Below, piece after piece: positions 1-64,000 of a stretch of DNA of 64,000 nt (positions are counted from its first letter, which is position 1; the number at the start of each line of letters is the position of its first letter). A program made the position numbers and the translations under genes. The stretch covers positions 620,001-684,000 of the forward strand of contig NZ_FSQW01000002.1 of the NCBI RefSeq assembly GCF_900128895.1. The letters run 5' to 3'. The notes beneath the pieces are model-generated. The model had not been told where the DNA came from. It did no database searches and saw nothing but the letters and a program-made list of their open reading frames with translations. The DNA is from Parasphingorhabdus marina DSM 22363. Its GTDB lineage: Bacteria > Pseudomonadota > Alphaproteobacteria > Sphingomonadales > Sphingomonadaceae.

Positions 1-450
1 GCCGAACGGATGGCACAATTTGCCGAAAACGAGGATTTCATCCTTACCGTTTGTGCCAACGGTTACGGCAAGCGCTCCAGCGCCTTTGAATATCGTCAGT
101 CGGGTCGCGGTGGCCAGGGCATCCTCAATATCGACAATATCAAACGCAACGGTACGGTTGTGGCAAGCTTCGAGGCCAAAAACGAAGAGCAGATCATGCT
201 TGTCACCGATCAGGCGAAGCTGATCCGGATGAAGGTTGCGGACATGCGGGTAATCGGCCGCAGCAGCTCGGGCGTCCGGCTGTTTGACGTCGCCGAAGGA
301 GAAACCGTGGTGGGTGCTGCCAAGATCGACGAGGAAGAAGAGCCGGAGAACGAGGCCGAAGCGGCTGTTGCCGATGAACTGGCGGAAGCCGCCCCCGCAT
401 CGACCGGAGAGGACTCTGCGGAACCGGCAGCGGATCCGAACGAGGATTAG
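1..450 (+). CDS. gyrA: DNA gyrase subunit A, C-terminal fragment
   Basis: The window opens inside this gene; the frame is open from base 1 and stops at TAG 448-450, so about 149 C-terminal residues are visible. They belong to the last blades of the GyrA beta-pinwheel that wraps DNA: the segment around GKRSSAFEYRQSGRGGQG resembles a GyrA-box-type repeat, followed by strands such as QIMLVTDQAKLIRMKV. The last ~45 residues form a strongly acidic Glu/Asp/Ala tail, as known for many GyrA proteins, where it tunes supercoiling. GyrA with GyrB introduces negative supercoils in an ATP-dependent way in the cytoplasm. Nothing suggests truncation at the 3' end. Identification is firm although the catalytic breakage-reunion domain lies outside the window. 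Confidence 0.93.
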   Translation, partial: AERMAQFAENEDFILTVCANGYGKRSSAFEYRQSGRGGQGILNIDNIKRNGTVVASFEAKNEEQIMLVTDQAKLIRMKVADMRVIGRSSSGVRLFDVAEGETVVGAAKIDEEEEPENEAEAAVADELAEAAPASTGEDSAEPAADPNED

Positions 451-483
451 GCATCCGTCATTCCGGTCCTGGCCGGGAAATCT

Positions 484-1149
484 TCAAGGATTATAGATGT
501 GCGCCTTTGCCCGCAACGTGCGGACAATTCCGGTCACGATCATGAACTGGCCGACATAATAAAGCGGCCAGACCGTCCAGGCCGGAATGACGGAATCCTG
601 CAAAAACCCGGAGCGCGAGAAAATCAGCAGATCGGACAGGACGAACAGCAAGGCCCCTGCCCCCACACGATACCTCGGGAAACTGCTGGTCCACGCCATG
701 GCAGCCATGATTGCGAGGAACAGCGTATAGGCCGCGAATCCGGGCGCTTCAGCACGGTCGAAAGGCAGCGACCAGGCAATGAATACAGTCACCGGAACCA
801 GCAGGATCGCCAGCAACTTCTGGCTGAATACCGTTTGTTCGCGGCGATGCCGGGCATATAAGGCAATCGCAATCACATGTCCGACAAGAAAAGCGACCGC
901 ACCGGCAATCAGGTCTATCTCGATCAGCATGTCCCCGAGGGCGCCAAATGCCATTACCGCCGCAATCATGCGGCCATCCGCACTGGCAACACGCCGCCAC
1001 GCATAAATCGCCAGAAAAGCCACACCAGCCCCTTTCCAGAAAATCAGGAAGAGGCCCGGCACATTGCTGTCCATAACGAAAAAATAGCTGATCGCGAGTA
1101 ACAGGCTGAGCAGCAGAAAGGGACGAGATTCAACTATCGCACGTTTCAA
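484..1149 (-). CDS. YhhN-family membrane protein (lysoplasmalogenase-like)
   Basis: A 221-residue protein made almost entirely of about eight hydrophobic segments, with the acidic residues inside helices (GALGDMLIEIDLIAGAVAF, ALLFVLSDLLIF) that mark the YhhN/TMEM86 family. The eukaryotic TMEM86B member hydrolyses lysoplasmalogen; the bacterial role is unproven. The start is a TTG at 1149, chosen because a GGGGA Shine-Dalgarno sequence lies 7 nt upstream and no ATG is available. It is convergent with gyrA, with a 33-nt gap, and no gene is transcribed with it. Family assignment is good from topology and motifs; substrate is unknown. Confidence 0.78.
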   Translation of the reverse strand: MKRAIVESRPFLLLSLLLAISYFFVMDSNVPGLFLIFWKGAGVAFLAIYAWRRVASADGRMIAAVMAFGALGDMLIEIDLIAGAVAFLVGHVIAIALYARHRREQTVFSQKLLAILLVPVTVFIAWSLPFDRAEAPGFAAYTLFLAIMAAMAWTSSFPRYRVGAGALLFVLSDLLIFSRSGFLQDSVIPAWTVWPLYYVGQFMIVTGIVRTLRAKAHIYNP

Positions 1150-1568
1150 TGATCGGTCCCCTTTTTACCTGACTCATGCCGTTTATCATGCCCGCAAATC
1201 AACTGCCAGATTGACATTGATTGATTACCACAACCGTTGGCTTTTTTTGGTATCGCCACAACATCTTTGGCCGGGATACACGGTAACTGTCGCACCTTAA
1301 CAACCACTAAATCCAACGCTGGTGCAGACGTTACATCCCCAACGAAACCCCAAAAATTGTTGCTGCACAATGTATCCCTGGTCTGCACAAAGCCCGATTG
1401 ATCCCGAAAACAAACTTTCGCCTCACCGAAGAATTCGTTGAAAATGAAGTTCTCGGGCTTCAATCTCCGATCCCAATTCGTTGGGTGATCAAATTCACTT
1501 CACATGTTATTGCAGAGAGCAGTCGAACGAATGGACGATCATACATCTTCGAGACGTGGGAGCACTCG
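1150..1568. other. Intergenic stretch of about 420 nt with no convincing gene
   Basis: This gap separates the YhhN gene from the TfoX-like gene and looks richer in A+T than its surroundings. A minus-strand reading frame at 1146-1463 has atypical composition (many Cys, Asn and Trp) and no recognisable domain, and is not called. The stretch holds TTGAC followed by TTGATTACCACAAC (1211-1234), a near copy of the segment just upstream of trmFO. No known RNA fold was recognised; a transcript starting near 1245 would have a leader of over 300 nt before the next gene. Confidence 0.5.
1211..1234 (+). repeat. 24-bp promoter-like repeat, copy 1
   Basis: TTGAC, five less conserved positions, then TTGATTACCACAAC. 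It matches the segment at 2115-2138 at 20 of 24 positions with identical spacing. TTGAC resembles a -35 box, but no good -10 box follows at 16-18 nt. It could be a shared regulatory site or a footprint of a past duplication around the TfoX-like gene. Confidence 0.4.
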
Positions 1569-1943
1569 GTGCCCGTTAGCGCTGAATACAAAGAGTTTTT
1601 GCAGGAGCTATTTGAACCGCTTGGCCGGATCAAGACCAAGAGCATGTTCGGTGTAGATGGCGTTTTTATGAAGTTGCCTGACGGCGATCTGATGTTCGGC
1701 CTTATCGCCGACGAGACGCTCTACCTGAAGGTCGATGACACCACCCGGGCCGATTTCGAAGCAGAAGACAAAAGGCCGTTTGTTTACGAATCAAAAAACG
1801 GAAAACAGGACGTGGCGTCCTACTACGAATTACCCGAAGCACTCTACGATGAGCCTGATGTTTTCTCGGATTGGGCGAGAAAGGCTTTTGATGTGGCGCT
1901 AAGGGCAAAAAAGCCAAAGAAAAAGCGCAAGAATAAATCATGA
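1569..1943 (+). CDS. TfoX/Sxy N-terminal domain protein
   Basis: The 124-residue product matches the TfoX N-terminal domain: the segment KTKSMFGVDGVFMKLPDGDLMFGLI, then YLKVDD and a C-terminal YYELPEALYDEPDVFSDWARKAF. In Haemophilus and E. coli the longer TfoX/Sxy proteins activate competence genes with CRP; stand-alone N-domain proteins like this one are common in proteobacteria and have no proven role. The GTG start at 1569 is preferred because GGGAG lies 6 nt upstream; the frame is open to 1398 but that extension has atypical composition. The C-terminus is very basic (KKPKKKRKNKS), suggesting nucleic-acid or membrane contact. It is monocistronic as far as can be seen. Confidence 0.75.
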   Translation: MPVSAEYKEFLQELFEPLGRIKTKSMFGVDGVFMKLPDGDLMFGLIADETLYLKVDDTTRADFEAEDKRPFVYESKNGKQDVASYYELPEALYDEPDVFSDWARKAFDVALRAKKPKKKRKNKS

Positions 1944-2114
1944 TCAGAGGCGGCTCGCCTTTACGCCCTCAGCTTCAACGAACGAAAAATCCGCTTTGGC
2001 GCCTCTTTTAGTGGCGAGAGCCGGGATGTTGCACGACAATTTGCTCCTGTCGCTCACAGCAGAAATTGCAGAATGCCCTCGTCTGAGGGAAAAACAGCGA
2101 TATTTGGTAAAAGC

Positions 2115-2138
2115 TTGACGTATCTTGATTACCACAAC
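2115..2138 (+). repeat. 24-bp promoter-like repeat, copy 2, upstream of trmFO
   Basis: TTGACG, four variable positions, then TTGATTACCACAAC, ending 12 nt before the trmFO ATG. It pairs with 1211-1234. The TTGACG could act as a -35 element, but the -10 region is then poor (CACTAA or similar), and a start there would make trmFO nearly leaderless. Confidence 0.4.
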
Positions 2139-2150
2139 ACTAAGACCGGC

Positions 2151-3500
2151 ATGACACAGGTACATGTTATTGGCGGTGGACTCGCCGGATCGGAAGCTGC
2201 ATGGCAACTGGCTGAGGCTGGCGTGAAAGTGCGGCTGTCGGAAATGCGCGGATCCGGGGAGATGACACCGGCCCACCAGACGGATGGACTGGCGGAACTG
2301 GTGTGCTCCAACAGTTTCCGGTCGGATGACGCGGAAAAAAATGCCGTCGGATTGCTCCATCAGGAGATGCGGAAGCTGAATTCCATTGTCATGGGGGAAG
2401 GCGACAAGGCGCGTTTGCCGGCGGGATCCGCCCTGGCAGTTGATCGCGATCATTTCTCGCAAGGCGTCACTCAGGCACTGGCGGAACATCCGCTGGTCGA
2501 GATTGTTCGCGAACGGGTGGACCAGTTGCCGGATTCGGGACCGGTGATTGTCGCGACCGGCCCGTTGACCGCCATGTCGCTGGCCGAGAGTATCGGAGCA
2601 GCGACCGGCGAGGACAGCCTGGCTTTTTTCGATGCGATCGCCCCGATCGTTTATCGGGAGAGCATCAACATGGATATCGCCTGGATGCAATCGCGATGGG
2701 ACAAGGTCGGGCCAGAAGGCGATGGCAAAGACTATATCAATTGCCCGATGAACCGCGACCAATATGAAGCGTTTATCCAGGGACTGCTTGACGGTGAAAA
2801 AACCGAATTCAAGCAATGGGAAAAAGACACGCCCTATTTCGAAGGCTGCATGCCGATTGAAGTCATGGCGTCACGAGGGCCGGAGACGTTGCGTTTCGGT
2901 CCCATGAAACCGGTAGGACTGACGAACGCCCATACCGGCGAAAGCGCCTATGCCGTGGTTCAGCTGCGTCAGGACAATGCCCTCGGCACGCTCTGGAACA
3001 TGGTCGGATTCCAGACCAAGCTCAAATATGGCGCGCAATCCGAACTGTTACGTTCGATACCGGGCCTTGAAAAAGCCGAATTTGCGCGCATGGGCGGATT
3101 GCACCGGAACACGTTTATCAATGCACCCAAATTGCTCGACAACCAGTTGCGCCTCAAAAAAGCCCCGCATATCCGGTTTGCCGGTCAGATTACGGGATGC
3201 GAGGGATATGTGGAAAGTGCGGCTGTCGGCCTGATGGTCGGACGCATGGTCGCTGCTGAGGTCAAGGGGGAGATTTTCACCGAGCCGCCGCAAACCACCG
3301 CTTTCGGCGCATTGCTGTCCCATATCACGGGCGGTGCGGACGCCTCGGACTATCAGCCCATGAACGTCAATTTCGGACTGTTTCCTCCGATGGAAGTCCG
3401 GGTCAAAAAGAAATTCCGCAAGGAAGCCTATACCCACCGGGCGCGGGAAGATTTCTCCGCATGGCAAAATCACACCCTGGCGGAATCCGAACCCGCCTAA
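2151..3500 (+). CDS. trmFO: Methylenetetrahydrofolate-tRNA (uracil-54 C5)-methyltransferase, FADH2-dependent
   Basis: TrmFO makes ribothymidine at position 54 of tRNA using methylene-THF as carbon donor and FAD as reductant, in place of the SAM-dependent TrmA. The 449-residue product has the N-terminal Rossmann FAD motif [20 protein letters not shown], the family signature [10 protein letters not shown] with its conserved Cys, the block [20 protein letters not shown], and a C-terminal FAD-site block [19 protein letters not shown]. Length agrees with the family. The ATG at 2151 directly precedes the FAD motif; the open frame extends 26 codons upstream but that segment has no family counterpart. 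It overlaps the convergent EF-hand gene by 4 nt. Confidence 0.95.
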
Positions 3501-4015
3501 CAGCGACAGCGCCGCTTTGGGGAACGTTTCGGCCGGGTTGTACGAAATTCTGCACGGGTCAGTTGCTGGTCACCGTCTGCATCGGCACCGGCAAAACGTG
3601 CGGATGTGGCGGCAGCCCATTCTTCAAAAGTCAAAAGATTGTTTCCGTCCTTGTCCAACTCCCGGAAACCTTTGGTTCGACTACTCATCATCTCCAGACG
3701 CGTGATGATTTCATCACGATTGCGATCATAGCGGTTGAAACGCAGTTCTTCGCGGGATGCCTTGTAGGCTTTCGGCGGTTCTGGCGGTGGCTCGCCTTCG
3801 GCTGGCATTTCTTCGCTTGCCTCAGGCAAAACGGAAAGCTCCGGCTCGGGCGGCGGCGGGGGAGGCTCTGGAATCCAGCTGTCCTGGCTGCGAGCACCGA
3901 ACCACATCAGCGCGCCTGCAACTGCTGCCAGCAGAATTGCAGTTGCTCCGGTTATCGCGCCTTTCACCGCGCCTGTGCTCCTTTTCAATCCGGGTTTACC
4001 GGCCAGTGAGCCCAT
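3497..4015 (-). CDS. Membrane-anchored EF-hand protein
   Basis: This 172-residue protein has one hydrophobic segment (about residues 19-40), a proline/glutamate-rich spacer ([11 protein letters not shown] onward, residues 49-82), then three EF-hand loops: [12 protein letters not shown] (97-108), [12 protein letters not shown] (121-132) and [12 protein letters not shown] (145-156). The last two have good Asp/Asn/Gly spacing and a terminal Glu; the first is weaker. The likely arrangement is an N-in anchor with a periplasmic calcium-binding domain. The C-terminus is basic and Cys-containing (KRRCRC). Its start overlaps the end of the CrtB-like gene by 20 nt, so the two are probably cotranscribed. 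The role is unknown. Confidence 0.8.
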
Positions 4016-4667
4016 GCCAAATTATTCTTCCCGCGACAGACGGGGTATAAATGTTGGCGTTCAGTTCGCCTTTTCTGACATCGCGCGCAACGATTTGACA
4101 GAGAATTGAAAGTGGTCGACCGCTTCTGTCAAACGTGACTGCCTGCCATTTTCCATGCAATTCGCAGCATCTGGCGAAGGCTTCTTCGCGCATGCCTTCA
4201 TCGGAGCAATGTCGCGCGAAATCCCAAAACGTCCAGCTTTGGGCCGCCAGCTTCTGTTGATCATTTAAGCGATACTGATCACCGGCAGAAAACCCGAACA
4301 ACCCTTCCCCTCGGGATTCTGCGTAATTGGCAAACTGACGATCCTCCCAGGGAAAATCTTCGAGCAGCATCTCCCACCCTTCGATCATCCGGATCAGCGG
4401 TTCCGGATTCTGGCCTGCGGCCTCAACCGGCGAAAGCAATTCCAGCAATGGTTCACCGGCAGGACGTTCGGCGGGATCCTTGGTTAAGATATCCCGCCAC
4501 CATGTTAACCGCATTTGTCCTATTAAAAGTTCAGAGGTCGAGCGAATAATCTCGCCGAGTTTTGCATCCAGCGCGAAAGCCACGATGTAACGGTTGCGAT
4601 CAGAGGCCCTCGCATAGGCCAGTATCAGACGGCGCAAGGGATCAATTTCGTTCTGTACCGGATTCAT
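3996..4667 (-). CDS. Squalene/phytoene synthase-fold protein, NDUFAF6-like
   Basis: The 223-residue protein matches the squalene/phytoene synthase fold: early PLRRLILAYARASDRNRY, the signature MRLTWWRDIL, and NYAESRGEGLFGF in the position of the second helix bundle. It lacks the two DxxxD metal-binding motifs needed for prenyl transfer (the second is replaced by YAESRGE), so carotenoid or squalene synthesis is unlikely. Such degenerate members resemble NDUFAF6, a mitochondrial complex I assembly factor, and are widespread in alphaproteobacteria; that relation is knowledge of the family rather than something the sequence proves. It is divergent from the tadG-type gene across 156 nt and overlaps the downstream EF-hand gene. 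Confidence 0.72.
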   Translation of the reverse strand: MNPVQNEIDPLRRLILAYARASDRNRYIVAFALDAKLGEIIRSTSELLIGQMRLTWWRDILTKDPAERPAGEPLLELLSPVEAAGQNPEPLIRMIEGWEMLLEDFPWEDRQFANYAESRGEGLFGFSAGDQYRLNDQQKLAAQSWTFWDFARHCSDEGMREEAFARCCELHGKWQAVTFDRSGRPLSILCQIVARDVRKGELNANIYTPSVAGRIIWHGLTGR

Positions 4668-4823
4668 CCTGTCGCCGTCGCCAGTTTTCGCAGCAAAATC
4701 AAGGTAAAGATCGCTTTAACCAAGTCCTTTGGTCAGCCGCTAACCCTTATTCCTCTATCTGACACGCTGAATTGAATTCTAACCGCGTGACTATCGCGTG
4801 CGCAACACCAGGGGCCATGGGTT

Positions 4824-6788
4824 ATGACTGACACAAAACGGCTGAAATCTCGGAAGACATTCTTCAGCAGATTACGCTCAAATACGCGAGGCAACACACT
4901 CGCGATGGTTGCAGCCGGCCTCGTTCCGCTCGCCGGAATTATCGGCAGCGGTGTCGATCTCAGCCGGGCCTATATGGTCAAGACCCGCTTGCAGCAGGCT
5001 TGTGACGCGGGCGTGCTGGCCGGTCGTAAAGCGATGGGCGAAGGCAGTTATGACAGCAATGCGCGCGCCCAGACCGACAAGTTTTTCAATGCCAACTTCC
5101 CTGTTGGCTATCTCGACAGTACCAATCGCACTTTCAATCCGACCAGCCCTTCGGGAACCAGCCAGGTGTCCGCAAGCGCATCGGTGGAATTGCCGACCAT
5201 TGTCATGAAGATCTTCGGCAATGACGATATTGATGTCGCTGTCGATTGTACCGCCATTCTCGAAATCGCCAACACCGATATCACCATGGTGCTGGACAGT
5301 ACCGGTTCGATGGCCAACAATATCGATGATGGTGCTGGCGGAACCACAACTCGCATTGCAGCTCTGCGTGCAGCCATGAACAGCTTCTACAGCATCGTTG
5401 ATACCGCAGCCAACGGAACCGGGTCCAGAATTCGCTACGCGATGGTTCCCTATACGGGTACGGTCAATGTTGGCCGGCAGATCATTGCCGTAGATCCGGC
5501 ATATATGGTCAGCGGAAACCACAATTACCAATCCCGCGAAGCGATCTGGGAAGTCGACGGACCTCCCGGAACGACTGTTACAAACGACACCACCACCACA
5601 TTTGAAACGCTCAATAGTGTAGATGGTCCGGAGTGCACCGGACAGTTCAGTCAAAACCAGTCAGTACCTGGATGGTGGACAGCGAATCCCTCCGGAAACC
5701 CGGTGACCAGCTCGAGCACCTCGAACAATAATGGGACGACGACAACCGTCGATACGACGAGGACCTATTCCTATTACAGCTGGAATGGCAGCACAGCACA
5801 GCCTCCGAGCAATGCGGTGGGCAGTTCCTATTGGCGCACATGTGTCCGCCGTGTGGTGACCGATACAACGACTACCGTAGTTGGAAATCCGAGAATCGAA
5901 TCGAACCAATGGGACTCCAGTGCCACCTTCCTGCGCTGGGAGCACAAGCAGATCAACCATCCGATCGATGCCTATATCGCATCCATCGACACCGGACCGT
6001 CTACTCCTCTCCCGGGCGACCAATTTGCCAGCAACGTAAATTGGGACGGCTGTATCGAGGAACGCGATACCGTGGACAGTGACACCGTCGTCTATAACGG
6101 TTCCACCGACAGCATCGATCCGAACGGGACACTGGATCTGGACATTGATGCGGCACCGACCGATGATGCATCCAGGTGGCGCCCCTATTGGCCGGAAGTC
6201 GTCCGTCACCGTGACGCCGGGACAACCATGCAGAGTTTCACAACCAATACGCGTAAATCGCAGACTGCCTGCCCTGCAGAGGCTCAGCAGTTTGAGGAAA
6301 TGACCAGTTCGGAATTCTCCGACTATGCCAATTCACTTGTCGCCGATGGCGGTACCTACCATGATATTGGCATGATCTGGGGTGCCCGATTCAGCTCACC
6401 TACGGGTATTTTCGCGGCAAATGTGAATGCCACGCCGACCAACGGTGGCTATGTCAGTCGCCATTTGATATTCATGACCGATGGCATCCTGGATATCGGC
6501 CAGACCTATTACAGTGCTTATGGTCTGGAACGACATGATCAAAAAGTCGGCACGGGCGACGAAACACAAGCCTCTGCCAACCATACTTCGCGTTTCTCAG
6601 CCGTTTGCGAAGCCACAAAAGCGAAGGGCATTCGTGTCTGGGTGATCGCTTTTGCGACCGGTTTGAGCACGGAAATGACAAATTGTGCATCGCCAAACAG
6701 CGCGTTCACGTCGTCAAATGCCAGCCAGCTCAACGCGGCATTCACGACGATCGCGCAATCTGTCTCTGATCTGAGGTTGTCACAATGA
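4824..6788 (+). CDS. TadG-like pilus protein with von Willebrand factor A domain
   Basis: The 654-residue product begins with a basic stretch and a single hydrophobic helix (residues 26-44) ending in GVDLSRAYMVKTRLQQACDAG, the hallmark of TadG/TadE pseudopilin-like proteins. A VWA domain follows, with the MIDAS motif DSTGS at 158-162 and a later FMTDG strand near the end. A Thr/Ser/Asn-rich insert of more than 200 residues (roughly 220-440) interrupts the VWA domain. TadG-type proteins are minor Flp/Tad pilus components or surface adhesins anchored in the inner membrane. The ATG has AGGGG 9 nt upstream. It overlaps the next gene by 4 nt (ATGA). Confidence 0.87.
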   Translation: MTDTKRLKSRKTFFSRLRSNTRGNTLAMVAAGLVPLAGIIGSGVDLSRAYMVKTRLQQACDAGVLAGRKAMGEGSYDSNARAQTDKFFNANFPVGYLDSTNRTFNPTSPSGTSQVSASASVELPTIVMKIFGNDDIDVAVDCTAILEIANTDITMVLDSTGSMANNIDDGAGGTTTRIAALRAAMNSFYSIVDTAANGTGSRIRYAMVPYTGTVNVGRQIIAVDPAYMVSGNHNYQSREAIWEVDGPPGTTVTNDTTTTFETLNSVDGPECTGQFSQNQSVPGWWTANPSGNPVTSSSTSNNNGTTTTVDTTRTYSYYSWNGSTAQPPSNAVGSSYWRTCVRRVVTDTTTTVVGNPRIESNQWDSSATFLRWEHKQINHPIDAYIASIDTGPSTPLPGDQFASNVNWDGCIEERDTVDSDTVVYNGSTDSIDPNGTLDLDIDAAPTDDASRWRPYWPEVVRHRDAGTTMQSFTTNTRKSQTACPAEAQQFEEMTSSEFSDYANSLVADGGTYHDIGMIWGARFSSPTGIFAANVNATPTNGGYVSRHLIFMTDGILDIGQTYYSAYGLERHDQKVGTGDETQASANHTSRFSAVCEATKAKGIRVWVIAFATGLSTEMTNCASPNSAFTSSNASQLNAAFTTIAQSVSDLRLSQ

Positions 6789-7381
6789 TCCGGTTCCTGC
6801 GCAAAAAGAAGCTGGCCCGCGATGAAAGCGGCGCAACACTGATCGAATTCGCCTTCGTAGCGCCAACTTTCCTGTTGATGCTCATGGGTCTGTTTGATCT
6901 CGGCTATTCGGTCTACATGCGCTCGGCGCTGACCGGAGCCGTTCAGAATGCGGCGCGCTCGGCTGCTCTGGAGACTGGCCCAAGTGCGTTGACCGCTATT
7001 GACGACGAAGTCGAAGCTCATGTCCAGGACCTCAATTCCGCCGCGACGGTGACGTTTCAACGACGTAGTTATTTTGACTATAACAATGTCAGACAGCCCG
7101 AAAGCTTTACGGACACCAATGGCAACGGCAGCTACGACAGCGGCGAGTGCTTTGAGGACATGAACAGCAACGATACGTGGGACGCCGATATCGGCGAAGA
7201 TGGCGTTGGCGGGCCAAATGATGTTGTGCTTTATGACGTTAGCGTGAGCTATGACCGGATGTTCCCGTTCTGGCATATGATCGGTGCGTCGAAACGGCAA
7301 ACCATCACATCCTCCACAGTACTGAAGAACCAGCCTTATGGAGATCAGATTGCCAATTCCGTCGAGGTGATTTGCACATGA
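6785..7381 (+). CDS. TadE-like pseudopilin with calcium-loop insert
   Basis: Residues 11-46 carry the TadE motif (ESGATLIEFAFVAPTFLLML...FDLGY), with the Glu at position 21 in the place of pilin Glu5. The 198-residue protein has an unusual Asp/Asn/Gly-rich insert around 109-146 with two dockerin/EF-like loops: D110-x-N-x-N-x-S-x-D118 ending at E121, and D125-x-N-x-N followed by D133. These could bind calcium in the periplasm or outside. Translational coupling is likely on both sides: ATGA overlap with the tadG-like gene before it and with the next tadE-like gene. No tad ATPase, secretin or prepilin peptidase gene is in the window. Confidence 0.85.
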   Translation: MIRFLRKKKLARDESGATLIEFAFVAPTFLLMLMGLFDLGYSVYMRSALTGAVQNAARSAALETGPSALTAIDDEVEAHVQDLNSAATVTFQRRSYFDYNNVRQPESFTDTNGNGSYDSGECFEDMNSNDTWDADIGEDGVGGPNDVVLYDVSVSYDRMFPFWHMIGASKRQTITSSTVLKNQPYGDQIANSVEVICT

Positions 7382-8076
7382 CTGACAGTCAAAAAACCCT
7401 GCCTGCAGCAGGAAGCCGGAAAAAACCTGGCATTCTGACAAGACTGGCCCGTAACAAGTCGGGTCTTGCCCTGACGGAATTTGCCTACGCCCTGCCCATC
7501 TTTACCGGACTGGGCATGTTCGGACTGGAAACCGCAAATCTGACATTGACCAGCCTGCGCGTCAGCCAGGCTGCGCTCAACCTGTCGGACAATGCCTCCC
7601 GCATGGGTCAGGCCATCGCCAATTCCACTTCTCGGACCGTTTATGAGAGTGATGTCAATCAGATGCTGACCGGCCTCGGCCTCCAGGCCGGAGATATTGA
7701 AATCCTCGAGCGCGGACGCGTTATCCTGTCGAGCCTGGAGCGCAACGGTGACGGTGGCCAGTGGATCCACTGGCAGCGGTGCAAGGGGAAGGCCAATTAT
7801 CAGTCCGACTATGGTACCGAAGACACCGGTGCCACCGGCACTTCCTTTGCCGGAATGGGCGAAGCCGGGAATGAGGTCACGGCATCAGACGGAACCGCAG
7901 TCATGTTTGTCGAAATCATCTACGAACATGAGCCATTGTTCGGTGATCTGTTTTATCAGAACAAGATCATCCGCCACGAAGCCGTGTTTAACATCCGCGA
8001 CAACCGCAACCTCGGCGCCGGGGTGGTGGCAGACGGAGAACCGGCTGCGACCTGCAATCTCTATACGTCGACCTGA
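7378..8076 (+). CDS. TadE-like pseudopilin
   Basis: A 232-residue protein with a basic N-terminus (LTRLARNKSG) and the TadE helix GLALTEFAYALPIFTGLGMFGLETANL, the Glu of TEF matching pilin Glu5. The remaining periplasmic part has Cys residues near IHWQRC and at PAATCNLY that may pair, as in other TadE proteins. The ATG at 7378 overlaps the preceding TGA by the usual ATGA; an in-frame TTG 6 nt upstream is less likely. It is the last gene of the three-gene pilin set and converges on pdhB, 21 nt away. Confidence 0.83.
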   Translation: MTDSQKTLPAAGSRKKPGILTRLARNKSGLALTEFAYALPIFTGLGMFGLETANLTLTSLRVSQAALNLSDNASRMGQAIANSTSRTVYESDVNQMLTGLGLQAGDIEILERGRVILSSLERNGDGGQWIHWQRCKGKANYQSDYGTEDTGATGTSFAGMGEAGNEVTASDGTAVMFVEIIYEHEPLFGDLFYQNKIIRHEAVFNIRDNRNLGAGVVADGEPAATCNLYTST

Positions 8077-8097
8077 CCCCGAAAAAGCGGGTTTAGC

Positions 8098-9465
8098 TCA
8101 GCGATAGCATATCTTTTTGGCCGCTTCCACGATCCGGGGACTGTCAATCAGGGCAGCCTTTTCGAGATTTGCCGCATAAGGTAGCGGGACATCTTCATTG
8201 GTGACCCGCATAACCGGCGCATCGAGATCATCAAAACCCTGTTCCATGCACAGGCTGACAATCTCGCTGGAAATCGAACAGGCCGGCCATCCTTCCTCGG
8301 CGACCACCATGCGATTGGTTTTTGCGAGACTTTGCAACACTGTTTCAGTGTCCAGCGGCCGCAACGTGCGCAAGTCGATAACTTCAGCATCAATACCGTC
8401 TCCGGCCAGCTTGTCCGCTGCCTCCAGAGCCAGTCCTACACCGATCGAATAGCTGACGATGGTCACATCCGTGCCTTCCCTCATGATCCGTGCCTTGCCG
8501 ATCGGCAGCACATGGTCATCCAGCTCGGGCAGTTCGAATGATCGGCCGTAAAGCAGTTCATTCTCGAGAAATACCACCGGATCGGGGCTGCGAATGGCAG
8601 CTTTCAGCAGGCCTTTTGCATCTGCGGCGTCATAGGGTGAAATGACAATCAGGCCGGGGACGCTGGCATACCAGGGGCCATAATTCTGGCTGTGCTGCGC
8701 CGCGACGCGGGACGCGGCACCATTGGGACCGCGAAACACAATCGGGCAGCGCATTTGGCCACCGGACATGTAATTTGTCTTTGCGGCAGAATTGATGATG
8801 TGATCAATCGCCTGCATGGCGAAATTGAAAGTCATGAACTCGACTATCGGTTTCAGCCCGCCCATTGCCGCACCGGCACCAATACCGGCAAATCCATGTT
8901 CGGTAATCGGTGTGTCGATCACCCGCTTCGGACCAAATTCATCGAGCAGTCCCTGCGTGACCTTGTAGGCCCCCTGATATTCCGCAACTTCCTCACCCAT
9001 GACGAAGATGTCGCCGTCTGCCCGCATTTCTTCTGCCATCGCATCACGCAAGGCTTCGCGCACGGTCAGCGAAACCATGGACGTGCCTTCCGGTATGTCA
9101 GGATCACTCGCGCGCGAAACCGGTGCTGGCGCTTCTGCAGCTGCTTGCGCTTCTTCTGCCGCCGGCTGTTCCGGTTCGGCGGCCGGTTCGGGCGCAGGAG
9201 ATGCATTGTCATCTGCGTCGTCATCTTCCCCGATCATTTCTGCGATCACGGCACCAACAGCAACATTGTCGGTTCCTTCCGGAACGATGATTTTCGAAAT
9301 CACGCCTTCGTCAACAGCCTCAAACTCCATGGTGGCCTTGTCGGTTTCGATCTCGGCGAGAATGTCACCAGAGCTGACTTCATCACCTTCGCTTACCAGC
9401 CATTTCGCGAGCGTTCCTTCTTCCATTGTCGGGGACAAGGCAGGCATTTTCAGGGAGATCGCCAT
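8098..9465 (-). CDS. pdhB: Pyruvate dehydrogenase E1 component, beta subunit, with lipoyl domain
   Basis: The 455-residue protein has an N-terminal biotinyl/lipoyl domain (residues 2-78) with the lipoyl-lysine motif [11 protein letters not shown] (K43), a Glu/Ala/Pro-rich linker (about 82-118), then the transketolase-like E1-beta body ([17 protein letters not shown] onward) and the C-terminal transketolase domain. E1-beta pairs with E1-alpha to decarboxylate pyruvate and pass acetyl groups to E2; the fused lipoyl domain is a known alphaproteobacterial trait. The ATG at 9465 shares one base with the stop of pdhA (TGATG), so translation is coupled. A TTG one codon upstream is less likely. Confidence 0.95.
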
Positions 9466-10694
9466 CAATATTGCTCCACCAGAACGTCAGTATACAGTTC
9501 GGACAATTCCGGTTCGGGCGATTCTTCAGCAAAATCTGCCGCCTCCATCACGGTCTTGCGCACGGATTTGTCGAGGGCCTTCAGCTCCTCTTCCTTAACA
9601 CCCTGCTTGAGCAGCATCGCTTTCAGGCGTTCGATCGGGTCCGATTTTTCGCGCACACCCTGGACCTCATCACGGCTGCGATATTTGGCCGGGTCCGACA
9701 TGCTGTGTCCGCGATACCGATAGGTCTTCAGTTCCATCAGCACTGGCCCCTTTCCGGCACGGACATATTTCAGGGCCTCTTCCACTGCACCGCGCACCGC
9801 GAGCACGTCCATTCCATCGACCTGCATGCCAGGAATGCGGAAGCTCTCACCACGGCGGTAGAGCTGATCTTCCGACGAAGACCGGTTGACGCTCGTTCCC
9901 ATCGCATACTGGTTGTTCTCGATCACAAAGATGACCGGCAATTTCCAGAGCTCCGCCATATTGAAGCTTTCGTATACCTGCCCCTGATTGGCCGCCCCGT
10001 CGCCAAAATATGCGAGACAGACGCCACCGTCTTCCTTGTATTTATGTCCAAAGGCCAGGCCTGTGCCGAGCGAAACCTGTGCGCCGACAATACCGTGACC
10101 ACCATAGAAGCCATGCTCAACCGAGAACATGTGCATCGAACCCCCCTTGCCTTTGGAGATGCCTGACGCCCGGCCCGTGAGTTCGGCCATAACGATATTG
10201 GGATCAATACCGCAGGCCAGCATGTGACCATGATCCCGATAACCGGTAATCACGCTGTCCTTGCCTGGTTCGATAGCCGACTGCAGGCCGGTCACAACCG
10301 CTTCCTGCCCGATATACAGGTGACAGAAGCCACCGATCAGTCCGAGGCCGTAAAGCTGCCCGGCCTTTTCTTCAAATCTCCGGATGAGCAGCATCTGCTC
10401 GTAAAAATCCATCAGTTCGGATTTGCTGGCCTTGTAGATTGGAGTCTTCAGCACAGGCAGCCGACTGGCCGCCGGTTTGGCGGCAGACTTGGCTGGAGAC
10501 TTGGCTGGGGACTTGGCCGGGGACTTGGCACGCGGTTTCGGCGTGCGCTTGGCGGGAGACTTTGCAGCCGTTTTCGCTGGCGCCTTTGCCGCGCGTTTCG
10601 CCGGAGCTTTTGCAGCAGATCTGGCTGCAGGCTTCGACTTTGATTTGGTTGTTGTTCTGGCTTTGGTGGAAGTTTTCCGGGGAGTTTTTGCCAC
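9465..10694 (-). CDS. pdhA: Pyruvate dehydrogenase E1 component, alpha subunit, with histone-H1-like tail
   Basis: The catalytic body shows the thiamine-diphosphate motif: [20 protein letters not shown] ending in IENN, plus [13 protein letters not shown] with the conserved phosphorylation-loop Ser region. Before it lies a 77-residue tail made of Lys, Ala, Pro, Ser and Arg (SPAK, APAK and AKSPAK repeats) that resembles histone H1 tails and is far longer than in typical E1-alpha. I prefer the GTG at 10694 as start because AGGA lies about 11 nt upstream, giving 409 residues; an open TTG at 10754 would add 20 non-conserved residues. It heads a two-gene unit with pdhB. Confidence 0.93.
10486..10533 (-). 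repeat. 12-bp tandem repeats encoding SPAK in pdhA
   Basis: Nearly four consecutive copies of a 12-bp unit (GACTTGGCTGGG on the plus strand) encode SPAK repeats in the basic tail of E1-alpha. Tandem copies of whole codons make this tail a likely site of length variation between strains. Confidence 0.8.
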
Positions 10695-10816
10695 GCTTGC
10701 GATTTCCTGTTTTCTGTTCGACGGCACCTTAAACAGTTCGGAAGAATTTCCCAAGCGTTTAGACGGTCAAGCCGTCAAAATCCCGATGGATTCCGAGAAC
10801 CGGTTTCACGGGCAAC

Positions 10817-11128
10817 CTATTTCAGGGGGATGATAATCTCGTCGGGATGAGCCACATTCAGTTCCTTGCGGATGAGCTCGCCCGTCAGATCCGGATCGGC
10901 ACCTTCCGGATCCAGAAGCGCGACCCGGTTTTTCAGAGCGTCACGCTCTTCCTCCAGGGTCACGAGCAACTGCGCGCGATCATCTAGGGTGCGCTGATAC
11001 TCGCCCCAGGCAAGGATACCGGTCGGCCCCAGGACCGCATATCCGGCAATGGCCAGAAGTGTCAGCAGAGCAAAGCCTGGCCCGAGAGCCGCCTTGATCA
11101 AACTGCCAATTTTTTCCTTTTTTGCCAT
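10817..11128 (-). CDS. ftsB: Septum formation initiator FtsB/DivIC family protein
   Basis: A 103-residue protein with a short basic N-terminus, one transmembrane helix (about residues 15-34, FALLTLLAIAGYAVLGPTG) and a coiled coil (YQRTLDDRAQLLVTLEEERDALKNRVALL), ending in a short tail. This is the FtsB/DivIC layout: a bitopic divisome protein that forms a complex with FtsL and FtsQ. The eno-ftsB-pdhA order fits alphaproteobacterial genomes. The ATG at 11128 has AGGA 5 nt upstream; the ATG at 11134 sits directly against the same AAGG and is less likely. Confidence 0.86.
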   Translation of the reverse strand: MAKKEKIGSLIKAALGPGFALLTLLAIAGYAVLGPTGILAWGEYQRTLDDRAQLLVTLEEERDALKNRVALLDPEGADPDLTGELIRKELNVAHPDEIIIPLK

Positions 11129-11216
11129 GGACATCCTTGAATCAGATTATTGATTCGCTGGCAAGCATTTTAACGAATTAATCGCGGTCATCGGCCACTA
11201 CATCGGATATATGCCC

Positions 11217-12572
<1,356 letters not shown>

Positions 12573-12685
12573 TTAACCCTTGATTTCTGATGATTAGCCC
12601 CCATCTCGCTGTTAAGGGAAGTTCGATCGATAGCGATATCAATTGAATTATATGGGCGAGGGAAACTTCAAGAGGAAATACCAAC

Positions 12686-13249
12686 ATGGCAACTGAACAG
12701 GACAAAAAGCCGGCATCCGCGAAACCGGCAGCGAAAAAGGCTGCAACCAGGAAGCCGGCGGCGAAGAAAACCGCTGCCAAAAAGACCGCCGCAAAGACGA
12801 CCACTGCGCGAAAATCGACAACTCGCAAAAAGACGACACCGAAGCCGTCGGCACCGCTCAAGGCCGGTGCGACACGCGCGGCCGCTTCTGAATCAAAAAT
12901 CATCGATACCGACAATCTCAAGAACAAGGCGATCGATAAAGCGCGCGCTGCTGCCAATCAGGGCAAGGAGCGCACCGGGGACGCGATTGGCAATCTCGGC
13001 AAGCTGATCGATGACAGCGCCAGGACGCTGGACGAAAATGTCGGTGAAAAATATGGCGACTATGCGCGTTCGGCTGCGGATGCCGTCCATACCTTTGCGG
13101 ACAAGCTTGACCAGAAAGATGTCGACGAAATGGTTGAAGATGCGCGCCAGTTCGTACGCAAAAGCCCCGCTGTTGCCATCGGCGCCGCGGCTGTCGTCGG
13201 ATTTCTCGTGTCACGTCTGATCAAATCAGGGATGGATGATCGCAGCTAG
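12686..13249 (+). CDS. Histone-H1-like tail fused to a DUF883/ElaB-type domain
   Basis: The 187-residue product has an N-terminal half (residues 7-60) of Lys/Ala/Pro/Thr repeats (AKPAAKKAATRKPAAKKTAAKK...), like histone H1 or bacterial H1-like proteins. An amphipathic region (about 76-155) follows, then a C-terminal hydrophobic segment introduced by FVRKSPAVAIGAAAVVGFLVSRLI (156-179), the signature of ElaB/YqjD/DUF883 proteins, which are inner-membrane proteins that bind ribosomes in E. coli. A strong AGAGGA lies ahead of the ATG. It opens a five-gene same-strand cluster of small envelope or stress proteins. DNA or ribosome tethering to the membrane is a plausible inference, not shown. Confidence 0.75.
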   Translation: MATEQDKKPASAKPAAKKAATRKPAAKKTAAKKTAAKTTTARKSTTRKKTTPKPSAPLKAGATRAAASESKIIDTDNLKNKAIDKARAAANQGKERTGDAIGNLGKLIDDSARTLDENVGEKYGDYARSAADAVHTFADKLDQKDVDEMVEDARQFVRKSPAVAIGAAAVVGFLVSRLIKSGMDDRS

Positions 13250-13293
13250 GTCCTGTACCGTCAGACTGATCCATCTCCAGACGGGATAATGCG

Positions 13294-13755
13294 TTGAAGC
13301 AAGAGCAGTCAGAACCGGCGGGTGACGTTCCGCAGCCCATCGCGGCTGCGGACGAATCTGTTGCGGTCGAAAACGACACGGTCGCCGGCGACTCCGGCGC
13401 CGGTCATCCCGGCGACCGCAAGCCGCTCCGTGACCAGTTCGCCGACCTGGTCGAGGACGCGCGCACGCTCGCGCAGGTTGAGCTGGAATATTACAAGACC
13501 AAGCTGTCCGTGAATCTGCAGGCCACGCGCACGGTCCTGATCCTGTTCACGGTCGGCGCGACGCTTGGGATTACCACCATCCTTGCGATGATCCTCGGGA
13601 TTCTGCTGATTGCCTCGCATTATCTCGGTCCGGTAGCCGCCACAGGCCTCGTCACCGGAACGACATTGCTTTTGACTACCATCCTGATCACAATGGCGAT
13701 AAAACGGGCGCGAAAACTGCCGCTGGACGAAGAGACCGATGACACCGAAAAATGA
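13294..13755 (+). CDS. Holin-X (YqjE-like) family membrane protein
   Basis: A 153-residue protein with an acidic N-terminal region, an amphipathic helix (QFADLVEDARTLAQVELEYYKTKL, typical of YqjE/phage_holin_3_6 proteins) and two transmembrane helices (VLILFTVGATLGITTILAMILGILLIA and VAATGLVTGTTLLLTTILITM) before a charged tail. The start is TTG at 13294 with GGGA 7 nt upstream; no in-frame ATG or GTG lies nearby. It overlaps the following gene by 17 nt. The E. coli yqjD-yqjE-yqjK set is a similar arrangement; no holin activity is implied. Confidence 0.74.
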   Translation: MKQEQSEPAGDVPQPIAAADESVAVENDTVAGDSGAGHPGDRKPLRDQFADLVEDARTLAQVELEYYKTKLSVNLQATRTVLILFTVGATLGITTILAMILGILLIASHYLGPVAATGLVTGTTLLLTTILITMAIKRARKLPLDEETDDTEK

Positions 13756-14053
13756 CGACATATTCAGTTTGCGGGAAATCGCAATCGAGCGAAAAGCCGC
13801 GCGCGAGAACCTGCGTGACAATATCGCCGAAACAAAAGATCGCGTGAAACCCAAAAACCTGATGCGGGAAGCGAAAGACAATGCGCTGAACAAGGCACAG
13901 GATGCAGGGATGACAGCTGTCGAAACCGTGAAATCCAACCCCGGCATAACGGCATCGGTGATCGCGGCAGCTGCGCTCGTGACCCTGCGCAAGCCGCTGA
14001 CCCGGCTGATTGCCGGTCGTTCGGCCAGTCAGACCCCCGATCCCAAGGAGTAA
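13739..14053 (+). CDS. Small helical protein with one hydrophobic segment (DUF3618-like)
   Basis: A 104-residue protein: charged helix REIAIERKAARENLRDNIAETKDRVKPKNLMREAKDNA, then SNPGITASVIAAAALVTLRKPLTRLI, a single hydrophobic helix closed by basic residues. The layout is like DUF3618 or YqjK-type proteins, but the match is by pattern only. It overlaps the holin-X-like gene by 17 nt and ends 3 nt before the next gene, so all are probably cotranslated. Function unknown; membrane association likely. Confidence 0.65.
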   Translation: MTPKNDDIFSLREIAIERKAARENLRDNIAETKDRVKPKNLMREAKDNALNKAQDAGMTAVETVKSNPGITASVIAAAALVTLRKPLTRLIAGRSASQTPDPKE

Positions 14054-14056
14054 GCC

Positions 14057-14590
14057 ATGAGTAACCTGTCAGACAATATCGAAAAGGCCCGTGCCGCGTC
14101 CCGCGAGCGATTTGACAACGCCCGGGAAAAAGCCAGCGAGAGCAAGGATGCCGCGGTCGAAAAAATGTCCGAAAGCAAGCAGCGGGCCGCCGTTCTGCTG
14201 GGTGAAGGCAAGGAAAAGGCCGCCCAGAGCGTCGCAGCGACACGGGATGCTGCGAAGAAGGCCGTCGGCAAATCGGAAGAAACCATTGCCAAGAGCCCGC
14301 TGGCCGTCGTGGCAGGAGGTGTGGCACTCGGTGCATTGATCGGCGCGCTGCTTCCACGCAGCAAGGCGGAAACGAAATATGTCGGCGCCGCGGGCAAGAA
14401 AATCAACGAAACTGCCCGCAAGGCCTATGATGCCGCGAAAGATGCCGGTCAGGAACAGATCGATACGCTCGGCCTTTCCAGGGACAGCGTGCAGGACCAG
14501 ATCAAAGATCTGCTTGGCAAAGCCGGTGAGGCTGCTAAGAGCGCCGCCGAAGCCGCGACAGACGCGGTCAAAACCGACAAATCAAAATGA
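14057..14590 (+). CDS. LEA-like, DUF883-type protein
   Basis: The 177-residue product is rich in Ala, Lys, Glu and Asp with 11-mer-like amphipathic repeats (RAASRERFDNAREKASESKDAAVEKMSESK...), like late-embryogenesis-abundant proteins. In the middle is a Gly-rich hydrophobic segment AKSPLAVVAGGVALGALIGALLP that matches the DUF883 membrane motif, and after it a second helical Ala/Lys-rich region. Likely an inner-membrane-associated stress protein, by analogy with YqjD/ElaB, which E. coli makes in stationary phase. Third member of the cluster with the KSPxxxxxxG membrane motif or a variant. Confidence 0.7.
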   Translation: MSNLSDNIEKARAASRERFDNAREKASESKDAAVEKMSESKQRAAVLLGEGKEKAAQSVAATRDAAKKAVGKSEETIAKSPLAVVAGGVALGALIGALLPRSKAETKYVGAAGKKINETARKAYDAAKDAGQEQIDTLGLSRDSVQDQIKDLLGKAGEAAKSAAEAATDAVKTDKSK

Positions 14591-14608
14591 ATGCAGACGG
14601 GGCCAAGC

Positions 14609-14842
14609 ATGAGTGAACGCAGCAAAATCCACCTGGTAATGGGCGGTCGGGTCAAGGATCCGCGCGGACTGGACTATGAAAATCTCGACGAAGTCGATCT
14701 GGTCGGCGTCTACAAGGACTATGAAGAAGCCGAGGAAGTATGGCGCGGCTATGCCCAGCGCACCGTGGACGATGCCGAAATGAAATATGTCGTTGTGCAC
14801 CTGCACAAGCTGCTCGAACCGGAATTACCGGAAGAAGAGTGA
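14609..14842 (+). CDS. Small DUF4170-type protein
   Basis: A 77-residue acidic protein (SKIHLVMGGRVKDPRGLDYENLDEVDLVGVYKDYEEAEEVWRGYAQRTVDDAEMKYVVVHLHKLLEPE). The pattern of a GGRVxDP start, a VGxYxxYxxAxxxWR centre and a KYVVVHLHKLL end is that of a short protein family common in alphaproteobacteria (DUF4170 as I recall it), of unknown function. The ATG at 14609 is chosen for a GGGG about 6 nt upstream; an in-frame ATG at 14591, directly after the previous stop, lacks a Shine-Dalgarno sequence. Confidence 0.72.
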   Translation: MSERSKIHLVMGGRVKDPRGLDYENLDEVDLVGVYKDYEEAEEVWRGYAQRTVDDAEMKYVVVHLHKLLEPELPEEE

Positions 14843-14856
14843 ATCCGTTGCTCCGC

Positions 14857-15498
14857 TCAGGCTGAGCGGAAGCGCCATTCCAGCAGCGGCCGGGTGAGCA
14901 ACAGTCCGGCCACAAAGCCGCCAATATGCGCATAAATCGCGATGCCGTGGAGATCCCCGCGCGTCGCGATTCCGATCATCAGCTGAATGCCGATCCAGGC
15001 CAGGGTCAACCAGACAATCCGGACGATATGGCCCGGCACCGGCCCCACCGCCTTGACCTCATTGCGCGCAAACAGCAGCGCATAAGCCCCGAGAACCGCA
15101 GAAATCGCGCCGCTGGCCCCGACCACCGGAATGGTCGAGCTGCTGTTGAACAGAAACTCCGCGATCGACGCGGCATAAGCGCCCAGCACATAGAGGAGCG
15201 CCATCAGCTGCGGCCCCAGCGCCTGTTCGACGAAACGGCCGCAGAACAGCAGCATCAGCATATTGAATGCGATATGCATCAGCCCGGTATGCAAAAAGGC
15301 CGATGACATGGGCGTCAGCCAGGCCGGAACAATCCCCGCAACCTGGTCCAGTGCCGGATAGCCTTCGCCGAGGCGGATCGGAAAAAACGCCCCGCGCAGG
15401 ATCGCATCCTGCTCCAGTCCGGAAACCCACAACAGCAGGAAAATCACCACATTGGCGATGATCAGTCCGTTGGTCAGTTTTCCCTGGGGCAGGTGCAT
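14857..15498 (-). CDS. Rhomboid family intramembrane serine protease
   Basis: A 213-residue protein with about six transmembrane helices. Rhomboid features are complete: HTGLMHIAFNMLMLLFCGRFVEQALG (the HxxxN helix 2), the catalytic Ser in VVGASGAISAVLGAY (GxSG), and the catalytic His in YAHIGGFVAGLLLTRPLL (AHxxGxxxG). It would cleave transmembrane substrates within the inner membrane. The ATG at 15498 is preferred; the frame runs further upstream through greA but without rhomboid character. It follows greA by 7 nt on the same strand. Confidence 0.88.
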   Translation of the reverse strand: MHLPQGKLTNGLIIANVVIFLLLWVSGLEQDAILRGAFFPIRLGEGYPALDQVAGIVPAWLTPMSSAFLHTGLMHIAFNMLMLLFCGRFVEQALGPQLMALLYVLGAYAASIAEFLFNSSSTIPVVGASGAISAVLGAYALLFARNEVKAVGPVPGHIVRIVWLTLAWIGIQLMIGIATRGDLHGIAIYAHIGGFVAGLLLTRPLLEWRFRSA

Positions 15499-15505
15499 GA
15501 TCGGT

Positions 15506-15979
15506 TCAGATAAACTCGATTTTCTCGAGCAGGTAATATTTGTCGCCGGACGGAACCGTGACTTCGATTTCCTCGCCGACACTGCGGCCGATAAAGGCGC
15601 GGCCGATCGGGCTGTTATAGCTGATCTTGCCGGCCTTGGCATCGGCTTCGGCCTGACCAACCAGCTGATATTTCACCGGCTTGTCATCTTCGTCGAGCAG
15701 GGTCAGCGTCGCACCGAATACTGCCTTGTCGCCACTCAGCGTCGTGGGATCGATAACCTGGGAGCGTGACAATTTGTCCTCGAGATCGGCGATGGTCGCT
15801 TCCACCTGTCCCTGGCGCTCTTTCGCCGCATGATATTCGGCATTTTCCGAAAGATCCCCGTGCGCGCGGGCTTCTTCGATCGCATCCACGATCCGCGGCC
15901 GCTCTTCTTTCAGTGCTTTCAGTTCCGCCTCGAGTTTGTCGTGGCCTTCCTGCAGCATTGGTACTTTTTCTACAGCCAT
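15506..15979 (-). CDS. greA: Transcription elongation factor GreA
   Basis: GreA rescues backtracked RNA polymerase by stimulating transcript cleavage. The 157-residue protein has the N-terminal coiled coil with the tip residues in [23 protein letters not shown] (the acidic DLSEN tip) and the C-terminal FKBP-like domain ([38 protein letters not shown]). The start [16 protein letters not shown] at 15979 fits the family; the longer open frame up to 16183 overlaps carB and is not coding. It is downstream of carB, with 115 nt between them. Confidence 0.96.
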
Positions 15980-16094
15980 ATCTTTGGCCTTTCTTCCTTC
16001 CGTTCGCCCCGGTTTTCTGCCCCGGAGCGTCAAAAACAGTTTCCCGGCGCCCTTCTTGCCGAAGTTCGCCCGCAGTCTACAATTTGTCGGGGAA

Positions 16095-19000
16095 TTACGT
16101 CTGCGAAGCCTTATAATAGGACTGAAGTGCACGAACTTCAAGCGTCTCGTCACGCATCGCCGCGATTGCCTCCATGGCGGCAACGCTCGCCGTGGCCGTC
16201 GTATAGTAGGGAATTTTACCGTTCAGCGCCGATGCCCGGATGGATTTGGAGTCCTTGAGCGACTGCCAGCCTTCGGTCGTGTTGAAAATCAGCGCCACTT
16301 CACCATCCTTGATCCGGTCGACGATATGCGGCCGGCCTTCTGCGACCTTGTTGACCTGCTCCACTGTGATGCCTTTTTCCTGCAAATAGCGGGCGGTTCC
16401 GCTGGTGGCAATTATGTCAAATCCGAGCTGCTCCGCCATGCGGGCAGCAGGTTCGATAACCTTTTTGTCGGTTTCCTTGACTGAGACAAACAGCGTACCG
16501 CCATCAGGCAGATGGTTGCTCGCCCCCAGTTGCGCCTTGCCGAAAGCGATCGGGAAGCTGCTGTCGATCCCCATGACCTCGCCGGTGGACTTCATTTCCG
16601 GCGACAGAACCGGGTCAATTCCGGGGAATCTGCTGAACGGGAAGACCGCCTCTTTTACAGCAATATGTTCGATATTCTTGTCAATCACTGGCAAGTCTTT
16701 AAGCTTCTCTCCGGCCATTACCCGGGCGGCAATCTTGGCAATCGGCGTCCCGATGGCTTTAGCGACAAAGGGCACCGTCCGGCTGGCCCGCGGATTGACT
16801 TCGATCAGATAGACCTCGCCATCCTTGACCGCGAACTGGATGTTCATCAGCCCGCGCACTTTCAGGCCCCGTGCCAGCTCTCCAGCCTGACGTTCCATTT
16901 CCACGATGATATCAGCGGGCAGATTGTAGGGCGGGATGGTGCAGGCACTGTCGCCACTGTGGACGCCGGCTTCCTCGATATGCTGGAGCACGCCGCAAAC
17001 GACCACATCCTCACCATCGCAAATCGCGTCGACATCGACTTCCACGGCGTCGCGCAGATACTGGTCGACCAGCACCGGCTGATCCCCCGAAACCTGTACC
17101 GCCGTGTTGATATAATTTTCCAGCTGCGCCGGACCGTCGACAATCTCCATTGCCCGGCCACCGAGCACGAAGCTCGGCCGGATCAGCACCGGATAGCCGA
17201 TCCGCTCGGCGATTTTCACCGCTTCCTCCTCGGTGCGTGCCATGCCGTTGTCCGGCTGTTTCAGCTTCAGTTTATTGACCAGTTTGGCAAACCGGTCCCG
17301 GTCTTCCGCCAGATCGATCGAATCCGGCGTGGTGCCGAGAATTGGTATGCCCGCATCTTCCAGTGCGGAGGCCAGGCCCAGCGGCGTTTGACCGCCAAAT
17401 TGCACGATCACGCCCGCCAGTTCGCCCGTGCTCTGCTCGACATCGAGAATCTCCAGCACATCCTCGGCCGTCAGCGGCTCGAAATAGAGCCGGTCAGACG
17501 TGTCGTAATCGGTCGACACCGTTTCCGGGTTGCAGTTGACCATGATCGTCTCGAAACCCGCGTCGGACAGCGCGAAACAGGCGTGGCAGCAGCAATAGTC
17601 AAACTCGATCCCCTGCCCGATCCGGTTCGGTCCGCCGCCCAGGATAACCACTTTCTTGCGGTCCGACGGCTGCGCCTCATTCTCCGGCGCGCCGAAAATT
17701 GGCGCTTCATAGGTGGAATACATATAGGGCGTCTTGGCTTCAAACTCCGCCGCGCAGGTGTCGATCCGCTTGAACACCGGGCGGACACCCAGCTTGTGAC
17801 GCAGTTCGCGCACCTCTTTTTCGGTGGTCGCGCCTGCCATGGCGGCGACTGCATCATGGACCAGCCCGTGGCTGCCCGCTACCGCGCGCCCTGCCCCGCC
17901 CGCGACATGAACGGCATCGACGGCCAGTTTGGCGAGCCGCTGATCCGAGAATCCCATGGATTTCAGCTTGCGCAGCGCTTCCGGGCCGTTGGGCAGGCCA
18001 TTGTCGAGAATCTCCTGCTCGGCATCGATAATCTCCCGGATCCGGTCGAGGAACCAGGGATCGTAAAAGGCGATGTCGTGAATTTCTTCGTTACTGAAGC
18101 CCTCACGCATCGCCTGGGCCACCACCAGCAGCCGGTCGGGCGTCGCTTTTGCCAGCTCGGCGATGATATCGTCCCGTTCGGCGCCTTCCAGCTCCGGCAC
18201 CCGGTTGAAGCCGTCGAGCCCGGTTTCCAGCCCGCGCAGGGCCTTTTGCATCGATTCATGGATGTTGCGGCCAATCGCCATGACTTCGCCGACCGACTTC
18301 ATGGCGGTGGACAGCAAAGGCTCGGCGCCCTTGAATTTTTCAAAGGCAAAGCGCGGGATCTTGGTCACGACATAGTCGATGGTCGGTTCGAATGACGCGG
18401 GCGTGGCACCGGTAATGTCATTGTCGATCTCGTCCAGCGTGTAGCCGACGGCCAGCTTGGCCGCGACCTTGGCAATCGGGAAGCCGGTCGCCTTGGAAGC
18501 GAGCGCAGAAGAGCGCGAAACCCGCGGGTTCATTTCGATGACGACAAGCCGTCCATCTTTCGGATTGACTGCGAACTGTACGTTCGAACCCCCTGTTTCG
18601 ACTCCGATTTCTCTGAGCACCGCCAGCGAGGCGTTGCGCATGATCTGATATTCCTTGTCGGTCAGCGTCAGCGCCGGTGCCACGGTAATGGAATCGCCTG
18701 TGTGGACACCCATCGGATCGACATTCTCGATCGAGCAGATGATGATGCAATTGTCCGCCTTGTCGCGGACGACCTCCATCTCATATTCCTTCCAGCCTAT
18801 CAGCGACTCATCGATCAACACCTCGGTCGTCGGGCTGGCTTCGAGCCCGCCGCGCACGATTTCCTCGAATTCCTCGCGGTTATAGGCGACCCCGCCGCCG
18901 GTCCCGCCCATGGTGAAACTCGGCCGGATGATGGCAGGCAGGCCCAGGTCATCCAGCACCTCCATTGCCTGCTCGACACTATGTGCAATGGCCGAACGCG

Positions 19001-19430
19001 GGTTTTCGAGCCCGATCCGGTTCATCGCCGCGATAAATTGCTCGCGGTCCTCGGCCATGTCGATCGCCTTGGCATCCGCACCGATCATCTCGACATTGTA
19101 TTTGTCCAGCACACCCATTTTGTTGAGCGAAAGCGCGGTATTCAGCGCCGTCTGGCCGCCCATGGTCGGCAGGATCGCATCCGGGCGTTCCTTCTCGATA
19201 ATCTTGGCGACAATTTCCGGCGTGATCGGCTCGATATAGGTCGCATCGGCCATTTCCGGATCGGTCATGATCGTCGCCGGATTGGAGTTGACCAGGATGA
19301 TCCGATAGCCCTCTTCCTTCAGCGCCTTGCACGCCTGGGTCCCCGAATAGTCGAACTCGCACGCCTGGCCGATGATTATGGGGCCAGCGCCGACGATGAG
19401 GATGGAGGAGATGTCAGTTCTTTTGGGCAT
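16095..19430 (-). CDS. carB: Carbamoyl-phosphate synthase large subunit
   Basis: The 1111-residue protein makes carbamoyl phosphate from bicarbonate, ammonia (delivered from CarA) and two ATP, for arginine and pyrimidines. Both homologous halves are present: the N-terminal unit begins [29 protein letters not shown], with ATP-grasp blocks [13 protein letters not shown] and [18 protein letters not shown]; the second begins [25 protein letters not shown] with [18 protein letters not shown]. The C-terminal MGS-like regulatory domain ([25 protein letters not shown]) is intact. Its ATG shares one base with the stop of the upstream unknown gene (TAATG), which itself abuts carA. Confidence 0.98.
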
Positions 19431-20092
19431 TAATCGATGTCTTCTTCATTCATTTCCTCATTGCCAAGGAATCCAAATCTAATTTCATCACTTTTCGAAA
19501 TCGAAAGCATTATCGACTGCATCGCACATTCGAATTGCCAAACGCTCTCATCAGTTGGAATTTTTGAAGAATCCAAATCAACTAATGTTACGTTGTAAGG
19601 GCCAGCCTCAGGAGCCACTCTCAATAATTGCCCTGCTTCCGCTCCACATGTTTTTTCAATACGCACGATGTGATCAGCAAGAGAGGTCGCATCAGGGTCA
19701 AATGGCTCTAGCTTTTCGATTAACCGCGCGCCTCTAAGCCATGCAGAAGCCATCGCAAATACGTACCCGCTGGAGAACTCTTGACCAACTTTTTCCTGAA
19801 TTCGATTGAAGCGAATATCATCAAAGACAAGGACATTTGCCCTGCTTTGATTCCAATAAATCAAACATCTTGCCGCAGCTTCGCTGAGACCGTCCGGAGG
19901 TGTTAAAACATTGAAGATTCCGACATCTGGTCGAGACTCGTAAGCCGCCCTAATAAACCCACTTTCGATGCCGCATTCGTTTGCTGCCTTCAAAACCGGG
20001 TTTATTCTTTTCGGACGCTCACTGTCGTCTGAGTTTGCGACAGCTGCCGAGGCAAACACAAAACAAATGACGACTGCAATAACCTTCAGCAT
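19430..20092 (-). CDS. Unknown secreted protein between carA and carB
   Basis: A 220-residue protein with a clear signal peptide ([21 protein letters not shown], cleavage probably after AVA or ANS). The mature part contains four or so Cys residues (ECGIES, RCLIYW, KTCGAE, FECAMQ) that could form two disulfides, and weakly repeated halves ([12 protein letters not shown] / [13 protein letters not shown]). No family was recognised. The gene is fitted exactly into the carAB operon: its ATG overlaps the carA stop and its own stop overlaps the carB start, each by one base (TAATG). Its sequence is visibly more A+T-rich than carA and carB, which suggests later acquisition. A role in carbamoyl phosphate synthesis is unlikely for an exported protein. 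Confidence 0.75.
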
Positions 20093-21351
20093 TACAATCC
20101 CCCCACAAATTTCTCGAACAGGTAGAAACTGTCCTGCGGGCCGGGGCTCGCTTCGGGGTGATATTGCACGCCAAAGGCGCGTTTGCCGGTGATGCTAATG
20201 CCGCAATTGCTGCCGTCGAACAGGCTTTTGTGGGTTTCGACCACGGTAGCGGGCAGCGTGTCGGTATCCACCGCAAAGCCGTGGTTCATGCTGGTGATTT
20301 CGACCAGACCTTCGCTGGCATCCCAATCCCCGCCGACGCGCTGGACCGGGTGGTTGGCGCCGCGGTGGCCCTGGTGCATCTTGACCGTCTTCGCCCCTGC
20401 CGCCAGCGCCAGCATCTGGTGGCCGAGGCAGATGCCGAACAGCGGCATATCCGCCTCGAGCAGCTGCCGGATCACAGGCACGGCATATTCCCCTGTCGCC
20501 GCCGGATCGCCGGGGCCGTTGGACAGGAACACGCCGGCAGGTTCTAGCGCCATGATATCGGCAAAGCTGGTTTCCGCAGGCACCACAGTGACTTTTGCGC
20601 CAGCTTTCACAAGATTTCTGAAGATATTCCGCTTCGCGCCAAAGTCCATCGCCACGACATGCGGCCTGTCTCTCCCCTCCCGCTCGCGGGAGGGGTCGGG
20701 GGAGTGCAAGTCTGAATCGGAGGATTCTGGCCCTCCCCTGGCCCCTCCCGCAGGCGGGAGGGGGATTGGCGCATAACCGTGACCCAGACGCCAGATGCCC
20801 GATTCCCAGATTTTCGTCTGATGCCCGGTCACTTCCTTGGCGAGATCCATGCCTTCCAGTCCGGCCCAGTCCCGTGCCTGTCCCAGCAAGGCATCGATAT
20901 CAAAATTGCCTTCCGGATCATGGGCAATCACCGCATTGGGGGCTCCCGCTTCCCGGATCCGCCGGGTCAGCGCCCTTGTATCGACACCGCTGAGGCCAAT
21001 CCGCCCCTGTTCCGCCATCCACTGGTCAAACGGCTTCTGGTCGCGGAAATTGCTCGGAGCTGTCACATCTTCCCGGACGATGCAGCCCAGAGCATGGGGC
21101 GTGTCCGCCTCGACATCCTCGTCATTGGTGCCGACATTGCCGATATGGGGGAAGGTGAAGGTGACAATCTGCCCGGCATAGCTGGGGTCGGTCATCACTT
21201 CCTGATAGCCGGTCATCGCGGTGTTGAAGCAGACTTCCCCGACCGCCGAACCGGTCGCGCCAAAGCCGCGTCCCCATATGATTGTACCATCGGCCAACAC
21301 CAATATCCCGGTTGCGCCCTGGGGAGCTTCGGGGATATTTGCATCGGTCAT
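20092..21351 (-). CDS. carA: Carbamoyl-phosphate synthase small subunit, with in-frame palindromic insert
   Basis: CarA is the glutaminase subunit that hydrolyses glutamine and channels ammonia to CarB. The 419-residue product has the N-terminal domain (GRGFGATGSAVGEVCFNTAMTGYQEVMTDPSYAGQ) and the class I amidotransferase domain with the catalytic Cys in FGICLGHQM and His/Glu in QYHPEASPGP. Between the domains, about residues 197-226, an extra stretch (PLPPAGGARGGPES...SPDPSREREG) interrupts the normal path from GHGYA to PHVVAMDFGAKRN. That stretch is translated from a pair of inverted palindromic repeats (20674-20763) and keeps the frame. The ATG at 21351 has GAGAGGA upstream; a longer GTG start at 21384 is possible. 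Confidence 0.96.
   Translation of the reverse strand: MTDANIPEAPQGATGILVLADGTIIWGRGFGATGSAVGEVCFNTAMTGYQEVMTDPSYAGQIVTFTFPHIGNVGTNDEDVEADTPHALGCIVREDVTAPSNFRDQKPFDQWMAEQGRIGLSGVDTRALTRRIREAGAPNAVIAHDPEGNFDIDALLGQARDWAGLEGMDLAKEVTGHQTKIWESGIWRLGHGYAPIPLPPAGGARGGPESSDSDLHSPDPSREREGRDRPHVVAMDFGAKRNIFRNLVKAGAKVTVVPAETSFADIMALEPAGVFLSNGPGDPAATGEYAVPVIRQLLEADMPLFGICLGHQMLALAAGAKTVKMHQGHRGANHPVQRVGGDWDASEGLVEITSMNHGFAVDTDTLPATVVETHKSLFDGSNCGISITGKRAFGVQYHPEASPGPQDSFYLFEKFVGGL
20674..20706 (+). repeat. Palindromic repeat unit A
   Basis: Arms 20674-20683 and 20686-20695, loop TC; tail TCGGGGGAGTG. On the carA strand it encodes SPDPSREREG. Confidence 0.85.
20731..20763 (-). repeat. Palindromic repeat unit B
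   Basis: Tail CCCTCCCCTGG at 20731-20741, arms 20742-20751 and 20754-20763, loop AG. Inverted relative to unit A; on the carA strand it encodes PLPPAGGARG. Confidence 0.85.
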
Positions 21352-21485
21352 GGGCGTTGTCCTCTCGGGTCTCTTGGTAGGCACAAAATTTCGCTGGCAC
21401 TAGGGGCGAAATATTTTGGGCACAATCTATGAAATCCGGAATCTTCCCGCTAGGGTTAACGCTTATTCCAAAAAGAGAGGTTCCC

Positions 21486-21938
21486 ATGATTCGCGACTCC
21501 GTGAAAGCCGCGCAAATCGAGGCGATGAAGGCAAAGGACAAGGATCGCACCGCCGCGACTCGGGCCATTCTTGCCAAGATCAAGGACAAGGATATCGAAC
21601 TGCGCACCAAGGACGGGGGCGGGGATGATGACGCAATGGTCACCGATGTCCTGCAAAAGATGGCCAAACAGCGCCGCGAGTCGATTTCCATGTATGAGGA
21701 AGGCGGCCGGACCGAACTCGCCGAACAGGAAAAATATGAGCTCTCGGTGATCGAGGAATTTCTCCCCGCGCAATTGAGCGAAGAGGAAACCGCCGCCCTG
21801 ATCGACGGGATCAAGGCAGAACTTGGTGCTTCAGACATGAAAGACATGGGCCGCGTCATGGGCGAACTGAAAAAACGCCACGGTAGCGAAATCGACATGG
21901 GCAAGGCCAGCAGCCTGGTAAAGGCGGCGCTAAGCTGA
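21486..21938 (+). CDS. YqeY/GatB-like protein
   Basis: A 150-residue protein of the YqeY family: N-terminal helical part (MIRDSVKAAQIEAMKAKDKDRTAATRAILAKIKDKDIELR), a central ESISMYEEGGRTELAEQEKYELSVIEEFLPAQLSEEE, and the C-terminal KDMGRVMGELKKRHGSEIDMGKASSLVKAAL, which is the small domain shared with the GatB tail. YqeY proteins bind tRNA-like substrates by analogy with GatB/E but no reaction is proven. In alphaproteobacteria it commonly precedes dnaG and rpoD, as here. The ATG has GAGAGG upstream. The palindromic unit C begins 7 nt after its stop codon. Confidence 0.88.
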   Translation: MIRDSVKAAQIEAMKAKDKDRTAATRAILAKIKDKDIELRTKDGGGDDDAMVTDVLQKMAKQRRESISMYEEGGRTELAEQEKYELSVIEEFLPAQLSEEETAALIDGIKAELGASDMKDMGRVMGELKKRHGSEIDMGKASSLVKAALS

Positions 21939-21944
21939 CTAGTC

Positions 21945-21977
21945 CCCCTCCCGCCCGCGGGAGGGGTTAGGGGTGGG
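21945..21977 (+). repeat. Palindromic repeat unit C
   Basis: Arms 21945-21954 and 21957-21966 (CCCCTCCCGC / GCGGGAGGGG), loop CC; tail TTAGGGGTGGG at 21967-21977. The tail supplies AGGGG, a likely Shine-Dalgarno sequence for the DUF559 gene. Confidence 0.87.
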
Positions 21978-21978
21978 A

Positions 21979-22383
21979 TTGAACGAAAGCATTGTGGTAA
22001 CCTTCAGGAAAAGAGATACCAATCGCGCCAAAACCCTGCGCAATCAGGCGACACCCGCCGAACGTGAATTGTGGAAATACCTGAACAATCGCCGGGTTGC
22101 AGGATACAAATTCAGCCGACAGATGCCAGTGGGCCCGTATTTCGCCGACTTCCTTTGTCGCGAACTCAAGCTCATAATTGAAATTGATGGCTATTCTCAT
22201 GACACCCGACAGGGTTATGATTTGGCCAGAACGAAGGACCTGGAAAATCATGGCTATCGGGTGGCCAGATTCAGCAATCGGGATGTGATGACCAATGTCG
22301 AGGGCGTTGTGAGGGAAATAGAGCTTATTGTCTCCGGCATGCCCTCCCCTGACCCCTCCCGCAGGCGGGAGGGGAATCTATGA
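21979..22383 (+). CDS. DUF559 Vsr-like endonuclease
   Basis: A 134-residue protein of the DUF559 family, which shares the PD-(D/E)XK-type fold of Vsr very-short-patch-repair endonucleases. Family blocks: RAKTLRNQATPAERELWKYLNNRR, FSRQMPVGPYFADFLC, LKLIIEIDGYSHD (Asp of DFLC and Glu/Asp of EIDG are the likely metal ligands) and GYRVARFSNRDV. TTG at 21979 is preferred since AGGGG lies 5 nt upstream; GTG at 21973 lies inside that Shine-Dalgarno. The last residues (SPDPSRRREGNL) are translated from palindromic unit D. Its stop overlaps the dnaG ATG (ATGA). Neither repair nor transposition activity is established for this protein. Confidence 0.85.
   Translation: MNESIVVTFRKRDTNRAKTLRNQATPAERELWKYLNNRRVAGYKFSRQMPVGPYFADFLCRELKLIIEIDGYSHDTRQGYDLARTKDLENHGYRVARFSNRDVMTNVEGVVREIELIVSGMPSPDPSRRREGNL
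22342..22374 (-). repeat. Palindromic repeat unit D
   Basis: Tail CCCTCCCCTGA at 22342-22352; arms 22353-22362 and 22365-22374, loop AG. It is read as SPDPSRRREG at the end of the DUF559 protein and its right arm is immediately upstream of dnaG. Confidence 0.87.
22365..22379 (+). promoter_or_regulatory. Shine-Dalgarno sequence of dnaG lying in a palindrome arm
   Basis: The right arm GCGGGAGGGG ends 5 nt before the dnaG ATG at 22380 and contains GGAGG/GAGGGG, the only good ribosome-binding sequence there. In the mRNA the same bases can pair with the left arm (22353-22362) in a 10-bp GC-rich hairpin, which would hide the site unless ribosomes translating the DUF559 frame open it. Confidence 0.62.
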
Positions 22384-24248
22384 CCCTGTCCCCGCAATGG
22401 CTTGATGAACTGCGATCGCGTGTCACGCTGTCGACATTGATCGGGCGGACGGTGAAGATTCAGAAAGCCGGGCGCGAGTACAAGGCCTGTTGCCCGTTTC
22501 ACAACGAAAAGACGCCCAGCTTCACGATCAACGATGAAAAGGGTTTCTATCACTGCTTTGGTTGCGGTGCGCATGGCGATGCCATTCGCTGGATGACTGA
22601 TCAGCGTGGACTCAGTTTTATGGATGCCGTGAAGGACCTCGCCGCCGAGGCGCAGATGGAGGTTCCCGCCCCGGATCCGCGGGCCGCCAGGCGGCAGGAA
22701 CAGCGAGCCACGCTACATGACGTCATGGCGGCAGCGCAGGACTGGTTCGTGCATCAGCTGGGCGGAATCGAGGGTGTGCAGGCGCGGCAGTATCTGGAAA
22801 ACCGGGGCATAACAGCTCAGACCGTCCGGGAATTCGGTTTTGGATTTGCGCCCGACTCCCGCAGCAAGCTGAAAGAGGCCCTGGGATCGCATGGCGTGGA
22901 CCGGCTGGTTGAGGCGGGGTTGCTGATCAAGGTGGATGACCGCGATCCCTATGACCGGTTCCGTGGCCGGCTGATGATCCCGATCCGCGATCCGCGCGGC
23001 CGGGTGATTGCCTTTGGCGGGCGGATATTGGGCGATGGCGAGCCCAAATATCTGAACTCGCCCGATACGCCGCTGTTCGACAAGGGCCGCACGCTCTACA
23101 ATCTCGACAAAGCCTCACCGGCCTCCCGCCAGACCGGGCGGATACTGGTCGTAGAGGGCTATATGGACGCGATCGCGCTGGCCCAGGCCGGTTTTCCCGA
23201 TGTGGTCGCACCGCTCGGCACCGCGCTGACCGAGCACCAGATCGAACGAATCTGGAAGATGGTGGAAGCGCCGATCCTCTGCTTTGACGGGGACAATGCC
23301 GGGCAAAAGGCCGCTATGCGCGCCGCCAACCGCGCCCTCCCCCTGCTCCGCCCTTCGCACAGCCTGAACTTCATCTCCCTGCCCGCCGGTCAGGATCCCG
23401 ATGACCTGATCCGTGCCGAAGGGCCCCGGGCCTTTGCCGCATTGCTGGAAAAACCGCAGATTCTCAGTGAAAAGATCTGGTCTCACGAGCTGGCGGCAGA
23501 ACCGCTTGATAGCCCGGAAAGCAAGGCCGGGCTGAAGAAGCGTCTGTCGGACCATGTCCGGGATATATCGGATCAGGATATCGCCCAGCATTATCGGCAG
23601 GAATTCCAGGAGCGCTACGAGAAAGCCTTCTTCGCCAATCGCGGTTCCGCAGCCCAGGATCGTCGATATCGGCGTCCGGGATCACCGTTCACCGCAAAAT
23701 ATTCCGCCTCCACCGCAACCGATGACACAAAATCGGTTTCGGTCAGCGGACATGACCTCAGGATCGCGAAGGCGATTCTGGGTGGCCTGATCCGCCATCC
23801 GTCCCAGATTTCCAGGCATTTTGAAGAACTCACCCTGTTCAAACTCGCCGATTCGCAGCTTCAGGACCTTTTGTCGGAGCTGGTAAGACAGGCCATGCGT
23901 AAAGAAACGCTTGATATGCAGGGCCTTCTTACCATATTGGAACAGACAGATTGTTATAATGTCGCAAAAGGGCTGTTACGGGCCGATGCGCTGAATTTCA
24001 CTTTCAACCGCAAACTGCCAGATCCTGCCCCGTCTGAATTGATCGAACGGGCGCACAGGGATTTGTCGGAGGCGATACAGGTGATAACCGCGCGCCCCGG
24101 ACTGGAAGCAGCGCTGGCAGAAGCAACGAGACGGGTACAGGATAATCTTGACGAGGAAAGTTACGCCGAACAGCAAAGGCTGCGTCAGGCAAAACAGGCT
24201 TTTCACGATCGCTTGATGGAACTCACCCAGATCGACGATGTTGTCTGA
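22380..24248 (+). CDS. dnaG: DNA primase
   Basis: DnaG makes RNA primers for replication forks. The 622-residue protein has the N-terminal zinc-binding domain CCPFHNEKTPSFTINDEKGFYHCFGCG (CHC2 type), the catalytic core with FRGRLMIPIRDPRGRVIAFGGR, the TOPRIM motif RILVVEGYMDAIAL and downstream FDGDNAGQKAA, and a C-terminal helicase-binding region of low conservation. Length is usual for alphaproteobacteria. The ATG overlaps the DUF559 stop (ATGA), so primase translation may be coupled to the inserted gene. rpoD follows after 52 nt, as in the classic macromolecular synthesis operon. Confidence 0.97.
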   Translation: MTLSPQWLDELRSRVTLSTLIGRTVKIQKAGREYKACCPFHNEKTPSFTINDEKGFYHCFGCGAHGDAIRWMTDQRGLSFMDAVKDLAAEAQMEVPAPDPRAARRQEQRATLHDVMAAAQDWFVHQLGGIEGVQARQYLENRGITAQTVREFGFGFAPDSRSKLKEALGSHGVDRLVEAGLLIKVDDRDPYDRFRGRLMIPIRDPRGRVIAFGGRILGDGEPKYLNSPDTPLFDKGRTLYNLDKASPASRQTGRILVVEGYMDAIALAQAGFPDVVAPLGTALTEHQIERIWKMVEAPILCFDGDNAGQKAAMRAANRALPLLRPSHSLNFISLPAGQDPDDLIRAEGPRAFAALLEKPQILSEKIWSHELAAEPLDSPESKAGLKKRLSDHVRDISDQDIAQHYRQEFQERYEKAFFANRGSAAQDRRYRRPGSPFTAKYSASTATDDTKSVSVSGHDLRIAKAILGGLIRHPSQISRHFEELTLFKLADSQLQDLLSELVRQAMRKETLDMQGLLTILEQTDCYNVAKGLLRADALNFTFNRKLPDPAPSELIERAHRDLSEAIQVITARPGLEAALAEATRRVQDNLDEESYAEQQRLRQAKQAFHDRLMELTQIDDVV

Positions 24249-24300
24249 ACAACATCGGTTTCTGCATTCGGTTGGATTTTAATTGTAGGGGCCACAGGCA

Positions 24301-26310
<2,010 letters not shown>

Positions 26311-26447
26311 GCCGGTTTTCCCGGGATTACCAATCATGGTTTGCATATCCCTAACGGGCGGTAAACTGCCTCTTTAGAATTCTGCTCTATTACAGGGATA
26401 TTCGGGACCGGCAGCGGTCTCGTAAACCCTTGAGTAATGTGAGCCAG

Positions 26448-27107
26448 ATGCCAGAAACCAATCCGATACCGTCGGCACAAGCCAGTCTCGTCGACCATGT
26501 CCGGGAGCATGGCAGCCATAGCGCGGCCCATGTCCAGCGGATGTTGACGGATTTCGACTCCGTTTCGGGAGCCGATATTGCCGACCTGGCCCACTTCCTT
26601 TGCATTTTGCACGGTCGTCATCCGGGCGTGGTCGATCACGCGGCGAACAAGACCGCTGATATCGCGGCCCGAAAATGGCTGGTTCGGGCCATGGAAGCCT
26701 TTTCCGCGGAACGTGCGTTCCTGACCAAGCTGACAGTGGCCGCAGGACCGATTTCCGGCGTTGGTGCCAGCGATCAGAGCAATGCCACGGTGCTTGCGCA
26801 GCGCAAGGCACTGGACATGTTGTCACAGTCTGATCGCGACGGATGCGCCCTGGGCGCCTCATTCGCACTGGTTCTGGACTGGCATGCCGTGCGGCCGCTG
26901 CTCGACAAGGTCGCGATCAAGCTGGGCGTTGAACCGCGCGAGGCGATCCTGCCGGACAGCGACATTACGCTGGATCTTTCCCGGGCAGTCAATCAGTCGG
27001 CAGCTATCGAACGCGCCGTCAATTTCGGTGCCGAACAGATCCTCGCACAGCATCGGGGACTCTGGCAGCTGCTGGAAGCGCGAAGCAAGGCCCGGCAGGC
27101 TGCCTGA
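26448..27107 (+). CDS. Unknown, mainly helical protein
   Basis: A 219-residue protein without a recognised motif: Ala-rich helices, with an internal AERAFLTKLTVAAGPISGVGASDQSNATVLAQRKALDMLSQSDRDGCALGASFALVLDWHAVRPLLD segment that may be the conserved core. Its codon use looks like its neighbours, so it is likely a native gene. No signal peptide or membrane segment is evident. Candidate starts are TTG 26430, GTG 26439 and ATG 26448; none has a strong Shine-Dalgarno sequence and the ATG is taken by default. It sits alone between rpoD and the MoxR gene. Confidence 0.62.
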   Translation: MPETNPIPSAQASLVDHVREHGSHSAAHVQRMLTDFDSVSGADIADLAHFLCILHGRHPGVVDHAANKTADIAARKWLVRAMEAFSAERAFLTKLTVAAGPISGVGASDQSNATVLAQRKALDMLSQSDRDGCALGASFALVLDWHAVRPLLDKVAIKLGVEPREAILPDSDITLDLSRAVNQSAAIERAVNFGAEQILAQHRGLWQLLEARSKARQAA

Positions 27108-27147
27108 TCTCCTGATCGGCATATCGTCTTAACTAAATGATTAACTT

Positions 27148-27165
27148 GCCTGTAACAGGCCTTTT
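27148..27165 (+). terminator. Possible weak intrinsic terminator
   Basis: GCCTG (27148-27152), loop TAA, CAGGC (27156-27160), then CTTTT. It is 40 nt after the unknown gene and 45 nt before the MoxR gene. The 5-bp stem and short T-run make it weak; it could instead be a leader hairpin of the MoxR transcript. Confidence 0.35.
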
Positions 27166-27210
27166 CCCTATCGCTATGCCATTGACGTTTACGGCAAGGG
27201 AAAAAGAAAA

Positions 27211-28056
27211 ATGCGTTTTGACGGTACCAAGGACTATGTTGCAACTGATGATCTGAAAGTTGCGGTCAACGCAGCCGTGACTTTGCGCCGGCCCTTGCTG
27301 GTCAAAGGCGAGCCGGGTACCGGCAAAACCGTCCTGGCACATGAAATTGCCAAGGCCACCGGCGCTCCGCTTATTGAATGGAACGTGAAGTCCACCACAA
27401 AGGCTCATCAGGGCCTGTATGAATATGATGCGGTTGCACGCTTGCGCGACGGTCAGCTGGGCGACGAACGGGTTCACGACATTTCCAATTACATCCGCCG
27501 CGGGAAGCTCTGGGAAGCTTTTACGTCCCCGGACCTGCCGGTGCTGCTGATCGACGAAATCGACAAGGCGGATATCGAATTTCCGAACGATCTGTTGCAG
27601 GAACTGGATCGCATGGAATTCCATGTTTACGAGACCAAGGAGACCGTCAAGGCCGCCGACCGGCCCATCGTCGTGATCACATCCAATAACGAGAAAGAAC
27701 TGCCCGACGCGTTTCTGCGCCGCTGTTTCTTCCACTACATCAAATTCCCCGATCGCGAGACGATGCAGGAAATTATCAATGTGCATTTCCCGGACATCCA
27801 GGGCGTACTCGTCAAGAAGGCAATGGATATTTTCTACGATGTGCGCGATGTTCCCGGCCTCAAGAAGAAGCCGAGCACATCGGAACTGCTCGATTGGCTG
27901 AAACTGCTTCTCTCCGAAGACATGCCGCTGGAAGTTTTGCAGTCCCAGGATCCCAGCAAGGCCATCCCGCCCCTTCACGGAGCGCTGCTGAAAAACGAGC
28001 AGGATGTGATGCTGTTTGAGCGCCTGGCGTTCATGGCGAAACGCGAAGCGCGCTAA
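27211..28056 (+). CDS. MoxR-family AAA+ ATPase
   Basis: A 281-residue AAA+ protein: Walker A GEPGTGKT (about residues 33-40), Walker B VLLIDEIDKAD, sensor 1 in VVITSNNEKELPDAFLRRC with the arginine finger region RRCFFHYIKF. MoxR-type ATPases work with a VWA-domain partner as metal-cofactor or complex-assembly chaperones, and such a partner gene follows 15 nt downstream. The pair resembles the CoxD/CoxE and NorQ/NorD systems, but no oxidase or dehydrogenase gene is next to it, so the client is unknown. Confidence 0.88.
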   Translation: MRFDGTKDYVATDDLKVAVNAAVTLRRPLLVKGEPGTGKTVLAHEIAKATGAPLIEWNVKSTTKAHQGLYEYDAVARLRDGQLGDERVHDISNYIRRGKLWEAFTSPDLPVLLIDEIDKADIEFPNDLLQELDRMEFHVYETKETVKAADRPIVVITSNNEKELPDAFLRRCFFHYIKFPDRETMQEIINVHFPDIQGVLVKKAMDIFYDVRDVPGLKKKPSTSELLDWLKLLLSEDMPLEVLQSQDPSKAIPPLHGALLKNEQDVMLFERLAFMAKREAR

Positions 28057-28071
28057 AACCGGAGAACTGTA

Positions 28072-29253
28072 ATGTTTTTCAACTTCATGGATGAACTCCG
28101 CGCCGCCGGAATCAATGCGTCGTTGAAAGAACATCTGGTTCTGCTTGAGGCACTGGACAAGGAAGTGATCCGGCGCAGTCCGGTGGACTTCTATTATCTT
28201 TCCCGTGCGACGGTCGTGAAGGACGAAGGGTTGCTCGACCGCTTTGATCAGGTCTTTTCCAAGGTCTTCAAGGGTATCGAGACCAGCTATGGCATGGAAG
28301 AGCAGGAAATCCCGCTCGACTGGCTGAAGGCGGTTGCCGAAAAATTCCTCGACGAGGAAGAAATGAAGAAGATCGAGTCTCTGGGCACCTGGGACGAAAT
28401 CATGGAAGCGCTGAAAGAGCGTCTCGAGGAACAGGAAAAGCGTCACGAGGGTGGCAGCAAATGGATCGGCACGGGCGGCACCTCGCCTTTCGGCAATAGC
28501 GGTTTCAATCCCGAAGGTGTCCGAATCGGCGGCGAAGGTGGTCAGAAGAAAGCAATCAAGGTCTGGGACAAGCGGGAGTTTCAGAATCTCGATAACACCA
28601 AGCAGCTGGGCACCCGTAACATCAAGGTGGCACTTCGCCGGTTGCGGAAATTTGCCCGCGAAGGGGCGGCCGACGAGCTGGATATTGATCGCACGATCAA
28701 CGGGACGGCGAAAAAGGGCTGGCTCGACATCCATATGCGCCCCGAACGGCACAATGCAGTCAAGCTGTTACTGTTTCTGGATGTTGGCGGCTCAATGGAT
28801 CCGTTCATCAAGCTTTGCGAAGAACTGTTCAGCGCCGCGACGTCCGAATTCAAGAACCTGGAGTTTTTCTACTTCCACAACTGTGTTTACGAAGGCGTCT
28901 GGAAGGACAATCGCCGGCGTTTCTCCGAGCGGACCAACACCTGGGATATCCTCCACAAATATGGCCATGACTATAAGCTGATCTTCGTCGGTGATGCGTC
29001 GATGAGCCCCTATGAAATCACGCATCCGGGTGGATCGGTGGAACATTTCAACGAGGAAGCCGGCGTCACCTGGCTGCAGCGGATGACCAATACCTATCCG
29101 GCCACTGCCTGGCTCAACCCCGTCCCCGAAAAGCAATGGGGCTATTCGCAGAGTGTGAAGATCGTCAAGGAATTGATGAACGACCGCATGTATCCGCTCA
29201 CCCTCGAAGGGCTGGGAGATGCGATGAAGGAACTGACCCGCAAGCAGGGCTGA
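28072..29253 (+). CDS. CoxE-like VWA domain protein
   Basis: A 393-residue protein. The first 200 residues are charged and helical (DELRAAGINASLKEHLVLLEALD...); the VWA domain starts at KLLLFLDVGGSMD. The MIDAS motif reads DVGGS instead of DxSxS, as in CoxE-type proteins. Further conserved parts are FYFHNCVYEGVWKDN, LIFVGDASMSPYEI and the C-terminal TYPATAWLNPVPEKQWGYSQSV. It is predicted to pair with the MoxR ATPase upstream in assembling or activating a metalloenzyme or complex in the cytoplasm. It is followed by a clear hairpin at 29262-29280. Confidence 0.86.
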   Translation: MFFNFMDELRAAGINASLKEHLVLLEALDKEVIRRSPVDFYYLSRATVVKDEGLLDRFDQVFSKVFKGIETSYGMEEQEIPLDWLKAVAEKFLDEEEMKKIESLGTWDEIMEALKERLEEQEKRHEGGSKWIGTGGTSPFGNSGFNPEGVRIGGEGGQKKAIKVWDKREFQNLDNTKQLGTRNIKVALRRLRKFAREGAADELDIDRTINGTAKKGWLDIHMRPERHNAVKLLLFLDVGGSMDPFIKLCEELFSAATSEFKNLEFFYFHNCVYEGVWKDNRRRFSERTNTWDILHKYGHDYKLIFVGDASMSPYEITHPGGSVEHFNEEAGVTWLQRMTNTYPATAWLNPVPEKQWGYSQSVKIVKELMNDRMYPLTLEGLGDAMKELTRKQG

Positions 29254-29261
29254 CCTGACAA

Positions 29262-29280
29262 TAGGCCCAATTCGGGCCTA
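29262..29280 (+). terminator. Hairpin after the MoxR/VWA pair
   Basis: Perfect 7-bp stem TAGGCCC (29262-29268) and GGGCCTA (29274-29280) with loop AATTC, 8 nt after the VWA stop codon. No T-run follows, so it may be an mRNA 3' end protector or a factor-assisted terminator. Confidence 0.5.
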
Positions 29281-29351
29281 ATAGCTCTTGGCGCTCCCGG
29301 ATTCCCGAATATACCAGATGTTGTAGTAGTAACTGCAATATGGAGGCATAT

Positions 29352-29693
29352 GTGGCTTTTCCTGTTCCGCGGTCTGTGAAAACCGGCAGTCAACTGGTTG
29401 TTTACAACGCTTCTCATCCGTCCGTCATCTTTGGCAAGATCAAGTCCGGTGCGATCCGGCACTGGAATCAGAGCCGCATGGTTCGATCAATCAACAGCTG
29501 GTTGAAAGTTCCCGCAAAGCGCATGATCAGCAAAACACCAAAACGCACATCCGGAAATTCGGGCCTGATCGTTCCCCAGCCCGGGAAATCCTTCATGCTG
29601 ATCCAGTCCAGAGATATGATGAGCGATCTGCTCGCCGAAAATCACCGGCTGAGGAAAATGGTGGATGATCTGGTCCGGGAAACCCGCGACTGA
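29352..29693 (+). CDS. Small unknown protein with C-terminal coiled coil
   Basis: A 113-residue reading frame starting at GTG 29352 with a perfect GGAGG 5 nt upstream, which is the main argument that it is real. The N-terminal part is basic (KTGSQLVVYNASHPSVIFGKIKSG, WLKVPAKRMISKTPKRTSGNSG); the end, SRDMMSDLLAENHRLRKMVDDLVRETRD, has heptad-like spacing of Leu/Met and looks like a short coiled coil. No family recognised. It is convergent with the next gene, 3 nt away. Confidence 0.5.
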   Translation: MAFPVPRSVKTGSQLVVYNASHPSVIFGKIKSGAIRHWNQSRMVRSINSWLKVPAKRMISKTPKRTSGNSGLIVPQPGKSFMLIQSRDMMSDLLAENHRLRKMVDDLVRETRD

Positions 29694-29696
29694 AAA

Positions 29697-29999
29697 TCAG
29701 GCTTCGACCGCCAGCAAGGTCGTGCCCTGGTATTTTTCTGCTGACGGGTCAAACACGTCATAAAGCTCGAAGGACTGATCTTCGACGGACACGTCTTTCA
29801 GTCCGGCCAGCTTGAACGTTCCGAGCTTGATTTCCCGCGGCGGCTGACCTTCATGTTCAAGGGCTACGGCATCGACATACATTTCGTCATGACGTGTGTA
29901 GAGAATATGCGGCGCCAGCTTGAAACTGGTCCGGTTATAGGTGGCGGTCACGCATTTTTTCAGCGCCACGCCTTCCAGAAATTCCTTGTTCGGCAACAT
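29697..29999 (-). CDS. Small beta-rich protein, possibly WYL-like
   Basis: A 100-residue protein. The pattern VTATYNRTSFKLAPHILYTRHDEMYVDAVALEHEGQPPREIKLGTFKLAGLKDVSV (Tyr-x-x-x-x-x-x-x-Pro-x-x-L, a YV(D/G)A strand, then a polar-to-Phe/Leu strand) is reminiscent of the WYL ligand-binding fold, though the WYL triplet itself is absent and there is no DNA-binding domain. The assignment is tentative. A perfect 11-bp inverted repeat lies 35-59 nt upstream of its start and may control it. Confidence 0.55.
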   Translation of the reverse strand: MLPNKEFLEGVALKKCVTATYNRTSFKLAPHILYTRHDEMYVDAVALEHEGQPPREIKLGTFKLAGLKDVSVEDQSFELYDVFDPSAEKYQGTTLLAVEA

Positions 30000-30034
30000 G
30001 GCGCCAAAATATCATATGCCGCCGGCGATGCAAG

Positions 30035-30059
30035 GATTATGTTGCGTTGCAACATAATC
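30035..30059. promoter_or_regulatory. Perfect 11-bp inverted repeat, operator candidate
   Basis: GATTATGTTGC, spacer GTT, GCAACATAATC (arms 30035-30045 and 30049-30059). It sits in the 75-nt gap upstream of the small WYL-like gene (minus strand) and downstream of the NamZ-like gene. The absence of a T-run on either strand and its A+T-rich outer halves argue for a protein-binding operator rather than a terminator. Confidence 0.55.
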
Positions 30060-30074
30060 TGTCGGCACCGTCAG

Positions 30075-31274
30075 CTAGTAGATCAGAAACGCTTCCCGTT
30101 CGGCTGACCAGCTCCGCTCCTGAGGGACAACCACGCCATCGAGATCATTGGCGATCGTGGAGGGATTATCCACCCAGTCCTTGAGCATGGTCCCGCCATT
30201 GATCACATCGATCGCCAGCTTGCCTTCCTCATATTCGTAGGGGAAGTCGCGCCACAGCTCATAGCCGAAATAGAGCTTTCGTATGGCCTTGAAAGCCAGG
30301 GCCTGGATGCGCCACGGCCGGAACTGCTCGTGTTTGTAGGGAGGCCCCTCGGCATGAATCTGGACCCCGTGACACAACAGCCCCTGGTGCTTGTGAAATG
30401 TCGGCTCGAACCAGCATTCCCGCAGGATACAGCCCTCCAGCCACTGGGGTGCCCGCTTGTGCATTTCGGCAATCACCGCCCGCGCATCAATATCCGGAGC
30501 GCCAAAAAGTTCGAGTGGCCGGGTCGTGCCGCGCCCTTCGGACAAGGTCGTGCCTTCCAGCATGACGGTGCCTGCATAGGCGCGAGCCATCGGCAGATTG
30601 GGCGCATTGGGACTCGGATTGATCCAGATCCGGTCGGTCGGCCAGCCAAAGCCAGGCGCCTCTCCCGGATGCCATCCCTGCATTTCGATTACCTGATAAT
30701 CGACATCAAGTTGTAAGCCGGCGATAAACCACTTGCCCAGTTCTCCGAGCGTCATGCCATGCCGCATCGGCAAGGGACCGGCCCCGACGAAACTCTCCCA
30801 GCCTGGTTCGAGCAGTGAACCTTCAACCGGTCGGCCAGCGGGATTGGGCCGGTCGAGAACCCACACCGCCTTGCCATGTTCTGCAGCCGCCTCAAGAATG
30901 TACCGCAACGTGGTGATAAAAGTGTAGATGCGGCATCCCAGATCCTGCAAATCGATCAGGATGACATCAAAACTGTCCATCATTGCAGCGGTCGGCCGGC
31001 GCACCTCACCATAGAGACTGAAGACCGGTATGCCGTGAACCGGATCCTCATAGTCCGGTGATTCGATCATATTGTCCTGCTTGTCGCCGCGCAGGCCATG
31101 TTGCGGCCCAAAAGCGGAAGAAAGCGTAATGCCGTCACAAGCGTCCAGCGCGTCCAGCGAATGGGTCAGGTTTTCGGTAACCGATGCCGGATGCGCAAGT
31201 AAAGCCACCCGCTTGCCTTGCAGTGGCGCACGCAATTCCGGTTCGGACAACAATCGATCAATGCCAAATTTCAT
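30075..31274 (-). CDS. DUF1343 / NamZ-like exo-beta-N-acetylmuramidase
   Basis: A 399-residue protein of the DUF1343 family: VALLAHPASVTENLTHSLDALD, FGPQHGLRGDKQDNMIESPDYEDPVHGIPVFSLYGE, DVILIDLQDLGCRIYTFITTLRY, VWVLDRPNPAGRPVEGSLLEPGWESFVG, and GTTLSEGRGTTRPLELFGAP. In Bacillus subtilis NamZ of this family releases MurNAc from the non-reducing end of peptidoglycan chains. Here no signal peptide is seen at the chosen start, so a cytoplasmic recycling role is possible. ATG 31274 is preferred over the longer frame to 31373, which overlaps the DOMON-like gene. AmgK and MurU elsewhere in the window would use the MurNAc. Confidence 0.87.
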   Translation of the reverse strand: MKFGIDRLLSEPELRAPLQGKRVALLAHPASVTENLTHSLDALDACDGITLSSAFGPQHGLRGDKQDNMIESPDYEDPVHGIPVFSLYGEVRRPTAAMMDSFDVILIDLQDLGCRIYTFITTLRYILEAAAEHGKAVWVLDRPNPAGRPVEGSLLEPGWESFVGAGPLPMRHGMTLGELGKWFIAGLQLDVDYQVIEMQGWHPGEAPGFGWPTDRIWINPSPNAPNLPMARAYAGTVMLEGTTLSEGRGTTRPLELFGAPDIDARAVIAEMHKRAPQWLEGCILRECWFEPTFHKHQGLLCHGVQIHAEGPPYKHEQFRPWRIQALAFKAIRKLYFGYELWRDFPYEYEEGKLAIDVINGGTMLKDWVDNPSTIANDLDGVVVPQERSWSAEREAFLIY

Positions 31275-31278
31275 AAGT

Positions 31279-31815
31279 TCACGTTGCCCTGAGTTGGTGC
31301 ACAAAACAATCCCGGTGATGAAAATCCGGTTTTCCGGTGGGGTGAGCCAGAGACCAACAGGACTTCCGCCCATCTTTTTCCTCGATAATCGCGGAGAGGC
31401 CGATGAGATCGGTAGCGGTCAGTGACGCTTCGTTCAGCATCACTCGCACTTGAGTCGCCTTCGGATCGCTGGTTTCAACCTGGGTCACCCGCGGCGGATC
31501 GGCCAGATGCAATGGCTGCATGTCTTCCCGGTAATCTCCGAACGCATAGGCGGCCCAGCGCGTATCGGGCGAAAAATTATACTCGGCATAGCCTGGCCCC
31601 TGCCCTTGCCGAACAAACAACTCCAGACAGGTCGTCTGCCACAATCCATCAGCTCTTGTTGCCGCTTCTCCGGTGGGCCAGATGATCGATGAACAATCCC
31701 CTTCAACCCAATAATCCAGCACCAGTGCCTTACCCGGGGACCAGTTCAAGTGAACACTCACGGCGGTAACAGCCTCGCCTGGCGTGTCAGGATGGCACTG
31801 CAGGCTCAAACGCAT
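31279..31815 (-). CDS. DOMON-like domain protein
   Basis: A 178-residue protein with an Ig-like beta sandwich pattern: [64 protein letters not shown], and [19 protein letters not shown]. The [10 protein letters not shown] and YxEYNFSPxxxWAAY blocks match the short DOMON-like (CBM9-type) proteins found in Sphingomonadales; heme or sugar binding is possible but unshown. ATG 31815 avoids overlap with divergent tyrS; ATG 31854 would overlap it. It lies 4 nt upstream of the NamZ-like gene, suggesting one transcript. Confidence 0.75.
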
Positions 31816-31852
31816 ATTGCGAGTTTCCCGGTTCCCATGTAACGCGCTCTCC

Positions 31853-33085
31853 ATGACCGAATATCAATCAGATCTCCTGCGTCTACTCAATGATCGCGGC
31901 TATATCCACCAGTTAACAGATGCGGAGGGTCTTGATGCCCTGGCTGCGAAATCTGTCGTGCCCGGGTATATCGGTTTTGATGCGACCGCAGATTCCCTGC
32001 ACGTCGGAAATCTGGTTTCGATCATGCTCCTGCGCCGCCTGCAGCAGGCCGGGCACAAGCCGATTGTCGTCATGGGCGGCGGCACGACCAAGGTCGGGGA
32101 CCCTTCGGGCAAGGACGAGGTGCGCAAGCTGCTCGACAATGACGGCATTGCTGCCAATATTGACTCGATCCGGAACTGTTTCGAGCGTTTTCTGACTTTT
32201 GGTGACGGACCAACAGATGCCGTTCTGGTGAACAATGCGGACTGGCTCGACAATCTCGAATATATCCCGTTTTTGCGGGACGTTGGCCGGCATTTCACGA
32301 TCAATCGCATGATGACATTTGATTCAGTGAAACTGCGCCTCGACCGGGAACAGCCGCTCACTTTCCTCGAATTCAACTACATGATCCTGCAGGCTTATGA
32401 TTTTCTGGAGCTGTCACGGAAACATGGCTGCAAATTGCAATTGGGCGGATCCGATCAATGGGGCAATATCGTCAATGGAATCGAGCTCGGTCGGCGCATT
32501 GACGGCGCAGAGCTTTTTGGCGTCACAACCCCGCTGATTACAAAGTCGGATGGCTCGAAAATGGGCAAGTCCGTGGATGGCGCGATCTGGCTGAATGCCG
32601 ACCGGTTGAGCCCTTATGACTACTGGCAGTTCTGGCGCAACACCGATGACCGCGATGTCGGCAAGTTCATGCGGCTGTTTACGGACATCGATCTGGAAGA
32701 GATTGCCCGCGTGGAAGCGCTGGAAGGCTCCGAAATCAATGATGCGAAAAAGCTGCTTGCCGACACGGCTACCACGCTCGCTCATGGTCCAGAGGCCGCC
32801 AAACAGGCGGCGGAAACGGCGCAAAAAACCTTTGAGCAGGGCCATGCCGGTGGCGATTTGCCCATTTTCGAAACCGGAGAGGACAACCTGTCCATTCTCG
32901 ACGCGCTGGTCGGGATCGGGTTTTGCGCTTCCAAAGGTGAAGCCAAGCGCCTCGTCAGCGGCGGCGGGGCACGTGTTGATGATGTCCAGATCAAGGACAC
33001 AGGCTCCCGTATCGAGATTTCCGGCGACGACATCAAAATCTCTGCAGGCAAGAAAAAACACGGAATTTTGCGCAAGGCTAGCTAG
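31853..33085 (+). CDS. tyrS: Tyrosyl-tRNA synthetase
   Basis: The 410-residue class I synthetase charges tRNA-Tyr. It shows the Rossmann start [27 protein letters not shown] (HVGN in the HIGH position), the tyrosine-site block [12 protein letters not shown] and [18 protein letters not shown], the KMSKS-type loop [13 protein letters not shown], and a C-terminal S4 RNA-binding domain ([27 protein letters not shown]). Length is normal for the bacterial TyrRS-I type. The start is ATG 31853; an upstream extension of the frame runs through the divergent gene. Confidence 0.97.
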
Positions 33086-33166
33086 GTTGCAATCATCGTC
33101 CGGATTTACCATTTCTTCGGAAAGCTCTGTTAACCGTCTGAATTAAGAATTGACGGAGCATTCAAC

Positions 33167-33487
33167 ATGCAAGGCATGCCCAAACAGCCAGTCCCCGACA
33201 TGCGTCGTGCCACGCGTTTTCCGGTGGATTATCAGACTATTTGCGAGACCCGCAAAGAGGGCGAGTTTTCGGCCAAAATCAGCAATGTTTCTGCCCATGG
33301 TTGTCAAATCGTTCATGATGTCCCTTTGAAAAAGGGTGACCGGGTCACCGTTCGGCTCCCCGTTGCCGGACGGATTGAAGCTTTTCTTGTATGGTCACAT
33401 GGTGGTCGTTCCGGATTCGAATATGAGCGCGTTATTCGCCAGTCCGATTTCATGGCAATGCTCGATAAAATGAGTCAGCCAGCGTAA
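33167..33487 (+). CDS. PilZ domain protein
   Basis: A 106-residue single-domain PilZ protein: RRATRFPVDY gives the RxxxR c-di-GMP motif (R13, R14, R17) and NVSAHGCQI the (D/N)xSxxG motif. Both ligand motifs are intact, so c-di-GMP binding is likely. The ATG has GGAG 8 nt upstream. It sits between tyrS and the convergent recG; an EAL phosphodiesterase gene lies 6 kb away in the window. Confidence 0.85.
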   Translation: MQGMPKQPVPDMRRATRFPVDYQTICETRKEGEFSAKISNVSAHGCQIVHDVPLKKGDRVTVRLPVAGRIEAFLVWSHGGRSGFEYERVIRQSDFMAMLDKMSQPA

Positions 33488-33493
33488 ACGGGT

Positions 33494-35554
33494 TCAACCG
33501 CTCCGAATCAGACTTACGCCCCAGTCCCGTTCGAACAAATAGAGTGCAATTCGTGCCGCCTCGCCTCTTGCACTGCTAAGTCCGCCGTCGCGATCCAGCA
33601 GAAGGCGGGCATCATCGCTCGCCGGTCCAATCAACTCTGTCACTTGCTCCGGCGAAGCAATGCGGAAACCTGCATCACCAGACTGCCGGGTTCCGAGCAG
33701 TTCTCCGGCCCCGCGCAGCTTCAGATCTTCCTCTGCTATCCGGAAACCGTCATTGGTCTCCCGCAAAAGAGTCAGACGGGCCCTCGCCGTTTCACTGAGA
33801 CTCTGCCCGCGAAGCAACAGGCAGTTGGATTTCACGTCCCCCCTGCCCACGCGCCCGCGCAACTGGTGCAACTGGGCGAGACCGAAGCGATCCGCTGACT
33901 CAATGATCATCAGGCTGGCGTTAGGAACGTCAACGCCGACTTCAATCACCGTGGTGGCCACCAGGATCTGACTCTCCGCTTTGACAAACCGCTCCATCAC
34001 GGCGTCTTTTTCCGGACCCTTCATCCGGCCATGCACCAGTCCGACCTTGTCCCCGAAACGTGCGCGCAGGGAAGCCGCGCGCTCTTCGGCCGCCATCAGG
34101 TCGGTCTTTTCACTTTCCTCCACCAGAGGGCAAACCCAGTAGGCCTGTTTCCCGCTGGCGATATGTCGGGACAGGCCGTCCATGATCTCGTCCAGCCGAC
34201 TGTCCGCTATGACACGGGTCTCAATCGCCTGCCGGCCCGGCGGCAGTTCGTCGATCCGCGACACATCCATCTCGCCATATTGGCTCAGCGTCAGCGTTCT
34301 GGGTATGGGCGTCGCCGTCATTGCAAGCAAATGGGGCGCCTGCTTCGCTTTGCGGGTCAGCATCAGCCGTTGTGAGACACCGAACTTGTGCTGTTCATCG
34401 ACGACGGCAAGAGCCAGGTTGCGATACTGGACCTTGTCCTGGAAAATGGCATGGGTCCCCACCAGGATCTGGATCGATCCGTCCGCCAGGCCCATCAGCG
34501 TCGATTCCCGCACCTTGCCTTTTTCCCGGCCAGTCAGAATCGCAATATTGACAGGAATGCCGGCGAGCAGCTTTTGCAGGCCCGCAAAATGCTGCCGGGC
34601 CAAAATCTCGGTTGGTGCCAGAAAAGCGCCTTGATAGCCGGCTTCCACCGCGTTCAGCAAAGCCATCAACGCAACCAGCGTTTTGCCCGAGCCGACGTCA
34701 CCCTGGAGCAATCGCAGCATCGGAGAGGACTGCGCCAGATCGCCATCGATTTCGCCGATACATCGTTTCTGTGCACCGGTCAGCTCAAAGGGCAACTGGA
34801 TCTGATCTCGCAACCGTCCATCGCCCTTGATGGGCACACCTTTCTTCCTGCGGTTGCTGGCCCGGATCAGCATGAAGGCCAGCTGATTGGCAAAGACTTC
34901 GTCATAGGCCAGTCGATCCGGAACAGATGGCTCGGCGTTGGCATTGCCGTGCAGTGAACCAATCGCCTGTCGCCATGCCGGCCACTGCCGGGTCTTCAGC
35001 AGGCTGCTCTCGATCCATTCCGGCAGTTCGGGGGCCATTTCAACCGCTTGCGATATCAGCTGCCGCATCCGTTTGTTGCCCAAACCTTCGGACAGCGGGT
35101 AGACCGGCTCAACCTCGGCAATATCGCCAGTTTCCGACGGAGCGAAAACATCCGGATGCAGGATCTGCAACTCGTCTCCATATTGTTCCAGCTTGCCGGT
35201 GATGACTTTCTGTTCATTAAGCGGGAGCAGTTTCCTCGGCCAGCCGGTATTGCGGCCAAAGAAGGTCAGGCTGATGCTGTTCCCCTCCCCATCGGTCGCA
35301 TGCACCCGAAACGGGCTCCGCGGACCGCCACTGCGATAATCTACCGGGGTGATTTTCGCGACAATTGTCTGGCCGACATCCTGCGCATCGATTGTCTCGA
35401 CATGTTTTCTCCGCATCCAGTAGGATGGTGCATGATAGAGAAGGTCTTTCACCCGTGTGAGGCCCAGTTTGGCCAGGGGTTTGGTCAGCGCCTTGCCCAC
35501 CCCGGTCAAAGACTGGGTTTCCCCAAATAATGGATTGAGAATCTCGGGTCGCAT
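33494..35554 (-). CDS. recG: ATP-dependent DNA helicase RecG
   Basis: RecG remodels stalled forks and Holliday junctions. The 686-residue protein has the N-terminal wedge/OB region (PLAKLGLTRVKDLLYHAPSYWMRR, FRVHATDGEGNSISLTFFGRNTGW), helicase motif I GDVGSGKT, motif II as DEQH (LAVVDEQHKFGVSQR), motif III TATPIPRTL, motif VI QLRGRVGRGD and the RecG C-terminal LKLRGAGELLGTRQSG. Start and length fit the family. It is divergent from sdhE, and recG-sdhE-mfd is a recurrent alphaproteobacterial arrangement. Confidence 0.97.
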   Translation of the reverse strand: MRPEILNPLFGETQSLTGVGKALTKPLAKLGLTRVKDLLYHAPSYWMRRKHVETIDAQDVGQTIVAKITPVDYRSGGPRSPFRVHATDGEGNSISLTFFGRNTGWPRKLLPLNEQKVITGKLEQYGDELQILHPDVFAPSETGDIAEVEPVYPLSEGLGNKRMRQLISQAVEMAPELPEWIESSLLKTRQWPAWRQAIGSLHGNANAEPSVPDRLAYDEVFANQLAFMLIRASNRRKKGVPIKGDGRLRDQIQLPFELTGAQKRCIGEIDGDLAQSSPMLRLLQGDVGSGKTLVALMALLNAVEAGYQGAFLAPTEILARQHFAGLQKLLAGIPVNIAILTGREKGKVRESTLMGLADGSIQILVGTHAIFQDKVQYRNLALAVVDEQHKFGVSQRLMLTRKAKQAPHLLAMTATPIPRTLTLSQYGEMDVSRIDELPPGRQAIETRVIADSRLDEIMDGLSRHIASGKQAYWVCPLVEESEKTDLMAAEERAASLRARFGDKVGLVHGRMKGPEKDAVMERFVKAESQILVATTVIEVGVDVPNASLMIIESADRFGLAQLHQLRGRVGRGDVKSNCLLLRGQSLSETARARLTLLRETNDGFRIAEEDLKLRGAGELLGTRQSGDAGFRIASPEQVTELIGPASDDARLLLDRDGGLSSARGEAARIALYLFERDWGVSLIRSG

Positions 35555-35657
35555 GGCTATCCGGCTTTATACGCGCGCGGGATGATTAAGCCAGCCATCT
35601 CCATGTCGTGATTGGGCAGTGTACCGGCGAACAGCCAAAGAACCATCTGGAGCATGT

Positions 35658-35924
35658 ATGAAACGGGAAATCCGACTCAAAAAGCTGTACTTTCGGGCCT
35701 GGCACCGGGGAACGCGAGAAGCCGACAACATGATTGGCGGGTTTTTCGACAAATATGGAGCGACCTGGTCAGATGCCCAGCTGGACTGGTTTGAGGAGCT
35801 GCTCGAACAGGAAGATGTCGACGTCATGGCCTGGGCAATTGGGACATTGCCGGTTCCCGTGCAATTTGAAGGCCCGCAAATGGATGATTTTCGAAAACTC
35901 GATTTCATTGATTTTGCCAAATAG
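35658..35924 (+). CDS. sdhE: FAD assembly factor SdhE
   Basis: SdhE promotes covalent FAD attachment to the succinate dehydrogenase flavoprotein. The 88-residue protein has the RGxxE motif (AWHRGTREADNMIGGFF) and the following FEELLEQEDVDVMAWAIG block. The ATG at 35658 has GGAG 7 nt upstream; the frame extends 13 codons further but without family counterpart. It precedes mfd by 30 nt. Confidence 0.92.
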   Translation: MKREIRLKKLYFRAWHRGTREADNMIGGFFDKYGATWSDAQLDWFEELLEQEDVDVMAWAIGTLPVPVQFEGPQMDDFRKLDFIDFAK

Positions 35925-35954
35925 CATCGCGATTTCCTGGGACTTATCGAAAAA

Positions 35955-38900
35955 GTGACTCCGCTCTCTTCCCTCTTTGATGCGCAGCATCCGCTGACCG
36001 TGGCCGGTGTGCCCTCCGGCTATCGGTCGCTCTGTCTTGGTGAGATTACAGCGAATTCCGGGAAACGCACCGTCTATATCGCGACCGACGATGCAGCCAT
36101 GAGCGCTGTTGCCGAAGCAGCCCGATATTTCGAGCCAGATCTGGACATTATTGAATTTCCGGCCTGGGATTGCCTTCCTTATGACCGCGCCTCCCCGGCA
36201 CTGCATACCAGTGCGGACCGGCTGGCAGCACTGGCCCGGCTGGCAGCAGAGCCGGTTGGCAGGCAGCTGGTTGTGACGACTGTTAATGCCGTAACCCAAA
36301 AGCTGCTGGATCCTGCGCGGATCGGCGAAATGGTGACGCGACTTGCGCCGGGAGCCGTGATCGAGCAGGAAAAGCTGATTTCCTGGTTATATTCCAACGG
36401 TTTTGTCCGAGTGGATACCGTGGCGGACAGCGGTGAATTTGCTGCCCGCGGCGGGTTGATAGATCTCTTTCCGCCAGGGGCCGAAAGTCCCCTTAGAATC
36501 GATCTTTTCGGAGATGAGATCGAGTCCCTGCGGACATTTGATCCAGCGGACCAGCGTACAACCGGGTCGGTGGATCAGTTTGAATTGTTGCCGGTATCCG
36601 AATTCCTCCTCGACAAGGACAGTATCACCCGCTTTCGTACCCGGTATCGGGAATTGTTTGGAGCCGAATCCACAGGTGATCCGCTATATCAGTCCATCTC
36701 CGATGGTCGGCGTTTGTCGGGAATGGAACACTGGCTGCCATTGCTGGAAGAGCGGCTGGTCAGCTTCTTCGAATATGTCGGTGACGATGTAGTGATCCTC
36801 GCCGATGTGGCAACCGAAGCGGCCGCAGAGGCGCAATTTGCCGCGATTGCTGACTATTACAAAAACCGCCAGGAAGCGGACAAGGCCAATCTTTCCAGCT
36901 ACCGCCCGTTGCCGCCGGATCAACTGTACCTGTCTCCTCAAGAGTGGCAGGCGATCCAGGAAAATGGTCCCATCCACCGGATCAGCGAATTTGACGAACC
37001 GGAATCGTCAACCGTCATTTCATTATCGGTTTCCTCCCCTCGCGATTTCTCGCCGGAACGGGCGCGCAACGAAAACATCTACAAGGCGCTGTCCGCGCAC
37101 GTGAACAGCCTTGCCAAATCTGGCCTTCGGGTTGTTCTGGCAAGTTACACAAAAGGGTCCCGGGCGCGACTTTTTGACCTGCTCAATGATCATGACGTCA
37201 AGACGCCAGTGCTTTGTGATGACTGGACATCCAGTATTTCCGGCGACAATTCGGTCGCGCTGACCGTCCTGCCCATGGCTTCCGGTTTCCGGACCGACGA
37301 AATTGCGCTGCTCACAGAACAGGATATTTTCGGAGACCGTCTTGTCCGCAAATCACGTCGGCGCAAGAGTGGCGACGCGTTTATCGAGGAGCTCTCTGCG
37401 CTCGAACAGGGCGATCTGGTTGTCCACCTCGAGCATGGCATTGGCCTGTACGAAGGCATTGTCTCCATTCCGGTGGGCGAAAGTCCGCATGATTGTGTAG
37501 CCCTGAAATATGCGGGCGGGGACAAGCTTTTCGTCCCGGTAGAAAATATTGATGTACTCAGCCGCTATGGCGAGGCCGGCGAGAATGTGGTTCTCGACCG
37601 GCTGGGCGGTGAAGGATGGCAGCGTCGCAAGTCCAAACTGAAAGAGCGCATACGTGCCATAGCTCATGAGCTGCTGAAGACAGCCGCCGCGCGGGCGCTC
37701 CAGCCAGCTACTCCGGCCCGGGTGGAAGCCCCGGACATGGCGGGATTTGTCGACCGATTCCCCTATCAGGAGACCGAAGACCAGCAGCAGGCCATCGAGG
37801 AAGTGCTCGAGGACATGGCATCCGGCAAGGCCATGGACCGGCTGGTTTGCGGCGATGTCGGGTTCGGGAAAACCGAAGTTGCCATGCGCGCCGCCTTTGC
37901 GGCTGCCATGTCCGGCATGCAGGTGGCGATTATCGCCCCCACCACCTTGCTCGCCCGTCAGCATTTCTCCAATTTCGAGGAACGCTTCCGTCCTTTCCCC
38001 GTCAATATCGGCCGGTTGTCCCGGCTGGTCCCACCTTCCGAAGCGAAGAAGACGAAAGAAGGGCTAGCCAGCGGAAATATTGATATCGTGATCGGCACCC
38101 ACGCGCTGCTCGCCAAATCGGTCGAGTTTCAGCGGCTGGGACTGATCATTGTTGATGAAGAGCAGCGTTTTGGGGTCACTCACAAGGAACGTCTGAAGGC
38201 AATGAAGGCCGATGTGCATGTTCTGACACTGACTGCCACACCCATTCCCAGGACTTTGCAGATGGCGATGACAGGATTGCGGGAGCTATCGGTAATCCAG
38301 ACACCTCCCGTCGACCGACTGGCTGTGCGCACCTATGTCATGCCGTGGGATCCGGTACCGCTGCGCGAAGCGCTCATGCGCGAACATTTTCGCGGCGGTC
38401 AGTCATTTCTTGTCGTGCCGAGAATTGCGGATCTGACCGAAATTCAGGAATTTCTGAAAGAGCATGTCCCGGAAATCACCTATGTTGTTGCCCATGGCCA
38501 GATGCCGCCAGCCCAGGTTGAGGAACGAATGTCTGCCTTCTACGACCGGAAATATGACGTGCTGCTTTCCACAACAATTGTAGAAAGCGGCCTGGACATC
38601 CCCAGTGCCAACACCTTGATCATCCACCGGGCGGATCGCTTTGGGCTAGCGCAACTCTATCAGCTCCGCGGCCGCGTCGGCCGGTCGAAGACCCGTGCCT
38701 ACGCCTACATGGTTACACCGCGGGACAGGGTCATTACGGAAAAAGCCGAAAAACGTCTCAAAATTCTAGGCGATCTCGATAGCCTTGGGGCCGGTTTCGA
38801 GCTTGCCAGCCATGATCTGGATATTCGTGGAGCCGGCAATTTGCTGGGGGACGAGCAATCGGGCCATATCCGCGAGGTCGGATTCGAACTCTACCAGTCG

Positions 38901-39419
38901 ATGCTCGAGGATGCGATTCTGGACGCAAAAGCCAAGGGTGCCGGGCTGGAACGGGAGAGCCAGGATTTCTCCCCGCAAATTACTGTTGATGCCCCCATAC
39001 TCATTCCCGAGAATTACGTGCCCGATCTGTCACTGCGCATGGGTCTGTATCGGCGCATGAACAATTTGCAGGACCATCAGGAGATTCAGGCATTTGCCGC
39101 CGAGATGATCGATCGATTCGGCGATTTGCCGGTGGAAACAGACAATCTGCTCAAACTGATGGAAATCAAGATGAACTGCGTAAAAGCGCATATCGCCAAG
39201 ATCGAAATGGGGCCGCGTGGCGCGCTTGTCAGTTTCCACAATGATGTGTTTCCGAACGTTCCCGGACTGCTGGCCTATGCCGAACGGTTGAAAGGGACGG
39301 CTAAAATCCGTCCCGACAACAAGTTGTTTATCGAACGACGCTGGCGCGATCCACGATCGCGCCTGCATGGTCTGTCGCAGCTCACTACAGGATTGTCCAA
39401 ACTGGCGCGTCAAAAATAG
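35955..39419 (+). CDS. mfd: Transcription-repair coupling factor
   Basis: Mfd removes RNA polymerase stalled at lesions and recruits UvrA. The 1154-residue product has the UvrB-like N-terminal module (EFPAWDCLPYDRASPALHTSADRLAALARL), the RNA-polymerase interaction domain (ALEQGDLVVHLEHGIGLYEG...DKLFVPVENIDVLSRY), a translocase core with GDVGFGKTEVAMRA, DEEQRFGVTHKERLK, TATPIPRTLQMAMTGLRELS and QLRGRVGRS, and a C-terminal TRCF domain (YVPDLSLRMGLYRRMNNLQ). The start is GTG 35955. Full length, nothing missing. Confidence 0.97.
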   Translation: MTPLSSLFDAQHPLTVAGVPSGYRSLCLGEITANSGKRTVYIATDDAAMSAVAEAARYFEPDLDIIEFPAWDCLPYDRASPALHTSADRLAALARLAAEPVGRQLVVTTVNAVTQKLLDPARIGEMVTRLAPGAVIEQEKLISWLYSNGFVRVDTVADSGEFAARGGLIDLFPPGAESPLRIDLFGDEIESLRTFDPADQRTTGSVDQFELLPVSEFLLDKDSITRFRTRYRELFGAESTGDPLYQSISDGRRLSGMEHWLPLLEERLVSFFEYVGDDVVILADVATEAAAEAQFAAIADYYKNRQEADKANLSSYRPLPPDQLYLSPQEWQAIQENGPIHRISEFDEPESSTVISLSVSSPRDFSPERARNENIYKALSAHVNSLAKSGLRVVLASYTKGSRARLFDLLNDHDVKTPVLCDDWTSSISGDNSVALTVLPMASGFRTDEIALLTEQDIFGDRLVRKSRRRKSGDAFIEELSALEQGDLVVHLEHGIGLYEGIVSIPVGESPHDCVALKYAGGDKLFVPVENIDVLSRYGEAGENVVLDRLGGEGWQRRKSKLKERIRAIAHELLKTAAARALQPATPARVEAPDMAGFVDRFPYQETEDQQQAIEEVLEDMASGKAMDRLVCGDVGFGKTEVAMRAAFAAAMSGMQVAIIAPTTLLARQHFSNFEERFRPFPVNIGRLSRLVPPSEAKKTKEGLASGNIDIVIGTHALLAKSVEFQRLGLIIVDEEQRFGVTHKERLKAMKADVHVLTLTATPIPRTLQMAMTGLRELSVIQTPPVDRLAVRTYVMPWDPVPLREALMREHFRGGQSFLVVPRIADLTEIQEFLKEHVPEITYVVAHGQMPPAQVEERMSAFYDRKYDVLLSTTIVESGLDIPSANTLIIHRADRFGLAQLYQLRGRVGRSKTRAYAYMVTPRDRVITEKAEKRLKILGDLDSLGAGFELASHDLDIRGAGNLLGDEQSGHIREVGFELYQSMLEDAILDAKAKGAGLERESQDFSPQITVDAPILIPENYVPDLSLRMGLYRRMNNLQDHQEIQAFAAEMIDRFGDLPVETDNLLKLMEIKMNCVKAHIAKIEMGPRGALVSFHNDVFPNVPGLLAYAERLKGTAKIRPDNKLFIERRWRDPRSRLHGLSQLTTGLSKLARQK

Positions 39420-39432
39420 TTGATCGCACCAA

Positions 39433-41562
39433 TTAGTCGCTGCGCAGAGCGAATATTTCGAATTCTTCCGGTACGAGTGGCCCGGACCGCAGGAATCCCT
39501 GGTAGAATTCGCAGCCCTGTTCGGACAAAAGTGCGAGTTGTTCTTCGGTTTCCACGCCCTCGGCAATGACCGACAATCCGAGGCTGTGCGCCATGGAAAT
39601 AATCGACCTGACAACCACCTGGTCCTTCTCCGATCCGGAAATATCGCCAGTCAGTCCGCTGTCAATCTTGAGATAGTCCAGGGGCAGGTTTTTGAGATAG
39701 GCCAGGCTGCTATAGCCAGTGCCAAAATCGTCAATGGCAACGCGCAGCCCCAGTTCCCGCAATTCCTTCAGCCGGTCAGCAGCGCTATCGAGATCAGAAA
39801 TCAATTCGGATTCCGTTATTTCCAGGGTCAGGCGATCGCCGGAAAATCCGGATTTTCCGATTGCGTCCGAAATATTCGTCACAAATCTTCTGCTCGCCAG
39901 ATCGCCAGCAGTCACATTGATTGACAGTCTCAGAAATGACAGACTTTCCGGCCATTGCGCAGCGAGCTCAAGAACGCGATTGTGAATGTGCAAAGACAGC
40001 AATTCCATCAAACCGGCGCGGTCAGCAACGGCAAAAAGCGTTCCGGCACCCAGAAATCCGAATTTGGGATGGTTCCAGCGCGCCAAGGCTTCCGCTCCGA
40101 TAAGCTGCCCCGTATCGGTCCGGATTTGCGGCTGGAACGAAATGGTGATCTCGTTCCGCTCCAAGGCGTGAGCAAGTTCACCTTCCAATTGTTGTTCCAG
40201 CAAGACATCCTTGTCGGTTGAGGCACTGATTTTGATCATCACCGAATCCGACGCCATCGCTTCGGCAAGTGCCAGGATCCCTCGCCTCACAAGTGAGGCT
40301 TCATCGCCCGGCCCCTGACCACTGGCCACGCCCGCCCGGGCAGTGAGACGAATTTTCCGTCCATCAATGGAGACGGGGTCGAATACCTTGTTCAGCAGCC
40401 CGTCGGCAAAAGCCGGTGTGTCCGTCACACCTTCGCCCAAGTTTAGCGCGACGACAAAATTCTGACCATCCATCCGCGCTACCAAAATACTTTCGCTGGA
40501 ATGCTCCGTAGTTGTCGCGATCAGTCTTTGCCCAATACGCCGCATGACCTCGTCGCCCACAGAACGCCCATAAGCGGCGTTGATGGTCTCGAAATTCTTG
40601 AGGCCCATTGCGACAAAACCGATTTCCCTGCCCTGTTCCATGCCGTCGCGGATCCAGGTCCGGGCAGCTGCACCATTGCGCAGGCCGGAGAGCAGATCCC
40701 GTTCCATCCAGTTTTCCGCCGCCGGGTCTGAATACAGGCGTTCAATTCGACCATGAAGGCGGTCCCCGGCATCATGCAAATGATGAATAACCTTTTCGCC
40801 ATTCCAGTGGTGGGGGATCGCAGCCTGTGCGGAACCGCTGCGCAGCCGACCCATCGCTCCCCTCACCCTCGCACGATCCTTGTCAGTCATATTCCGATAG
40901 AACCCGGTGACCGGATAGCGAGAAATCTGGTCTGGTCCGAGACCAAGGCGCATCTGATCACTAAACATCACATCATTCAGGTCCGATTTTCGGAAAGACC
41001 ATGCCTCATCCGAGCGGGCCAGAAGCTGCTGGAGCTGATCCGTTGCATTCCTGCCCCCGCGCATGTTTTCGGCATATCGATTGGCGAACTTCAACGCCTG
41101 TGCCAGGTCTGCATTGTCATTTCCCAAATCCAGAAAATGCGTGGCCCCTGCGATATAGCATTTTGCAGCTATATCGCATTGTCGCACGGCATCCCCCAGC
41201 GCCAGAATGGCGAGGCTACCGCGGGGATCAATGGCGTGTACTTCCGCAATCGCCGCCTGCCCTTCTGCTTCCGCATCGCGGACATCAATTACTGCGATCA
41301 AAGCCCGCGAAGACGCAATCCGGCTATGCAGTTCATCCCCCCGGCGCGCAGAGCTCACTCGCCAGCCCAGGCCCGAGAGTTCCGCAGCAAGCGGATCCCG
41401 GTCGTGGAACGACAGCAAGAACAGATGTTTTGCCGCAGGCTGTTCGATAGATGCAGATTGCGCAGGTGTAACCGGAATATTCCTTCGTTTGGTTCGTCCA
41501 GACCGCGCTGAGAGCGCAGATATCCTATTCTTTTGCATAGCAGCCAAATCTTTCTCAACCAT
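39433..41562 (-). CDS. Response-regulator-like/degenerate GGDEF/EAL protein
   Basis: A 709-residue protein with three parts. Residues 45-165 look like a receiver-fold domain (HLFLLSFHDRDPLAAELSGLGWRVSSARRGDELHSRI) without clear phospho-acceptor chemistry. A GGDEF-type domain follows in which the signature is broken: VARMDGQNFVVAL replaces GGDEF, so cyclase activity is unlikely. The C-terminal EAL domain is intact: GAEALARWNHP, LSINVTAGDL, LEITES, AIDDFGTGYSSL, YLKIDSG, AEGVETEEQ and FYQGFLRSGPL. A c-di-GMP phosphodiesterase is the best call. ATG 41562 or 41538 may be the start. Convergent with mfd, divergent from moaA. Confidence 0.87.
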   Translation of the reverse strand: MVEKDLAAMQKNRISALSARSGRTKRRNIPVTPAQSASIEQPAAKHLFLLSFHDRDPLAAELSGLGWRVSSARRGDELHSRIASSRALIAVIDVRDAEAEGQAAIAEVHAIDPRGSLAILALGDAVRQCDIAAKCYIAGATHFLDLGNDNADLAQALKFANRYAENMRGGRNATDQLQQLLARSDEAWSFRKSDLNDVMFSDQMRLGLGPDQISRYPVTGFYRNMTDKDRARVRGAMGRLRSGSAQAAIPHHWNGEKVIHHLHDAGDRLHGRIERLYSDPAAENWMERDLLSGLRNGAAARTWIRDGMEQGREIGFVAMGLKNFETINAAYGRSVGDEVMRRIGQRLIATTTEHSSESILVARMDGQNFVVALNLGEGVTDTPAFADGLLNKVFDPVSIDGRKIRLTARAGVASGQGPGDEASLVRRGILALAEAMASDSVMIKISASTDKDVLLEQQLEGELAHALERNEITISFQPQIRTDTGQLIGAEALARWNHPKFGFLGAGTLFAVADRAGLMELLSLHIHNRVLELAAQWPESLSFLRLSINVTAGDLASRRFVTNISDAIGKSGFSGDRLTLEITESELISDLDSAADRLKELRELGLRVAIDDFGTGYSSLAYLKNLPLDYLKIDSGLTGDISGSEKDQVVVRSIISMAHSLGLSVIAEGVETEEQLALLSEQGCEFYQGFLRSGPLVPEEFEIFALRSD

Positions 41563-41618
41563 TGCCCGCGCTTCAACAAATCGCTAAGAATTGGCCATTC
41601 ATGACAGGTGAGACAGGC

Positions 41619-42605
41619 ATGCAGGACGGATTTGGCCGGAAAATCGACTATCTGCGCATCTCGGTGACCGACCGGTGCAATTTTCGATGTCAGTATTGCA
41701 TGTCGGAAAAAATGACATTCATGCCAAAAAGCGAATTGCTCACGCTCGAAGAAATCACCCTCATAGCCGAAAGATTCATCGGGCACGGCATCCGCAAGAT
41801 CCGCCTGACCGGCGGCGAACCGCTGGTCAGACGCGATATGGGTGATGTCATCCAGCGGCTGGGCCGCAAGGTTCAGTCCGGCGAGCTGGAGGAACTGACA
41901 ATGACCACCAACGGGTCGTTGCTGGAAGAATATGCAGACCATATTGCAAATCACAATGTCCGCCGGATCAACGTCAGTATGGATACGCTGAACCCCGAGA
42001 GATTCCGGGAAATCACGCGCGGTGCAGACATTGCTCAGGTGCTGAGAGGAATCGATGCAGCAAAGAATGCCGGCATTCGGGTCAAGATAAACATGGTTGG
42101 CCTGCGTGATTTCAATGAAACAGATCTGCTCCCCATGGCCGAATATTGTGCCCGGGAAGGTCATGACCTGACGGTCATCGAAACCATGCCACTCGGTGAC
42201 GTTGGAGCAGACCGCAAGCTGGAACATATCCCCGCTGAAGAGTTCATCGCTCCGCTGACGCGCGAATATGATCTGGAACCTGTCGGATATCGCAGTGCGG
42301 GGCCCGCGCGCTATCACATGGTCAGGCCTTTGGGGTTGCGGCTCGGCACCATAACCCCGCTCAGCCAGAATTTTTGCGATGGCTGCAATCGCCTGCGTCT
42401 GACCACCGACGGCAAGATATTTATGTGTCTGGGGCACAATGCCCATGTTGATTTACGAAGCGCAGTGCGCAATGAAGGCATTGAGGCTGTTGATCGGTTG
42501 CTTCAAAAAGCTTTGAAGCTCAAGCCGTTGAGACATGAATTTAATGCGCAACTCGACGGGTCCGCAGACATTTTGGAGCGTCACATGAACGTTACGGGCG
42601 GATGA
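41619..42605 (+). CDS. moaA: GTP 3',8-cyclase (molybdenum cofactor)
   Basis: MoaA is a radical-SAM enzyme that converts GTP to 3',8-cyclo-GTP, first step of molybdopterin synthesis with MoaC. The 328-residue protein has the SAM cluster motif VTDRCNFRCQYCM (CxxxCxxC), the GGEP motif LTGGEPLVRRDM, and the C-terminal cluster CDGCNRLRLTTDGKIFMCLG. ATG 41619 gives the usual N-terminus MQDGFGRKIDYLRISVTDR; ATG 41601 is possible. No other mo- gene is in the window. Overlaps nadK by 4 nt (ATGA). Confidence 0.95.
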   Translation: MQDGFGRKIDYLRISVTDRCNFRCQYCMSEKMTFMPKSELLTLEEITLIAERFIGHGIRKIRLTGGEPLVRRDMGDVIQRLGRKVQSGELEELTMTTNGSLLEEYADHIANHNVRRINVSMDTLNPERFREITRGADIAQVLRGIDAAKNAGIRVKINMVGLRDFNETDLLPMAEYCAREGHDLTVIETMPLGDVGADRKLEHIPAEEFIAPLTREYDLEPVGYRSAGPARYHMVRPLGLRLGTITPLSQNFCDGCNRLRLTTDGKIFMCLGHNAHVDLRSAVRNEGIEAVDRLLQKALKLKPLRHEFNAQLDGSADILERHMNVTGG

Positions 42606-43375
42606 CCGACACAAAATGGGCACTTATCGTGTCCCCCACCCCGCAGGCCCAGGAAGCGGGGAAAAAACTGCAACCGCTGATGGAATGGGTTTCCCTTGAT
42701 GAGGCTGACAAGGCCGTGGTCCTCGGCGGCGATGGTTTTATGTTGCAGACGCTGCACCAGATGCTGAACCGCCGCAAGATCATGCCCGTCTATGGCATGA
42801 ATCTCGGAACCGTCGGCTTTCTGATGAACAACTGGCATGAAGCGGACCTGACCCAGCGACTGGAAAAAGCCCGGGCGTTCAAGGTCAAACCACTCAGGAT
42901 GGAAGTCGAGACCATTTCCGGCGCCAGTTTCTCCCTGCCTGCGATCAACGAAGTCTCACTGCTGCGTGAAACGCGCCAGACGGCGAAACTGGAGATCGAG
43001 GTCAACGGACGGATCATGATGGAAGAACTTGTGTGCGATGGCGTGCTCATTGCCACACCCGCTGGGTCTACAGCCTATAACCTGTCAGCAAATGGTCCGA
43101 TCCTGCCTTTGTCCTGCAATCTTCTGGCCCTGACACCGATCAGCCCGTTTCGTCCACGCCGCTGGAAAGGTGCAATTCTGCCTGACAAAATGCAAATCGG
43201 AATCCGGGTGCTGAATGCCGAAAAACGGCCAGTCAGTGCTGTTGGCGATCAGCAGGAAATCCGGGATGTCAGCCGTGTGACGGTGGCCATAGACCGCAAT
43301 CAGGCCCTGACAATGCTGTTCGATCCCGAGCATGCACTGGACGACCGAATTGCCATGGAACAATTTGTTGTTTGA
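42602..43375 (+). CDS. nadK: NAD kinase
   Basis: NadK phosphorylates NAD to NADP. The 257-residue protein has the catalytic GGDG (VVLGGDGFMLQTLH), MNLGTVGFLMN, the INEVSLLRE motif, and CDGVLIATPAGSTAYNLSANGP. Length is that of the short alphaproteobacterial type. It is coupled to moaA by ATGA and ends 62 nt before the tRNA-Asn gene. Confidence 0.95.
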   Translation: MTDTKWALIVSPTPQAQEAGKKLQPLMEWVSLDEADKAVVLGGDGFMLQTLHQMLNRRKIMPVYGMNLGTVGFLMNNWHEADLTQRLEKARAFKVKPLRMEVETISGASFSLPAINEVSLLRETRQTAKLEIEVNGRIMMEELVCDGVLIATPAGSTAYNLSANGPILPLSCNLLALTPISPFRPRRWKGAILPDKMQIGIRVLNAEKRPVSAVGDQQEIRDVSRVTVAIDRNQALTMLFDPEHALDDRIAMEQFVV

Positions 43376-43379
43376 TGGC

Positions 43380-43408
43380 TTGCAGGCTGCGAATGACGTT
43401 GCTATAGG
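43380..43408 (+). promoter_or_regulatory. Probable promoter of tRNA-Asn
   Basis: TTGCAG (43380-43385), 17-nt spacer, TATAGG (43403-43408); transcription would start about 23 nt before the tRNA 5' end. Confidence 0.55.
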
Positions 43409-43437
43409 CCCGCTGTTCGTCATCGAATGATGGTTGT

Positions 43438-43512
43438 TCCCCGATAGCTCAGCGGTAGAGCCCTCGACTGTTAATCGAGTTGTCGTAGGTTCGAATCCTA
43501 CTCGGGGAGCCA
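43438..43512 (+). tRNA. tRNA-Asn (GTT)
   Basis: A complete cloverleaf of 75 nt including an encoded CCA. The acceptor stem pairs TCCCCGA (43438-43444) with TCGGGGA (43502-43508), discriminator G, CCA 43510-43512. The D-loop begins TAGCTCAGCGGTAGAG, the anticodon loop is CTGTTAA with GTT at 43470-43472, and the T-loop is GGTTCGAATCC. Six T residues follow directly and may help termination. Confidence 0.97.
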
Positions 43513-43652
43513 TTTTTTCCGGTTTTGGAATCCAGTCCACGCCTCGTGACAGCGACTTCGCTTCCGCACAATCCGGGTTACCTTCAGAATCAGCACTTTT
43601 TAACCGATTTCTGTCATTCCGGAACGCTGATCTGGAATTTTTTCAGGATTTG

Positions 43653-45233
43653 GTGACGAGCTTGGCACAGAAAAGTCTCCTCCGAGCGGGTTTGGGCCTG
43701 CTGTTATTCGGCATGGCCTACGCCATTCTGAATCAGCATCTGCTCACGCAATCCATATTGTACCGGGCGGCTGCCCATGACTACGATACCGCGATTTCGT
43801 CGCTATTCTCATTTGGAATTCAGGGCCTGTTATTGCTCGTGGCGGTAGTGATCCTGCCCAAAAGCTGGTTCACAGGAACGCTGATCTTCGTTGCGATCTC
43901 CTCTGCGGTCAACATCACATATGGCCAGTTGCTCAATGACACAATCGACCTGCAGAAGATGGCGTGGGTGCTGACAGAAGCCCGACAGGCCGGAAATGCG
44001 GCATCGGAGTTTGCTATCCCTTTGATGATCGCGATAGGAAAACTTTTGCTGGCGATCCTGTTGTTGTGGGGCACCCGAAGAGCCATGCGCCAGCCCGTCA
44101 AGGATTTCATCCAGGCTCGCCTGCCTCGCAAGACTGTTTCGTCAGTCCCTGTCATTTTGATCGCCTTGTTACCTTCACTGGTCTGGCCGGCAACCGGCTT
44201 CGGCCCGGAGGCGGCCGAAAGAAATGTTTATGGTTATCTGGCGACACTGGTGACGGCGGAACCACCTCCCAAAAGGCGAAACATCGCAGTAGCGCCGCAA
44301 AACGGTGTCGGCACAGACAAGATTCTGTGGATTGTGGACGAAAGCGTTTCCCACGAGATATTTTCGGAAATCATCAAACCGGGCATCACCGAAACGGCGA
44401 TTGTGGATTATGGCAAGGTCGCTTCAATGGGTAATTGCAGCACGCCCGCAAATGTTGCCTTGCGATCCGGTGTCAACGTCCGGAACGTGGACGAAAAAAC
44501 CGATCTGCGGACCAGTCCTTCGATCTGGGGATATGCGAGAAAGGCCGGCTATGAAACAACCTTGATCGATGGGCAGGTCTCAGGACCGCCCCAGAATCTG
44601 CTGCTCGCGCCGGAACGCAAGCTGTTAGACAATTACCGGGCGATGAAAGGCGGATTGCGGACCGATTTCAAGATTGCGCAACATTTAAACGGGCTATTGA
44701 AATCAGATGGCAGAAAATTTGTCCTGGTTCTGCTCCGCGGTGTGCATTTTCAATATCGTGATCATTTTCCCAGAGAAGATCTGGTGGCTGGCAGTTCGAT
44801 AATGACGCAATATAAACAGGCGGTTTCCTATTCCAAAAAGGGCTTTTTTGACGAGCTGTTCAAGGACACGGATCGTTCGGAAATAGCAGTCTTCTATACA
44901 TCGGATCACGGGCAAAATATCGGCCCGGGTTTGCTACCGCATTGTAGCACCCAGCCCGTTGAGGCCGAGTTTTCCGTCCCATTGCTGGCGTTTCTGCCTC
45001 CCGGAAAGATTGCGGATTACACCCCGCAACTACCAACCAGCCACAGTGCCAGTCAGATATTTCCCACCACATTACAGCTTATGGGGTATCCCGACACCTA
45101 TGCACGGGAAGAATATGACAATGACCTGAATTCTTCCACTGCCCAATATGTCTGGTTCGGGCGCGGCATTTTTCCGGTGAGTGATGGCGGCTCGATAGAT
45201 ATCAACAAGCCCGACGACTTCCCGGGGCGCTAG
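43653..45233 (+). CDS. Sulfatase-fold membrane enzyme (EptA/LtaS-like)
   Basis: A 526-residue protein with four or five transmembrane helices in the first ~190 residues, followed by a periplasmic alkaline-phosphatase/sulfatase-fold domain: DKILWIVDESVSHEIF (first metal-ligand strand), ASMGNCSTPANVALRSG (nucleophile region, probably the Thr or Ser of CST), and the second metal block AVFYTSDHGQNIG. This layout is that of phosphoethanolamine or phosphoglycerol transferases acting on lipid A or glycans. The start is GTG 43653 with AGGA 4-5 nt upstream; the frame is open upstream but runs through the tRNA gene. The group transferred cannot be told from sequence. Confidence 0.8.
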   Translation: MTSLAQKSLLRAGLGLLLFGMAYAILNQHLLTQSILYRAAAHDYDTAISSLFSFGIQGLLLLVAVVILPKSWFTGTLIFVAISSAVNITYGQLLNDTIDLQKMAWVLTEARQAGNAASEFAIPLMIAIGKLLLAILLLWGTRRAMRQPVKDFIQARLPRKTVSSVPVILIALLPSLVWPATGFGPEAAERNVYGYLATLVTAEPPPKRRNIAVAPQNGVGTDKILWIVDESVSHEIFSEIIKPGITETAIVDYGKVASMGNCSTPANVALRSGVNVRNVDEKTDLRTSPSIWGYARKAGYETTLIDGQVSGPPQNLLLAPERKLLDNYRAMKGGLRTDFKIAQHLNGLLKSDGRKFVLVLLRGVHFQYRDHFPREDLVAGSSIMTQYKQAVSYSKKGFFDELFKDTDRSEIAVFYTSDHGQNIGPGLLPHCSTQPVEAEFSVPLLAFLPPGKIADYTPQLPTSHSASQIFPTTLQLMGYPDTYAREEYDNDLNSSTAQYVWFGRGIFPVSDGGSIDINKPDDFPGR

Positions 45234-45247
45234 ATCAAGTCCCTGGT

Positions 45248-45922
45248 CTACGCGGCGTTCAGAGCCGCATATACGCCAGCCAGGGCGATAAGTACCGCAA
45301 GAGTCAGCATAACCGGACTGGAGCGGACAGGATGTACTGTATCTGCAGCAAAGTCCGATCGCGGCCGGCTGCCGCCTATCATGGGCGCAACAAGATGATC
45401 CTTGAGCCAGAACCGATAGGTCAGGATCGCAACGATATGCAGACTGATAAAAATGGAGAGCAGATCGAAATTCAGTTCATGAATGTCAGCCAGTTCCCGA
45501 CCCGTATCGAAAGTGACCAGCACCGAAAGCGGACCGGATTCGAGACCATCCACGTCAACCGTAAACAGCCCGGTCCCAACCTGAATGCTCAGCATCAGCA
45601 GGAGAGCAAAGACACTCAGGACACCCATGGGGTTATGGCCAAAAACCGGCTTGTGAGTGCCGGCCCGCAGTTCGCGGAGATAGGCCGGAACAGAAGTAAT
45701 CCGTCTCAGCATCGGCATAAACCTGGCTGTCCAGCTTCCGGCAAATCCCCAGATCAGGCGGAAGATAACAAGGCCCAGCATCGTCAGTCCAAATCGCCGA
45801 TGCCAGTCCATATAGCCCTCTTCGGCTGTCCACCAGAGAGCCGGAATCAACAGGACGATTGACCAGTGAAAAAGGCGAACTGGCCAGTCCCAGACGAGAA
45901 CGGATCGGGGGTCAGCCGTCAT
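45248..45922 (-). CDS. Cytochrome b561-type membrane protein
   Basis: A 224-residue protein of the bacterial di-heme cytochrome b561 / Ni-Fe hydrogenase cytochrome b family: VLVWDWPVRLFHWSIVLL (heme His), MDWHRRFGLTMLGLVIFRLIWGF (HRRFG), VFGHNPMGVLSVFALLLMLSIQVGTGLF and IHELNFDLLSIFISLHIVAILTYRF (His pair). Four core helices plus one C-terminal helix. It lies 6 nt downstream of the cytochrome c' gene on the same strand, so the two probably form an electron-transfer pair. Confidence 0.9.
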   Translation of the reverse strand: MTADPRSVLVWDWPVRLFHWSIVLLIPALWWTAEEGYMDWHRRFGLTMLGLVIFRLIWGFAGSWTARFMPMLRRITSVPAYLRELRAGTHKPVFGHNPMGVLSVFALLLMLSIQVGTGLFTVDVDGLESGPLSVLVTFDTGRELADIHELNFDLLSIFISLHIVAILTYRFWLKDHLVAPMIGGSRPRSDFAADTVHPVRSSPVMLTLAVLIALAGVYAALNAA

Positions 45923-45928
45923 CCGGCT

Positions 45929-46456
45929 TTAGTCATCCAGGCGATATTTGTCGTGGCAAGCCTTGCAGGTTCCACCTGTTTCCCGGAACGCCGCACCAAT
46001 GGCCGCCACGTCCCCACCTTCGGTTGCTGCAACCAGCGCGACAGCTGCTTCCTGCATAGCGGTCACTTTCGCAAGAAAATCATCCTTTTCTTCCCAAATG
46101 ATCGGCAGAGCGTCGGTTTCGACGCCGGAATCAGGTCCGGTGCCTTCCGCAAACCAGTCCGCCATCCCGGTGGCATTTTCAGGTACCGAAGCCGCAGCGG
46201 CCTGGATGGCTGCAACATCGGGGCTGTCAGACTTGAGCTGATCGGAGATTGTCTTGAAAGACTCGCCGATTTTTTCAAGCTGGCCCTGTCGTGCTTCAAT
46301 CTGTTCTTTTACGGTCATACCGTTCGGCAGCGTGGTCGCTCCCGCATCGGCGCTGTCTTCGGAAGCCCGTTCAGCCTCTCCACCCTGTCCGCATGCACTC
46401 AGTAAAAGCAAGCCGGCCAATGCCGAAAATGCCGGTGAAGTTTTCCGAAGATTCAT
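45929..46456 (-). CDS. Cytochrome c' -type lipoprotein
   Basis: A 175-residue protein with a lipobox (SALAGLLLLSAC, lipidated Cys after LSA), an acidic linker, and a four-helix cytochrome c' domain ending in the heme-binding CKACHDKYR. Class II cytochromes c are high-spin heme proteins that bind NO or CO, or serve cytochrome b partners. ATG 46456 has a perfect AAAGGAGG 5 nt upstream; a longer frame to 46540 is rejected. Membrane tethering by a lipid is unusual for cytochrome c' and fits a direct partnership with the b561 encoded next to it. Confidence 0.88.
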   Translation of the reverse strand: MNLRKTSPAFSALAGLLLLSACGQGGEAERASEDSADAGATTLPNGMTVKEQIEARQGQLEKIGESFKTISDQLKSDSPDVAAIQAAAASVPENATGMADWFAEGTGPDSGVETDALPIIWEEKDDFLAKVTAMQEAAVALVAATEGGDVAAIGAAFRETGGTCKACHDKYRLDD

Positions 46457-46567
46457 CCAAGCCTCCTTTGTGTGTAGAAGCACTGACATACCGGAACTGG
46501 CTGGAAATTCAAGGATATCGGCGATATTCAGCGATTTCACGATGGCGAAATCAAGATTTGACGCTGC

Positions 46568-47341
46568 TCAACTCGCTTGCTGCCAAAATATCCTGAGCGC
46601 CACATAAAGAACAAGAACAGCGGTCATCCGCTTGATCCAAGTCTCTGGAAGGGCTTTGCTCGCGAGATGACTGCCGATCTGGCCACCCAGCAAAACGGCG
46701 ACGAAAAGTGGCCAGTAGGACAATATGTCTTGTCCCCCCTGTCCCCATCCCGATTTACTCAGCTGCCCGGTCAAACCGCTGACGGAATTCACCAGAATGA
46801 ACACACTGGCGATTGCAGCCACACGCCGGCTGTCCGCCCAGTTCGCAAGCAGCAATATCGGGGCCAGAAAAATCCCCCCGCCGATACCGACCATGCCGGA
46901 CAGAAGGCCGATTGCCGCTCCGGTCAGGGGAAGAAACCAGGCTTTTCGTGCCAGATCGCCAGCGGATGTTAACCGCGTGTTTTGCAGCCAGGATTCAGCG
47001 AAAAGAAGCAGACTGGCCATAGCCAGCGAAACGCCCAATAAAAGCAGAAACAGATTCCGATCAATCGCCAGGGATCCGCCTAGCCAGGCTGCCGGTACGG
47101 ACAAGAGCAGAAGCGGCCAGATCCGCGACCAGTCTATGAGTTTGCGCAATTGGAATCGCAGCGTGCCACCACTGACCACGATGATGTTGCAAGTCAGTGC
47201 GATCAAAGGGATCAGCCGATAGTCCATGCCGGACAGGGCCAGCAAAGCGATATAGGTGGACCCGCCACCAAATCCTACCGCTGCATAGAGACCGGCAACG
47301 GCAAAAAACAAAAACGCCAGAACGGGAAGGCTGATCGTCAA
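46568..47341 (-). CDS. TauE/SafE family transporter
   Basis: A 257-residue membrane protein with about eight helices. Both TauE repeats are visible: FAVAGLYAAVGFGGGSTYIALLALSG near the N-terminus and TGAAIGLLSGMVGIGGGIFLAPILLL in the middle, each with the GxGGG turn. The family exports sulfite, sulfoacetate or other organosulfur anions; the substrate here is unknown. It is followed after 111 nt by the cytochrome c' gene. Confidence 0.88.
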   Translation of the reverse strand: MTISLPVLAFLFFAVAGLYAAVGFGGGSTYIALLALSGMDYRLIPLIALTCNIIVVSGGTLRFQLRKLIDWSRIWPLLLLSVPAAWLGGSLAIDRNLFLLLLGVSLAMASLLLFAESWLQNTRLTSAGDLARKAWFLPLTGAAIGLLSGMVGIGGGIFLAPILLLANWADSRRVAAIASVFILVNSVSGLTGQLSKSGWGQGGQDILSYWPLFVAVLLGGQIGSHLASKALPETWIKRMTAVLVLYVALRIFWQQAS

Positions 47342-47373
47342 ATCAGGGCCTGCCTATCCGGCACATGTCCAAA

Positions 47374-50109
47374 TCAGTTCTTGCCGTGGCAATGCTTGTA
47401 CTTGCGTCCCGATCCACAAGGACAAGGGGCATTCCGGCTGACTTTCTGGCCCGGCGGTAAATCGACGCCGGGATTGGCCAGCGGCGGCGACTGGCGCGGG
47501 GGAAGCGTGGTCGACACGGTGCCGAGGGTACCGCCGTCTATGTCGGCGCTATTGTCTTCGCCAGTCAGTGGATCGATATGTGTCGTCAGGAAATCGGGAA
47601 GCTCCGGCAATTCGGGAATTTCAATTTCTTCCTGGCGATGAAACTGGCTGACTGCGATGGTTTTCGTCACGCCTTCCCGGATGACCTCCAGCATGCGTTC
47701 AAAAAGACCGAACGCCTCCTGCTTGTATTCGTCGAGCGGTTTCTTTTGTGCATAGGCCCTGAGGAAAACGACCTGGCGCAAGGCATCCAGTGTGGCGAGA
47801 TGCTCCTTCCAGTGGTGATCGAGAGATTCCAGCAAAATGGATTTCTCAATCTGTTTCCAGATATCCGGCTCGATCTCTTTGACTTTCCGGTTAAATTCAT
47901 CGTCGGCCATTTCCGAGATCCGGGTTTCGATGATCTCTGGCTCGAGGGTTTCCTCGGTCATCCAGGAATCCAGATCCGGTTCCAGTCCGAGCACTTCTTC
48001 AACCCGGGTCTTGAGCATTGGAATATCCCATTGCTCAGGATAACTGCCTGGCGGACAGGCATCGGCAACCATGGCATTGACCGTTTCGTGCCGCATGTCT
48101 TCCACGACATCCCCGACGGTCTCCGCATCCATGATTTCCGCGCGCTGTTCATAAATGACCTTTCGCTGGTCATTCATCACGTCATCATATTCGACAACCT
48201 GTTTCCGCGCCTCATAGTTGCGCGCTTCGACCTTTTTCTGGGCAGTTTCAATGGCTTTGGATAACCATTTCCCACCAATCGCTTCGCCATCCTCGAGATT
48301 CTTGTTCATCATCTTGGCAAACATCGTCTCGGTACCGAAGATACGCAGAAGATCGTCTTCAAGGCACAGGTAGAAACGGCTGAGCCCGGGATCGCCCTGA
48401 CGCCCCGAACGGCCGCGGAGCTGGTTGTCAATGCGTCGACTTTCGTGCCGTTCCGTTCCCAGAACGAACAGCCCGCCCGCGGCCCGGACTTCTTCCCGAA
48501 GCGCCCGGACTTCTTCTTCGATCTTCGCGATCGCCTTGTCCTTTTCGGAACCGTCTTCCATGTCACCAAGCTCGTCCTCGATGCGGAAATCGATATTGCC
48601 GCCGAGCTGGATATCAGTACCACGTCCAGCCATGTTTGTGGCGATGGTCACTGCACCGGGGCTGCCGGCCTGGGCGACAATATGCGCTTCCTGCTCGTGG
48701 AAGCGGGCATTCAGGACGCTATGCTTGACCCCCTCTTTCTCGAGAAAATCAGACAAAAGTTCGGACTTCTCGATCGATACCGTTCCAACAAGCACGGGCT
48801 GGCCTTTTTCAGCATGTTCCTTGATGGTTTTGGCAATCGCCTTGAACTTGTCGATGGTGTTCTTGTAGAATTCGTCATTCTCGTCGATCCGTTGCACCGG
48901 TTTGTTGGTGGGGATGGTCACAACATTCATTTTGTAGATTTCGAAAAATTCCGCAGCTTCGGTCTCGGCCGTGCCTGTCATGCCGGAAAGCTTGGGGTAC
49001 ATGCGGAAATAATTCTGGAAGGTAATCGAAGCCATGGTCTGGTTTTCCGGCTCGATCTGGACGCCTTCCTTGGCTTCCACCGCCTGATGCAGACCGTTGG
49101 ACCAGCGCCGTCCATCCATCATCCGGCCGGTAAACTCGTCAATGATGATCACCTTGCCGTCCTTGACGATATAATCTGTGTCACGCTTGCGCATGACATT
49201 GGCCATCAGCGCCTGATTGAGATGGTGCACCACCTGCGTGTTTTCATAGTCATACAGATTGTTGCCCTCGAGCAGCCCCGCCTCTTCCAGCAGGCGCTCG
49301 GCTTTTTCGGTACCTTCTTCGGTAAGGGAAATATTTCTGGTTTTCTCGTCCTTTTCGTAATCTTCCTCAGTCAGGTGCTGAACAATCTCATTTACTGAAA
49401 TGTACAGATCGGACTTGTCATCGGTCGGTCCTGAGATGATGAGCGGTGTTCGCGCCTCATCGATCAGGATAGAGTCGACTTCATCGACGATCGCGAAATT
49501 AAACGGCCGCTGGACCATCTGCGACCGGTCATGCTTCATATTATCGCGGAGATAGTCGAAACCAAATTCATTATTGGTGCCGTAGGTAATGTCTGCGGCA
49601 TAAGCTTCCCGACGCTCTGGCTCCGGCAGGTTTGGGACAATGGTACCCACCTTCATGCCAAGGAAATTATACACCTGGCTCATCCATTCGCCGTCACGGC
49701 GGGCCAGATAGTCATTTACTGTGACAACATGAACGCCCTTGCCTTCAATCGCGTTCAGGTAACATGCGAGGGTCGCCACCAGCGTTTTTCCTTCGCCGGT
49801 GCGCATTTCTGAGATTTCTCCCCGGTGCAGCACAATGCCGCCCACCATCTGCACGTCATAATGCCGCTGGCCCAATGTCCGTTTCGCTGCTTCCCGAACG
49901 ACGGCAAAGGCTTCCGGCAGAATGTCATCGAGCGTTTCGCCATTGGCCACCCGATCCCGGAAATACGGCGTTTTTGCCTGCAATTCATCGTCATTGAGGG
50001 CTTCGATTTCCGGTTCAAAAGCGTTGATCTGATCAACGATCTTCATCATGGATTTTACGTAGCGGTCATTGGATGACCCGAAGAAGGATTTGGCTAAACC
50101 GCCGAGCAT
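47374..50109 (-). CDS. secA: Protein translocase ATPase SecA
   Basis: SecA drives preproteins through SecYEG. The 911-residue protein is complete: [19 protein letters not shown] (Walker A), the Walker B region [67 protein letters not shown], the helical scaffold, and the C-terminal zinc motif [14 protein letters not shown], which binds SecB. ATG 50109 ([16 protein letters not shown]) has AGGA upstream; the frame extends 24 codons further without conservation. Divergent from argJ. Confidence 0.97.
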
Positions 50110-50183
50110 GTTGTTGTCCTGTATTTGCTGAGCTTCCCAATGCGCCAAACCGGCTCGTTGCAAAGCTTTTCCCTTTAGCACGC

Positions 50184-50240
50184 GATGTAGGGTTGACGGG
50201 CCAGATAGTCAATTGACGAACGCCAAAGATCGGCTATCGC
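50184..50240. promoter_or_regulatory. Back-to-back promoters for secA and argJ
   Basis: Minus strand: TTGACT (50212-50207), 17-nt spacer, TACATC (50189-50184) toward secA. Plus strand: TTGACG (50213-50218), 16-nt spacer, TATCGC (50235-50240) toward argJ. The two -35 boxes abut in the palindrome TCAATTGA, so the promoters may compete for polymerase. Confidence 0.5.
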
Positions 50241-50250
50241 AGGGGCTGTC

Positions 50251-51474
50251 ATGACAAAATCACCGCTTGCCCCATCCGAACAACCAGCATTGCCAGCAAT
50301 AGCGGGAGTTACCTGCCGCATTGCCCGCGCCCGGTACAAGGAATGGGATCGCTGCGATCTGACCTATGTCGAACTGGCGGAAGGAACGTCAGTCGCTGGC
50401 GTGCTGACGCAAAGCAAGTGCCCGTCAACCGAAGTCGAATGGTGCCGCAAATCCCTGCCGGGCGGAAAAGCCCGCGCGCTGGTGGTCAATGCCGGAAATG
50501 CCAATGCGTTTACGGGTGCACGGGGAATGGAAGCGGTTGACCTCATACTGAACCTGGCCAGCAGTCACCTCAAATGCACCCGGGAGGAAATTTTTGTGTC
50601 CTCTACCGGTGTTATCGGCGAGCCGTTGCCCCGGGAACGCGCGAACGACGGACTGAAGCAGGCCTTTAGCACCGAACCCTGTGACTGGGAATCTGCGGCC
50701 TCAACGATCATGACGACTGACACTTTTCCCAAAATGGCGACCGTTAGTGCCGTCATCGGTGGAACCACCGTCCATCTGAACGGGATTGTCAAAGGGTCCG
50801 GAATGATTGCGCCGGACATGGCGACGATGCTTGGGTATGTTTTTACCGATGCGACCGTGAGCGCTGATTTCCTGCAGGAAATGCTGAATGCCGCGACGGC
50901 CAGAAGCTTTAACTGCATCACCGTGGACAGCGATACATCGACGAGCGACACGGTTCTTGCATTTGCGACGGGGCGATCGGATGCCGCCGCGTTAGAAGGT
51001 TTTGATGATGACGGTGCCGACGCTTTTCAGGCGGCACTGTCCGATCTTTGCCGGCAAATGGCGCACCTGGTGGTACGGGACGGCGAGGGAGCAAGCAAAT
51101 TTATCGAAGTTGCAGTTACGGGGGCAGTTTCTGACGAAAGTGCCAAAAAGGTTGCGATGTCCGTCGCCAATTCGCCGCTGGTGAAAACCGCCATCGCTGG
51201 CGAAGATGCGAACTGGGGCCGTGTGGTCATGGCGGTCGGCAAGGCGGGAGAACCCGCAGATCGCGACAGGCTCAGTATCAGCTTTGGGGGAATGACCGTC
51301 GCCCGCGACGGCGTTGTCGTACCGGACTATGACGAGGCCCCGGTTGCCGAGCACCTGAAAGGCGAGGTAATTGAAATCGCGGTCGACCTCGGCCTGGGCA
51401 GCGGAAGAGCGACGGTCTGGACCTGTGATCTGACCCATGGATATATCACGATAAACGCGGACTACAGGAGCTGA
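50251..51474 (+). CDS. argJ: Bifunctional ornithine acetyltransferase / N-acetylglutamate synthase
   Basis: ArgJ recycles acetyl groups in arginine synthesis. The 407-residue precursor self-cleaves before a Thr; here the site is IAPDMATMLGYVFTDA, with the nucleophile Thr of ATML. Other blocks: VVNAGNANAFTGARGMEAV, SSTGVIGEPLPRE, ITVDSDTSTSDTVLAFATG, EGASKFIEVAVTGA, ANSPLVKTAIAGEDANWGRVVMAVG. The C-terminus ends in the usual hydrophilic ADYRS. It is followed in the same frame by the GST gene, three bases after the stop. Confidence 0.96.
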   Translation: MTKSPLAPSEQPALPAIAGVTCRIARARYKEWDRCDLTYVELAEGTSVAGVLTQSKCPSTEVEWCRKSLPGGKARALVVNAGNANAFTGARGMEAVDLILNLASSHLKCTREEIFVSSTGVIGEPLPRERANDGLKQAFSTEPCDWESAASTIMTTDTFPKMATVSAVIGGTTVHLNGIVKGSGMIAPDMATMLGYVFTDATVSADFLQEMLNAATARSFNCITVDSDTSTSDTVLAFATGRSDAAALEGFDDDGADAFQAALSDLCRQMAHLVVRDGEGASKFIEVAVTGAVSDESAKKVAMSVANSPLVKTAIAGEDANWGRVVMAVGKAGEPADRDRLSISFGGMTVARDGVVVPDYDEAPVAEHLKGEVIEIAVDLGLGSGRATVWTCDLTHGYITINADYRS

Positions 51475-51477
51475 AAA

Positions 51478-52377
51478 ATACAAAATCTCGTTCTGCATCA
51501 CTATGAAAATTCTCCCTTTGGTCAGGCCATGCGCCTCGCGCTCGGACTGAAAGGCCTGTCCTGGAAATCGGTGGAGCAACCGGATATCTGCCCCAAACCG
51601 GATCTGAGCGCGCTGACCGGAGGATATGAGCGGATTCCCGTGCTGCAGGTCGGCGCCGACATCTATTGCGACACGGCTCTGATCGTCGACGTCCTCGAAG
51701 AATTGAAACCGGAGCCAAGCCTGTACCCTGAACCGATGGGCTTTGCCGGTCGGATGATCGCGCTCTGGTCCGGAGGTCTCTGGTTCATGCCGGCAGTCGG
51801 CACCGCGCTGGGGACCGACCCGACAATCGTATCCGATGAATTCTGGGCCGATCGAGCCAAACGCTTTGGAATGGACCGGGAGAGATTTCTTCCTGCTGTT
51901 CCGCATCTGGTCGGCCAGTTTGAAGCAGGAGCAACCTTGCTTGCCGAGACATTGGCTGATGGCCGCGATTATGTCTGCGGTTCCAGCCCGGGCCATGCCG
52001 ATCTGCTGCTCTATATGAATATCCGTTTCGTCGGCTTCGCGGGCAAGCAGCCCGACGATTTCGGTACGGAAGTCAAAGCATGGTACGACCGGATTGACGC
52101 GATTGGATATGGAGATTTTGAGGATTGGTCCGGTGAGCAGGCGATAGAACTGGCCGCCGATTCCGAGCCAACGGGCCTGTGCGATGTGGAAGCGGGTTCG
52201 GGCTTTCAGGCTGGAGACCTGGTCGCCGTCAAAACCGAAACACCTGACCCGGCAACCGTGAGCGGAAGGCTCGTCGGACTTTCCAGGCGTCGAATCAGTA
52301 TCGAGAGAACAGATGATCTGACCGGCAAAGTCCATGTGCACTTTCCCCGGCTCGGCCAGATATTGTCTCCCGCATGA
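51478..52377 (+). CDS. Glutathione S-transferase family protein with apparent ATA start
   Basis: A GST-type protein of about 299 residues: thioredoxin-fold N-terminus QNLVLHHYENSPFGQAMRLAL, the cis-Pro region YERIPVLQVGADIYCDTALI, then the helical domain with SSPGHADLLLYMN, and a ~80-residue C-terminal extension. The first strand and active-site segment (LVLHHYENSPF) are encoded upstream of the first ATG (51529). The codon with a correctly spaced Shine-Dalgarno (GGAG, 7 nt) is ATA at 51478. Either ATA serves as start, or there is a point change in a former ATG, or initiation is elsewhere. It overlaps the next gene by 4 nt (ATGA). Confidence 0.75.
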   Translation: MQNLVLHHYENSPFGQAMRLALGLKGLSWKSVEQPDICPKPDLSALTGGYERIPVLQVGADIYCDTALIVDVLEELKPEPSLYPEPMGFAGRMIALWSGGLWFMPAVGTALGTDPTIVSDEFWADRAKRFGMDRERFLPAVPHLVGQFEAGATLLAETLADGRDYVCGSSPGHADLLLYMNIRFVGFAGKQPDDFGTEVKAWYDRIDAIGYGDFEDWSGEQAIELAADSEPTGLCDVEAGSGFQAGDLVAVKTETPDPATVSGRLVGLSRRRISIERTDDLTGKVHVHFPRLGQILSPA

Positions 52378-53222
52378 TCGGCAAACGGCTGAACGACGAT
52401 GTTCAGGAAATCCTGCGGAAAGTCTCTGCGGAAGTCATTTTGCCGCATTTTCGTAACCTGCGTTCGGAAGATATCGAGGAAAAATCACCGGGAGATCTGG
52501 TCACGATTGCTGATCGTCTCAGCGAAGAGATGCTGCACGGATTGCTGGCAGACCTGTTGCCCGCGGCTGCCATCGTGGGGGAAGAAGCCGCGGCAACAGA
52601 CCCGGACATTCTCGAGCGCCTGTCCGGTGAGCTGGCATGGATCATCGATCCGATTGACGGGACAGGCAATTTCGCGGCGGGCCAACCACCCTTCGGGATA
52701 TTGATCGCGCTGAGCGAGCGGAACGAAACCATAGCGGGCTGGCTATACGATCCCCTTGCCAATCGCGTATGTTTCGCCGGGAAAAACCAGGGTGCCTGGA
52801 TAGACGGAAACAGGATCAGGGTCAGCCAGGACGAACCAAAGATGCCTATCGCTGCTCTGGCGACCGGCTTCATGGCAGCAGATCAGCGTGAAAAGCTGCT
52901 GGAACGCGCCGAAGGTCACTACCAGATCGTGGATATCCCCCGTTGCGCAGCCGAGCAATATCCCCGGCTTGTCCTGGGCACCAATCATGTCTCTGTTTTT
53001 GAAAGAACTCTGCCCTGGGATCATGCCGCGGGCATCCTGTTCCTCAACGAAGCCGGAGGAAAGGCTGCGCGATGGGACGGGTCTGCCTACCATCCTGCAG
53101 ACCGCAGAACCGGGCTGCTCGGCGCTTCATCCCAAAAATTGTGGGATGAAGCCGCCGAGCTGCTCTGTGACCTGTTTTCTGATCAGGCGGGAAGCGCGCC
53201 TTCGAGCCAGGATTTCAACTGA
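52374..53222 (+). CDS. Inositol monophosphatase family protein
   Basis: The 282-residue protein has the metal-site motifs of the family: IVGEEAA (Glu ligands), [15 protein letters not shown] (DPxDGTxN), and the C-terminal [17 protein letters not shown] (WDxAAG). Members act on inositol phosphate, fructose-1,6-bisphosphate, PAP or histidinol phosphate; which one cannot be decided here. It lies 3' of argJ and the GST gene, coupled to the latter by ATGA, and its 3' end overlaps convergent trxA by 40 nt. Confidence 0.88.
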
Positions 53223-53509
53223 CTTTTGGGGGCCGCTCCGACCTTGGTTTCGACCGGTTCGCCATTGTTGAACAGGATCATCGTCGGAATTCCGCGAACA
53301 CCATATTTTCCGGGGGCATCCGGGCTGTCGTCAATATTCAGTTTGGCGATGGTTACTTTCTCACCCATTTCGTCACTGATTTCCTCAAGCGCGGGACCGA
53401 TCATCTTGCATGGTCCGCACCATTCTGCCCAGAAATCTACAAGAACCGGGCCGTCTGCATTCAGAACGTCCTGTTCAAAACTGTCATCACTTATTGCTTT
53501 TGTCGCCAT
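53183..53509 (-). CDS. trxA: Thioredoxin
   Basis: A 108-residue classical thioredoxin with the redox site [14 protein letters not shown], the buried Asp in VLVDFWAEW, and the cis-Pro loop [18 protein letters not shown]. It reduces cytoplasmic disulfides with TrxB. It follows addA by 78 nt on the same strand, an order often seen in Sphingomonadales, and converges on the inositol-phosphatase-like gene with a 40-nt overlap. Confidence 0.96.
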
Positions 53510-53587
53510 GGGGAATCTCCTTCGCGGTTACAGGTTCAATCTAGGTGCACTGGCGGCATTGCTCAAGCTTTTGCCAGAATAGGATTT

Positions 53588-56500
53588 TCATGGCCGCACA
53601 AAGCCAGGCTTGTGATGGTCAAGCAACTCGGCAGGTAGTTCCAGCAAAAGGGGACCTTCCGAAAACAGCAACGCGGCCTGAACCTGGCGATCGGGGAATA
53701 TTTTCTGCAACGCCGCCCGATAAGCGGCCATTTGCCGGAGGTAGGAGCTTGGCACATCTCCCGCATCCCTGGGCAGCTTTCGACCCGTCTTGAAATCGAT
53801 GACAAGGATTCTGTTGTCCTCGATAACCAGGCGATCCACGGTGCCGGAAATGACATAATCGTCGACAACCGCGGCGACCGGCGCCTCGGCCAATGCATCG
53901 ACATTAAAAAACCCGGCCCATTGCGGATGCCCCAGCACTTGCAAAACCTCTTCAGCAAGCTCCTGTCGCTCCGCTGGATCTGCAATTCCTTTCTGGTTTT
54001 CCAGCCAGCGGTCCGCAACATCTGCACGGCGTTCTGGTGCAATGTCCGGTAGTCGCTGAAAAAGACTGTGCAGCAGTTTCCCGCGTTCCATCGCTTTTCT
54101 GCCTGCGATACCGGCAGGCGGGTTGATAGCGTCATCAATCCCGGGATCTGATGGCGTGAGTGGCCTCGGTGGCCGTGATTCCTGGGGGGCGGGCTGATAC
54201 AGCCAGCCCGGAAGATCCGACTTGTCGAGCGACGACCGATCATGGTCCGCCGGAACAACCTTGCGCGCACTGTTCAGAGCCTTCATCGCATATATCTGTG
54301 CCGTGCCCCAGAGTTTGACACTCTGCTCATCCCTTTCCAACGACTCCAGTCCGCGTCCGATCGCTGCATGCCAGCTGGAATCCGGGATTCTGCCTCGTGC
54401 CCGTGGCCCAAGGACACCACCGGCAAAAAGATGCTCTTCTGCCCGGGTCATCGCGACATAGAGAAGTCGCCAGTGCTCTTCCATCTCCCGGGCTGCGGCA
54501 TAGTCCGCATGCTCGGCAAGAACCCCGACACGCTCGGCTTTCCGGGGAGGGACAAGGGGATAGTCAAGATTCGCACCGATCCCCTGCCCCAGCGGGATAT
54601 CAAATCCGGTATGCTGTTTGTTCGCCGGGTCGAAAGTGGCATTGGCAAGGACAACCACCGGGGCCTGCAGACCTTTTGCACCATGAACCGTCATCAGGCG
54701 AACTTCATTTGCAACCTCACCTTGGTCCCGTTTTATTTCCACATCTCCGCGATCGAACCAGTCGAGAAATCCCTGAAGTGTCGGCACATGATTTTGCTCA
54801 AACTCGAGAGCCAGGTTCATCAACTCTTCCATTGGATCGAGAGCGGCATGCGACAATCTGGCCAGAAGTTTCATGCGACCCTGCATCGGACCGGACAATA
54901 TGGTTTCGAGGAACTGGTAGGGCGTGTTGAAGTCCGCCATGTTCAGCAAGTCACGCAGCGCCTCAATCGCCTCGCCGTGTGAGTTCCCGGCTTTGAGGAA
55001 ATCCCAGAGCGATTTGTCATTGTGCTTCGGTCCGCGATAACCATGTTTAAGCAGGTCATCATGCGACCAGCCAAGCAGCGGAGACACAAGCAGACTTGCC
55101 AGATTAAGGTCATCATGCGGTTGCAGGACAAAGCGAATGGAGGCCAGCAGATCCTGCACGACCAGCGGCTGGTTCAAGCGAATCCGGTCGATCCCCGCAA
55201 CCGGAATGTTCTCGGCAAACAGCCGGGCGACGATCAACGCGCTCAGTTCGTCTCTTTTGCTGACCAGAATCATGATGTCCTGCGGCTTGGCAAACCGTTT
55301 TTTCTGACTGAGCCACAATCCATTGTCCGGGGACAGCCACCATTTGATCTGGTCCGCAAGTCGCTGTGCAAAAACCCGCTTTTCGTCTTCCAGCCATGTT
55401 TCGTCGTCTCCTTCACTGGCGTTAATGCCATGGATTACAGGCTTCCATAACGTGACGCTGCCCGGCTGCTGATCGAAGAAACTGCGATGTTGTCGAATGG
55501 CCTTGCCGAGACCGAGATCGCGATAGCCAATCTGTTCAAACGTCCGGTCCACCACTTCCAGCACAGGCGGTGTTGAGCGAAAGCTGCGATCAAGGGACAG
55601 TGATTTGAACGACCGGCCAGAAGCCTTGGCACGTTCAAAAAAATCATCCCGTGCCTGTGTGTAATTGTGAGGACTTGTTCCCTGGAAACCGAAGATGGCC
55701 TGCTTGAAATCTCCAACGGTGAAAAGCGTCCGCAAACGGTCGCCGCTGGCGCCCAATCCAGCAAAAAATTCGTCAGCTAGCGCATGAACGATATCCCATT
55801 GGGCCAGATTGGTATCCTGTGCTTCGTCCACCAGGATATGGTCGGTTCGCTGGTCCAGCTTGTAGCGGATCCATTCAGCCATATCGCCCTGCCTCAGCAA
55901 CTTCGCGGTCATCCGGATCATGTCATCAAAATCGACCCCGCCTCGCAGCCGCTTGGCGTCCCGGTAGCGAAAATAGAACGCCCGTCCAGCTTCGAGCGCA
56001 CCGGCCAACAGGTCCGCATATTGAAACAATGTCGCCTTGCCGCGCAGTTCACTGCTCCAGTCCACCAACTCGCCAGCCACCTTGTCATAATCAGGCAATG
56101 CCTCCAGCAAGCCTTTGGTTGGCTTGTAGACCGTGCCAGCAGATTTCGTGGCCAGCGCCTCGTGCAATTCTTGCAGGTTTTGCGCTCTAGCCTTGGGATC
56201 AGCAGCCAGCCAATCGCCGATGACGAGCTGTCGTTCTTGTTCCTTTTTGCCCCCGGATCCGGCCATTGCAGATTGCAATGCCTGCAGAACATGCCGATCA
56301 AATTTTTCATCCTGACATGCATCAGTCAGCCAGGTCACGGGATCCTCTTCGATGGGCAGGTTCAGAATCCCGCGCACAAACGGGACGACCCTGGCAGGCA
56401 AAAATTCCATCGCATCTGCCTTTTGAGCGCACCGCATCAGGAACTGCTCCGCAGCATCCTCTCCCATGCGAACGGATAAAGCCTGGACCGCCTGAATAAT

Positions 56501-57025
56501 GTCAGTTCTTCCGGATGTCTCCTCTTCTTGCAACATGTCCGCCAGGGCTTCCCGGGCGAGAATTTTCTGGTCCCGTTCCTCTAGCGGCCGGAAAAGAGAA
56601 GCAATTCCGGCTTCTTCAGGGAAAGACGCCAGCAAGGACTGACAAAAGCTGTGGATCGTCATGATCCGCAATCCGCCACCTCTGGCATCGAGTACACGAG
56701 CAAAAAGTGTGCGTGCCCTTTCTTGAGTGGCCGGGTCATTGCTTGCGCCGATGGCGTGCAGGTCCTGACGCAGATCTTTTTGCGGCATCCGCACCCAGGC
56801 CGCGAGCTGGCTGCGGATGCGCTCTGCCATTTCTGCGGCTCCTGCTTTCGTAAAAGTCAGACAGAGCAAGTGCTCGGGATCAACATTCTCGCGCAGCAGC
56901 AAGCGGAATACCCGCGCTGTGAGCACCTGGGTTTTCCCGGTACCTGCCGAAGCACTGAGCCAGATATTGTCTTCGGGCTGCACCGCTCTTGTCTGCTCTT
57001 CTGCCAAAGAATGGAGCCGGCTCAT
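53588..57025 (-). CDS. addA: Double-strand break repair helicase-nuclease AddA
   Basis: AddAB processes DNA ends for recombination, replacing RecBCD. The 1145-residue protein has UvrD-type motifs: WLSASAGTGKTQVLTARVFRLLL (motif I), DHILVDEAQDTNLAQWDIV (motif II), FTVGDFKQAIFGFQGTSP (III), LMTVHGAKGLQAPVVVLANAT (V) and LLYVAMTRAEEHLF (VI), and a C-terminal RecB-like nuclease with ILVIDFKTGRKLP. The ATG at 57025 overlaps the addB stop (ATGA); a further 11 codons upstream are open but unneeded. Full length. Confidence 0.95.
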   Translation of the reverse strand: MSRLHSLAEEQTRAVQPEDNIWLSASAGTGKTQVLTARVFRLLLRENVDPEHLLCLTFTKAGAAEMAERIRSQLAAWVRMPQKDLRQDLHAIGASNDPATQERARTLFARVLDARGGGLRIMTIHSFCQSLLASFPEEAGIASLFRPLEERDQKILAREALADMLQEEETSGRTDIIQAVQALSVRMGEDAAEQFLMRCAQKADAMEFLPARVVPFVRGILNLPIEEDPVTWLTDACQDEKFDRHVLQALQSAMAGSGGKKEQERQLVIGDWLAADPKARAQNLQELHEALATKSAGTVYKPTKGLLEALPDYDKVAGELVDWSSELRGKATLFQYADLLAGALEAGRAFYFRYRDAKRLRGGVDFDDMIRMTAKLLRQGDMAEWIRYKLDQRTDHILVDEAQDTNLAQWDIVHALADEFFAGLGASGDRLRTLFTVGDFKQAIFGFQGTSPHNYTQARDDFFERAKASGRSFKSLSLDRSFRSTPPVLEVVDRTFEQIGYRDLGLGKAIRQHRSFFDQQPGSVTLWKPVIHGINASEGDDETWLEDEKRVFAQRLADQIKWWLSPDNGLWLSQKKRFAKPQDIMILVSKRDELSALIVARLFAENIPVAGIDRIRLNQPLVVQDLLASIRFVLQPHDDLNLASLLVSPLLGWSHDDLLKHGYRGPKHNDKSLWDFLKAGNSHGEAIEALRDLLNMADFNTPYQFLETILSGPMQGRMKLLARLSHAALDPMEELMNLALEFEQNHVPTLQGFLDWFDRGDVEIKRDQGEVANEVRLMTVHGAKGLQAPVVVLANATFDPANKQHTGFDIPLGQGIGANLDYPLVPPRKAERVGVLAEHADYAAAREMEEHWRLLYVAMTRAEEHLFAGGVLGPRARGRIPDSSWHAAIGRGLESLERDEQSVKLWGTAQIYAMKALNSARKVVPADHDRSSLDKSDLPGWLYQPAPQESRPPRPLTPSDPGIDDAINPPAGIAGRKAMERGKLLHSLFQRLPDIAPERRADVADRWLENQKGIADPAERQELAEEVLQVLGHPQWAGFFNVDALAEAPVAAVVDDYVISGTVDRLVIEDNRILVIDFKTGRKLPRDAGDVPSSYLRQMAAYRAALQKIFPDRQVQAALLFSEGPLLLELPAELLDHHKPGFVRP

Positions 57026-60000
57026 TTCGGATCTTCCGCGCTGGTTTGACCATACCATTCCTCCAGCCGCATCAGCTGATCATAATCCGCATAGCCATAT
57101 TCGGGATGAAGCTTTGCCGTCATCGGTTCGGACCCGCGGATGTAGCGATCCACGGTGTCATTAAACTGCGCGACCGAACGATCGACCATTTCATCCGCAG
57201 CGACAAAATTGTCACCCTGTCCCCTGGTTGGTGACTGGACATGACCAAACAGATCATTCTTCTTGGCAAGCGACCAATATTCGAAAGCTGAGACCTGGCC
57301 GGAAACCTCGCCAAAGGCTCCCTGCTCCGCCAATGCGCCCAGCAAGCCCAGCTGCAAGTTAAAACCTTCACGGACCGCACGATTGCTGGGTGGGCCACCG
57401 GTCTTGTAATCCACAATGGCCAGGCTTCCATCAGGCAGCCGGTCAATCCGGTCCGGGATGCCGGACAATTCCACACCTGCAATTTCGGACACGCCATATT
57501 GTTCTGACAGCACCGGTACTCGGCCAGATTTTGAATTCTCCGACACGGTAGCCGCAATCCATCGCAGACCTTCCATGAGCCTGGGAGCCCACAGGCTGCG
57601 CATCAGCGGATGCGAGTTCCGGTCGTTCAAAAAGCGCTCGGCCCGCTGAATGAGGCGATCCGGATCATAGCGATCCTGTTTGGCCCAATCCTCCAGAATC
57701 TGGTGGATCACCGTTCCCCGCCAGGCCGCTCCCGGTTCCGCGTCCACCTTTTCCAGCGCAGACAGATCCATGATCTTGCTCGCGTAAAATGCGAATGGGT
57801 CGGCTTTCAGGCGATCAGCTTGCGTAACAGCAAACGGAACGTTCCGTTGTTCCACTTGCGGGTTTGGCGCTGGACGGGCCAGCTTGATCCTTTTTGCAGG
57901 CCAGTCGATCATTTGTCCAAGACGGCGCGCATCGGAATGCGTGCGCAGGCTGGTGCCGCACATGGCCTGTAGTCTCAGAAGAAAGCGCGATGCCAGGGCC
58001 GGACCATTGTCATCCCGCAAGGCGCGCGTAAGGATAACATCCTTGCTGCCCATGATGCCAACCAGATCATGAGCCGATAATCCGATTTGACGTTCCTGTT
58101 CCGGCAGGCCCAGTGACTTGCGCACCATCGGCGCCAGCCATGGGTCCGGGCTGATTTTCTGGGGCCAACTGCCTTCGTTCAACCCGCAGCAAATAGCCAG
58201 ATCTGCCTGCTGCAACCTGGCTTCCAGCAAACCGAAAATCGCTATCCTGGGATGTCCTCCATAAGGGGCGCGGACAGCGATTTCGGAAAGGAAGGTTTCG
58301 AAATATTCTCCAATTTCTGCCGCTTGAATACTTCCAGGGCCAAGTGTGTCACGAACTTGCAATTCCGACAGAAAATCCGCCAATGCCCGGCCACCAGGAC
58401 CTTTCCACAGCTGGTCACCTGTCAGCAATCCGGCAACAGACCGAATTTCAGCCAATAGGTTTGCCCAGTCGAGGGGCGATTTCAGCATCACGCTCAGGTT
58501 TTCGAACATTGGCCGGATCTCAGACCACCAGCCTGATACTTCCTCGCGCAATACTCTTGTGCGCCGGTCATCCGATATCAGCAAATTGTCGATGCCTTTT
58601 AGCCCCGGAGCCGGTCGCGGTCCCCTCAGCAACAGATCCAGCTTGCGAACATTGTCCAGCCAGTCCAGTCGATTCTCTCCGGAGCGGACCAACGGATGTT
58701 TGAGCAGAGCCAGCAAGGCAGCAGGCGCGAAGCCTTCTGCAGCGACGGCCAGCAGATTGAGAAAAAGGATTCCCTCGGGGAGCTTTGACAATGGTTGACC
58801 AGCTGTATCATCCGCCTGAATGTCCCAGCGTTTCAGGTGACCGGCGATGCGCGCCGCGAGGGTCCTGTCCGGCGTGACGATCGCAACGCGTCGCTCTGGT
58901 TGTTCCAGCGCCTCGCGAGCGAGCAAGGCAACGATTTGCGCTTCTTCACCACTGGTCTTCGCCTCTGCGGTCTGAACGCCGGCCAGGCTGCGTTCGGACG
59001 CCGGCAAGTCTGACCAGCGGGACGTGAGTTCGGGAATCGCAAAAGCGTGACTGAGCGCCTTGCTCCTTCTGGCCACCGCACCGCTTTCCCCGGTCCGCGG
59101 CCAGCGCATCACCTCCACACGAGCGACGGACATCCGTTCAAGCAGGATTTTCAAATGAAACTGGGGGTGCGTCTCCTGCGCACGCCGGACCGAAAAACCC
59201 TCCTGACTGGAATCTCCGGAATCCAGTAACGCCCATTCTTCATCGGGCATGACCAGATCCAGATCCGGTAACACCACCATACCTCTCGGCAAAAATGCGA
59301 TGGTGCGGAGAAAGCGCGCGATGACTGGCGCTGAGGTCGTGATACCCGCCGCAATGATCGTCCGTTCCGATGCCGCACTGGACCAGATATGGGACAGGCT
59401 ATCGAACAACCGGTTCCGCCGGCTTGCCTGTTCGGAATAACCAAGCGTGTGCAATTGCTTCTGCCATTTCTCGGCAACGGTGCGGAAAAAGGACAGAGAG
59501 TTTTGCCAGTGGTCCGACAGATGCGGCTCCACCTCCAGATCGAGCAACTTCCGCACATCAATTTCTTCGACAGTCAGTTGATCAAGGGTCCGCGCAAATT
59601 CCCGGGCCAGCCGAAGGGCATCTTTCGCCAGCACCGGCTCACCTCTCGCCTTGCTCTGTTGTTCGATCAGTTGCGCCAGCATCAACAGGCGATCAAGCGG
59701 TTCTATTGCGGGAGCAATATCGAGCGCGAGTTCCCCGCTATCCAGCGCCACTCCAACCGATTCATCGAGATCGAGATCCCCGATCACTGCCATCTGCGGC
59801 AAGAGAAGCCCCTCATCGCTCAGACGAACAAAGGCATCCTGAACCGCTTTTCGCGCCCGGTTATTGGGAAGTATGAGGAGCAGTCTGGCGAGGCCGAACG
59901 CCTTGTCATCAAACCTGTCAATCAGCCCCTGCGCCAGTGCATCGGCAAATCCGCCATGAGCGGCTATGTTGTAAATATGCGGTTTGACGCGATCAGGCAC
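57022..60000 (-). CDS. addB: Double-strand break repair protein AddB
   Basis: Partner of AddA. The 992-residue protein has an inactivated helicase-like N-terminal half (LARLLLILPNNRARKAVQDAFVRL in place of Walker A), the inner AICCGLNEGSWPQKISPDPWLAPMVRKSLGLPEQERQIGLSAHDL block, and a C-terminal PD-(D/E)XK nuclease (SLAIVDYKTGGPPSNRAVREGFNLQLGLLG). The start is a GTG at 60000, overlapping the murU stop by 8 nt. The chain tsaE-amgK-murU-addB-addA is shared with many alphaproteobacteria. Confidence 0.93.
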   Translation of the reverse strand: MPDRVKPHIYNIAAHGGFADALAQGLIDRFDDKAFGLARLLLILPNNRARKAVQDAFVRLSDEGLLLPQMAVIGDLDLDESVGVALDSGELALDIAPAIEPLDRLLMLAQLIEQQSKARGEPVLAKDALRLAREFARTLDQLTVEEIDVRKLLDLEVEPHLSDHWQNSLSFFRTVAEKWQKQLHTLGYSEQASRRNRLFDSLSHIWSSAASERTIIAAGITTSAPVIARFLRTIAFLPRGMVVLPDLDLVMPDEEWALLDSGDSSQEGFSVRRAQETHPQFHLKILLERMSVARVEVMRWPRTGESGAVARRSKALSHAFAIPELTSRWSDLPASERSLAGVQTAEAKTSGEEAQIVALLAREALEQPERRVAIVTPDRTLAARIAGHLKRWDIQADDTAGQPLSKLPEGILFLNLLAVAAEGFAPAALLALLKHPLVRSGENRLDWLDNVRKLDLLLRGPRPAPGLKGIDNLLISDDRRTRVLREEVSGWWSEIRPMFENLSVMLKSPLDWANLLAEIRSVAGLLTGDQLWKGPGGRALADFLSELQVRDTLGPGSIQAAEIGEYFETFLSEIAVRAPYGGHPRIAIFGLLEARLQQADLAICCGLNEGSWPQKISPDPWLAPMVRKSLGLPEQERQIGLSAHDLVGIMGSKDVILTRALRDDNGPALASRFLLRLQAMCGTSLRTHSDARRLGQMIDWPAKRIKLARPAPNPQVEQRNVPFAVTQADRLKADPFAFYASKIMDLSALEKVDAEPGAAWRGTVIHQILEDWAKQDRYDPDRLIQRAERFLNDRNSHPLMRSLWAPRLMEGLRWIAATVSENSKSGRVPVLSEQYGVSEIAGVELSGIPDRIDRLPDGSLAIVDYKTGGPPSNRAVREGFNLQLGLLGALAEQGAFGEVSGQVSAFEYWSLAKKNDLFGHVQSPTRGQGDNFVAADEMVDRSVAQFNDTVDRYIRGSEPMTAKLHPEYGYADYDQLMRLEEWYGQTSAEDPK

Positions 60001-60709
60001 TGGCCAGCGCAGCTTCGGTGGGCGCTATCGCCTCGGGAGTGCCCACTTCAAACCAGTCGCCCTCATGGACGATGCCAAACAGACGCTTTTCCTCTATCGC
60101 CCGGCTCCACAGGATGTTCGTCGAAAACGGACCGTCCGGCGCATCGCGAAGCAAGCGCTTCGACAGCAGCTGAATGCCCGTATAAATGAACGGGGCTTGC
60201 CGGTTTGGAAGGCGCCTTGTGACGCGTCCATGTTCATCCAGTCGGAAATCCCCGGCGCCCTTGTAATTATGCGCAGATGTCTGAGGCACAAGCAGCAACA
60301 GCGCATCCATCTCATCATCATCCCACCGTTCCGACAGACGCTGCAGGCTGTTGGTCGGGCCATCTGACCAGAGATTGTCACAGTTGATGCAAAAAAACCT
60401 GTCCTCCTCGACCAGAGGTTCCGCCTGAACCAGTCCACCGCCAGTTTCCATCAACTGGGCACGCTCATCGGAAATCCGGATTTCAAACGGGTAATTGACG
60501 CTTTTTAAATGAGCTTCCAGGGCATCAGGCAAATAGTGTGCATTCACCACCACCCTGGTGATCCCCGCCTCCCAGAGCTTGTCGAGACAGTGGTCAATCA
60601 TCGCCTTGCCGGCAACTTTGACAAGCGGCTTCGGCCGCGTGGCGGTGAGCGGCCGCATGCGTTTGCCAAGGCCGGCGGCCATGATCATGGCTGTTTGCAC
60701 ATCCGTCAT
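59993..60709 (-). CDS. murU: MurNAc-1-phosphate uridylyltransferase-like nucleotidyltransferase
   Basis: A 238-residue sugar nucleotidyltransferase: AMIMAAGLGKRMRPLTATRPKPLVKVAGKAMIDH (GxGxRxxPxTxxxPKP), ETGGGLVQA, FFCINCDNLW and the closing GDWFEVGTPEAI. The gene order with a kinase of the aminoglycoside phosphotransferase family matches MurU-AmgK of Pseudomonas, which turn MurNAc into UDP-MurNAc and by-pass de novo synthesis. The annotation as MurU rests on this neighbourhood. Coupled to amgK by ATGA. Confidence 0.85.
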   Translation of the reverse strand: MTDVQTAMIMAAGLGKRMRPLTATRPKPLVKVAGKAMIDHCLDKLWEAGITRVVVNAHYLPDALEAHLKSVNYPFEIRISDERAQLMETGGGLVQAEPLVEEDRFFCINCDNLWSDGPTNSLQRLSERWDDDEMDALLLLVPQTSAHNYKGAGDFRLDEHGRVTRRLPNRQAPFIYTGIQLLSKRLLRDAPDGPFSTNILWSRAIEEKRLFGIVHEGDWFEVGTPEAIAPTEAALASA

Positions 60710-61692
60710 GAAATCGGGGCCTCAACCGGAACTGGCTGTTGCCGAATCTCAGCGGGAATATTTTCGTCAAACCAGGCTGCAACCGGGGCCAGATCCGGAT
60801 GCCGCAGGTCTTTTTCCAGGAGTCCCCACATCCTCGGAAGGAAATCCAGGTAGCGCGCCTTCCCATCCCGTTTGCAGAGGCGCGTGAATATCCCGATGAT
60901 CTTGGTGTTTCGCTGTGCACCCAATATCGCATAGTGGCTGCGGAACTGTTCCGGATCAGTCTCACCCGTGACTGACAGATAATGTGCAATCATGGCAGCT
61001 TCGAGCTCGTCTGAAACATCGCGCCGGGCATCCTGCAACATCGACACAAGATCATAGGCGCGATGGCCGGCCAGAGCATCCTGAAAATCCAGCAAGCCGA
61101 GACGACCATCTTTCAGCAGCATGATATTCTCTGCATGATAATCGCGCAGAACGGTGACGGGCGGTTCCTGAACATCCAGTATGGATTGGAGGACCTGATC
61201 CCAGGCCCTTTCGAAGCCTGGCAGGTCCACTTCCAGCCCTTGGGCAGGACAATACCATTCGGTCAACAGGTTGACCTCTCGCACATATTCGTCCCGGCTG
61301 TATGGCGGAATATCAGCTGCAGGCTGCTGCCGGAGTTCGGCCAGCAGGTCGACAACGTGCCGGTAAACCGCCTCTTCCTCTTCCGGATGGTGATCCACAT
61401 GTTCGCGCATTCGCTGATCGCCAAAATCCTCCAGCAAAACCAGACCCTGGTCCAGATCTTGCGCCAGAATCTCAGGTGCAGCAAAGCCCTGGGAACGCAG
61501 ATGGCATGCAATATCGATAAAGGGTCTGGGATCCTCATGTGGCGGAGGTGCGTCCATCAGAATGGCGTGACGGGCACCGGAATCAACCCGGAAATATCGC
61601 CGAAAGGAGGCGTCCCCGGCCACAGCCGTCAATTTGGGAGTGGTCCATCCATGTTGTTCGAGAAAGGGTACGGCCTGCGCCGGAGGTGTCAT
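60706..61692 (-). CDS. amgK: Anomeric MurNAc/GlcNAc kinase-like phosphotransferase
   Basis: The 328-residue protein has the aminoglycoside phosphotransferase fold: GDASFRRYFRV (ATP loop), VTVLRDYHAENIMLL (catalytic HxxNxxx, with RDYH), GRLGLLDFQDALAGHRAYDLVSML (DFQD metal ligand). Adjacent murU and tsaE indicate AmgK, which phosphorylates MurNAc at C1 in cell-wall recycling. ATG 61692 overlaps the tsaE stop (ATGA); ATG 61704 has GGAAGG 4 nt upstream and is an alternative. Confidence 0.85.
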   Translation of the reverse strand: MTPPAQAVPFLEQHGWTTPKLTAVAGDASFRRYFRVDSGARHAILMDAPPPHEDPRPFIDIACHLRSQGFAAPEILAQDLDQGLVLLEDFGDQRMREHVDHHPEEEEAVYRHVVDLLAELRQQPAADIPPYSRDEYVREVNLLTEWYCPAQGLEVDLPGFERAWDQVLQSILDVQEPPVTVLRDYHAENIMLLKDGRLGLLDFQDALAGHRAYDLVSMLQDARRDVSDELEAAMIAHYLSVTGETDPEQFRSHYAILGAQRNTKIIGIFTRLCKRDGKARYLDFLPRMWGLLEKDLRHPDLAPVAAWFDENIPAEIRQQPVPVEAPIS

Positions 61693-62147
61693 GTTGGTGG
61701 CCATCTGTCCTTCCAAGCCGGACCGGCCTGCCAAGTCAACAGGCGTGTGTCATCTGGTTTGATTTTCATCTCGATCTGCAGACCGTTAGTCCACGGAAAG
61801 TCCGGATGATGCTCCGGCCATTCGGCGATCATCGCACCGAATTGCAAAATCTCGTCGAGACCCAGCTCGACAATTTCCCGCGGATCCTCGATGCGATAGA
61901 AATCCACATGCGCAATCGGCAACCGGGTCTCGGGAGGCTCATATTGCTGAACAATGGCGAAGCTTGGGCTGGGCACTTCCGCATCAAATCCAAGCCCGTG
62001 CATTATCCCGCGCGCCAGCGTGGTTTTACCCGCACCAAGCGTGCCGCGAAGCGCAACTGTATCACCGATGCGCAGCCGCCGGCCGATTTCAGCACCAAAT
62101 GTTTCGGTTGCCTGCACCGATTCGAGATTGCGACTAGCGGTCGTCAT
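61689..62147 (-). CDS. tsaE: tRNA threonylcarbamoyladenosine synthesis ATPase TsaE
   Basis: TsaE works with TsaB and TsaD in making t6A37 on tRNAs that read ANN codons. The 152-residue protein has the P-loop LRGTLGAGKTTLARGIMHGLG, the switch region PSPSFAIVQQYEPPETRLPIAHVDFYRIEDPREIVELGLDEI, and the C-terminal IAEWPEHH. Its ATG overlaps the divL stop and its stop overlaps amgK (ATGA both times). Confidence 0.94.
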   Translation of the reverse strand: MTTASRNLESVQATETFGAEIGRRLRIGDTVALRGTLGAGKTTLARGIMHGLGFDAEVPSPSFAIVQQYEPPETRLPIAHVDFYRIEDPREIVELGLDEILQFGAMIAEWPEHHPDFPWTNGLQIEMKIKPDDTRLLTWQAGPAWKDRWPPT

Positions 62148-64000
62148 TGTCTCGGCAAGTAGATCGACACCAGTGTTCCCTGTCCTGGCTCGGAGGTCAG
62201 GGTGAGATCTCCGCCATGCGCCAGCACCAATTGCCTTGCCAGTGGCAATCCGAGACCGCCGCTGCTTTCTCCCGCTTTCTGGTTTCGGGATCGCGCAAAA
62301 CTGTCAAACGCCTTGGACTGCTGTCCGGCCGTCATGCCAGGACCATTGTCGGAAATATGGATAACTGCCTGCTTCACATTGCCGCTGCCGTTAATCAGGA
62401 TCCGCCCATCCTTCCCGGTATAGCGGATGGCATTGTCGATAACCTGAGAGATGGCCTGACCCAGACGCTTTTGATCCGCCATTGCCGAGCCGAGAGTTTC
62501 GTCAAGTTGCAGCTCAACATCGATGTTCAGCGTCTGAACCTCGTCGGCAAAATGGTCTGCCACTTTCTCAACCAGCCGGTTCAGGTTTACCTTTTCCTTT
62601 GCAATGGGCAGCGCCCCGGCTTCGCTCTGGCTGAGATCCAGGACATTGTCGATCTGGCTCCCCAGACGCTTGACCGACTGCAGGATCGCCCGGGCATATT
62701 CATGCCCCTGATCGGTCAATGGACCGGCGACATCATTGTCGAGCAGTTCTGCAAAGCCGCCGATCGAAGTCAGCGGTGTCCGGAATTCATAGCTCATGTT
62801 GGCGAGGAAGCTCGCCTTTATGGAGTCCGCTTCAACAAGGGCTTCGTTGCGTTCCCTTAGTGCTTCTTCGATCTTGTTGCTGTCGGAAATGTCGAGCATC
62901 GTGAACAAGGCATTCCCATCCGGCAGCGGTATTGCGGCATATTGGAATTTGCGCCCGTCTGCGAATGTGATCCGGCCCTCCTGCTGCACGCGTTCGGATG
63001 TTGCCGTTCGAACCATCTCGCGGACTTCGGAAATCCGGGCCGGTTGCTTCAACTGTCCGGCCATCTTCTGCATCAGGGAGTCTACTCTGGGATGCTTGCC
63101 AAGCTCCTCTTCGTCGAGCCGCCAGTTGCTGGCGAACTGGTGATTCCAGATGTTGAGTTTGCCATCGGCTGCAAAGACCGCAATGGACTCAAACAGATTG
63201 TCGAAAGTCGCTGTTCGAACCCGCAGAAGGATGTCCCGTGCGCTGGCCAGCTGAGCCTGCTCTGTCCGGTCTTCGAATATCACCAGCAGTCCGCGATCGG
63301 GAGTCGGATTGGCGAGCACCCGCAAATGGGTGCCGTCCGCCAGCAGCCAGTTTTCCTCGATCGAATCCTTCGACTGGAACCAGTGCGTTTTCTCTTCCCG
63401 CCATTCAGGAAAATCCCGAACCTCAGGTATACGGTTCATCTCGCGCATCCGGTCCAATACCCTCGGAAACTCGGGACGCTCCGCAATCCATTGCTGCCGC
63501 ATCGAGAAGATGCGCTGGAACGGAAGGTTGCAGAATTTCAGAGACTTGTCGGCATCAAACTGGACCACTGCAGCGGAAATCTTGTCGAGCATGTCGCGCT
63601 GTGATTCGCTGAAGCGGCGCTGCTCTTTGCGTGCATCTTCCAGCTCCTGAATATCGATCGCATATCCGGCTATTCCGGATTTTCCCAGGGGCACATCCAC
63701 AACCTGCGTCATGCGTCGCTGCCCCCCGATTGTTGTGGCGACGACGCGCTCATAGGGTGCGCCTTTTTCCAGAGCACGTGCTGCAGCATCCTTGGGGCTC
63801 AGACCGTCAATAGTTTCGACCAGCTCAATCGCCTGCTCGACAACCTCAGCCCCGCTCTCGGCATCTACTGCCCGCACATAAGCCTGGTTGACCAGAGTGA
63901 GCTGGAAATCGGCATCGCGGTGCCACATCGGCATCGGTGCGGCTTCGATCAGGGCCGACAGGGCATCAAATGCATTCCGGGCGCTAGCTTTCTCCTCCTG
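62144..64000 (-). CDS. divL: DivL-like cell-cycle pseudo-kinase (5' end outside the window)
   Basis: The frame is open to the window edge, giving about 618 C-terminal residues. It has PAS-like regions (TQVVDVPLGKSGIAGYAIDIQELED; ENWLLADGTHLRVLANPTPDRGLLVIFEDRTEQ; IWNHQFASNWRLDEEELG), a dimerisation helix and an ATPase domain with N-box QVIDNAIRYTG, DNGPG and GGLGLPLARQLV. In the H-box the usual His is Tyr (LANMSYEFRTPLTS, Tyr codon at 62789-62791). That substitution and the adjacent tsaE/amgK are the hallmarks of DivL, which in Caulobacter senses DivK~P and restrains CckA. Histidine phosphorylation by this protein is therefore not expected. Confidence 0.9.
   Translation of the reverse strand, partial: QEEKASARNAFDALSALIEAAPMPMWHRDADFQLTLVNQAYVRAVDAESGAEVVEQAIELVETIDGLSPKDAAARALEKGAPYERVVATTIGGQRRMTQVVDVPLGKSGIAGYAIDIQELEDARKEQRRFSESQRDMLDKISAAVVQFDADKSLKFCNLPFQRIFSMRQQWIAERPEFPRVLDRMREMNRIPEVRDFPEWREEKTHWFQSKDSIEENWLLADGTHLRVLANPTPDRGLLVIFEDRTEQAQLASARDILLRVRTATFDNLFESIAVFAADGKLNIWNHQFASNWRLDEEELGKHPRVDSLMQKMAGQLKQPARISEVREMVRTATSERVQQEGRITFADGRKFQYAAIPLPDGNALFTMLDISDSNKIEEALRERNEALVEADSIKASFLANMSYEFRTPLTSIGGFAELLDNDVAGPLTDQGHEYARAILQSVKRLGSQIDNVLDLSQSEAGALPIAKEKVNLNRLVEKVADHFADEVQTLNIDVELQLDETLGSAMADQKRLGQAISQVIDNAIRYTGKDGRILINGSGNVKQAVIHISDNGPGMTAGQQSKAFDSFARSRNQKAGESSGGLGLPLARQLVLAHGGDLTLTSEPGQGTLVSIYLPRQ

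Follow-up and report, generated by a model that had tools for sequence, protein, structure and literature searches.

A DUF559 nuclease gene enclosed by inward-facing REP-like palindromes in Parasphingorhabdus marina: a probable small mobile element

The 430-bp segment separating yqeY from dnaG in Parasphingorhabdus marina DSM 22363 is, judged from its sequence, probably a small mobile element, present as an intact copy, in which one gene, coding for a DUF559 protein, lies between two inward-facing REP-like hairpin units. The segment occupies positions 21945–22374 of the window, the 64,000-nucleotide stretch of contig NZ_FSQW01000002.1 that was analysed, and it consists of a palindrome, the DUF559 gene and the inverted palindrome.

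An initial sequence-only reading had described inverted units of about 33 bp at both ends with tails pointing inward, perfect 10-bp arms and a 2-nt loop in each, and an enclosed DUF559 gene whose last residues were encoded by the right unit, and closer analysis confirmed each of these points. The 33-nt units, at 21945–21977 (left, forward strand) and 22342–22374 (right, reverse strand), form an inverted pair that is 91% complementary, and the palindromes proper, located at 21945–21966 and 22353–22374, both possess the perfect arms and short loop. The left unit comprises the palindrome CCCCTCCCGC-CC-GCGGGAGGGG followed by the inward tail TTAGGGGTGGG, the right unit is its inverted copy, and in both a C/G-rich palindrome adjoins a G-rich tail directed towards the gene. 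The enclosed ORF (21973–22383, forward strand) matches the DUF559 profile PF04480 with an E-value of 5.4e-37: its first GTG falls within the tail of the left unit, its C-terminus (PSPDPSRRREG) is encoded by the right unit, and its stop, just beyond that unit, overlaps the dnaG start. The host flanks of the insertion lie at 21939–21944 on the left, as part of a yqeY–dnaG junction that measures 4–10 bp in six relatives, and at 22375–22379 on the right. Four perfect-arm palindromes of this kind are present in the window against none in all 100 shuffles, and no Rfam motif was detected at the gathering threshold between 20500 and 22600.

The expectation that the unit would recur beyond the window was borne out by a search of the 3.55-Mb genome, which at up to three mismatches yielded 22 copies of the palindrome, designated family A, against one for the reversed control; these counts and those of the shuffles ruled out a chance palindrome. 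The 22 copies form 11 pairs, of which ten are short gene-less doublets (nine of 84 to 134 bp, plus one within carA) and one is the 430-bp pair holding DUF559, and this inverted-doublet arrangement is dispersed over the genome, as in REPINs. Inward tails are present at both ends in 10 of the 11 pairs, the pair at C2:834323 having an altered left tail, and inspection by eye of the 11 pairs and their 40-bp flanks revealed no constant GTAG or CGTC tag. The one doublet tested folds into a single long hairpin (z −8.4), and a lone palindrome unit folds only modestly better than its shuffles (z −1.5). A second doublet of the window, gene-less and passed over in the initial reading, lies at 20674–20763 and adds 90 bp, or 30 codons, in frame within the carA ORF; it sits in the linker between CarA's two Pfam domains and is absent from that linker in L139, whose YqeY is the most similar among the relatives. 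Inserts built from another repeat (GLSTSLETNG, SVRPEPVEG) were observed in the same CarA linker of several relatives.

The genome contains three DUF559 genes associated with three palindrome types. The second gene is enclosed by a different palindrome, of which just those two copies were found with the mismatch limits used; the third has a doublet of the third type just upstream, not enclosing it, whose two copies were likewise the sole copies found under such limits. A search for a Y1 transposase (RAYT, PF01797) gene gave no match in this genome, the same search being positive in 5 of 14 control genomes.

Within the Sphingomonadaceae, DUF559 is present in 172 of 199 genomes and Y1_Tnp in 31 of 199. 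Enclosure was defined as the presence around the gene of an inverted pair scoring at least 15 and containing a palindrome, and the family loci were the best-scoring DUF559 matches (30, plus 80 further loci, plus the three of the P. marina genome), weaker matches being left out. Selection of the 80 largely followed the order of the list; 18 higher-placed matches were skipped before their flanks were seen, mostly because they lay on small or broken contigs and in some cases by choice. On this basis 85 of 116 DUF559 domains (113 loci) proved to be enclosed by an inverted palindromic pair, as the sequence-only reading had anticipated for DUF559 genes elsewhere, though 31 of 116 were not. The comparison with other genes that it had proposed was made in the 80 loci longer than 4.5 kb (about 8 kb), where enclosure was recorded for 60 of 83 DUF559 domains against 1 of 375 neighbouring ORFs and none of 680 random placements. 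In a separate measure, a GC-rich hairpin was missing within 250 bp of 13 of 116 DUF559 domains, compared with 218 of 281 control ORFs.

Similar assays were extended to loci outside the family, 40 of them picked in the same way as the family's 80, and to a named set of loci across phyla, which includes Sphingomonadaceae and in which other phyla are assigned by record titles, mostly of metagenome-assembled genomes. Enclosure was found for 21 of 39 domains from other genomes of the class and 11 of 29 from the rest of the phylum (controls for both, 3 of 186), and for 41 of 77 in the named set (controls, 2 of 313), where the enclosed cases include some whose record titles name Chloroflexota, candidate division FCPU426 and Deltaproteobacteria. 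These wider counts omit L298, which has no domain, and four named-set loci that were truncated. Because four loci were counted in two sets (L198 = L132, L233 = L058, L265 = L031 and L235 = L307), the 41/77 is not fully independent, and for the same reason a few of the 176 element pairs compared below are counted twice. The palindrome-bounded DUF559 gene is, on these sequence counts, a widespread bacterial unit. Counting against its reading as a mobile element are the genes that are not enclosed, namely the 31/116 of the family, 18/39 of the class, 18/29 of the phylum and 36/77 of the named set, the upstream position of the doublet at the third P. marina gene, and the modest folding of the lone palindrome unit.

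Among the wider loci, four from alphaproteobacterial genomes of about 6–7 Mb (L300, L309, L333 and L335, the last of which fails the arm filter) have DUF559 flanks that, we presume, resemble the rhizobial RIME1 palindromes. At two others, L308 and L290, DUF559 elements lie 5.7 kb apart in one genome, are 86% identical over 589 bp, and carry long extra repeats outside their palindromes.

Comparison of palindromes with the proteins that they enclose indicated that palindrome distance tracks protein distance (Mantel r 0.51 for 85 elements in 61 genomes; none of 999 permutations reached this value, the largest being 0.10), part of which correlation is produced by physical linkage alone. Where an element had a same-genome paralog (41 elements), the mean palindrome distance to the nearest protein relative from another genome was 0.25, against 0.57 to the paralogs (p 2e-6). 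The idea that the palindrome is a host-wide trait was rejected because the palindromes of same-genome paralogs are no closer to one another than those of random elements (p 0.19). At protein identities of 60–75% (100 pairs) third codon positions were 46% identical and palindromes 93%, from which it appears that the palindrome sequence is constrained and shifts as the protein does; palindrome identity was 79% at protein identities of 50–60%, and 67–69%, the floor of the measure, below 50%. Palindrome type thus tends, so far as these comparisons indicate, to go with the protein and not with the host, and different nucleases mostly have repeats peculiar to them. Less in keeping with a mobile element driven by its own gene, family-A palindromes were also present in 26 of 47 genomes without a sampled A-type element, and A-palindrome copy number differed only weakly between genomes with and without one (p 0.035, 14 versus 47 genomes), A-type genes having been sampled non-exhaustively.

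The yqeY–dnaG junction was compared in 21 genomes of the genus, P. marina included, these being the ones with yqeY among 24 searched. It was empty (4–10 bp) in six, occupied by a type-A DUF559 element in another six and by a unit with a GIY-YIG gene in four, and held other DNA in the remaining five (an unrelated 355-bp ORF in four, another gene in one). An insertion common to all relatives at this place, which would have spoken against movement, was thus not what was found, and DUF559 at the junction of the five occupied relatives is 67–71% identical to the window copy, a pattern that may reflect either one ancestral insertion followed by losses or repeated insertion. Equivalent comparisons were made for the gene-less doublets of P. 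marina. In G207, the genome with the most similar YqeY, both flanks were identified for eight of the nine other doublets, and the same palindrome was present at none of the eight sites, five of which were empty to within 0–11 bp and three of which carried other DNA; the corresponding figures for the same palindrome were 0 of 7 in G205 and 2 of 7 in G213. At two of the sites (L020 and L024), the empty site in G207 and in G205 differs by exactly the doublet, with 0 bp beyond it and no visible duplication. Other REP-like units, one with a CGTC start, were seen in G213 at the doublet sites L019, L022 and L024, and it looks there as though a given junction could draw in palindromes of more than one kind.

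A broader comparison covered 176 pairs of related element loci, pairs more than 99.9% identical and elements with less than 600 bp of flank being left out. Both flanks were common in 64 pairs, which on that evidence are inherited in place and weigh against the mobile reading, one flank was common in 56, and in the other 56 the element alone was shared. In 26 of these 56 element-only pairs the homology breaks off, at both ends, no more than 15 bp from the palindromes' outer edges. One genome (G123) contains three copies, 78–96% identical, at three sites, with homology stopping 0–28 bp past the palindromes. The association of gene and palindromes, the pairing of palindrome with protein, the sharp ends in part of the pairs, the precise empty sites and the three copies in one genome are accordingly matters of record in the sequences compared.

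The yqeY–dnaG junctions of four relatives (L141, L142, L144 and L148) hold a different repeat-bounded unit, the gene of which codes for a GIY-YIG nuclease with no other domain (PF01541; one of the four matched with E 1.7e-17). On score alone, a criterion picked after the units had been seen, 16 of 17 short GIY-YIG loci of relatives have an inverted repeat scoring at least 15 no more than 300 bp away, whereas none of the 9 uvrC loci does (p 3e-6), nor does any of 340 random placements; with the preset filter, which adds a palindromic arm of 7, the count was 7 of 17 against 0 of 9 uvrC loci. In this set L168, L171 and L174 represent one insertion in different species, and L170, L173, L178 and L180 were left out of it. 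The short GIY-YIG nuclease genes in the loci compared thus parallel the DUF559 pattern. Three of the units (L177, L182 and L183) have CGTC or TGTC preceding the palindrome, with a CCA tail in L183, and most of the 17 loci have other repeat types. According to a published account (PMC3733652), CGTC-tagged REPs, mostly with CCA tails, predominate in Alphaproteobacteria and are apparently without a dedicated transposase, and the GIY-YIG genes are candidates for the missing partner.

The DUF559 protein of the window is, by family and fold, a predicted PD-(D/E)XK/Vsr-like nuclease, in which residues E30, D59, E70, D72, G73 and H76 are invariant across 53 DUF559 sequences drawn from several phyla and the window. 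Its predicted structure (mean pLDDT 84.7) found as best fold match 3hrl (NGO0050), an endonuclease-like protein, followed by 3r3p, the catalytic domain of the homing endonuclease I-Bth0305I (TM-score by target 0.73–0.75), which the sequence profile likewise matches (E 1e-4). Vsr itself matched the model weakly (1vsr, TM 0.42, E 0.053), so that the predicted fold is nearer to I-Bth0305I than to Vsr. No PADLOC model for an anti-phage system was matched. A 2026 study treats a DUF559-domain protein, Caulobacter VsrA, as Vsr-like and indicates that it can damage DNA in cells without the cytosine methyltransferase ScmA; its main text contains none of the terms "palindrom-", "inverted" or "transpos-" (PMC12907096). 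DUF559 proteins may, on the strength of that work, additionally serve a Vsr-like repair role.

As to mechanism, we infer that DUF559 is the enzyme that moves the palindromes and that the hairpin is its substrate. Most likely, in a judgement held with somewhat better than even confidence, the protein recognises its own palindrome and nicks or cuts there, mobilising both the whole unit and the gene-less doublets, the ensemble being a small mobile element. Recognition would be of the palindrome as a hairpin or cruciform, the nick or cut at the palindrome would allow the whole unit to be copied or inserted at new sites, and doublets with the same ends would be mobilised likewise. An equivalent role at classical GTAG REPs has been proposed for RAYT/TnpA-REP, an HUH transposase.

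The main rival is a drive of the homing type, in which DUF559 would cut in or close to palindromes or vacant allelic sites, break repair by the host would copy the unit, and the palindromes would serve for recognition or protection and would not be the ends of a transposon. Such a mechanism, which may share its first step with the one proposed here, is favoured by the match to the I-Bth0305I catalytic domain, second in fold to 3hrl and echoed by the sequence profile, and by the occurrence of the element at one and the same junction in 6 of 21 genus genomes. We nevertheless rate it as rather unlikely, both as to the copying and as to the role given to the palindromes: 56 of the 176 pairs lie at sites without a common flank, and gene-less doublets with the same ends occur at sites that are empty in relatives, a distribution that allelic homing alone does not explain. 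More doubtful again is the possibility that DUF559 is cargo of REP-like doublets whose movement depends on another enzyme acting in trans, for example a RAYT/Y1 transposase. Y1_Tnp genes do occur in 31 of 199 family genomes, but the P. marina genome has no Y1 transposase gene in the search for that family, and neither the recurrence of one protein family nor a palindrome type that follows the cargo's protein sequence under constraint would be expected of a passenger. A hairpin close to the end of a gene can terminate transcription, a property that counts in favour of a static arrangement. That arrangement, in which DUF559 is a host repair or defence nuclease and the palindromes are its terminators or regulatory sites, increased in number through ordinary recombination, accords with the DNA damage that Caulobacter VsrA, a DUF559-domain protein, can cause without ScmA (PMC12907096), but is the least probable of all given the inverted pairs at both gene ends, the empty sites, the homology edges at the palindromes and the lack of any PADLOC model match.

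The DUF559 gene of Escherichia coli, ycjD, is not enclosed by a pair, the best inverted score being 8. A CCCTCTCCCC-type unit was observed in the ycjD–fabI gap of E. coli K-12 (L376, 5205–5243), 165 bp downstream of ycjD, and may be a BoxC repeat. A 48-nt query from this unit gave 93,445 matches and was positive in 5,376 of the 5,426 E. coli genomes, with a median of 19 per positive genome.

REP-like palindromes are common in bacteria and RAYT is, to our knowledge, their known partner enzyme; among the open-access literature matches listed, no report linked DUF559 or GIY-YIG genes with REP-like palindromes. The present observations concern two unrelated nuclease families packed inside such palindromes, one of which occurs in several phyla and is still named a domain of unknown function, and suggest, from the sequences compared, that the palindrome-bounded nuclease gene is a little-noticed form of mobile DNA. 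There is a fair chance that these elements form a class of their own. The wider proposition is more tentative and in our estimation falls a little short of an even chance, namely that a whole class of palindrome-bounded mobile elements is driven by homing-type nucleases instead of transposases, with DUF559 serving C-rich palindromes and, independently, GIY-YIG serving others that include the CGTC-tagged ones. If it is true, REP families reported without a partner enzyme would acquire one, as possibly would the ycjD-linked repeat of E. coli; and if the nucleases act on the palindromes, unexplained repeats would gain an enzyme, a function could be assigned to DUF559, and laboratory strains would allow tests of a compact insertion chemistry that needs no classical transposase.

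Of known systems, the REPtrons and REPINs associated with RAYT are similar in their short palindromes, in the long hairpin that an inverted pair forms, in having doublets without a gene, and in the small nuclease gene beside cognate repeats. They differ in that the nuclease here is a Vsr-like DUF559 protein (PF04480), not an HUH Y1 enzyme (PF01797), no GTAG tag was seen, the inverted pair in most cases encloses the gene, and C/G-rich palindromes are joined to an inward tail rich in G; because HUH enzyme and GTAG tag are both absent, the element works like a REPtron but is not one. Homing endonucleases, of the I-Bth0305I and GIY-YIG types, include the nearest solved mobile relative by sequence and fold and are likewise small multiplying nuclease genes, I-Bth0305I having a Vsr-like fold. 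By way of contrast, no intron or intein was seen here, several non-allelic sites are occupied, and inverted palindromes form the bounds. Inverted ends of the sort known from classical transposons and insertion sequences are present, and in neither G207 nor G205 was a target-site duplication visible at L020 or L024. Vsr and Caulobacter VsrA probably belong to the same fold superfamily, and VsrA has a DUF559 domain in the account cited above, whereas Vsr itself (1vsr) is a weak match to the window model (TM 0.42, E 0.05). Finally, the CGTC-tagged REPs of Alphaproteobacteria resemble the present repeats in being common palindromic repeats of that class, reported to lack a dedicated transposase (PMC3733652); the palindromes of the window lack the CGTC tag, whereas CGTC or TGTC starts are seen around some of the GIY-YIG genes.
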